From: Antedon bifida
Taxonomy: Eukaryota; Echinodermata; Crinoidea; Comatulida; Antedonidae
Length of the DNA: 64,000 nt
NCBI GenBank assembly: GCA_963402885.1
Contig: OY727094.1
Span: 9,984,501-10,048,500 of the forward strand
Direction: 5' to 3'
A program made the position numbers and the translations under genes. The notes below the pieces were generated by a model that saw only the letters and a list, made by a program, of their open reading frames with translations, searched no databases and had not been told where the DNA came from. Shown here in pieces: positions 1 to 64,000 of the stretch. The first letter of the stretch is position 1, and each line of letters opens with the position of its first letter.

Positions 1-322
1 CGTTGATACAAATTGGGGAAAACCCGGTATTTTCGCTGAAAAGTTAGGAGTCTTCCATTTGTTTTGGCCTCACGATCGATCGAAAAGTGGGCGAATTACA
101 GGTGAAAAACAAAAATATCAATCCGCGCGCAATGCATTTTGGGATTTATAGCGGGCCGCTATAATTATTAGAATCGACTTATTTTTCACATTTTTAACCG
201 TTTAAAGACGAAAAAAGTTATCGCAATAGGACCATATAGTATTATTTTTACATTAAATATAGTTTGTGATCTTAAATTAGATCTAAAAAACGTAGGGAAT
301 GGGGCTTTAAATCAAGAAAATA
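1..322. other. No gene seen; probable intron of the SLC43-like gene
   Basis: AT-rich sequence with no supported exon. It lies 3' of the last SLC43-like exon seen (minus strand), whose open donor phase requires further exons to the left, so this is most likely intron. Nothing else is recognisable. Confidence 0.4.
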
Positions 323-1211
323 TTAAGGGTTTCACTTAAGTGGTATTCACAAAGGGTTTAAGGTTAAGGGAAACCCTTAACTTGGTCTATTTTCCCCTTA
401 ACTTTTAAGGGACCTCAGAGGTCCCTTAAAAGTTCCCTTAACTATTCAGTACCTTGGTTGTGCTGACGATTCTGTATGTGCGAGTACTATGCCTACTTGT
501 AGACAGCCCCAGTATAGGCTAGGTAGAGATGCTAGGCCCCCTGTTGGTGTGCCCAGTAACCAGCCTAGCCTAGGGATTCATGTTTGGTTTGATTTGAGTA
601 GCATCTAGACCTTTTTTGCTGATCCTCACCATACAAATTAGTCTAGGCCTATATTCATTTATTTGTTTTTATTTTGACTGCCATTATTTTCGTGGAAGAT
701 GGCTTCTCATTTCGTTGTAATAGAAATTATCCCCCAGTCTAGTAGGCTAGGTAGAGATGCTAGGCCCCCTGTTGGTCTGCCAAGTAACCAGCCTAGGATG
801 CATATTCCTCGAAACAGACAGGTTTAAGCCTGCACAGAATGTTGGTTTGTTAGTAGCATCTAGGCTAGACCTATTTTTCTTGATCCTCATACAAATTAGT
901 CTAGGTCTATTCATTTACTTGTTTTTGTTTTGACTGCCATTTTCTTTTTATTGATCATCGTCACGTCCACACACTTTCTCCCCGTCCCCCTTCCCCAATC
1001 TCCTTACTCTTTTTTTAAATATGCAAATTAGTTTTAGAGAGGAAAGTGATTGGACCATAGGGGAATTAAATCCTCTGTGATTGGACAATGGGACAACTCA
1101 TGAATATTTATGATTATTTTTACCCTTAAGTTTTACCCTTAAATTAAGTGTTTTCCTTAGGTAAGTGAATCCCTTAACTCATTTGTGAATACCCCTTAAG
1201 TGTTTCCCTTT
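323..1211. mobile_element. MITE-like element with ~40-bp terminal inverted repeats
   Basis: The arm at 323-362 matches the reverse complement of 1171-1211, including the GTGAATACC core and the AAGGG/CCCTT-rich ends. Inside lies a perfect 17-bp-arm palindrome (400-416 against 418-434, one-base spacer). There is also a diverged direct duplication of roughly 180-210 bp (about 508-685 and 731-942) that begins near GCTAGGTAGAGATGCTAGG. No open reading frame is seen, so it is non-autonomous. The exact outer ends and target duplication could not be fixed because TAAGGG/CCCTTA motifs continue to about 1260. Confidence 0.55.
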
Positions 1212-1281
1212 GTTAAGGGAATTCTTAAATTTTAAGGGTAAGTATTTCCCTTAGCCTAAGTGAGATTGGTGAATACGGCCA

Positions 1282-1420
1282 CTGGATTTCTTATTAAAAA
1301 CCTTGGACTGTTTATTTAGGTACCTGGATTTCTTATTAAAAACCTTGGAACGTTTATTTAGGTACCTGGATTTCTTATTAAAAACTTTGGAATGTATACT
1401 TAGGTACAGTACCTGGATTT
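1282..1420. repeat. 42-bp tandem repeat, about 3 copies
   Basis: Units start at 1282, 1324 and 1366 with CTGGATTTCTTATTAAAAAC and end in TAGGTAC; the last copy is diverged. The array lies just downstream of the donor of the SLC43-like exon at 1433-1630 (minus strand), so it is intronic. Confidence 0.8.
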
Positions 1421-1432
1421 GTAAGCACTTAC

Positions 1433-3812
1433 TTGAATCTTGATCATCACCAGTTAGTAGTTGAAAACGAGGATTGAACGTTCCAATGTAAAATAGATGA
1501 ACAAGTTGCAGTATTGCAAACCAGGATAAAAATAATACAAACATAACCGACTTAAAGCAGCTAATAAGTGTTGGGTACTCAACGTCTTGCCAGGATATAG
1601 TTTGTACTGTATTACAACTTTTTATAGAATCTAACAAGACAAAAAAAAAAACTTTAGCTTATTTATAATGTGTATGTCAGGGTGTCTGGCACAGTGTGTA
1701 GGCCGGTGGATTACTGATATTGAGATAATGCAGTTTGAATCCAACTCTCATCGGGTTGCTTGTATCCTTTAAGACACTTTACTTACGTTTGCCTCTCTCT
1801 ACCCAGGTGTATAAATGGGTACCTGGTTAGATCAACACACACCTTTGCGCTGATTACTAGCTGCATTATGGGAGTATGTTTCTATATATATGTATGTGCT
1901 TGATCCCAAAAATTACTGGGGTAATAATGTGAAGTGCTTAGAAATATTGAGCAACGAGTGCTTATAAGAACACATAATGAAATCATTTTGTAAATTCTTT
2001 ATAAACGTTATTGCAAATGTAAATTGTTCTCATTGTGCAATTTGTTGCAATTCTTTTCTTTCGTTGTAATTTTCTAATGTACATTTAGCTCTAAATTGTA
2101 ATAGAAATGTGATTACTTACCAATGTTTATTGGTTCTAATACTTGTTGTTCTTCCATTTGAATATGTCCAGATGCCTTAACTGGCGTTCCCCAATTATCA
2201 GGTAATGGCCAAGGAATGTTATATTTCGGTAGAAGCAGAAAGGTGTTCAAACTAAAAAGAAGTGCTACTCCCCCTAAGAACAAAAAACATGACATCATAG
2301 AAACTCCTGCACTGTATACAATCTAGAAAATGTAAGAAAATTAACAGTTTTACTTATTTATGTTGATGACAATTTCATTTTATAATTCTCAATATTATGA
2401 GTTAAGTATGATGGAATGAAATATAATTTAATTGTTAATAATAATAAGTTATTACCTTAATAAAAAGCATTATGATGGCAGATGATCCAAAAGCACCACT
2501 ATGAAGTGTTACGACTGTTGAGCGATAGTTTCCAAATAAATTACCAACCTTGAATATAACAGCGATAAAATGGAAATTAAAGAATTTAAAAATTCCAAAA
2601 TTGAACCAGCTTAATTATACAGTTACTTAAAATAACAATTAACAACATTATTCAACATAAATAAAACACAGAGTTAAATACATAAACCATAAAGCATGTA
2701 ATTGTTGAAATGTTGTTATTCAAAATATATAACAAAAATGATTTTTATTCTTAGCCTATTTCGTGCCTAGCTTACCTGGATAAACCAACACTAGCCCTTC
2801 TCCATTAATTGCGAGAGTATGTACGTATGAAAAAAGTGCACTGTAGCAGTCTCATTAACGAAAATGTGTTTCTTTAAATAGGTTGGCCTTTTTTTTTGTA
2901 TCCCATCCCCAAACTGGGCATTGAGGGTGGACTTATACCTGGTCAGTATGGTAATATGGTGCTGACCAATTGGGGGAGGGGATGTTACCTGAAAACTTGT
3001 GATGAGTATGAGAATACCACCACTTGCTAGAAGATGCAACGCTGGAAACATTAGATATGCTGTTGATTGACTACTAAAAGCAAACAACAGACAAGCTGAC
3101 AAGATGAATAAACTGAAAAAAATTAATTCAACATAGTGTGAGGTGGAAAATTACTGTACAAAACAACAACTTTGGGTTTTTTTTAATATTGGCCGCCAAA
3201 ATTCCATTTATTTGTCATAGTTCAATCAATTTGTTCATTTTATAAGTTTAATTATGTTATTTTATTAGTTTAATTTGTTCATTTTAATTTATAAGTTTAA
3301 TGTTTACTTTGTTCATTTTATAAGTTTAATCTGTTCACTTTATAATTATATAATTATTTTATCTTATATAAGGTTAGTTTGATAATTTTAATATGTTCAT
3401 TTTATTATTTTTAAGTTTATTTTGTTAAAATTCACATTTAACGTAACAGGTCAGATCATTAGATCACCATAATAGGGCCCTACCTGCCTATAAGTCTTGT
3501 TAGTCGCGACCCATATTTATCATATACAGGACCAAAAAAGAGCGACGATGAATTAACGCCAAACGCTCCAATGATGAAAACAAGTTGTAGAAGCGCATCT
3601 TGTTCTGCACACGTTGGATAGTATTCATCATCCTGATTAAAATCAGTTAAATTTACTGTTTCATTGGCACACAATTCACTAAAGTACCCCCTGTCTCGGA
3701 GAACGTAAACCAACGATGCCCAGCCAAATGTAGGTCCTCCGAAGATGAGACATTCACTCAGACTACAGAACAGTGTTACTTTCTTCCGGACTCTTGCACT
3801 GAGGTTCAGCAT
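1433..3812 (-). CDS. SLC43A3: SLC43-family MFS transporter, N-terminal part (five coding exons, continues past left edge)
   Basis: Coding exons on the minus strand: 3812-3484, 3112-2989, 2548-2456, 2322-2121, 1630-1433. Every junction has AG/GT signals and the phases match across all of them. The start is the ATG at 3812-3810, six bases after an acceptor (exon edge 3818), so a non-coding 5' exon lies upstream. The protein shows a first membrane helix with the FGWASLVYVL-type segment, an extracellular loop with NET and NLT glycosylation sequons, a second helix, and the MFS loop motif GPVYDKYGSR. These are followed by segments typical of SLC43 (GNLFGNYRST, LHSGAFGSSA, NIPWPLPDNW). SLC43A1/A2 carry large neutral amino acids and SLC43A3 purine nucleobases; the IPxPLP segment favours A3. 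About 315 residues are visible; the C-terminal half is outside the window. The paralogue assignment is less certain than the family. Confidence 0.85.
1681..1975 (+). repeat. tRNA-derived SINE
   Basis: A box-B-like GTTTGAATCC at about 1732-1741 follows a GGCACAGTGTG-type tRNA head. After it comes the ACCCAGGTGTATAAATGGG body segment that I associate with SINEs of sea urchins and amphioxus, and a tail around GAGTGCTTATAAGAACA. It lies antisense in an intron of the SLC43-like gene. The boundaries are approximate. Confidence 0.6.
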
Positions 3813-3818
3813 TGTGAG

Positions 3819-5200
3819 CTGTAAGAAATTAGACAATACATGATTCATAATTAGATTCCGTGTCAACAGAGAATTATTTTATATATGTTATTGTGATTTT
3901 CACTTACACCACAGAGTACTACTAGGCCTAGGCCTATACTTTCTACTTTTAATTTTATATTTGACTTTTTTTTAACAGAACAAACATTTTGCAAAAAAAA
4001 AAAAATAAATAAAATTGGATGACGGTGGAACAATAATTTAATAGATACACCAACTAAACTGCTACAGGATAGTATACTACTAGTGTAGTTAGTACTAGGC
4101 CTACGGCTACGTGTAAATATCCGGTATAAAGTGACATTCTTGTGGTCCAGACTAGGCCTATGCTAGTTAGGTAGTAGCTAGCAGTAGGCCGACCTCCACT
4201 ATCTCTAGATACTGGCCCTTTTCAAGGCTTTTGCCACACAACCAGTCAAGCTAGCTAAAGAATAAGTCTAACTGTCAATCGCATCGAGAAGAATAATAGA
4301 TAAATATTAGGCGATGAGAGCTATATAACTAAGAGTAAGACTGTATTTTATACTTTTATTTTACCTATAAAACGTGCGTTATCTTATTATTGCATTCCCG
4401 TTTTGTTTTGAGAGGCCAAAGAGCTTATATATTAATTATGGGCGCATGAGGGCGCTAGACGATTATTTATTTTTTTACACACCGGAAATAGCATTCCATT
4501 GCTAAGCGATGCGACGCCGTATAGCCTAGGCCTATATGCTACTTTTTTAGGTTGTAAATACTCATTCAAATTGAAAGCATAGCCACAGGCATAACTGATT
4601 CCGTTTTTGGTAAATATGATTTGAATATGTGAGGTAGATAAGAATCTGAGAATTACGTTTAGGCCTAGATCCTAGCATATAGGCCTAGGCTAGCTAAAGG
4701 CCTTTAGCCTAGGCTAGTAGGCCTCTACTAGCTAGAGACTAGGCCTAGGCTAATTAGGCTAGCCTAGAGAGGCTACTAGGTAGCTACCTAGGCCTAGGGC
4801 CTAGTACTGGTAGCCTAGGCCTAGGCGGCGCTAGGCTAGTTCCCTTTCGCACCAGATTTGTATTTTAACTCGAAATCTTTATCCTGAATACCACCGTACC
4901 GTAGAATTATGGTAGGCCTAGCCTCTAGGCCTAGTAGAATTATGGTAGGCCTAGCCTCTAGGCCTAGTATAGGGCTACTTTATGAAGAAAAATCACATAA
5001 TAAAAATAAATCTTTTCATTTTTTTGTTTCTAATCTATGGAACGCCAAAAAGCAACATTTTTAGAGGGCTAAAAACTGTAATTTAATCCATATACTTTAG
5101 ATATATTTAACGCATATTTTGGTGAAAATCACGTTCAATTCCAATATATTTTGTCACTGTCAATACAAATAAAATGTTATTGATAATGTACGTGACGGTT
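3819..5200. promoter_or_regulatory. Divergent intergenic region between SLC43-like gene and CCDC157, rich in AGGCCTA palindromes
   Basis: The two genes point away from each other across this gap, so it should hold both promoters and their untranslated first exons; no core element can be placed with confidence. From about 4500 to 4970 the sequence is built largely of TAGGCCTA, CTAGGCTAG and related self-complementary words. Short CpG-bearing patches occur near 4440-4520 and 4820-4850. The promoter role is inferred from layout only. Confidence 0.35.
4902..4967. repeat. 33-bp perfect tandem duplication made of AGGCCTAG words
   Basis: Two identical adjacent 33-bp units (4902-4934 and 4935-4967) start TAGAATTATGGTAGG. 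Each contains two AGGCCTAG words in palindromic setting. Confidence 0.9.
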
Positions 5201-5208
5201 AAACAGAT

Positions 5209-13220
<8,012 letters not shown>

Positions 13221-13797
13221 TGGTGCACTGTTTCATGAAGTTTGACCTTTTTCTTGCTTCTTGGTTTATTCTTTTGGCTCAAAATGCATACCGTACAACC
13301 TCGAAAGAGGTTAATAAAAACCTTTTTAGGACAGGACAGTATCATATACAAATAACAAATGTTTATGAGTTGGATAGTGAAAATACTTCATAGGTTGTTT
13401 TTTTTTTTAAATTGAATGTAATATTCTCTCCATTCAACGAACTCAAAGCATTCATTATTTGTTTTATAACACACAATAAATGTATCTATCATAAATTATT
13501 GACAAATGCTAGGCCGGGAAGCTAGGCCAAAAGAGCGCTCAAACTTTAAATGCGAAGTACAGTAGTTATAGACGTCCCGCACTTCTACAGCTTGATTTTC
13601 GAACGGGGATCAGTCAAACGTAGTGTGGCAAAATGTTAAAAAAATGTTTAAAAAGAGCTGAACGTGCATTAATTATCACTATTCGATATCGCTTATCGTT
13701 GGGTAGAGCTAATGCCGAATGACACATGATACGTAATTTACCAATCAATATGCAAGAATATAATATATAGACGATAATTATTAATGAACAGTTATAG
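13221..13797 (+). other. 3' UTR of CCDC157 copy 1 and AT-rich spacer
   Basis: Candidate AATAAA polyadenylation signals lie at 13313-13318 and 13475-13480 after the stop at 13220. The rest holds nothing recognisable. Confidence 0.45.
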
Positions 13798-14691
13798 TAG
13801 TGGGGAACCTAATGTTCCAAAAATCAGTTCCGTGAGATTTTAATGCTCAAGTTGAGTTCTTGGCAGTTTTGGAATCCTTAAGACTAGCAGAATTTATTGC
13901 AACTGGGGGCCAATTTTTCCCGACCCTATTTTGGCCGCCATCTTGGATTTCAAAACGGCCCCCATTTTTTACTCAAAACTGATAGTAGCTCCTATTTTAA
14001 ACCACGTACGAACATAATTTGTGTGATAAATCTTACAATATTATGATAAATCAGTCCAATGGTACAATTTATAATAATAGCATATGGCAGCCATATTGAA
14101 TTTCAAGATGGCCGCCATTAAAAACGTATATAATGTATGCATTTTATAGTCAGGGTCCTCGTGTATTTCCGTAGGATTTTAATGCCCAAAGTGAGATTTC
14201 ACTTCTTTAATATGGTGCTAGGATACCAAAAATGCTAGGCAACAAATGTTCACGATCCCGTAACCATGGTAACAGTCCCAAGAACAAAATGGCGCCCAAT
14301 TGGCCCTATCTCCATATCCCTTTGGTCTATCAACAAGACATTGGTATCAAAATACTCGGAGCGTATATATTTATATTTATTGTAATGGAACATTTTGACG
14401 AAATGTAATAGGAAATGCTATTTTTCTGCACTATTGACCTTTGACCTTGACTTGCATTGTATCTAAAAAACGGCTGCTCATTGAAATTTAAAAATGGTCT
14501 CAAATTGCTGAGACCATACATATTTATATTTATTGTAATGCAACATTTTGTTAGAAAATGACCGGAAGTAAAGTTATTGACCTTTGACCTAATAAACATG
14601 AACTTTGATGTATACAATAAGCATTTATCTATTTGAGCATGTATCGGTAATTATTTGTGGTAGGTATTAAACAAAGGGTTTATACATATTA

Positions 14692-16261
14692 TTAGGTGAT
14701 CATTTAGAATAAAATGATCACCTATTGTTATTGTATGAAATCTTATTCCGCTTTATTTCTTTCTGTACAGATTTTGTGTGTCAATTATCTCAAAAAGTAA
14801 AATGTCAATGTTCACAAAAATTTCACAATATCTTTCAAATACTGTAACTTAATCCTAATAAGCTTTTCAGCGTGATCACTCAACCGTGACGTCATTTATA
14901 CGCCATTTTGTGAAATCACATTATCAATCATATCTCCATAATTCATTATCACATATTAATGAAATTCACTACACGTAAACTTCAGGTCAAGGGTAAAAAT
15001 ATTAGCAAATAAGAACTTGCGCGTTTCAAGGTCATAAGCGTGAAATCACGTGTTAAAAATTTAAAAAGCTCAAAATTAAGTTTTGATCAATTTAGGCATG
15101 AATTAGGCCATTTGCGTGTTTCAAAAAATTACTGCGCAAAAACACGTTTTTGCGCACGCGAATCTTAGAAAGCGTAAAAAATAAAATGTGATGTATAAAT
15201 CATATTCTACTCACAATTTTTAGTACATTCACCGATTTTGAGTCCATTCTGACTTAAAATAGTGCTATACGAGCACGTTAAAAATGACAAAATGCGCACA
15301 TTAATTGTACAAAAGTGCTAAAAATGGTAAAAAATAAGACCTTTTTAAAATGAATATAACTCTTCAGAATGGAAGATGACCCCCATTTGTTTTAACTTAT
15401 TATGGAAGTTAATGAGTTGTAGATATAAATGTATATACCTATTAGACGTACAAAATGGTATGACGTCATCATTTGGCCACATGAATTTTTAAAATAGGGT
15501 TTTTTCCCATTTTGTCATAGACCACCATATTCAACAGAGCATAACTCGCTTATCTGTGCTCGATTTTTTTTAAATTTTTAATATATTCTACCTCAACCAA
15601 TTATGTTACTCATGAGTTGCCAATATTTTCATTTCGATGACGTCATCACATCTTAAAATTTGAATAACGGGGGTTACGTAATTTCACCTACAACGTATAG
15701 TTGAATACCTTACAGCTCTTCTGAATTAAAGTTGACCTTGATGTTTATAACTTATTATGAGAGCTGGTGAAATTTAGATATGAATGCATATAAAAATTAA
15801 GCCTATCGAATGTTATGAAGTTACCATATGGCCAGTTGAAGTTAAAAAGTAGTTTTTTCATCTCTTTCGTCAAAGTTATACACATTTTGAAGAGCGCGCA
15901 CCGCGCTTCTACGTGCCAAATTTTCTTCTAATTGTTATATTTTATTGCTCAATTCATTATCTTTCGATATTGGTATCCACAAGTTTATTTTGATAATGTC
16001 ATCAGTGCAAAAAACTTAGAACATGATGTGTGTCCGTAATTTCACCAATGCTACACTGTATATAGATATACAGTATACTGTACATAATGTGATATGACAT
16101 ATAATAGGCACAACTAAGCACTATAAGCGTATAATAGGATGGCATACATCAACATTTTCCGATCGTATGTTAACATACGTGCATGTTTAAAAAATATTAA
16201 TGTCAATAAATTTATAAAAATGATCACCTATAATTCGTCAAAGTGACGAATTAAATTCTAG
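14692..16261 (+). mobile_element. Non-autonomous Helitron-like element nested in the foldback element
   Basis: The right end shows a hairpin AATTCGTCA/TGACGAATT followed by CTAG, then host T: the classic Helitron 3' end. The left end starts TTAGGTGATCATTT after host A. A second, uninterrupted copy of the host sequence at about 17478-17860 provides the empty site, reading CATATTATTATCATTTG, so the insertion lies between A and T without target duplication. The element (~1570 bp) has no coding capacity. Inside are diverged ~350-bp direct repeats (about 15361-15500 and 15715-15850). The left end lacks the canonical TC start, and AGGTGATCAT is repeated inverted near the right end, so a Helitron variant is possible. 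Confidence 0.65.
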
Positions 16262-16495
16262 TTATCATTTGAATATCTAATTTCTAATTCACATACTTAG
16301 TTTTAATATATTTTATAAATATTAATCAATCAATTTTATTTATATTGTTACTATTTATATTTATATTGTTACTACATGTGTTTATTGTAAATGCTTATTC
16401 TTATGGTGTTTTTATCCTTAAGGGCCACAATGGAAATAAGTTCGACCTTTGGGTTACTTTTTTGTGTTACCCTGAATTCATTCTTTGTATTTTTT
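16262..16495 (+). mobile_element. LINE-type 3' end fragment (copy A)
   Basis: Direct repeat of 17614-17860. It contains GGGCCACAATGGAAATAAG and a TTTTGTGTTACCCTGAATTC segment of the kind seen at 3' ends of invertebrate non-LTR retrotransposons. It ends abruptly where the truncated right arm of the foldback element starts. Confidence 0.45.
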
Positions 16496-16752
16496 TTAAA
16501 CATGGTTTAAAATAGAAGCTACTATCAGTTTTGAGTAAAAAATGGGGGCCATTTTGAAATCCAAGATGGCAGCCAAAATAGGGTCGGGAAAAATTGGCCC
16601 CCAGTTGCAATGAATTCTGCTAGTCCTAATGATTTCAAAACTGCCAAGAACTCAACTTGAGCATTAAAATCTCACGGAATTACATTAGGTTCCCCACTAT
16701 ATGTTTGGCGCGAACGTGTGTATTAAATGATAGTAATATTTCAAAAGTCATC

Positions 16753-17222
16753 ATGATGTATTGTACTATTCTACATTATTCTGAATTAAATATTTGCTTA
16801 GACGAATTACAGACAGTAAATAAATGGAGTGTCTAATATTTTAATTTATCTAAGATTAAACATTATATACAATGAATAGATTCATTACTAGTAATTCTTT
16901 GAAATGCGCTTTTCTATTATGCTTGTGTATCTAGATCCATACCATTATGTAAATACTTTCTATTCTATCAATAGGTGAATTTATTTGAATTTATGATGTA
17001 TTGTACTATTCTATATTATTCTGCATTAAATATTTGCTTAGACGAATTACAGACAGTAAATAAATGGAGTGTCTAATATTTTAATTTATCTAAGATTAAA
17101 CATTATATACAATGAATAGATTCATTACCAGTAATTCTTTGAAATGCGCTTTTCTATTATGCTTGTGTATCTAGATCCATACCATTATGTAAATACTTTC
17201 TATTCTATCAATAGGTGAATTT
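16753..17222. repeat. 240-bp tandem duplication, nearly identical copies
   Basis: Units at 16753-16992 and 16993-17222 start ATGATGTATTGTACTATTC and differ at only a few bases by eye, so the duplication is recent or homogenised. No coding potential. Confidence 0.85.
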
Positions 17223-17477
17223 AAATAATTCTATTATTTTGGCATTAATTAATAACTAACTAGCCCATATTGGTATATATGATGTTTTAGAAAATCAATT
17301 TAGTTAAGGTTAGCTTTTGATTAACTGTTTTACTTCGAGAAATGTATTTAAATGAAATATATTACTTTAAAGAAAAAGTACCGTTGGTTCTAAAAATATT
17401 ATTTAAAAAAACAATGACCTCTACTTTATAAAACAAAATGATGGTTTAAATTTTGCAGTAGGAAATATTTAGAAAAT

Positions 17478-17892
17478 GAAATGAAAGTAAAGTTATTGAC
17501 CTTTGACCTAATAAACATGAACTTTGATGTATACTATACAATAAGCATTTATCTATTTGAGCATGTATCGGTATTTATTTGTGGTAGGTATTAAACAAAG
17601 GGTTTATACATATTATTATCATTTGAATATCTAATTTCTAATTCACATACTTAGTTTTTATATATTTTATAAATATTAATCAATCAATTTTATTTATATT
17701 GTTACTATTTATATTTATATTGTTACTACATGTGTTTATTGTAAATGCTTATTCTTATGGTGTTTTTATCCTTACGGGCCACAATGGAAATAAGTTGGAC
17801 CTTTGGTTACTTTTTTGTGTTACCCTGAATTCATTCTTTGTATTTTATATGTTGTGTTATTTTGTGAATTCGAATAAAGAAATAAAATTACC
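17478..17892 (+). mobile_element. LINE-type 3' end (copy B) and empty site of the Helitron-like element
   Basis: The sequence matches 14560-14691 joined directly to 16262-16495, and so preserves the pre-insertion arrangement. It ends in GAATTCGAATAAAGAAATAAA, a LINE-like 3' terminus. The 81-residue reading frame here is AT-rich and judged fortuitous. Confidence 0.5.
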
Positions 17893-18737
17893 ATGCATTT
17901 ATTGTGTCAGCATCCTCGTTTCCATTAAGACAGTCAAGGAGTGAGAGTGGTTGATTTTTAAACTTGTGTACGTTTCCATTTTATTTCCTAATGCTTGTTT
18001 TTCTTGAAGGTTTCTCATACATTGAACTGCTGCCGGCCATACATTATTACGTGGTCGTAGATGATAATTTGATTGCTTGGTTCAGTTGCTTGATTGACAT
18101 TCCTTGGGGTTGCTTCTTGGATGTTTCGATATAAGAAGTAATCTTCCAATGCTAACATTGACTGCCATTTTGTAGTTATATCGCCAAAAGTCAAGGAATC
18201 AATTTAAGGAATGAGATTATTAGAATAGAAGTGACCAAGAGGTTTTTGATGTTTACAGCATTTTATGTTCCTTTCAAGCTACTAAATGTGTTTAGTTTCA
18301 TTTTTTTTTCAAGGAGTCCACAACCAGACTTTGCTCACAAACTTCAAAAAGCTTCAACTCTTTTTTATCATCTCTGTTTAAGATCTATTTCTTGACTTCA
18401 TTTGAAATTATTACTAAGACAATGTTAAAAAAAGTGTTGATTTTGTTATGAATGTATTTTGATAAAATCTTGGAAGGATTTGTGTGTTTTGTGTTGAAGA
18501 GTGAGTTCGATGGGAAATCCAGTTCGATTTCCTCATTTTGAGTAATGCCGCCAACAAGACCACCTGTGTTCCTTCTGTTCTTCTAGAGCCTGATCCGGGA
18601 AAAGAGCACTATTTAAAATAATACAGATTTTTTTTCTTTACATTCAAATTAATTACTGTACATTCTTTTATTCTTTGTTATTTGATCATCTACATTAAGC
18701 CAAGCTGGTTCATTATGTGAATTAGAAATTAGCTATT
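17893..18737. other. Internal region of the foldback element; no gene seen
   Basis: AT-rich unique sequence between the LINE-like tail and the right inverted arm. No open frame, RNA gene or repeat is recognised. Confidence 0.4.
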
Positions 18738-19618
18738 AAAATGATAATAATATGTATAAACCCATTGTTTAATACCTACCACAAATAATTACTATAATTA
18801 TTAATTGATTATTGTATACATCAAGTTCATGTTTATTAGGTCAAAGGTCAATAACTTTACTTCCGGTCATTTTCTAACAAAATGTTGCATTACAATAAAT
18901 ATAAATATGTATGGTCTCAGCAATTTGAGACCATTTTAAAATTTCAATGACCAGCCGTTTTTTAGATACAATGCAAGTCAAGGTCAAAGGTCAATAGTGC
19001 AGAAAAATAGCATTTCCTATTACATTTCGTCAAAATGTTCCATTACAATGAATATAAATATATACGCTCCGAGTATTTTGATACCAATATCTTGTTGATA
19101 GACCAAAGGGATACGGAGATAGGGCCAATTGGGCGTCATTTTGTTCTTGGGGCTGTTGCCATGGTTACGGGATCGTGAACATTTGTTGCCTAGCATTTTT
19201 GGTATCCTAGCATCATATTAAAGAAGTGAAATCTCACTTTGGGCATTAAAATCCTACGGAAATACACAAGGACCCTGACTATATAATGCATACATTATAC
19301 GTTTTTAATGGCGGCCATCTTGAAATTCAATATGGCTGCCATATGCTATTATTATAAATTGTACCATTGGACTGATTTATCATAATATTGTAAGATTTAT
19401 CACACAAATTACGTTCGTACGTGGTTTAAAATAGGAGCTACTATCAGTTTTGAGTAAAAAATGGGGGCCATTTTGAAATCCAAGATGGCGGCCAAAATAG
19501 GGTCGGGAAAAATTGGCCCCCAGTTGCAATGAATTCTGCTGGTCCTAAGGATTTCAAAACTGCCAAGAACTCAACTTGAGCATTAAAATCTCACGGAATT
19601 ACATTAGGTTCCCCACTA

Positions 19619-20090
19619 TAGTGAGACTAGCTCAGAGCTGATATATTTCACTCTCACAGATTTCCTCATTTTTCCAGTGTATCATTGTCATGCGTTTAAA
19701 GTTTCTCTATGCCTTTAAATTTATATTATACTTTTTTTTCATATATTAGTTAAAATAGGTAATAAAATGACAAACAAGAAAAAAAAAGATTTTTTTTATT
19801 AGTAAATTTATTTTATGTAATTTTATAAATCAAAAACTGCCTCGTGTTTGGATCTATTCTTTTCAAAAGTGAAAAATATAAATATCCAGTTCTGTAATAA
19901 TGTAAATTTCTATCCTAAACACTTTTTGAGCTAACAATTTCAGTTTATTTATTTAAGTAGCCTTAAAATATTAAAATTGAAAATAGACCCATACCAAAAC
20001 AAATCGGGGGGTGGGGGATCATAACTGAAAGAAAAAAATAACTAACGCAAAGAAAGTTCGTTTTATATTTCGATATATTTATTGCATCAA
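19619..20090. other. AT-rich spacer, nothing recognised
   Basis: Low-complexity A/T tracts only. Confidence 0.5.
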
Positions 20091-20640
20091 ACATCAAACC
20101 ACCACCATAATTAGGCATCTATTTAAATACACTTGGCATAATCATCCAATAAAACCGTAATAAGAATATATTCAACATTATTTTAACATGTATTTACAAC
20201 AATGGACACAATACGAAATTGCATCAACAGGCTCTTAGGCTAATCCAGTATTGTATCAAACAGTCTTAAATGCACTTAACATAAGAATTGCAAATAATAA
20301 AACATCCGATAAAACAGTATAATAATATACAAAATATTTTAAATATATGTTACAACAATTAAATCAATAAGAAATTGCATCATGAGAGGCCCTGTAGGTA
20401 GGCTCTTAAGCTAGTTCAGTATTGTATCAAAACACTATAAAATATAAAGAAGTCTATTAAAATATATATTGATCACATAAACAATATAAGAATATTAAAA
20501 TCCATATTTTACATGTATATAAAATAGAAACTACGAAATTATAAAAACAGGCTTTTCTATAAATTTCCTCAAGGCACTATAAAATACAAAAGACGTGAGC
20601 AGATAATAGCTGAATTGACGCATTAGTTTATAGGCTAGGC
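20091..20640. repeat. Degenerate tandem repeat, period about 150-170 bp
   Basis: Three diverged units share AGGCTCTTAGGCTA-like words (about 20229, 20400, 20550), a CCAGTATTGTATCAAA segment, a GAAATTGCATCA segment and ACAACAAT. The units vary in length, so this is an old satellite-like array. Confidence 0.6.
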
Positions 20641-20737
20641 TTACATACGCACATACAAGATTATAAAAATAGACGCATGAATATTATAATAAATTATATA
20701 AAACAGTAGTAAATTACAGTATCATTGTCGTCGTAGG

Positions 20738-20992
20738 TTAATTGGGTAAAATGGCAACATTTCTTCCCAAAGTATACAAAAATACCAGATAAAAGAAACC
20801 ATCTTCTTTATATTCAAATTCCGGAAATAAGTTAAATCGTGCATCACTGGGATTTTGACTAATTAATGAATTAAGTTCATCCTTCAAGGCGACAGTTATA
20901 TTGGACTGCATACATTTTTTATTCGCTTTGTGTGGCCAACAGGTATCTTCGTTATTCCAGTGAAGATTGAAATTACTACTATTAATTTCACT
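20738..20992 (-). CDS. Possible terminal exon of an unrecognised gene
   Basis: On the minus strand an 84-codon open stretch ends in TAA (20740-20738). Its composition looks protein-like: two cysteines (TCW, KKC), an NIT glycosylation-type site and a hydrophobic run FFYLVFLY near the end. There is no in-frame ATG at its left and the possible acceptor (CAG before 20992) has a poor pyrimidine tract. I do not recognise the family. In AT-rich DNA an open run of this length by chance is unlikely but not negligible over 64 kb. Confidence 0.2.
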   Translation of the reverse strand, partial: SEINSSNFNLHWNNEDTCWPHKANKKCMQSNITVALKDELNSLISQNPSDARFNLFPEFEYKEDGFFYLVFLYTLGRNVAILPN

Positions 20993-21820
20993 CTGTCCTG
21001 GTTATTCATAGGTTTAAATAAATAAATACTATTAAGTGTTTTGATTTCAAATTATTTACGCCGGAGCTTCAGAAATTAATTGGCGTGTCATGTTAAAAAG
21101 GGTCAAGTTAAAACCTGACGAATCAGGGATAAATCCTTAGGGTAGGACCATTAGCTGTGTGCTGCCCATATTATTATTATCTCAATGAATGAAAATGACA
21201 CTGTTTTATATCACTTTATTTCTGATAATGTATATAATTTTAGATAAAAATACCAATAAAACATTTATATAGTGCCAATTCCAAAAAAAAAAGATGATCA
21301 AAGGCGCCTTGTATCATGAAATTTGCTAAATAAATGAATTTTTAAATTAATCTTAAATGAGTGGAGGAAAGATTAACAAAAGGAGGTAGTTCGTTACAAG
21401 AAGAGGATGCAACAAAGAAAAATGAGTCCACGTAGGCCTAAGTCTATTAGTCCGGAAACAGGGAAAATACCAATGATATATAGTTTTTATTTGTCCAACC
21501 AGAAACATAATATCGCTTTTCTTTAGATCAAGCCTGTCGGGTTAGCTTTGTTTCTATCACATTAGTTCAATAAATGTCTTGGGAGTACTACTGTTGGAGG
21601 TGGCATTTGCTCATATCAAGACGTTGTTATAAATCAAGCTAACGTCGATAAAAAAAAACTATATTTTACCCATGCTTAAGCCAATTTATTTATAATTTTA
21701 TATAAGTAGATTGAGATAACTGAAGTTCAAATGCCTCAATTTTACAGTAGTCCCGTCATTCTAGTGATGGAACTAGAACAAATTGCAACATGTTTGTACT
21801 ACAGGGATTCCACCTATACA
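20993..21820. other. No gene seen
   Basis: AT-rich intergenic sequence; no repeat structure or open frame worth reporting. Confidence 0.5.
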
Positions 21821-23413
21821 ATGTCTAATACTCCAAAATATCAATTGGAATCTAAGTCAAGGAACATGTTTAAATCGTAATTTCAAAATAGCCAGTGGAC
21901 GTATAGAGTCATTGCGGTGTCATAATTCTTCACAATGTATGTTTATATTAACTCTAATGCAACATTTTCTTCTAAAAGTGACTAGAAAACCCTTTCTGCA
22001 ATTTTGACCTTTGAACCGTGTTTGCCTATCGAATTAATGTAGTCGTACAGTTAGAGAGAGAACTTTCACTCGAATGGAATATTTTGTTTTTTACTGGAAG
22101 CGTAATATTGACCATTAACCTTTAAAAATTGCAGCCGCGGAATGGTACTTTCAATTTCTTCAAAACACACATTGTAATCTTTTGATATATAAATACGAGT
22201 GTTCTCATTAACTTTTTTTCTACCGTAAGCTATTTAAGTAATCTGATTTAATTCTAACTTTAAGCCAATCACAATTCAGCTATTTGTTAAATGTACTTAT
22301 TTAATTATTACCTTGTTTGACAAAAGATGGAGGAGACAGAATTGTGAATATTGACTTCAATGTATAAATAATTAATTCTATATTTAAGATACAATACGGT
22401 ACACTATTTACACTGTAGTTAAAATACATTCGTTTCAACAAAAACTTCAGTTAAGTTTAAGTTTATATTTATTCATTTTTAGGCTAATAAATATTTCTGC
22501 TAAAGTTAGTTAAGGTTATACTATTCATAATATGCCAGATGGATCGTCTTTATCAGCACTTCCATGGCTTCTATGAATGAATATGACTTGATTTGAAGTA
22601 AGGACGCCAGCGAAAGTTGACAATATCTAGTTTTTCTCCAATCATTAACGCAAGAATGATGTGATAGCCTACGTAACTGCTGTGACCGGATGGTTTGGCA
22701 AAGGGGATAATGCCAAATGATATTCAAATTGTTCATGTGCACCTATTATAGTGATTCTTGCAATCTTTGGGTGCAAAATTAGCTTTGCAAAAATATTACA
22801 ATATTTTATTTTTACTGACATCACTTCAATATTGCAATGATCGAATTTTGTTTTTGTTTAGAGGCATTTTGCGAGTCTCGCCTTTGCTTTTAAGGAGACA
22901 TTCACTTAAATGTCGTTGATAGAAATATTTTGCATTATAATTAGACAAACAACAAATCTATTTAAAATTAAATTTAATAGCTGGATTATGATTGGCTTAA
23001 AGTTTAAATTGACATAGTCAATTACAGTACTAACATTCAATTTCGAACTGAAATATTTGGCACAAGTAGCATTCTAAAGCAAATATTTTAACATTTTAAA
23101 TAAATACATTTAATAAATAGCTGAATTTTAAATGGCTTAAAGTTAGCTACGACCATTCGTCATTTAGATATTGCAAACACAAGTCAAATATCAAAACTCC
23201 TATGGGGTGTTCTAGTCACTTTTAGAAAAAAAATGTTGCATAGGACAAATATAAACATATACATTGTGAACAATGTGACAATGAAACGACTCTATACATG
23301 TCCACTAGTTACAAGATACATACATGCCTATTAAAATAGCGTCCATTTTGAAATGAAGATTTAAAAATGTTCCCCCAATCGGATTTGTTCATATTTTTTT
23401 GGAGTATTAGACA
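21821..23413. mobile_element. Older, diverged foldback element related to the 13.8-19.6 kb family
   Basis: The left arm (about 21821-22320) pairs with the reverse complement of about 22950-23413: GTCTAATACTCCAAAA at the outer left, TTTTGGAGTATTAGAC at the outer right, then matching blocks around AACATTTT...AAAAGTGACTAGAA and AGCCAATCA. CAACATTTT followed by TTTGACCTTTG also occurs in the large foldback arms, suggesting a common family. Arm identity is much lower than in the large element. Confidence 0.55.
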
Positions 23414-23421
23414 TCATATAG

Positions 23422-24146
23422 ATGACATCTCTGAATCCTGATAAGTTGTCTGAAACGCTAAGTGAATCTCTTTTAAATATGCTATATACCAGCGTAATTC
23501 AGCCCTGTATGGACTATGCTATCTATGTGTGGGGAACTACGTCTCAAAAAAATAAAAATATTCTTTTAAGGTTACAAAAACGTGCCGCTCGAGTTGTAAA
23601 AAATAATTTTGACTTCAAAAACTATCGTGGGATTGATATTATTAAACAAAATAAATGGAAATTGCTAGATGAACGTAGAGACTACGCTCTTGTTTGTATT
23701 ATGTACAAATGTATACATGGTATTGCACCCCCCCCCCCCCCCCCCCCCCATCTGTGCAACGATATTGAAATGGTTTACGACCAACATGGATACTCTACGA
23801 GATATTCCCAATCTCTGAATGTTATACCACCTATGTCAAATTGCTTATTAAATGAACGGATCGCTAAAGATTGCAGGAGCAAAAGCTTGGAATAAGATCC
23901 TTGTAAAAATTTAAGATAGTTTCTGTAAATAGTTTTAAAATTAATTATAAAAAGCATTTCTTTAAAAAATAATTGTATTTCCACACTTATTTTTATTAAC
24001 GTTCTATATTCACTGATTGTTTTGTATTTGTATTTTTTTCTATGTTTCATTGCAGGACCATATTGAAAAACCAAAATTTTGTGATCTTTTCTTTTCTGAA
24101 TTATGTTATCCTGCCTAAATATGTTTTAATAAATAAATAAATAAAT
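23422..24146 (+). mobile_element. LINE 3' end with C-terminal reverse-transcriptase segment, decayed
   Basis: The frame 23422-23895 encodes the segment after the RT catalytic core: LYTSVIQPCMDYAIYVWGT, then RLQKRAARVV, a signature of CR1/L2/Jockey-type non-LTR elements. A frameshift near 23870 moves the SGAKAWN-type block into another frame. The insertion ends in an (AATA)n tail at about 24127-24146. A poly-C run at about 23727-23749 interrupts the coding region. It is 5'-truncated at the edge of the neighbouring foldback element. Confidence 0.75.
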
Positions 24147-25330
24147 ATTCGACAAGCTTCGCGTTCGCGAAACGAACTGAGTTGATGCATACATTGCGTC
24201 ACAAATGTCCGTATAGCGTCAACTAGTATGGCTCACTGACACACGACGCAGCTCTCATTAACATTTTTGGTGTCTATATCGTGCTAAATTTGAGGTTTTA
24301 TTGTTGGATTTGTTGCTGTATCGCTAAGATGATTGGTCAGTTCTTACGTTTTAGCGTTGCGATATCGCTAGAGTTGAGCTGGATTCAACTCTTGCGATTG
24401 TCAACGCTTGCGAATTGTAGCGTCGATTATTACACCTTTTCCTGTAAATCGCCGACGTTTTGTATCGTAGTCGTAGTTAAAAAGTATCTTTTCCTGTAAA
24501 TCGTTAACATTTCAATGTTTACGTAGGAGATCGCCGATTATTGTTAACGATAGCGTCGAATAACGTCGACAGGAAAACAGGCTTCTGTTGGGCTTAGTTG
24601 TGTAAGCCTAGCTGAACGAACATCGTACGCTAGCTATATAGGCATAGCCTGACGTTGTCGCTTTGCTGAATGCATTTTACTTTCCTTTTTAGGCAGAATC
24701 CGTTAATGAGGCCTAGCTATGATATAATTAAACCTGTATCACTATTGATTCTAAGGTTATGTGCGAGTTTTAATTACTTCATTTAATGAATGTACATTGT
24801 TGTAAAACAACAAATAAATATTTCAGAAACATAAGCAACATAGGCCTATATATTTTATAACGTTTTTATTTTATTTATTTTTGCATTAGCATTTCCATGG
24901 ATTTTCCTATGTATATTATAGGAAATGTCATTTTAAGTGTCAAATTCTTATTCAATTTCATTTAGACTCAATTTTGAATACTATACGTACGTAGGTGCAG
25001 CTACATAGTTGGTGACTTTTTGCAGCAGCTACCCTAGCAGCGCGACGAGAGATCATTTTCGATTACCGCGTGAAAACTATTTCCAGTCCCATCGTGAATA
25101 TTCATGTATGGATTCAGGCCCTATATAGTATCTGCCTTAACCTAACAGGAAAAACGGTATAGTTAATTAATCCCATTTTTATACCATTTGTGAGCTTTAA
25201 ATGAGTGTTTACCAATTGACAAGGTACTTGTATACAAGTTAGATTAAAACATAGATTCAATGTAAAATTTAATTTGATGATGGGTTTTTAAAAAAGGCCG
25301 TCATTGTTTCATTACCATATGAAAGACCTG
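24147..25330. other. Intergenic; CpG-bearing stretch without a recognised gene
   Basis: From 24150 to 24640 the sequence has many CG and TCG words, a TTCGCGTTCGCGAA palindrome near 24162 and a short direct repeat CTTTTCCTGTAAATCG (about 24437 and 24487). It could be an unrecognised mobile element. The remainder is AT-rich and featureless. Confidence 0.35.
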
Positions 25331-25334
25331 GCGA

Positions 25335-25340
25335 TTTATT
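25335..25340 (-). terminator. Candidate polyadenylation signal of the NACHT gene
   Basis: AATAAA on the minus strand about 180 bases downstream of the stop codon at 25521-25519. It is the nearest clean match. Confidence 0.4.
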
Positions 25341-25518
25341 TTGCCTTCAGTTCAGAAGAATTTTCCATTGAGGTTAGGCCTATAGACATAACATAAGATC
25401 GATATGTTTCACTTTCATGTGTAACTTCTAGAAAGTCCAGGTTAGAAAAAAATTTCCAAAAATGATTCCAGAATTTGCGACTCACTGATTTCGCAACTGT
25501 AACATTATGAAAGCTGTA

Positions 25519-28500
25519 TTAAAATTGAAAATGTTCCATTACAGCTGAAAGGGTATCAAGTGCACTGTCGTCTACCAATGAATGCAATTCAAATATTCGT
25601 TTTTCATTTGCGTATCTGCAAAGCATGTGTCTATCACTCATTAGTCCATGTACGATTATATAGATATGAACTAGCATAGCACAAAAATCTGTTGTCGATT
25701 TAGTTGCTCTTGTTTTCATAATCATTGATAGCGTATTTTCAATTCTGTCATAACAATTGCTTTGATCATCTACATATTTTAGATACTTGCTCATAAGTTG
25801 CACCAAATGTATATCTGTCTTTTTAAGGCTTAGAACATTTCTAAATGACTCTGACATTTCTGAGCAAGTTTCTCTCAGTATTTTATCCCTCGATATCTCT
25901 CTATCTAATTCTTTTAATACTGAATGTCTGTGTTCTGCCTTTACATATCTAAAGTACTTTGCTAGTGAGTAATAGTTTGAAGCTTTTACTTTCAACCAAT
26001 GTTTCATAAATCTACCAGCATCAGCACCTAGAAATCCTATAGTGAATACGATTGTCGTATGCAAATAGTCATTAGACATTATCATTTCACACTCATTCTC
26101 CTTCAAATCACCTGACTGGCACTTATCAGCAAGGTATAACCCTGCTAATGCATCTGAAAGTAGCTTATGCGGAGGAGCAAAAATCTCCTTTCTATCTCTT
26201 TTAGAAACAGGTTGCTTTTTGTAAACAAATCCAATTCTAAGTGCCAAATCTACTATTTGTCTTTTCTCAAACATACATGTGAATTTATACTTGTCAATTA
26301 TAAGTGTATTTGTCTGTAGTCCTTCATACATACATTGGCCTAATGCCAATAGTGCAGTTTTAAATTCAACTGGAATTCTCTCAACATTTTCAATTCTAGG
26401 TTTGACTACCGCCCTATTTTCCTTTAATATGAACTGATTTAAAGTGCAACAAATTAATTCTTTGAAAATATCTGACAAGTGTTTAGAAAGCTTTCCGAAT
26501 TCTTCCCATATACTACAAATCATGAGCAGTAAAAGTGGTGAGGAACACAGTTCAACTATTGAATTATCTTTATGTGTTAATTCACTACATAACATTTCCC
26601 CTTTATTGGGAACCTCATTATTGACGAAGTATTTCTCAATGTATTGCCTCTGACTTTCTTTACTAAATCCATTGACTTCAATGTGCACGTCACACGCTTC
26701 AACAAATTTAGTAATATTCTCAGGTCGTGATGTTATTAATGTTGTAGTTTTAAAATTCCTACTTATAAATAAGCCTATTGGAACTTCAACTCCTTGCTTT
26801 ATCTCATCTAATCCATCTAATAGTACAACTATTTTCTCCCCCTGTTTGATTAAAAATTGTTGAATTAATTCTTTTGGAGATTTTGTATCCATGAACGAAC
26901 TGAAAACCTGAAGGTTTACTTGATCAACAATCGTGTCTATGATTGTCTTTCCATCCTGTAAATCTCTGATGTTTATTAGAAACAATATTTTATCAGAAAA
27001 GGTATCATCTTTATTGCTAGCCCAGTTATAAGCAATGTATCTGAGAAGGGTTGTCTTTCCCATCCCCCCTTTACCTGTTATAAGAACTTTACATGAACAT
27101 TTAGATCTGATAACCTTCAAAACATCTTTCAAATTTGTACGTTTAGATTCTTGCATCCTTGTTGCATGGTCGACATGTCTTTGTTTTGTAGATTGAAGTA
27201 ACTCTAGATCTGTGAATACATCTGCAATATCAACTTTGTATTGTTCACCAAAAACTGCTGCTTCTATTAGGTTCATATATCTATATGAATCTTCTTGTTG
27301 TTCTTTCAGAAATATCATAACGTCTGAAAAGAAAACATCGTGTTATAATAACAAACCTTAATACGGGTGCCTTTTCAATTGAAATTAAGTAGAGAGACTA
27401 TTTTTTCAGTAGTTTCACATAAGAAAAGTCCATTACAGTACAGAAAAAAAAATCAATGGTTACTTTTACCCTTTTCTGTCGGTGACAATGTGTTTTCTTC
27501 AGAGATAGAAGAGAAATGCTGTATTGTTTTTTCATTTAATTCCATACCTATTAAAAAGTAAGTACCATTAGACACACAAACACAGGCCATTGTGTTCTAA
27601 CCTGTCTTCAAGTTCGACCTCGTATGATAATAACACTCCTACAATATGCATCTTCCGTGGAATTATAAAAACTTGAAGAATTCTTTTTCTTTAAAAATAT
27701 ACTAAAACTTGTTGTAAGTAAAATTAGTTTTAAATATTGGGCGGTGGACACGGGTTATGGACATAACAATAGACACAAACAAAGTTATGAACTGAAAGGG
27801 TAGAATGAGAATACTTTTCACTGGTGATAGAATGAATTTCTTTTATTTACACCAAGATGGTCATAATTATCAGTATATTTTCATGGTCATAGTTATATGC
27901 GACGGTATGCATTTCGAAATAAAGGTTTTTGAGAACTTGTAATTTAACTTTTTATATAGATAGATTGATAAATGAAACCATATTTACTAATTCGAAAACT
28001 AACACTCATATTATATAAAGTCGAAACTAACAGCCGTGATGACTATCTTTATTTCATTTTGCGTTTCGGCCCACGCTGTATTGTGTATGTTTGTGGATTT
28101 TACTAGCGCTTTACACTATTACCATCAAGAAGAATATATACTTTGTTAAAACGTTGATGACTAACCTGCTTGTGAGCTATGTTCTTCTTTAAATGCACAT
28201 TCCTTGTTTGATTTTTCTGTTTAAAAAATTATGTATGAATTGGAAACCATTTTCTAGATAGACATTTATATACGAGTCATATCAATCTTTCATTAACTAA
28301 ACATATTTTCTTACCAAATTCTTTTAGTTTTTCCAATGCTTTGCTGTAATCCTGTTCAGGAATTGCAATGTCCATCTCTACATTCTGATATTCGTCTGTT
28401 ACTAATATTTGCACTAAATCGTGTTTCAGCTTGTTGTTTGAATACATTTCCCACAGATTTTCCAATGCTTCTGAGTCGTGTGCCACTAGATATAACACTA

Positions 28501-30992
28501 AACTTCCAGTTTCTACTTTCTCAAAATGTAGATGCTTTTTTTCGAAATACACGGCAAGCTTTTTCATAGTATTGTTAACTTCATTGACAGCTGTTATCTT
28601 CCACTCTTTCTGTTCAGCCAATAAATTGAAAAGAAGTTCTAGTGCATGTGGTTGCCCACTTCCATTTACCGATGAAGGACTTTGGTTCCTAATGAGAGTT
28701 AATGCAATTTCCACACCTTAAATGAAAAAGAGAAATGTTATCTTTCAATTGTCATCATGTCTATTAAATATGTTATACGTAATTTAAGTAAAACACAACA
28801 TAATTAGAGTAGTCACCCTGTATTGCACAATACTACATGACCGCAAGATAACTAGTAAAATAATAACCTTACAAGTTTAATTTACTGGTTTTAACTTACT
28901 CGTCATGTGAAGTTAGATTAAAATATAAAGGTGAGATAATTTAAAAAAATGTTTCTTGCTGACTATAAATGAAAAAAAAATTGGCATTTGTAGAAATTTG
29001 TAACGTTATCTACTGCACTTCTGCATATTTCAGCTCAAATGTTATGCCAACATAATTAACACAATTTAGGTAATCCAGTGGAATAATGCAGTTAATAAAT
29101 TAAATTTGTCAACAGAAATGAACATGAAAAGTAGAAAATAATAATTACCTTCATAGCTTTCCTGCGCAGTGTTTGATGAAACTGTAAGATATTTATTAGT
29201 TAAATTATGTACTTGTTAAATGTATTTGAAATACACGACACACTTGACAACAAATCAAAAAGAAAAATCGAATTGCTTATCTAAGAAGGTGTCAGACTCA
29301 TGGCTTAAAGGGAGCGTATTTTGTATGTCTATATAGCAGGCTGCAAATGATTAACGTAAGAAAGAGCGTTACATTTTATATCTGAAGTGCCAACGCAAGC
29401 ATAATAACAAACGCTACTATAGTGAATTATCAGTTATAGGCCTAATTTGAAGCTGTATTGAACAGACACGATCGCGATTAGTGACAATGAACTTTAAATG
29501 CAAAAGTAGCTTAAAATAATTAATTCACAATGGTGTCTGAGCTATATTTTTTTCCTTTAAAAAGTGAGTAACTCTTATTAGAGAAACAATAATGTAGGCC
29601 TAATGCTAACATCACAGTATTTACACAACTGTTGATTTGACACAATAGAATAACTCTTCTTAATTCTACTATACTGATCTTTTTTGGTTTCTAACTGTTA
29701 AAATTTACCTTGAGTTTTTAATTTCTTTAAAGCATCTTTGACTTTATCTGAGTCAATATTTACTTTCCAGTCTTCTCGAAATTTCTGTCTATTTTCTGGG
29801 TCACTTAAAACGTTTGCTAAAGCGTCAATTAGCTCGTCCTCGTAATGCATGTTAATTAATTCTTTCAAAGCTGGTGGATTTTTTATACACAAACAAAAAT
29901 ATATCGATGCTTCTGGGTTGTTGATTCCTAACTTTTTCCATTCCATTTCATTTAAAATACCACGTGGCTCAATAGATTTCAAACCTTCATTAAACATGCT
30001 GCCCATATAAGACTTATTTACAGTGACACAAACCGTTTCACCTTTCAAAGAAATAAACATGTTAAAAATAAATACATAATAAATTATATAATTATAAAAT
30101 GATCAATGATTTCCATAAAATAACCATACCATAATAAGCACAAAACGCCAATAACTTAAAAGTGGTTTAATTTAATTTTTATTTTATTTAATTTAATTTT
30201 TATTTTATTTAATTTAATTTTTATTTTATTTAATTTAATTTTTATTTTATTTAATTTTTGAACTGATAGACGCAATGTACTGATTCAAAAATGATTTGTA
30301 TTACTTTGCTGATATACACCATTATAGATGCAATGCATTCCACTTCGCAAACAACAATTGATGTAATCATCATCATCATCATCATCATCATGTTGCTACA
30401 ATGTTACAGAAAATTAAGACTTCCAAATAAACTAAACATGTTTCCACGTACCTCTACCTAGTAATATGTTTTTTGCACGTTCGCTAAGGCATTCAGCAAA
30501 CTCAATTATTGTATGTTGTTGTTCAGTAGATAATTGACCAGTAAGCTCCAACTTATGTACTGCTTCCCAGATATTTTTGAATCCGAATGTGTTTAGTTTA
30601 TAAACAGCCATAACATTCTTGAATGCATCTGGATCTACTTGTCTTAACGCAATAAAAAGCCTTTTCCTATATTGTGACAACTGGTAATTTATATCGTCTT
30701 CAGACGTATTGTGATTGCTCGAAATATACTGCCTTACAAGTTCTATAACTTTCTGCAAATTTGATACCGTAGCAATATCTAAGAGAAGTGAAACATTAGT
30801 ATGCGAAATGATACCTTTCTCTTCCAGTCCATTGAATAAATCCAGTGCTGTTTTGCTTGGGTGAGTGACGTCCTCCAAATCCAGATGTTCGAACAGAAAA
30901 AATCTGAGCCAAGGGTATTTGTCACCTTCATATAGTTTACTGAGATTATTTATCAATTTAGAGAACCTTTTTTTAGCATCATCATCTGCCAT
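25519..30992 (-). CDS. STAND/NLR-like receptor: DED-DED-(TRADD-N-like)x2-NACHT, 1054 aa
   Basis: Exons on the minus strand: 31018-30452 (ATG at 30992-30990), 30041-29709, 29181-29149, 28716-28315, 28216-28166, 27323-25519. The coding sum is 3165 nt and every intron is phase 1. Domains: residues 8-90 form a death effector domain (ALDLFNGLEEKGIIS core) and 108-178 a weaker DED-like repeat (IWEAVHKLELTGQLS). Residues ~225-291 and ~340-436 are two copies of an alpha/beta domain with the SLVLYL...ALENLWEMY and KALEKLKEF pattern, which I relate to the TRADD N-terminal-like family. NACHT: Walker A GKGGMGKTT 537-545, Walker B VVLLDGLDEI 619-628, sensor TTLITSRPE 647-655, then helical winged-helix-type region with FAPPHKLL...AGLYLA. 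No LRR or other repeats follow. NACHT proteins oligomerise on sensing danger and DEDs recruit caspase-8-like partners, so a cytosolic immune/death sensor is the likely role (inference). Confidence 0.85.
30169..30258. repeat. 21-bp A/T tandem repeat, about 4 copies, in intron 1 of the NACHT gene
   Basis: Unit ATTTTATTTAATTTAATTTTT repeats almost perfectly. A (CAT)n run follows at about 30367-30392. Confidence 0.85.
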
Positions 30993-31018
30993 TTTAAAAA
31001 AGTATAGTAGCCCCTCGT

Positions 31019-31850
31019 CTGTAAAATAAATAAATACTAGATAATAAATTACATATTGTGCATATTTTTTCATTATTTATTGTAGTGTATCTGAGAAAAA
31101 AATGATGAGGTTTGCACCAACACATTGTGCGTTCTTTTCTTTGCAGTTGTAGACTAATACATTTCAAGAGGACAATGTACACAGTATAACTTCCCATGGG
31201 GTATGTTGACGTCACACTGTGAATAACGTATCTTACATAATGCATATCAAGCTTCTCACGCAAAGAATACACTTTTGTGCTAATTTGATTGCTAGCTTCA
31301 ATATCAAGCGTCAATACATCCAGGGACCAATGACCATATGTTTATTTTTCAGGTGAAAATATGCAATTCATTCGCAACTCTTTATTTACAGACACGTATC
31401 GCTCGACGTTGATCGTTGTAACAGTAGGCCTAACAGTATTTATTTTCTTTCAGCGAAAACTAAAACAACAATACAAAGGTGAAAAAGTACGATGAACAGT
31501 TTGATACTAGTCTTTGTTAAGCAAAAGATATTCTATGACTATTGTTCAATTTTTATTAGGAGTTTGCTTTAGCAGAACAATGAGTGAAACAGTGAACAGA
31601 AATACCAATACATACTGTACAATCGAGAAAAAGAATTCTATTTTATTTGCACTTTGACGTGTTGGTTTATCAGACTATTAAATTGTTTGAGCTTTTTTCT
31701 AGTATCCCTATATAAGTTTTAATCTGTGAAAACATTTAAAAGAAGCTAATTTCACTTTATTCTGCAAGGTATGGGTGTAAAATCTGATGACCATTGGACC
31801 AATCTGCTATTTATACATGATTGTAACTTTACTAGAACTTTGGTTAAATT
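31019..31850 (-). promoter_or_regulatory. Upstream region of the NACHT gene (untranslated exon/promoter expected)
   Basis: The first coding exon begins at an acceptor (TTTTACAG before 31018), so the transcript must start further upstream. No TATA box or exon can be assigned. The stretch holds a ~90-bp segment at about 31162-31251 that recurs at 32750-32840 and includes the palindrome TGACGTCA. Confidence 0.35.
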
Positions 31851-31851
31851 A

Positions 31852-32510
31852 CAGGGGCTGATCCAGGATTTTTTTTAAAGTGGTGGAGGCGGGAGTGGTG
31901 GGGGGGGGGGGGGGGATTGGCGGGGGGAGAGGCAACTGTACAGAGTCCACTTTAACTCATCCCCACCATGGTGGGGGCTAAGTTGCGGAGATTGTGAAAA
32001 TATAACACCTCTAGATGGTCGAAAATGGCACTCTCAGATTATTATAAATGTATTAAAAATTGATTTTAAATATGAAAACTACTAGCCTATGAAAAGGTGG
32101 CATTTTTCCCCCACATGCCTATTTTGAGTAAAAGCGTCACAGCAGGGTACTCGCGCAAGTCAGCGTTTGCTCGGCTTAAAAAAAGGTGCTTGTCCAGGGC
32201 CGCAGGACCTATGGCGAAGCGAACGTTGTTAAATGACGCCCCAGATGGCTGGAAATGGTACTCTAGCACATAAAATTCATGATAAATGGCACCTATAATT
32301 TACAGGAAAAGGCACTCTCATGTAGCATGCTACCAGTACCAATGAGCAAAACGATCATACTTTTCCCTCCAATAAACACACTTAACTAATTAAAGGACGA
32401 TAACATGTTGTTGCCGATTTCATTAACTCAGTATTTTGTTTGCGTTGCATTCAAGTTCAATGCGAACGTACGTCTAGGGGAAGTCCCGAAAAAATCGCAA
32501 AATGCAATGC
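31852..32510. mobile_element. hAT-type element remnant, copy 1 of a dispersed family
   Basis: It begins CAGGGGCTGATCCAGGA, a terminal sequence typical of hAT elements, followed by a poly-G run. It shares a diagnostic block (AAATGACGCC, GGAAATGGTACTCT, AATTCATGATAAAT) with 51496-51800. No right terminus or transposase found. Confidence 0.5.
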
Positions 32511-33788
32511 TTATTATAGCTCAATATTTATTTACATCAATTTGTTGAGGAAATTAAATATATCAATATAAATAGGTATTGATACAGTTGAGTAGATATC
32601 CGTGGGTTGCCTAGAAAAGAGTACAATAGAGAAATATAGTACCATAGAAAGACTATGAACTGGTGTTGTAGACTTTTATTGCTGTGGTTAGAAGAACATA
32701 TACTCGGTTCATTGAACCAAAATGCATTTAGAGAGTCTGAACAATATATTTCAAGAGGACAATATACACAATATAACTTTCCATGGGGTATGTTGACGTC
32801 ACAATGTGAATAACGTATCTTACATAATGCATATCATACTAACAGTATGTCTTTTCTTTTGTTTAATCTCGGCGACAATTACAAAACTGAATAGAAAAAA
32901 ACAGGAAATTTCGGGCGTTAGTTATAACATTGCATGCAGTACGCGCATTCTAGGGGCTGGGTGGTGCGCCCAGACCTTGGTTAGTCTGCACAGACAGATT
33001 TTTAAGTTAATATAATTTATTGCGTAATGTAATACGAAATATATACTGTTATTCCGTGACTGTATTTTACTCCTTTTTTTAAATTCCTTTCTTTTCCTTT
33101 CGTTTTTCTTTTTTTTTTACAAAATATAAAGGGGGAGGGGTGCCCGTCGTCCCTGAATTACACTATATGGTTTATTCATTGTGCAAGCAGCAGAGGACAA
33201 TATGGATAGTCTACCTACCTTGTCTACCTTGTCATCTGCCAATTGGCCGGTCCATGACAGATAGATAGAACGACAAGAACGCTGGGAAGCTAGAGCAGAA
33301 TTGAGTAATGTCATTGGTGAGATAGAAATCGCATATCCTGATGCTCATCGTCGTGAGCGGGGACTTTAACCACTGTACATTATATAGGAGCAGTATTTAT
33401 TTTTACCAACACGTAAAGTGCAGTACACGCTTGGTCTCTGTTATTCCATGGATTAAAGAATAGAAGGATATGCATCGACGTGAGATCAAGGGTTCCTTGA
33501 CTCTCGCCGACAGACAGCGGACCGCCCACAATGTTACAGTTTAATTAACCGCATGGTAACAACGAAACGGTCGCGTGCCTAATATATTGTTTACTGCACA
33601 TGTGCAACGACATTTAACCTTGTTGGCTACGCTTCTTTCGCGCGTTCTTTGGTTTCCGGTCCTTCATAGAAACTTTACTGCTACCTACAAATCGTTTGCA
33701 GACACAACTGGTGATTGCTTATTTTCTATCTAGAAAATAGAAAATATTGTTGCACTGTATGTATTCATACATATTTGAACAGTATAAT
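32511..33788. other. Repeat-bearing intergenic region without gene
   Basis: Contains a segment at about 32641-32730 related to 37857-37952 (GTTGTAGACTTTTATTG core), the second copy of the 90-bp NACHT-upstream segment (32750-32840), and a CpG-bearing stretch at 33480-33680. No exon is supported. Confidence 0.45.
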
Positions 33789-33984
33789 CAGTGGCGTAAC
33801 GGCTATGTGCGCTCACTGGCTAAACCCAGGGGCCCTGAAGCTTGGGGCCCATGAGTGCCCAGAGGAACAGCAGGCATAAAATATGTCGAAAATGCTAAAA
33901 ACGTCCCAGGCCTCGATCTTTGAAACTTGGAGGGCCACTTGGTTTCCTAAACAAGTGGCTTCAGGCCTCTGCCTCACGCCACTG
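33789..33984. mobile_element. 196-bp hAT-type MITE with perfect 8-bp target duplication
   Basis: Ends CAGTGGCGT and ACGCCACTG are inverted. The flanking octamer AGTATAAT is present on both sides (33781-33788 and 33985-33992). No coding sequence. The terminal CAGTGGCG and 8-bp duplication are the hAT signature. Confidence 0.9.
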
Positions 33985-35200
33985 AGTATAATGTTTATTG
34001 AAAACAGTTATTAAATGACATTGTATGTTATTGTGAAGACCCAGTGTAGGCCTACTTCATCAATATACCAGATAAAAACAATACTATATTGTTATTGGCT
34101 TAGAATTGTAGATGCTATAATTGTAATTAGTATAGGTTTCTGCCGCGATTGATCTTCGCTAATGTTTTTATGACATTAAAGTAGCATTTTATGACCTGTA
34201 GTAGCCTTACAACTGAGACAATAACTATTTGTTGTCTCAGCCTACATGTAAAATTACAAAATCAGCAAGAATACTAGGCCTAGGCCTTCTAGGCTTACTA
34301 GTAAACCATATAATTTGCCGACATTGATACTGCTAATCTTAAGTGTAGTAGATACAACGTGTAATCATGATCTATATACTCACCGTTGTCTTACTTCTTG
34401 TGTGAATAATAATAGGTACTTCGTTTGTTCGTGATTAAGTTTGCCCTGCGTGTACTTTTCAAAACGACCGCTAGGTAACGTATCGCAACTATACATAGCC
34501 AGCCAATCTCGGATCAGGGATCGCTGTTTTCATTCAATTAGGCCCGGTGATTGGATGTGATGTGGATGACATAACCACTAGCCAATCACCAGGCACTACA
34601 ATTTAAATATAATCACATCGATAATTAAGGAGATTTATGAAGAAACCACTGCTTAGCCATATATTAAAAACACGATTGTTGTATGTGTGAACACCGGCCA
34701 CGCTAACAACATACATGGTAAAATGCATAATTTAATATTCTATAGATTAACGCAATTTTTAATGACAGAAGATGGCAGGCAAATAATGATAATTCAAATA
34801 TAAAAATTGCATATTTTATTATTATTACCAACTACTTAAAATTACCAGTGGTAAGAAAGTGAACTTTTCGTAGTCCGATTGTGATGAAACTAAAACAGAA
34901 TTGTTCAGCAATATATTTTTGTTGTCAATTAATCATCGACGCAGACATGTCAATAGAACATTCAGACTGCGCATACGATTTCTACATGGTTACGTTTTGG
35001 TCTAAAAAAATGTAACAGTTGATTCGCAGCGTTTTACAGAGGGCCGCGGTTAGAGACACGGAGTTCAATGAGCGTGTTTGTTTGATTGGCAGCAGTGCTT
35101 TAGTATAGGCAAGCGCGTTGTAAAATCGTTTGATGTCACCGTCGATGCATATCCTTCTATTCTTTAATATATGGTTATTCAAACGTAAAGGATGCCTTCA
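33985..35200. other. Intergenic, no gene recognised
   Basis: AT-rich, with scattered AGGCCTA words near 34050 and 34276. No open frame of note. Confidence 0.45.
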
Positions 35201-35204
35201 TATC

Positions 35205-36310
35205 ACGGCAATTACCTAACCTAGGTTTATCAGATCATAACCTGGTGCATCTACAACAAAGTACCGCCCAAAAGCCGAAGATGGTTATACGGTAAAGAAG
35301 TGGTCTAATGAAGCAATTGAACAACTTCAATTGTGTTCAAAATGACAGTCTGGAATGTTTTCAAGGACAATTCTGAGAATGTGGTTGAATTGGCGGAAAC
35401 TGTTACTGCCTATATCAACTTTTGTACAGATAATGTGATCCAATTAGGAAAGTAAAAGTGTATGGTAATTTTAAACCATGGATCAATGAAAACTTAATTG
35501 AGATAATTATTAAGAAATAAATACGAGCTTTTAATATTGGTGACGTTGCCCAAGCTAAAGGTATTCAGAAGGTGTTGAAACGAGTAATACGTAAGAACAA
35601 ATTAGAGTACACAAATAAAGTCGAAAGCAAATTTAAAAGTAATGATATGAAGCAAGTGTGGCGCGGAATGCGTGAAATTTTTCGATTACTGTGGCAATAC
35701 TTTTCTTAAACTAAACATAAATAAAACGAAAGAAATGCGGATTTATTTTCAAAAACACAATAGGTCTGGCTGTATGGACCCGGTATACGTTAATAGAAAG
35801 GAGGTAAAGATTTTTAACAATTATAAGTATCTGTGAGTAGTGTTTGACTATATAAGCTTAAATGGGTGGATCATGTTGACCATAATAGTTAAGAAGTTAA
35901 ATACAAGGCTGTAGGCCTACTGCCTGAGGAAACTCGGTTCATTTGGGGTAAAGCAAGATATTTGTAGAATGTTTTAGGCCTACTCATCAGTGATGTTATA
36001 TATTTTGGTGTTATTGTATGTTGGGCTGGGCAGGGAATATCAGTAAGGGGGATAAAGACCGAATTGAAAAGGTGCTGGGTAAAGTTATTGGTTCGTCTGT
36101 GCAAACGCTTGACTCTTTCTACAGCGAACGTCTTGCCGATGTGTTCCATGCTATATTGGAAGACACCAATCATCCTCTTCATAACGACATTATCAGCTCC
36201 GTTATCGTTAGAAGTGGTAGGATGAGGACGATGAACGCGCAGACGGACCGTTACAAGTACTCGTTCTACCCAGCTGGTATACGGCATTATAACAAAAAGA
36301 TTTGTTAGTT
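35205..36310 (+). mobile_element. Decayed non-LTR retrotransposon (Rex1/CR1-like) with internal deletion
   Basis: In order on the plus strand: an endonuclease end with the LGLSDHNLVHL motif near 35210-35250, a linker with FKPWINENL and VWRGM, then a jump past the RT core to KTKEMRIYF and the C-terminal RT region. The last is open from 36018 (CWAGNISKGDKDRIEKVLG...). Several stops and frameshifts interrupt it and the catalytic RT region is missing, so it is dead. The gap between VWRGM (~35675) and the downstream block is the deletion point. Confidence 0.7.
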
Positions 36311-38200
36311 TGTTCTTTTTTTAAGCCCTACTTGCGCAAACCACAGCTTCTTAAAAACGGGAATATGAGCAAGACGAAAACAAAATTGTCCTACTCTCTG
36401 CTTAATTCACGAGAATAACATCTTTTACACATTTATTAATAACTAGACAAGTTTATATTGAAATAAATTAAACGCTTTTATCTATCTATGATACCACCTG
36501 ATTGCACCCCATTAAGAGTAGGCCTAAATTGTTTTCTGTAATCACAAACATAATTATTATAAATGTTACTACATTACAACTTAATAAGAGAAAATGATCA
36601 TTAACTAACCTTATACTTGTTATTGATGTAAGACTGAAATAATAATTTCTTTTCTTTCTTGTGCCCAGGGAAGAGTGAGACTTTACTCACTCTTCCCTTA
36701 GTTCCTGTATTTTGACGAGAACACAATGTACTTCGTAGTTTAACGTCAACAATTCTCAGCACCGTAAAATGATTTTAAGATATGACAATGCATCTATATA
36801 CCAACAGATGTAACCAATCAAATCAAGGGATTTAAACAACAAGTGTGTAAAACCAACTCGTAGGCGTTAAGATTGAAACATGTCACGATTACTATTTTAA
36901 TATAAATCCTAAAAGATCAAAAATAAAAAATAATAAAATAATAATAAAATTGAACAAATAAAACTTTTTAGAGGCATTCATAATTATATCTTTGGTGATT
37001 ATGGATACACGTTCAATGCTATTTGTTTGTTTACCCCAATGTTAAAAAATAGAAATTACCTAAATAGAAAAATGTAGAATTAATATTTGAACAATTAGCC
37101 GGTGTGGATTTTTCAATTTTTATCATCTTGATCCCACTCTTAATCTCTAAAATAAATAATTGTCTTTAGCCATGTAATAGTCTTGCTCTCACTCCTAATG
37201 TTTGAAAGATAGAAACTAATACTGTAAAGGCTGAAGCATTAAATCTGATTATGCAAATAATGTAAATTGATGTTCATCTTTTAATATGAACTACAGTGCA
37301 GTGCAAATTTATATAATAATGACTCAACTTGGACTTAAAATCTTGATAACTATACTGACTTTACCAATCAACTCAACATTCAACCAATTTGTAACACCAA
37401 CTGCCTACCACTCCTTACAGTCTATTTTCATATTTAGTGTTTATTCACATAATATGCTTATTGACTTTATATATGATGTCACAAAAACTTGTCCACGGTC
37501 TATGCACTTATATACAATTCATTTTAAAAAGATATACACATGATTAGGCCTACTGTCTGTAATTACATTGCGTTAAAGCCCCGAAACTAAAATATGATTA
37601 TTAATCATTGAGTCCAGTTTATATTGATTGATTGATTGATATTCAACTAGTATTTTAGTTTAATTACTACACCTTTCACAGTATGGTAACTACAAGACAG
37701 AAAAAAATAATACTTTTAGAAATTGAGGGCACAAGATTGTTGTATTCATAATCATGTTTAAACTGACTTTTAATAGCCCCTGAAGAACAGTAAACTATAA
37801 TAAAATCCTAAAATGAATTTATCTATGGTTAGAACAGACAGTAATATTAATATTTCTCCATGGAAAGACTATACTGTAAATGAAGCAGTGTTGTAGACTT
37901 TTATTGATGTGGTTAGAAAAACATATTCGGGTCATGAACCACAATGCATTATTAACAAGTCTCTATGAACCAATATACCAATACCTTTCATTGCAATGGT
38001 TATTTTTTTAAATATTTTTTTATGACAGTTTGGAGACAAATAAACAGAACACAAAAACAAACATGATGTAAAAACAAAGGAAGTGGAGAGATGAGGAGAG
38101 GCAAGAGCAATGCAATAACCACTATCACCGGGAATGGTGTGCCCCTCCACTCTAACGTCCAGTACATTCAATAATTATTAGAAATAACATTAAAATATAA
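36311..38200. other. Intergenic AT-rich region; one strong stem-loop
   Basis: Holds a hairpin at 36667-36698 (separate entry), TGAT microsatellite near 37627, and at 37857-37952 a copy of a repeat also found at 32641-32730. No exon is supported. Confidence 0.4.
36667..36698. repeat. Perfect 13-bp stem-loop with 6-base loop
   Basis: AGGGAAGAGTGAG (36667-36679) pairs exactly with CTCACTCTTCCCT (36686-36698). The sequence context gives no assignment. Confidence 0.75.
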
Positions 38201-38751
38201 AAAAATATGTTTATATACAAAAAAAATATTATTATTGAATTCTGTTTCAATGAATAAATTAGTATTAAATGTACAATACATTAAAATGTATTATTTAGAG
38301 GATTTTATAAAAATAAAAATGCAGAATTATGATAAAAAAAAATATTTACAGGTAAAATTGAATTTGTATTACAATTGCTTTTCAGTATTATTTAATTATT
38401 AATATTTATTTACATTTTAAAATATAAAAATTGCAATATGAACGAAATAGATTAAAACGAAGTTTTAATTTATTCTTAAATGTAAGCCAGCTATCACAAA
38501 CAAACGAATCTTTAATATCCATAGGTAAATTGTTCCACATTGTCATAAACCTCCCGTGAATACAGTGTTTAGCAGAATCAGTATTGTTTGGCTCTCAGAT
38601 GAATAAAAAATAGTTTGTCAACATGACGAACGCTAACGTCGATATTATTGAGAACAATAAAGTCACGTGTACAGTTAAATAAAAGTCTGCAAGCAAAAAG
38701 TACTGTAAAATAATGTCTATTAGCTTCCGTAGTCCAGACTGCAAGTGCTCA

Positions 38752-38943
38752 TTATAATGTATCCTCCTGTTTTTTATGTAAAATAAATCTGGTTGCCCAA
38801 CGCTCTAGTTTGTTAATATTTTCTTTCTTTTCCTGTATGGATGCCAAATAATGCAACAATATTGCATATGTATGAGGCAATACAAGCGAAGAATATAGCT
38901 TAAGAAGAACTTTAGTAGAACAGTTCCTTGCAACATACTGCAT
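38752..38943 (-). mobile_element. LINE reverse-transcriptase C-terminal fragment
   Basis: The minus-strand frame contains LKLYSSLVLPHTYAILL and INKLERWATRFI, the post-catalytic segment of non-LTR RT. It is short, AT-degraded and joined to an unrelated LINE piece on its right. Confidence 0.55.
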
Positions 38944-39057
38944 AAACCCTACATTTTGTTACATTTTGAGGTCACATTGTTAACTTGATGCGTCCAAGTC
39001 AGAGTATTATGAGAATGTCACATCAAGTAATTTCATGTGATCTACATTTGTCAGAGA

Positions 39058-39665
39058 TTGTTATTATTATTATTATTTCTTTATTTCATATAAAACATTA
39101 AAAAGGGACAAACCAAAAACCACCATGCAACAAGTTACCACTAGTGGCCAAAGGCCAGATTTTGGGTAACTTTTACATGCATGTACGTACCTTCAGACTA
39201 ATAAAAATATACAAAATTTGCAACATACAATATAATAAATTATACAACGATGAGTGTTGATCAAGCGTTAAGCAGGCGGAAAAAATAAGGGATTGGACTG
39301 TTACTGAAACGGGCGTTTCTGGATGGTAATTGTGAAATTTTATTACTATTACGGAGCAACCTCCCGTGACTTTCAAACCGTGTCACCGGTAAAAGATCAG
39401 ATTGTCCATTAAACGTATAAATTGGAACTTCGGGCAATCGCTGACGGGATAGCGACATAACCTGACACTTTGCTGGATTCATGACAGTAGGTTGGCTGTA
39501 GACCACTTTGCAATACTATCGTATCGATGTCCTCTTGTGAAATGACGATAATATATCACAATCTGAGCGAATACATCGTGAAAAGAACGTGTCATCCGCG
39601 TATTGATAGGGTCTATTTTGTAAATGTAGATGCAAATCGTTGACATAAACATTACACATTATGGG
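39058..39665 (-). mobile_element. LINE fragment with YADD reverse-transcriptase motif, decayed
   Basis: Read on the minus strand, APIMCNVYVND leads into RPYQYADD (YADD at 39602-39591), then after a frame change NPAKCQVMSLSRQR and IYTFNG, all RT landmarks. It ends with a 3' UTR and a (TAA)n-type tail near 39058-39090. The 5' part is cut off at 39667 by the AACGTT-repeat element. No intact frame. Confidence 0.7.
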
Positions 39666-39697
39666 GGCAGCAAACACATAACGTTTATCTAACGTTA

Positions 39698-42600
39698 TAG
39701 TCCAGTCAAAATAGTACCTTCACCCACCACTAATTGCAAAAGAATTTTTTTTACCATAATGCATTTTAGTATGATCCCCTAAACACTATACTAAAAGTCC
39801 CCCAAAATCCCAACATGGGAAATTTGTCTAATTTGCATAATATGCAAATTAGCCTTTTTTCATGATGAATTAATCTATTTTCTTTATAAATGTGCATAAA
39901 ATGCTGCAATTCAATCAAACTAAGCATTAAAAATCACATTTTCATGGTCAATAGATAGAGTAAACACTCGTTAGGAATAAATGTGAATAAAATTTGCATA
40001 TTATGCAAAATTAACATTGTATTTTTGTTTTAATAGTGAATTTTCGAACTGAAAATATGCATATTAATAACATTAATAGTATTATGTATAATTTGTAATA
40101 ATAATAAATTCATACGGTAATCATGCAACAAGGATCTTAAATTGGATTCAATTGAACAATGTCTAAGAACCACCTTGATTTTAAAATTTAAATCAAATTT
40201 GCATATAATTTATGCAAATTCGGATCATCTAAAGTATGTTCAGTGTAATATTATTGTTCTTGATTTTACCTGCTTAAAAATAATCAGGAATAAATAAAGC
40301 ACTTTTAGTTATGATTCTGGAATTTCAAATGTTGTAAAGCATATCAATCATTATCACTGACATCATCTATATCTACCGAAGAAGAATTTGTGCAACTGGA
40401 ACTTTTGCACGTACACCCCACATATCCATGTACAACTAATTGAATATCGTTTACAAGTGCATCTGCTAGTACTGCAACCAGTTTTGCAGTTACATCTGAT
40501 TATCTTGATCAACTTTTGTTGTCGTTGTCAATTAGTTACCTTCCATCTCCATTCTTCTGCTTTCATTTGTGCAGCAGTCTCTTTCCATGTTTGTATCTGA
40601 AAATATACTCGCAAACTATGGTATTGTGTAGCTGCAGATGTTGGAGGCAATGTCTGAGGTTCAACACATGTGCTACTTTTTGCCACCTTCTCACAGAATC
40701 GCTTGTACCGTAGAACGTCTATACTTTCACCATACTTGCCCTTATAGAGGTGAATCAGAGAGTCCTCTCCTGCTGCAATTATATCTTTCTTTGTCTTACC
40801 CTCTTTAGTAAACAGGTCAGCAAATTGCTGGAAGTCAACACTGTTCTGGACTTGCTTCAGTGCTACATGTTTTCCTATACCAAATACTCTCAACGTTGTG
40901 TCGCATCCAAGTAATGCATGCACAAGAGAAGTATGGAACATAATTTATTCCCCAAGATCATCACTGTTTTCTTTATGTTCCATACCTTGTGCTTTTTGGT
41001 ATAAAAAAGAGTTCCTTCTCAATTGTATCTCCATAATAGCACAGCAGGATTAGCAAATCAGTATCGTCACCAACAAGAACTGTGTTAACAACCCTTGCTG
41101 ACTCAACTGCTGTCTTGACAATTAGGATATCTGCGTCTCCTTTGGCATGAATTGTGATGACTCACTACCAAATGGATCCCACTCTTTGAACACTTCGATT
41201 AGTTTATAAGTATCTTCTGTGTCTCTTTTTTGACGAGATTGTGATGTGTCTTTGTGTTGCTCACTAGTGTTGTACTTGTAGTTAACACTGGTGAGCTCTT
41301 GCATTGCAAAGTTTACCTAGGCACAAGAAGGCATTCCCAGTACCCAGGTCAACCGTTGAACTTCTGTCATGCCTCTACCTCTCGTTAACCCACCACTTGT
41401 TTTGACACTTCTCATTATGACTTGCTCAATAATAAGATCGGTAGATAGTCCTGCCCAGCACCGATCACTTCTTCTAATCACATGAAAACCATTTATGAAG
41501 TTGGTATAGACATCGGAGTGAGTCTTTTCGAGTTGGCACATTTTTTGCAAGTACAGATACGCAGATTTTGTGTACAGGTTATGCCCAGCCGCAGCAAAAA
41601 AAGGTAACATCCTTTACTGCTGAAAGATGTAAAGATGCAACCATGTCCAAATATTGCAACCAGAGTTGGGCAGTCCTTTTATCACTAAGTAATTTCCGCG
41701 CTTCTTTCAATCTATGAGTAATTCTTGTAAGGACATCTGAAGAGGAAAGGTCAATATGAGCGTCGGGATCATTTATTAGATTATCCAAAATCTTACTGGC
41801 TTTGAGCAAATCTTGATCTGGCCGTTTGTTTGGAATAATGTCAGCATCAACTTCTATTTCCATTTCTTCTGAAAGTTCTGTTGTTTGATCGTTCTCACAG
41901 GTTGTTTCCGTGTCTCGATTGTGTTGTAGTTGATCAGGTTGAAAAGTGGATATAGGAAGATTATATGCATTAGCTAGTAATATGGTATGTAGGGCCGCAT
42001 CAACCAGGAGATGGCTTTTCCACTCAGCATATGCTTTACGGCATTTTCTGCATATGCTACTTCAAGGATCTCTTGTAGACCACTTCCTGCCATAATGTAA
42101 CCAATGCAGCCCAAGAAGCTCATTTCCATAATGTAAGCCCCCTAGTCTCAGGACAATGGACAATGGATAACTGCAATCTGGCTCTGATTCGATGATCATC
42201 ATGGCTTTCCACCAAAGTGGTTGATCAAATGTAATAACGGATGTGACATTGTATGCCTTAGCTTGTTCACAAACATACGAGAGTGTGGAGAAGATACATG
42301 ACATGTCAGATGGATTTAAATCTATCATGGGCAGGAATTGCACCGATGATTTTATACTATTACTTCTTATACTACTTCTTTGTTGCTCACTGGCCCTATT
42401 GATACTATCACTACCCTTTTCTCGTAAGATTACTGTTTCCTGAACATCTAAACTTTCATTGCAGAAAACACACGCAGCCAAATCTGCAATTCATAAAAAA
42501 TGAAACTAAGGCGCGAATCTTTTTTTTTTATTAATCAATGATAAAAATATATAATAGACCCACTATTAAAATCATTTTGACCGTACTCCAACTTTTATAG

Positions 42601-43663
42601 AAGTTTGGTTGTAATAATTATTACTCGATGGTAGAATATCCTATATACAAATTCATATTAGGGGACTAGCGGATGATACACCATTCTCCTACTCTACAAT
42701 TCATAGAAACATTACTTTAAGATGTGAACTCATTTTTATCGATAAATGATTTAAAGAAATATAGTCCTTTTATAAATATACAACAACAGTTAATCAAAGT
42801 TTACGTTAAAATCTATATAACTGATTCCTATTAACAATCTGGATGCAGTGTATGGTAAAGCCTGAAATTCATGATGTACAATGTTCACACATAGATGTGA
42901 TGACTTTTTTATATGGTTCATGTATTCAGGAAAACCCCACTTGTTTGTTGTGTATTTGTGTATCCAGTCTATTGGTAATTTGGATATTTTGTAAATTATA
43001 TTCATAAACTGTAATTTAATTAAGGGTATGACTGTCTTGTTTATATATTATGAATACTTTTGCTGACTTTTTGATATATGACTTCTAGTTCATTTATATT
43101 TTCTGCCAAAACCTTACTCGCTTATTGTTAGGTGTTTCCAGTCTAATGTTTATACCCAGAATAAAGGTACTTCTATTTATGAGCTAATTTGCATATTATG
43201 TAAATTATAAGCACTATACTGAATTGAAATAAAAGTATGACTATCATGTTAATTGGTCATTAATACTTCTGAACATTTAATTGTTTAAATCAGACCATCC
43301 AAACTAAAGTTTGAGCATAATTCTGATCTGTTTTACCCAATTTCGATCTAACTAATTTGTATATTATGCAAATTAGAATCAAATAATTAATTTAAAAGTA
43401 TGTTTATCTTGTTCACTGACCATGACAACATACCTTTGAACAATCGGACAGTCCAATCCAAAGTTATGGCAATATTTTGATTTTTATCTAATGGCGGAAG
43501 CTAATTTGCATATTATGCAAATTAGCCAATTTCCCATACTTGGATTTTTGGGGACTTTTAGTATGTTGATTAGGGAGCCATGCTGAAATGAACTGCAGTG
43601 AAATAAATTCTTTTGCAATTAGTGGTGGGTCACCCCCTTATATTTGCTAGATTGACTGGACTA
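39698..43663 (-). mobile_element. Academ-like DNA transposon, internally deleted
   Basis: Terminal inverted repeats begin TAGTCCAGTCAA at both ends and stay related for well over 100 bp (CCACCACTAATTGCAAAAGAA, then TAATTTGCATAATATGCAAA). The flanking TTA on each side (39695-39697, 43664-43666) is a 3-bp target duplication. Minus-strand coding remnants lie at 40370-42481. Nuclease-like and cysteine-rich domains plus a 3-bp duplication recall Academ, which is described as carrying an XPG-like nuclease and Cys-rich finger; that superfamily call is inference. Confidence 0.65.
40370..42481 (-). pseudogene. Broken transposon protein with PIN/FEN-like nuclease region and Cys-rich C-terminus
   Basis: Pieces in order on the minus strand: 42481-42062 (ITFDQPLWWKA, VLRLGGLHYG), 41863-41579 (LWLQYLDMV), 41610-41317 (FHVIRRSDRCWAGLSTDLII, GGLTRGRGMTE), 41304-41122 (STSEQHKD-type block), ~41160-40940 (HAKGDADILIV, VLVGDDTDLLILL), 40941-40528 (HALLGCDTTLRVFGIGK, QTLPPTSAAT), ~40515-40370 (RCNCKTGCSTSRCTC then CTCKSSSC after a frame change). 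Acidic GDDTDLL and GCDTT blocks resemble PIN/FEN-type metal sites. Frameshifts separate the pieces. Sequence between the QHKD block and HAKGDAD is missing relative to relatives I remember from invertebrate genomes, probably some hundreds of residues including part of the nuclease fold. Not functional. Confidence 0.6.
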
Positions 43664-43699
43664 TTAGTGTTTGGTTGTTGTTTGGTCAGGTTCACTACA

Positions 43700-44480
43700 A
43701 ACGTTCAACTACTACTACTACTACAACGTTCGAATAACGTTCATTCAAAAAACGTTGTTTGTTTTACATTATTTTAACGTTGAGGGAACGTTTACAGTAA
43801 TGTTCAAATATAACATTAAAATAACTTGTCTTGATAAGATTTATCTAACGTTCAAAAAACGTTAAAAATAATGTTTAAATCTAACTTAAACAGAACGTTT
43901 TTAATAACGTTTATCGAACATTAGAAGGACATTCAGAATAACGTTCAAAAAGTAGCTTTCAGTGAACCTTTTTAACAACGTTCATCTAACGTTAGATTAA
44001 CTTTCATAATAACGTTAAAATATAACGTTACATAACTATTTCTAAAACCTTTATCTAACGTTAAAAGAACGTTCACAATAATGTTTAAATCTAACTTAAA
44101 CAGAACGTTTTTAATAACGTTTATCGAACATTAGAAGGACAATCAAAATAACGTTCAAAAGTAACTTTCAGTGAACCTTTTTAACAACGTTCATCTAACG
44201 TTAGGTTAACTTTCATAATAACGTTAAAATGTAACGTTACATAAATATTTGTAAAACCTTTATCTAACATTGAAAGAACGTTCACAATAATAATTAAATC
44301 TAACTTAAACAGAACGTTTTTAATAACGTTTATCGAACGTTAAAAGGACAATCACAATCAATGCAAAAGTAACGATTAGAGAACATTTTATAAACATTCA
44401 TCTAACGTTAGATTAACATTCACAATAACGTTAGAAGATAACTTAACATTGAAAAGAGCGGCAATTAGAACTTTAAAATA
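43700..44480. repeat. AACGTT satellite block with ~210-bp higher-order period
   Basis: The word AATCTAACTTAAAC recurs at about 43878, 44088 and 44297. Within each ~210-bp unit AACGTT or a one-base variant appears about every 15-25 bases. Copies are clearly related but diverged. Confidence 0.8.
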
Positions 44481-44649
44481 TAACATTTTCATTAACATGC
44501 ATCAAACGTTGAAAGAAAGTTCTTAGGAACGTTATAATCAAGCCGTGTACAAAACTTTAATCGGTAATAGAATGTAAGGAAATGCACACATATAAATGTA
44601 ACTTTCACAGAACTTTTATGATGACGTTTATCTTAAGTTAAAATAACGT

Positions 44650-46080
44650 TCACAAAAATGGGACAATAAATACTAGGGTATATTAAAATGTTGCAACAGA
44701 TTAGAAAATACGACAGTTTTATGCTATGACCTACAGTAGATAAACACCTACATTCTTCACGAGGAGACCTCATGAAGGATCTTATTTCATGAATAATACG
44801 ATTTGATTGGCTAGTTTTCAAGGCTTTGACCACTGAACATTCATTTGTTCAAATTTGAAACTGATGTCTCCTTGCTTGCACAGGACTGTGGAGTAAGCAG
44901 TGAAAAGAGTTGAAATTTCATGGTAAAAATGGCTCAACATTATGTAATAGGTAAGTCATAATCTGTACTTCTAGGCTTGGCCCACTTTAGTATTAGCCCG
45001 AGTATGCCAAGGCCAAGCATCTGTTAATCTTCTTAACTCATGTTCAGTTACTACCAGGTACATTTGTACAATTCTATCTATCAAGAAGTGGTTCAGACTA
45101 GCCACTTATTCAGTATTAAAACAACTATTTTTTAATGTATGAACTGTAATGTTTTGATGACAATAAATATATCACCATAGTTGACGAATTAATAAGATAA
45201 GCATCACACTTGATAGATTGTATAGTTGGTTGAAGATAAAAATGTAATTTAATGTTGTGAATAATAATGACGTGATATATTATTATATTTCTATTTCCGA
45301 CATCGGTAGTCTATCATTACATGGCATCAAATGAAAACCTTTCTTGTAAACTGGAAAACTGTTATCATCATCGTCAAGTAACCTGTAACCCCTTAAAAGC
45401 ATGTGCGGATTCAAACGTACAAAATCATATTGATGTACAGTACTACCGACTGTGATAACAAAGGTAATCACTTTTGTCAGTTATTTCATGTTATATATAG
45501 TTACATTTTTCTATATGTTTACTCTTCTAATTATTACTTTTGTTATTATAGTTAACAATTAGTTCTATTTCACCAATTTCAACACTTTAATGTACAAAAT
45601 CTGTTACTAATGAATTTCTATTTGACAAGAATAATTAGCAAACTACAGAATTATCAAACAAAACATTTTAACTCCACAGACTGGACCACTGATATAGTTG
45701 GATTGAAGAGGAGCCATGTACAAGAAGTTGAAATATAATACAATTGCGAATAATTATAATAATTTAGATACAGCTCAAATCAGCAGTATAGAACTGTAAT
45801 ATATGGTTACTGTGATTTAAAGTTATGGCCTGGCAACAAAGAAAATACTGTACCACGATTATTTTTATATAGTATATAAAATGATTATTCATTATTTTGC
45901 CATGTATTTATATGTTGATGCAGTTTGCATTATAACTGTTTACTTTCTTATTTGTTTTAAAACTTGTCTTTCTTCAATAAAATCTTATCAGATGCCGTAT
46001 ATTTTAGCCATGTGTTGTGTACAGTAGGTGAGGTTCCTAGAAAAATATGCATGCGAATTTTAATCAATGAACGTTTATAC
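44650..46080. other. Interior of the AACGTT element; possible short exons
   Basis: A plus-strand ATGGCTCAACATTATG near 44933 runs into a GTAAGT donor. On the minus strand 45471-45283 an open stretch (TVHQYDFVRLNPH, then LLDDDDNSFPVYKKGF) follows an ACAG acceptor-like site and ends in a stop. An AATAAA lies near 45979. I do not recognise either and cannot join them into a gene. Confidence 0.2.
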
Positions 46081-46119
46081 TATTTAACGGTGACTAGCAA
46101 CGTGTAAAAAATGTCAACA

Positions 46120-46600
46120 ACCAACGTTTTGAAGATTACAAATAGAGTTCAACAAACACTAAAATGATGTTATATGGATGTTAATTTGAACATTAAACTA
46201 ACGTTATTAATAAGGTTTAAAGAACGTCAACAAGGGTCAACATTTTTACGTTAAGGTAACGTTATTTTACAACATCTAAATAACGTTACCATAACTTTCA
46301 ATAAACATTTAAAAATAACGTCATTTAAACATTATTTCGAACCTTCAAACAACGTTATTATTAACGTTTAATGAACGTTTACAAGGGTCAACATTTTGAC
46401 GTCAATCAAACGTTAACTTGTAACATTCAACGTTTAAAAAATCACCTTATTTAAACGTTATTTTAAACCTTCAACAAACGTTACAAAAAACTTTCAAAGA
46501 ACGTTTACAAGGGTCAACATTTTTACGTCAACCTAACGTTAATTTGTAACATTCAAAAAACGTAACAGTAACATTCAAATAACGTTATTTGAACGTTAAA
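46120..46600. repeat. Right AACGTT block, period about 140 bp
   Basis: The word ACAAGGGTCAACATTTT recurs three times (about 46230, 46371, 46506) with AACGTT, ACGTCA and AACATT in between. Confidence 0.75.
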
Positions 46601-46610
46601 TTGTTTGCTA

Positions 46611-47051
46611 GGGGGCTGGGGAGGGGTTGGTCCGTGGCGGTTGTTATCACTACCCGACGGAAGACAAAATGCCATCCAACTAGACCAGAATTTTCCGATC
46701 AGGATAGGAAGCGTTTTCAAGATATAAATGGTCAAAGTTCAAAATTGACCAATTACAACATTGTATTAAATAATGTATCAATATATAAATTTACGAAAAG
46801 GCAAAATTCTGTAAAATCGCGCGTTAGAATGTTTACCAGAGGGTATATAAAGTGTTCGGCTGACCACCTGATGTAACTAAAATTGGATGTAAATTAAATT
46901 GAGTTAAGATAATTTGACAATTACAACGAATTTAGGTTCAACAATTTTCCCCAAATAGGGGTGTTTTCCGATCGTGGTATAGACTGTCTAATGAATGTCT
47001 ATCTAGGCTTGAAAAATACCCGCACATAATAATACAACGATGCTTCCCATT
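46611..47051. other. Short spacer between elements, no gene
   Basis: Begins with the G-rich flank of the AACGTT element. No recognisable feature. Confidence 0.4.
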
Positions 47052-49100
47052 CAGGGGTGGCGCCAGGATCTTTCCGACGCGGGGGCTAAATTCCCCGACT
47101 GGCTATGCGAGTGAAGCGAGCATCACTTGGCTGGGGGCAAGGGGGCCGCCAAGGGCCCCTGGTGGGGGTCCAGGTGGGGGGAATCCCCCGGAAGCAACGC
47201 GTTATAGCGTAATTTGAGGCCGTTTTAATCAGATTTAGGGTAGCCAATTTTTTCAATTTTGTATGGTACATAAATAAAATACTGTGTGAAAAACACATTG
47301 CAAAAGAGGTCCGGTACGATGACTGTGTAAATCCATTCTTTCAAATTTAAAAATGAAGTTTTTAAAGTTCAATATGCCTATCATAGAAAATATACGCGAA
47401 CGTAAAACCTACCCACGGGCCAAGAGGTATATCGTTATAATCGCAGAGACGTAGGCAGGTTGCTGTCTGGGGGTGCGAAAATTGTAAATGCGCGAGATAT
47501 CCATGGTCTGATCTGTAAGAAAATTTTGAAAAATAGAGCTGCTAGGTCCCCGGAAATTACAATTATACATTGATATATAAAACGAAGTTACAAGTCTATC
47601 AGAGAACAAGCCCACCGAGGTTGAGATGGAGCTAAGGACATTTAAACAACTAGAGTTGTTAGGTCCCCGGATATTGGATTATAGTATTTCGAAAAAAAGA
47701 AACAAAATATATAAGGCTCCAGGACCAGCCCTACCATTAGGGTTGAGCTGCTAAGAAAATTGTGAAAAATAGACCTGCTAGGTGCCTGGAAATTGCACTT
47801 ATATAGGCCCATATTGATAAATGAAACGAAATTATAAGTCTACAGAACCAGAGCTAAGAAAATTGTCAAAAATAGAGCTGCTAGGTGCCTGGAAATTGCA
47901 CTTATATAGGCCCATATTGATAAATGAAACGAAATTATAAGTCTACAGAACCAGAGCTAAGAAAATTGTCAAAAATAGAGCTGCTAGGTCCCCTGAAAAC
48001 ATTGAAATATGAAACGAAATTATAGGTCCAGCCCACCATGGTTGGGGTGGAGCTAAGAACATTCTGAAAAATAGAGTTGCTAGGTCCCGGAAATTTAACT
48101 TATTATACTTCGAAGCATAAAACAAGATATATACCGGTACGTCTCCAGAACCAGCCCTACCATGGATATAAAAAAAATTGTAAAAATAGAGCTCTAGGTT
48201 CAATGCACTGACTGTATATTGTACATCGAAATATGAAACAAAATGTACGGTAAGTATACATGACCAGCTCTATAATTGGGGACGGTTGAGCTAAGACAAT
48301 TTTGAAAACTAGAGATGCAGGTCTTCAAAAATTACACCTATACTTTAAAAAAATTCAGACATAGAGGCCTAAACAAGTTTCCCTTTTTACCTTTTATTTG
48401 GAGAGGAACGCGTCCACAAGCGTAGACCATTTTCCGTCGGGGAAATTAGTTTATTTCAATTCCCAGATGTGAATCTGGAATTTCGATATACGAGCAGTTC
48501 ATGACATACAGGACATTGGAAATGTAATAACTTAGCTATTATAAGATGTTGGCTAAACGAAAATGGCATGTTTTTTGTTTAGTAATGTAGGCCGAGCCTA
48601 CAGTGAAAAACGTCTATTTCAGGTTCAGGTACCCCACGGTAATCGTAAATTAAAAAATTGAACATACGAACAATAAAATAGATCGCGAAGATAATTCGTA
48701 CCTTTTTGCTGTCGATACACAGTACACGACGCGTCAGTAAACTTCGCCTGGAAAGTAACTACAGTACACATTCTGGTCCCTGGGTGGAACATGATATCAC
48801 GCGTAAACGATTCGTACAAAGGGACACCGCCAGACAAGTGCATACCTATTGTTTATTAGATCGCTGGCAATAATGCATGCATAATAAAGTGTAATAGCCC
48901 TCCGACGTACTTAACAAAAATGGAACTTCGCGGTTTTCTAGTGGCTGAAGCTACGAAGTGAACGCGAATGATTTTTACTTTATATTATATTCCCCGACTC
49001 GCGTTTCCCGACGTGGGGGCTAGGCTCCCCGTCGAGGGGGCTACAGCCCCCGTATCCCCCCCCCCCGTATCCCCCCCCCCCTCCGCTGGCGCCACCACTG
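47052..49100. mobile_element. Non-autonomous hAT-type element, 2049 bp, perfect 8-bp target duplication
   Basis: Ends CAGGGGTGGCGCCAG and CTGGCGCCACCACTG are inverted. TTCCCATT flanks both sides (47044-47051, 49101-49108). GC-rich subterminal regions (CCCCCG/CGGGGG blocks, poly-C runs near 49060) enclose an AT-rich core. No transposase frame. The core contains a ~103-bp tandem array. Confidence 0.9.
47744..48060. repeat. ~103-bp tandem repeat inside the hAT-type element
   Basis: Units starting near 47744, 47850 and 47953 share CTAAGAAAATTGT, AATAGAGCTGCTAGGT and ATGAAACGAAATTATA. Weaker related units extend from about 47470 to 48330. The second unit is almost identical to the first. Confidence 0.8.
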
Positions 49101-49108
49101 TTCCCATT

Positions 49109-49828
49109 TACCTATCTCCTTCTACGACAATTGTTTTTAATAGCTGAAAACCGGGTGAACAGCTCGAGTGCAGCATCATAATGTTGAAGCGAAGCGAGCG
49201 TACCACCTAACCCAAATTTATTTAAGCACAATTTGGTCTTTTATTACATTATTATGACTAGATGGTACCATCTAGGTCGTGCCCACCGGATGGTTCTCGA
49301 ATACATAGTAATTTCAGCGTTAAATAACTGGCGTTTTCAAATACGTACCATAGGACAATTATACATGTCGTTTACTGGAACGAATAAATAGACACGGTGA
49401 TGTATGTACTCAACTAGAATGAGCACACTGGGAATCAATTACTTCCGAAAGTGAAACTTGTCAAAAAATGAGACCAATTGTTTGAGTCAAATTTAAACAA
49501 ACTTAATTTGTGTTTTGTAGGCCTATGTAATTAGGATTGAGGTATGGGGAAGAGATTTGGTAATTAGAAGGGGTAAAAAAACTCGGTTTCATTCCCAAAG
49601 CATTACCCAATCTTTGTTTTATTTTGATGTTTTGCTTTTTATTTTGTGGATAATCTAATTTTGTGCGAGGTTTTGTTTACTCTCCGGATGAAAATTTGAA
49701 CCTAGGCGCATAGGTAGCCCTGTTGTGTTGGGAATACGTACGTAGTGAGCCGCCTGCAGGTGGTGTGCTTGTCACTCATACTTGACCTTGCGTCGGCCTA
49801 ACATAAATCGGTCATTTCAACCCGAACG
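49109..49828. other. Intergenic, no gene seen
   Basis: Includes the perfect palindrome AGATGGTACCATCT near 49260. Otherwise featureless; may hold the 5' UTR of the LINE that follows. Confidence 0.4.
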
Positions 49829-51495
49829 ATGATTTGCTATACTCGAAATGAAATTTTACTTCTTTCTTCTACATGCGAGAGTAAAATACTGAACGATTAT
49901 TGCTGTAAAACTCTAATAGAAAATGGAATATTTCGTAATGGAAACGAACCTGATATATGGCAAGGAAAAGGTGTCATTAAAAGCCGTAGACGTCACCGAG
50001 GACGTCGCGGTGGCCGTAAAATGAGGAAAACAATTGATACTTTGATTACAAACCGTTCAGTTAGACTAAATAAATCAAGAAGCGTCAATCAATCTAACCT
50101 GATTCCAGTCTCAATCTTAGCTAATTAATAAGATTAATAATAAGGTGACGAAATTCCAATTTCCCACTTTTCTATTTACGAATCCATGTTCTATTTGTAA
50201 TAAAATGGAAGACCTTCAGGTAACACTGGAACATAATAACATTCAAGTTTGTTCACTTGCGGAAACATGGTTTAATGGAGACTATATTTGCAAGGTCAGT
50301 GACTATAATATTTTCTATAAGAGCCGCACAAATACCAGAGGAGGAGGTATAGCAACCTACGTCCACAACAGCATTCCTTCTGATGACGAACTAGAATGTG
50401 TTTGGGTCAAATTACAGCCTTATAAGCTTCCCCGTGAAGTTTCTGAAATATATGTGTGTACCATTTATTGTAGCCCTAATCAAAACAAAGACCATCAACG
50501 TGACCTCTTAAACCATCTTAGAAATTCGATTGATACTATTCGTTCAAGGAGAAATTTAGCAAAAGTCATTATTGCTGGGGATTTCAACAGTGTTGATATC
50601 TCCCCTCTAATTAAACATGTCGTTGATTTTCACCAAGTTGTTAAAGATAAAACCAGAGGAGACAACATTCTTGATCTCATAATTTATCGGACCTTAAAGA
50701 TTTTTATATGACTCCTATAATTCAAGCCCCACTTAGAAAAAGTGATTACAATGTCATTATTTGGAAACCGCTGAACTCCATTAAGTGTAATGGTAAAATG
50801 GTTACAAAGATTTTTAAGCCTTGTACTGATTCGTCGATGAGAAGTTTCGGAAACTGGATTACCAAATTTGACTGGTCGCAGGTCTATAGTATAAAAAATG
50901 TAGATGATAAAGTGAATATAATGAACGATACCCTCACCACCGCGTACAACAAGTTTTTTCCTACCAAACATTTGCGAGTTTATTCTACCGATAGACCTTG
51001 GATTACTCCATACATTAAGAAACTGATCAGGTATAGACAAACTGCTTTTAGGAAGAAAAAACATGAACGTTACAAAACACTTAGAAATAAGGTAATTTGG
51101 GAAATAAAGGAGAAGTACTATCGTTATAAAGTAAAAACGCTTGAGGTGAGCAATACCCGTAAATGGTACGACAAATTGAAGCAGATTTGTGGTAAGCGAA
51201 AAGACAAACCAAAAATTGCATTTGATAATCCTTTACCGATCCCAGATTCCGTTGCCTCTAAACAAATTAATGAACACCTCGCAAAAATTTGTCGTGAACT
51301 GGATCCTCTCAAACTTGATGAATTGCCTACATACCTCCCACCTGAGGGTCAACCGCCACAGTCCAACAACAATTATTAAAAGTGTAGATTAATAAATCAG
51401 TTCCACCTGGAGAAATTCCACCAGTTATCATCAAGGAACTTACACCTGAAATAGCAGAGCCCCTAACGCATATATTTAATTCTTCTTTGAAAGAG
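49829..51495 (+). mobile_element. Non-LTR retrotransposon, 5' portion with endonuclease, truncated by an insertion
   Basis: A 99-codon frame (49829-50128) carries the basic run RRRHRGRRGGRK. The next frame (50145-50711) is an APE-type endonuclease with AETW, a GGGIA block, GDFN and DNILDL. A frameshift near 50700 leads to 50708-51379 (DRPWITPYIKKLI linker). After another frame change near 51380 the start of RT appears (SVPPGEIPPVII, SSLKEQG) and stops at 51495, where a hAT-type end begins. L2/CR1-type; relatively well preserved but dead. Confidence 0.8.
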
Positions 51496-52300
51496 CAGGG
51501 GCGGTCGCAGGACAATTTTAAGAGGGTTGCCCAAAGACTCCAGGGCTGTAGACACTGGGTATTTGAACAAGCAAATGGTTAAATGACACCCCTAAATGGC
51601 CGCAAATGGTACTCTCGCGGGTACAATTCATGATAAATTGCAGTTCACTCTATAGTGCGCTAGCAAACAGATGATTGTAGCCTATATTATTCCGCCGGTA
51701 ATAAAACATACGCGACTAACATTAACAATATTATAGGATAACATGTTTTTTCGTTCAATGCAAACGTCACGTCGAAGTCCTCGATGAAAGTACTTCTGGT
51801 ACGGTAATACATTCTAATAACTGTACTCAATTAATGTAAATTAATTATCAATTAATAATTTTTAAAAGTTATACAAAAAATATGAAGCTGCTATATAAAT
51901 ATTGAGCAAAAACATTGTATTATTTTGAATTAAATGCTAAATAAAGTCCGATGTTAAATCAACAATTTCCAAAATTCATTTTTATTTATCCACTAAAACT
52001 TTACAAATGTGTGGTTTAAACCACACTACAAAAAAAAAACAAAGAAAGTAATGATAGGATATTGCAGAAAGAAGCAAACTTTGCTCTGCTACCGGTATAA
52101 CAGGTTTCAAATTTCGGAACTCCATAAATTACTACGGAAATTCGGCCTAATATTTACGGATGTACGGAAGTGAAGATAAATAGGGTACTACACGCATCGG
52201 AAATACAAAACTATACGCACAATTATGATTTGGCCTAAAAAATGGCCTTAGATTATGGAAAACACCCGGCAAAACGCAATAATTATGGACTAATCAATTA
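51496..52300. mobile_element. hAT-type element remnant, copy 2 of the dispersed family
   Basis: Starts CAGGGGCGGTCGCAGGA inside the LINE frame. Shares blocks with 31852-32510 (left part) and, in its right part (51860-52290), with 55160-55430: ATGAAGCTGCT, TTGTATTATTTTGAAT, TTTATCCACTA, AAATTATGGAAAA. No coding sequence. Confidence 0.5.
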
Positions 52301-52388
52301 ATAGCCTTGGCATTATGCCTAATATTTAAAAGGAATGAATATAGGCTATATTTCGTTTGTCGATAATTTGTTGACGCAAAGTTCATGT

Positions 52389-54307
52389 GGTGTCTGATCA
52401 TTTCGGCCGCCAGTCATTTCGGCCGCCGGATATGGAATTGCCAAATTCATGAAACGCCAAAAAGGACAAAATATGTATCGTTCATTTCGGCCGCCAGAAT
52501 TGTAATTATTGTTGCATATGTATGACACGCCATATGTGTTAACATGTTAATATAAAGCCGAATCGGCGGTCTTCAATTCCAGAAACAGCAGCGATATTTA
52601 TGGCGTGCACATTGTCACCACAACAGTGAGTATTAATGATATTTTCAGCAAACATTTATAATGTAAGAATGTTTATTATACCTAATACAATTTAATTTAC
52701 AGGTGCCAAGAAGTATGTGTGCTTTTTGAAAATAAAGTGGTTTATTATTTAAATGTCGGAAATTAATTTAGATATTTTAACAAATATTTACCAGTATTGA
52801 TACTTCATTATTATTAATTCTTCAATATCAATCTAATCTTTTTGCTGTTTTATACCATATACGATTCATAGGTACGTACCCTCACTGTCAAACAGATACC
52901 GGTAAATTTTAACTCAAGTGCTTACAAAAATGAAACAAATAAAATTGAAAAACATTAAAACTAGTGTCTCTTATAAATACAGTACTTGGTATTCATCAGC
53001 TACTTGTTGTGAATGATTGCGGTAAGACACTATAGCCTAAATTAAGCCTTATATTATACATTCCAACTGTTAAACGCTTTCGCCGGCAGGATTGCTCGCT
53101 TTTCGAAATACAGTATAAAAAACAATCTCATTTGCCAACTGATACGTAGCCCTAAACCAGTTTTACTTTAAAATGTATAGCTTTTGTTTTATATAGAAAC
53201 AAAACGTCACCATTTACATAAAAGGGGGAATCCCGGGTTTTTTAGTTTTAGCGGCAGCGCGTGCATGGCACGCGTGTAGCTCAATAAATACGGCCGTTTC
53301 CGCAGCCAAAACAAAATATCGGTTAATTGTTCAACCAATAAAAGTGCGCATGATCAGTCATTACCAAACAACCAGATGCCCAATCACATTGCAACAATTT
53401 GTCCTTCACGTCAAAGGTTAACAATTATCGCATTTATCCGATAATTATCTGATTTGAATGAGAAAAAATAAGAATCTCCGCGTAATTGATCGAACCCTCT
53501 TCCTTGGATATTTGGTCAAACTACTACAAATAAACAATTCATCGCGCGTCATCGCAAGTTTATTGAAATTGAATATACAAAAGGAAGACCACATTATATA
53601 AAAAAAGATACGCCTACTTGTTTAGCGCATATTAACTGTTTAGCGTCGGATTTTTTGGTTTTTTTAATCAAATATTTTATGACGAAATGCGTCCGAAAAT
53701 GACAAAGAAAAATCCCCTCAGATATGTACGGTTATTGTTAGTGGCGGTTTCAAAGATCATTTGTGTGTACTAAGGTATTATTAAAACCAAGGCACTAATG
53801 TTTGATGAGCCTTGTAAATCTCATCCTAGGGCATTTTGTTTGAAAATTATAAATGAAAATTCCCTTATATATCGCAAAGCTATCATTTGTTTTAATAAGA
53901 AGGAGGTGATGATGAAGTTTGTTTTATGTGCCAGTCAATAACACTTTTTAACATTTATTATATTCATAAAGAAACAGATTTTCACAAAGCACACGTATCT
54001 TCGGGACCTGTACTCTGTAAAAGAAAAAAAATGAAAAAATGTAATCAATATTCATTTTGACCAAAATATTCAGACGGTAAAATAAAATAACTTTAAATCT
54101 AAAAAAAAACTGTATTTAGCCCATTATTACAACTGATCTCTGGTTTAAATTACCCATGGATTAAAGAATTATTCCTTAATCCATGAATTACCATAGTTCT
54201 CTCTGTGGCGTTCCATAGACTTGGTAAAGTTATTTTTTTTTACTGTAATACTGTACAGTTATTTCAATTTGGCGCGCCATACCTGGCGGCCGAAATGCAC
54301 TGTGACC
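52389..54307. mobile_element. Unclassified 1.9-kb DNA element with CATTTCGGCCGCCAG ends and 8-bp target duplication
   Basis: GTTCATGT flanks both sides (52381-52388, 54308-54315). The 25-bp ends GGT(N7)CATTTCGGCCGCCAG are inverted, and the CATTTCGGCCGCC motif is repeated at 52399, 52415 and 52483 on the left. The interior is AT-rich without a recognised frame. It has a CG-rich stretch near 53240-53300 and a hairpin at about 54153-54186 (CATGGATTAA against TTAATCCATG). The duplication length fits hAT or P-type, but the termini do not look like CAG...CTG. Confidence 0.75.
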
Positions 54308-54315
54308 GTTCATGT

Positions 54316-55040
54316 GACTGCTTGATCCAGGTAATCTGTGATGGCGCTAGTAACACTGCTATGCGTGGGTAATTTGTGAATGACGTAGTAGGCTACATAC
54401 ACGAGCCTAGTAGATAGGTAGGGAAGATCTGTACTGCCGTTCATTGCGAGAGGAGGGGGAATTCCGGTAATGTGTCATGATAATGTAACAAGCCAGAGAT
54501 GAAATAAAATCACAGATACATTTATCGTTGTTTTAGTCGTCGTCAGAAGTTTATCGACCGACATCTATTTATTTTTTTGTGACAATTAAAGTTGAATATA
54601 CAGTATATATATATTTCTCATGTGCAGTAGAGCGTTTCTTTGATTGAATAATTTTGTTTGTATTATAACACAAGTTCATTTTGGATTTTCAGTAAATTAC
54701 CAATGGTTTATTCAATGTCAACACTGTAACTAATTCCTCACTATTCAATCAAAATGTTATTATTATACTATATTGTTGAAAAATGGATTGCGTGATATGA
54801 AAATGGATTGATAGTAAAACGCAACAAAGATACGTTCTTGTCTGGTTATAAGGTATTCAAGCGGAAAATTATTTTTGTAGTGTTCCATTAAATTCAAAAT
54901 AAATGTTATTACAAAGAAGTATATTGGTTGTGAAGGTCGTTAAATTCGTTGGCGCCAACATTACTTCTTTTACCAACTTTACCAATTAAGCTAACATCAA
55001 AACATTCAACAATGATAAAATGCCCTGCAACTCTGTAACT
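54316..55040. other. AT-rich spacer, no gene
   Basis: Nothing recognisable beyond simple A/T runs. Confidence 0.45.
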
Positions 55041-55430
55041 AAGCCTATTCTATCAAGTTCCAGGTCCGGACCCCCCTCCCCCATCTCCCCTAAATGTTAA
55101 AGGTGCCCTCTTTTAGAGAAACACACTAAATACAATTTTTTTTGCGTCAGTTAGACAAAAAAAATATGAAGCTGCTGCTATAAATATTGAGGAAAAAGTT
55201 TAAATTGTATTATTTTGAATGAAATGCTAAATAAGTCAGAAGTTAATTAAAACCACAATTTTCAAAATTCATTTTCATTTATCCACTATAAACTGTACAA
55301 TAAAAAAAATATAAAATAAAGAAATTGATTAAAGGAAATTTGCAGAAGGAACGGGAAAAACAAAACTATACTATAATATCATTTGGCCTTAAATTATGGA
55401 AAATACGCAATAATTGAACATAAATGAACA
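55040..55430. mobile_element. Fragment of the dispersed family seen at 51860-52290
   Basis: Direct repeat of 51860-52290 with many small differences: ATGAAGCTGCT, ATATTGAG, AATGCTAAATAA, TTTATCCACTA, ATGGAAAATACGCAATAATT. No ends could be defined. Confidence 0.55.
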
Positions 55431-55559
55431 AATCGACGACCCATATGACGGGTTTTTCCCGAACACAGAGTGTGTTGGCCTCCTTTCATACCTCTCATCA
55501 GGAGAGAGTGTTCTGACCTCGCGAAGCGTATCTTTGCCCCGCTATTCAGATAGATAACC

Positions 55560-56360
55560 GTAAGAATACTCGTGTCACACAATCTTAGTTATAGAACAGC
55601 ATTTATTCACGCCGATACTCTACGACGATCGATACACAAACGCCGATACGTAAAACTGTAAGAATACTCGTGTCACACAATCTTAGTTATAGAACAGCAT
55701 TTATTCACGCCGATACTCTACGACGATCGATACACAAACGCCGATACGTAAAACTGCATCTGATGTACGATACGGTATCATATGGTAAACTGTAAAAAAT
55801 AACAAAACAACAATTACAATTAAGTGCAAAGGGCGCCCTCATGACAGCCTCAAACTCACTCAAGATACAGAGCTAACTTATCAACAATAAATTATTAAAT
55901 TGTTAAATCAAACAAAACAACGGTAGGAGACAGCGCCCTCAACTCCGGCTGTCCCCACGTACCACGATGCAGTCGAACGCATCCACACATAAAACAAGGC
56001 CTAGCAAACGGGCTAGCGAAATGACGTACGCCTAGGGCAACGTCCCAATACGGGCGAGAACACATAGCTCTTGAACTCCCTTCACACCCGCCTAAACACA
56101 GGCTGCGACGTACAATGTACGTTTATAGGCTAACTAATCACAATATAATTTATAAATATCAACAATCCGGAGTACGGTATAATTATGGAAATGATGATCT
56201 TACTTACAAGAGCTGTACTCTACAAACAGTCTACATAAAGATGATTCAATCATAAGTTTTCTCGAACTAATGCTAATAATGTTATATCATCATGGCGACA
56301 AAGGGTTGCCACGAAAGTAATAAACTTTGCCCAAATTCAAAAGAAAATAAGCATCACACT
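55560..56360 (-). mobile_element. BEL/Pao 3' LTR with internal 98-bp tandem duplication
   Basis: On the minus strand a purine-rich GACGGGGAG is followed by TGTGATGCTT near 56360, fitting a polypurine tract and LTR start just downstream of the BEL coding remnant. AATAAA on the minus strand lies within each 98-bp unit (55560-55657 and 55658-55755). The outer end is uncertain (about 55470-55560), and there is no 5' LTR to compare with. Confidence 0.5.
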
Positions 56361-56470
56361 CCCCGTCTGGTGTCTTAATGACACCACAAACTATAACATG
56401 TTAAAAGTCCAAACATCATATACATTAAACAAAGAAACTCTTAAGGAGTCAATAACAATTTCTCAACGTA

Positions 56471-56800
56471 TTAGTGATCAGATTCGACGAGCATCACAAG
56501 ATCATGAATCGGTCTGCAATAGCTCTTCCCATTGGTTGACACACGCACACTAACTTGCCGGACACAACCATCGGCTCCTTCAAACACCTTGTCCACTATA
56601 GCCATTGGCCACTGGTTACGCTTGACATTCTTATCCCGCAACATCACTATGTCACCATCTCTAACGTTTCTTTCCTGTACATTCCATTTGCGACGTAGTT
56701 GAAGTGTATTTAAGTATTGGATCTGCCATCTCTTCCAAAATTGCTCTGCCCCATTATCTGCACCAATCTCCACTGGGCTTGTGACGGTTTCGTTAACTGT
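56471..56800 (-). pseudogene. BEL/Pao polyprotein C-terminal fragment (DUF5641-type)
   Basis: The minus-strand frame contains FWKRWQIQYL, RRKWNV, VRDGDIVMLRDK, RNQWPMAIVDKVFEG and VRQVSVRV, the characteristic segment after the integrase in BEL/Pao retrotransposons, ending with a stop at 56471. Everything upstream (gag, protease, RT, integrase) is missing. At about 56800 the coding sequence passes into the duplicated CCDC157 upstream DNA read antisense, so the first ~20 codons of the open frame are not BEL sequence. Confidence 0.85.
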
Positions 56801-56802
56801 AA

Positions 56803-63607
<6,805 letters not shown>

Positions 63608-64000
63608 GTAAGTAGTCTTACAAACTGTGTATTTTATTCTTTACTTAAAAGGTCAAAGGTTACAGGTCAAATGTTTCATGTTCAAGTTCAAGGTGGTTGA
63701 ACTGAAAGCTCCCTAATGATTGGATGGAGTCCTGTATTGTGAAGTTTGAAATTTCGGGATATGATATTACATTGTTGCTACTGTATACATTAAACATGTA
63801 AAGTTTATTATTGTACTTTATGGTAAATGTATTTATTTTATGAATGTCATTGTATTAATATTGATAATTGATTACTATATGTTATTAAACATTCTGGTTT
63901 TTTTTATAATCAACTGAGTAACCCATAAATAATTTGTTAAATTCTATGAATAGTTTTATTCATTATTATATATGTTAACTGAGTGCTTTTTAAGTATGTT
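63608..64000 (+). other. Intron 11 of CCDC157 copy 2 to the window edge
   Basis: Starts with GTAAGTAG as in copy 1. The final exon was not reached. Confidence 0.6.

Follow-up and report, generated by a model that had tools for sequence, protein, structure and literature searches.

A predicted five-exon gene on the minus strand

Within the window, the 64-kb stretch of Antedon bifida DNA that was analysed as a whole, a minus-strand gene model running from 30992 to 25519 comprises five coding exons that together encode 1037 amino acids in frame; all introns are in phase 1, and all five exons are open with GT-AG borders. The mitochondria of this genome use the echinoderm type of genetic code. The features of the gene model are as follows.

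30452..30992, minus strand: coding exon 1, tandem DED-like, residues 1-180, ATG at 30992 (gene model, Pfam, family profile)
30965-30762, minus strand: DED1, residues 10-77 (Pfam DED)
30692-30459, minus strand: DED2, residues about 101-178 (without a Pfam match of its own)
29709..30041, minus strand: coding exon 2, TRADD-N-like domain T1, PEAS at residues 223-226 (hhalign homology to T2)
29149..29181, minus strand: coding exon 3, 33-base linker, phase 1-1, acceptor TTACAG, donor GTAATT, frame kept (window gene model only)
28315..28716, minus strand: coding exon 4, TRADD-N-like domain T2, GS motif between predicted strands 2 and 3 (Pfam TRADD-like_N)
25519..27323, minus strand: coding exon 5, NACHT ATPase (Pfam residues 516-671) and C-terminal region, stop codon at 25519-25521 (Pfam, PDB match, paralogues)

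As read from the sequence, the gene model is coherent, and we infer that the predicted five-exon model is spliced accordingly. The initial annotation had placed a coding sum that closes in frame within 25519..31018, which this model bears out, but its count of 1054 amino acids in six exons gives way to the shorter protein. The ATG at 30992 lies in the same column at which 8 of the 20 other rows of our alignment of the family start with MA or MG (match borders truncate several rows and hide their own starts), and the 17 additional residues annotated initially may be 5′ UTR read from an acceptor at 31018. Sequence comparison supports the order proposed at first, DED-DED-TRADDN-TRADDN-NACHT, with NACHT as the firmest part of it and DED2 and T1 as the least firm. 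An Rfam search of the 64-kb window returned no matches.

The NACHT ATPase and the missing LRR array

The NACHT assignment is, at the level of sequence, certain (Pfam E=3.2e-21), with Walker A (GKGGMGKTT) at residues 520-528 and Walker B (KIVVLLDGLDE) at residues 600-610; residues 821-835 form what we take to be a winged-helix-like stretch. The closest solved NACHT by sequence is that of NLRC4 (PDB 5aj2 and 4kxf; E=8.7e-10), a protein that carries a CARD in place of the DED/TRADD-N region and possesses LRRs, whereas the window protein has none in frame. Its NACHT exon is open until 25519 and ends there without LRRs, in agreement with the initial annotation; the sequence beyond the stop, however, contains LRR relics and repeat DNA.

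25405..25518, minus strand: in-frame continuation of 38 codons past the stop, homologous to the paralogue region leading into the LRRs (tblastn)
21509..21627, minus strand: LRR relic with a frame break and a stop (blastn match to LRRs in the C8 paralogue)
21802..25154, no strand assigned: repeat DNA between NACHT and the LRR relic (copy search, 40 of 1730 candidates scored)
about 21802-23433, no strand assigned: self-inverted repeat, with no other copies among the matches listed
23441-24145, no strand assigned: LINE-like repeat with many dispersed copies (40 of 1730 candidates scored)
24314-24584, no strand assigned: repeat with many copies (40 of 1730 candidates scored)
24618-25154, no strand assigned: repeat with two copies elsewhere among the matches listed (40 of 1730 candidates scored)

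Similarity to a paralogue at the nucleotide level (blastn, 73% identity) extends from 27320 to 25406 and thus runs across the stop. The LRR relic, which lies 3.8 kb downstream of the open frame on the same strand and behind the repeat DNA, aligns (E=3.8e-13, 73% over 126 columns) with the LRR array that is present in the C8 paralogue, the one NACHT paralogue that was read. Furthermore, all 16 close NACHT paralogues with long matches (spanning at least residues 4-564, 56-64% identical) have longer open frames, of 1066-3675 aa compared with 607 in the window. An ORF at 23422-23895 within the dispersed repeat, presumably of a LINE, had no Pfam match at E≤0.01. The absence of LRRs therefore looks like a later, secondary loss, and a naturally LRR-less type of receptor was rejected on the longer paralogue frames, the homology past the stop and the LRR relic. 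With NACHT present and the LRR array absent, the window protein is a truncated NLR derivative rather than a bona fide NLR.

Selection on the truncated frame

Pairwise dN/dS, which averages over both lineages and thereby leaves room for a recent pseudogene, ranged from 0.35 to 0.56 for exons 1, 2 and 4, each compared with three paralogues, and was 0.45 for exon 5 before the stop; values for two other family pairs were similar (0.43 and 0.40). The stretch past the stop gave 0.92, nearer to neutrality, a difference from the 0.45 before it that concerns 38 codons and was compared without a significance test. In relative-rate tests the window gene showed no faster evolution than the C8 copy, which bears LRRs (chi2≤3.66 with 10 of 10 outgroups). 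The truncated protein thus probably stayed under purifying selection. A long-dead pseudogene was rejected, if less firmly than the LRR-less receptor type, on the dN/dS of the four exons tested and on the relative-rate test. It is unlikely that the gene died recently, its use having ceased with the loss of the LRRs and its open frames being left over: such a history would fit the stop ahead of the LRR relics, the repeat DNA behind it and the uniformly longer paralogues, whereas the five open exons with GT-AG borders, dN/dS values like those of other family pairs, the unaccelerated rate and the more nearly neutral values past the stop all speak against it.

The tandem DED-like exon and its multigene family

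DED1 was found by Pfam DED at E=3.8e-5 with the exon alone and at 2.2e-4 with the full-length protein, both short of the curated cut-off, so that the DED call for the window protein rests on its paralogues: 12 of 21 members of the DED-exon family match Pfam DED at E≤0.1 (best 6.7e-9). The profile of the tandem-DED family matched the caspase-8 tandem-DED prodomain (PDB 4zbw and others; E=7e-4), caspase-8 making up the nine best of 15 rows; the match spans profile columns 7-127 of 174 and hence covers DED2 only to column 127, and the window model differs from caspase-8 in having no caspase domain. DED2 had no Pfam match of its own, and hhalign detected no homology between DED1 and DED2 (0.5%).

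DED, T1 and T2 exons occur together in 17 of 20 sampled loci of the same genome, so the DED-DED-T1-T2 set is a standing unit of a large multigene family and the window gene is not singular in carrying it. Family exons mostly start and end in phase 1, which makes them capable of being shuffled. The window DED exon falls among DEDs from genes that carry T1 and T2 (support 93/91, short of the level starred in the tree) on a long branch (0.67, against a median of 0.13), while the closest relatives of the window NACHT are LRR-type or long-frame genes; taken together, these affinities make the window gene a composite.

The combination with NACHT is rare. Of 35 strong T2 places, 3 have same-strand NACHT within 10 kb (against a mean of 0.12 at random), one being the window itself, chosen for this arrangement, and the other two being related segments; at the remaining 32 no NACHT is listed within 20 kb downstream, the NACHT lists being lower bounds. 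Of 20 T2 loci retrieved together with 2.0-7.7 kb of downstream sequence, one contained NACHT of the window kind, and at least 11 NACHT places have a same-strand DED match 0.9-6.6 kb upstream with no T2 listed between. Such counts would suit a model in which two neighbours were wrongly joined, namely a DED2-T1-T2 adaptor gene and the orphan NACHT exon of a decayed DED-NACHT-LRR gene. We nevertheless regard this, too, as improbable. The intron between T2 and NACHT is only 991 bases long, with matching phase and splice sites that by eye are consensus-like, and nothing in the interval matches the DED exons found in the C8 copy. DED-T1-T2 at the C8 locus and T2 at the C16 locus stand ahead of NACHT from the window's own subfamily; in these two related loci DED exons sit between T2 and NACHT, and the first of them has no start codon and looks internal.

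Two TRADD-N-like domains

T2 matched TRADD-like_N (PF20694) under the cut-off (E=7.8e-4 for the exon alone, 0.04 for the whole protein), and across the family TRADD-like_N is the leading Pfam family for T2, found at E≤1 in 11 of 19 members (best 1e-5), followed by a family with a best E of 0.0029 in two members. None of 17 T1 members matched TRADD-like_N at E≤1, the best Pfam row being Dpoe2NT (2 of 17, 2.1e-4); T1 and T2 are nonetheless homologous by hhalign (97.0% and 96.5%), with a score of 58.4 compared with at most 19.0 in 100 column shuffles. According to the available text of PMC8195603, the turn that connects strands 2 and 3 of TRADD-N has Ser or Cys preceded by a tiny residue. At this turn, as placed by a low-confidence model, the 19 T2 members have GS (12) or GC (7); the 17 T1 members have AS (10), SS (2), PS (2) or a pair without Ser (PA, PA, AT).

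A PDB sequence search with the T2 profile returned one chance-level row (E=0.29) and the T1 profile none. The fold expected of TRADD-N is RRM-like; single-sequence AF2 models of the two domains were poor (pLDDT 45 for T1 and 54.6 for T2), and none of 181 Foldseek rows obtained with the poor T2 model reached E≤0.001. The two domains are thus putative TRADD-N members, T2 finding TRADD-like_N below the cut-off and T1 being tied to it by homology without a match of its own. That the two are instead unrelated ferredoxin-like or other alpha-beta domains, as the sub-cut-off T2 match, the Dpoe2NT row for T1 and the unproductive PDB and model searches would allow, is improbable given the Pfam lead for T2, its GS or GC in all 19 members and the known pairing of DED with TRADD-N as a constant unit in marine invertebrates.

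Relation to known proteins

Invertebrate TRADD-N proteins of the DEDD2/NCOA6 clade combine a constant DED-TRADD-N unit with a variable C-terminus, and in the oyster Crassostrea virginica STAND NTPases are among the C-terminal modules (Kaur et al. 2021, PMC8195603, in the part available). The window gene resembles them, as that part describes them, in its N-terminal DED followed by TRADD-N, lineage-specific expansion, variable C-terminal modules and association with retroelements; it differs in its tandem-DED exon, its two successive TRADD-N-like domains and its NACHT. The tandem DED-TRADDN-TRADDN-NACHT order is not named in the accessible text of PMC8195603, supplementary tables aside. DED-NACHT and Death-NACHT NLRs are described for amphioxus, sea urchin and Nematostella (PMC2575513, available portion), and the holothuroid Chiridota heheva has 53 NLRs, of which 24 carry death/DED domains, 22 are NACHT-only and one has LRRs (PMC8913654, available portion). 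DED ahead of NACHT and LRR-less echinoderm NLRs therefore have precedents, whereas two TRADD-N-like domains between DED and NACHT are, relative to these portions, peculiar to the window gene. Beyond PMC8195603 and PMC8913654, the accessible literature on crinoid or feather-star NLRs contained nothing on such genes.

Discussion

The explanation we consider reasonably likely is that the gene arose by exon shuffling, is related to invertebrate DED/TRADD-N proteins and to NLRs, and has lost its LRR sensor. Two TRADD-N-like exons and an exon with tandem DEDs would have been joined to a NACHT exon with an LRR-bearing relative; the LRR part would have been severed by the stop and set apart by repeat DNA, leaving an LRR-less protein. 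ATP-driven oligomerisation of NACHT might cluster the N-terminal tandem DEDs, which could nucleate assemblies with adaptors or caspases that themselves carry DEDs, and the TRADD-N surfaces might bring in a second class of partners. The protein might also provide the link between caspase-8-type and TRADD-type signalling that was initially suggested. Lacking LRRs, it would depend on other family members for its trigger, as helper, amplifier or dampener.

We offer more tentatively the possibility that giant receptors arranged as DED2-TRADDN-TRADDN-(DED2)x3-NACHT-LRR exist in the genome, an order read at C8:20.56 Mb and, for just the part between T2 and the beginning of NACHT, at C16:10.33 Mb, and that the window gene is their sensor-less, constrained descendant, a helper or dampener of LRR-bearing paralogues. 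If so, its action on these paralogues would recall that of plant helper NLRs, and such receptors would unite adaptors of the caspase-8 and TRADD types on a single STAND switch.

The shuffled, LRR-less gene that we favour provides a concrete case of how matching phase allows exons for caspase-8-type tandem DEDs, TRADD-N-like domains and a NACHT switch to be combined, and an example of LRR sensor loss in which the remaining protein appears constrained. Should the gene be transcribed, its large family of relatives would have a sensor-less partner open to experimental test.

Gene structure and neighbouring sequence

Five coding exons on the minus strand of the window join in one frame to give a protein of 1037 aa and a stop, all introns being GT-AG and in phase 1. 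The in-frame joining proposed by the initial annotation is thereby upheld, with five coding exons and 1037 aa in place of its six exons and 1054 aa.

Coding exons of the window gene (in-frame model)
30992-30452, minus strand: coding exon 1, tandem DED-like
30041-29709, minus strand: coding exon 2, TRADD-N-like domain T1
29181-29149, minus strand: coding exon 3, linker of 33 bases
28716-28315, minus strand: coding exon 4, TRADD-N-like domain T2
27323-25519, minus strand: coding exon 5, NACHT ATPase and stop

In the DED-exon alignment (A3), the ATG at 30992 shares its column with MA or MG starts in 8 of 20 other rows, several of the others being cut by match borders; we infer that the acceptor at 31018 is that of a 5' UTR exon. 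Intron 1 carries a perfect 21-base tandem repeat (4.4 copies; 30166-30257).

Elsewhere, the window contains a large direct duplication in pieces (5202-12551 and 56804-63657; 85-96% identical), each arm of which holds a near-identical 260-aa coiled-coil-like ORF (7015-7797 and 58604-59386) with weak Pfam matches, all below cut-off, and an AACGTT-rich degenerate tandem array (43840-44449; periods 70, 139 and 209). An endonuclease-reverse transcriptase-like ORF (50121-50711; 3.4e-5, under cut-off) and a DUF5641 ORF (56471-56869; 7.6e-26) are probably retroelement remains. Mitochondrial COX1 of the same genome (G000 C27:10587-11927), on a T-rich coding strand, is best read with genetic code 9 (AAA=Asn, ATA=Ile) at positions that we take to be conserved sites. 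This code is common to echinoderms and some flatworms; the COX1 sequence itself resembles that of an echinoderm, and the T-rich coding strand would fit a crinoid.

Domain identity

The NACHT identity of the protein is certain (Pfam E=3.2e-21), and its nearest solved NACHT relative by sequence is NLRC4 (8.7e-10). Judged by profile matches, the first coding exon is probably a tandem-DED exon: residues 10-77 matched Pfam DED at 3.8e-5 for the exon alone and 2.2e-4 in the whole protein, both under cut-off, and 12 of 21 members of the DED-exon family did so at E<=0.1 (best 6.7e-9). A DED exon of a different type in the same genome (locus L037) exceeded the cut-off (37.3 versus 35.9 bits). Among 15 rows of solved structures matched by the DED family profile, the nine best were caspase-8 (E 0.0007 to 0.0051), with the second DED covered in part, and the remaining six were unrelated (E 0.025 to 0.7). 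Pfam gave no separate match for the second DED, and hhalign showed no homology between DED1 and DED2.

T2 matched Pfam TRADD-like_N at 7.8e-4 as an exon alone and 0.04 in the whole protein, and 11 of 19 T2 members matched it at E<=1 (best 1e-5); none of the 17 T1 members did, their top Pfam row being Dpoe2NT (two members; 2.1e-4). On hhalign comparison T1 is homologous to T2 (97.0%; 96.5% and a score of 58.4 in a second comparison), against a top score of 19.0 among 100 column-shuffled runs and 10.5-15.3 for the four T-against-DED pairs. The published TRADD-N mark, a tiny residue followed by Ser or Cys (PMC8195603), was present in 19 of 19 T2 members and 12 of 17 T1 members (two further have PS, three lack Ser). 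Fold prediction was of no help on T1/T2 identity.

Exon combinations in the gene family

T2 had 94 matches in the genome at E<=10 and 35 at E<=1e-10, including the window, and the tandem-DED exon had 580 first-look candidates, the best 150 of which were scored; the DED expansion is very large. A dense array of tandem-DED exon matches among these best 150 of 580 lies at C8:13.99-17.44 Mb (G000). Twenty loci picked from the T2 matches were fetched: 19 have a DED exon and 17 have T1, each with a DED exon, which is split in frame in L036 and partial in L035. A NACHT of the window kind was found in one (L037), with 2.0-7.7 kb downstream of T2 covered. A same-strand NACHT lies within 10 kb downstream of T2 at 3 of the 35 strong places (random expectation, mean 0.12; three reached in 0 of 2000 draws), a statistic that is overstated because the window was picked for the trait and the C8 and C16 places are related segments. 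DED matches stand 0.9-6.6 kb upstream of at least 11 NACHT places, and the matches listed show no T2 in between. At L042 (C7:32.73 Mb), a DED exon truncated by the edge of the locus comes with a single TRADD-N-like exon, and a NACHT exon follows after 5.4 kb.

Both the C8 and C16 copies have three DED exons between T2 and NACHT. Since those of the C8 copy start and end in phase 1 (by eye), with no start codon in the first of them, this copy is likely one gene, DED2-T1-T2-DED2-DED2-DED2-NACHT-LRR. Its locus (L041+L037; C8:20.556-20.569 Mb) has NACHT and a long LRR array in one 3450-aa open frame, with the three DED exons and the T1-T2 unit 5' of it. The C16 reading starts at T2; T2 is in frame for its second part alone, and the match has two stops.

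Published work describes DED-TRADD-N units with variable C-termini, including STAND NTPases, in marine invertebrates (PMC8195603), DED-NACHT in several such animals (PMC2575513) and sea cucumber NLRs without LRRs (PMC8913654). The order DED2-TRADDN2-NACHT was not found in the literature searched, mostly without subscription journals.

Probable loss of the LRR end

The exon 5 protein had 81 matches in its own genome, including itself and split copies. Sixteen paralogues matched across residues 4-564 or more (56-64% identity) have open frames that range from 1066 to 3675 aa, all longer than the 607 aa of the window; close partial matches have frames of 863 to 5105 aa, barring two split copies (C8:20.25 and 20.53 Mb; 433 and 578 aa). 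In the one of the 16 that was read (C8:20.56 Mb), the NACHT frame runs directly into LRRs, with LRR_1 at the Pfam cut-off (20.6 bits) and a unit of ~118 residues repeated 11 times in the 2070 aa read. Window positions 27320 to 25406 align with this DNA at 73%, through the stop of the window frame; an LRR piece matching the same DNA (E=3.8e-13) lies at 21627-21509. Because of these longer frames, the LRR-bearing copy, the alignment across the stop and the LRR piece, the lack of LRRs at this end appears to result from loss. The earlier description of a receptor without LRRs is thus correct for the frame, but the LRR piece beyond the stop and the LRR paralogue speak against their being lacking by origin.

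With the best 40 of 1730 candidate repeat copies scored, the 3.8 kb between the NACHT frame and the LRR piece comprise two many-copy dispersed stretches, a third stretch for which two copies are listed, and a self-inverted repeat found nowhere else among the matches listed. One listed copy of the two-copy repeat (24618-25154) lies at C7:8183348-8183843, ~0.7 kb beside another NACHT place (C7:8181052-8182680).

Selective constraint

Pairwise dN/dS, against three paralogues for each exon, was 0.41-0.48 for exon 1, 0.35-0.51 for exon 2 and 0.39-0.56 for exon 4; exon 5 up to the stop gave 0.45 (dS 0.54) against the C8 copy, the calculation covering these four exons. Two pairs drawn from the rest of the family as controls gave 0.43 and 0.40. 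The post-stop stretch gave a nominally higher 0.92 over 38 codons. Relative-rate tests of the window against the C8 copy found no significant excess of window changes with any of ten outgroups, six from a single C7 cluster (chi2 0.01-3.66, the largest value being an excess on the C8 side). These figures are averages over two lineages; they speak against a long-dead gene and are compatible with recent death.

DED phylogeny

In a tree of 30 DED rows, the window DED groups with ten T1-T2 rows (93/91, below the starred level), on a long branch apart from the DED-NACHT rows; one T1-T2 row (L026) falls within a NACHT group (100/99). This placement of the DED exons fits exon shuffling.
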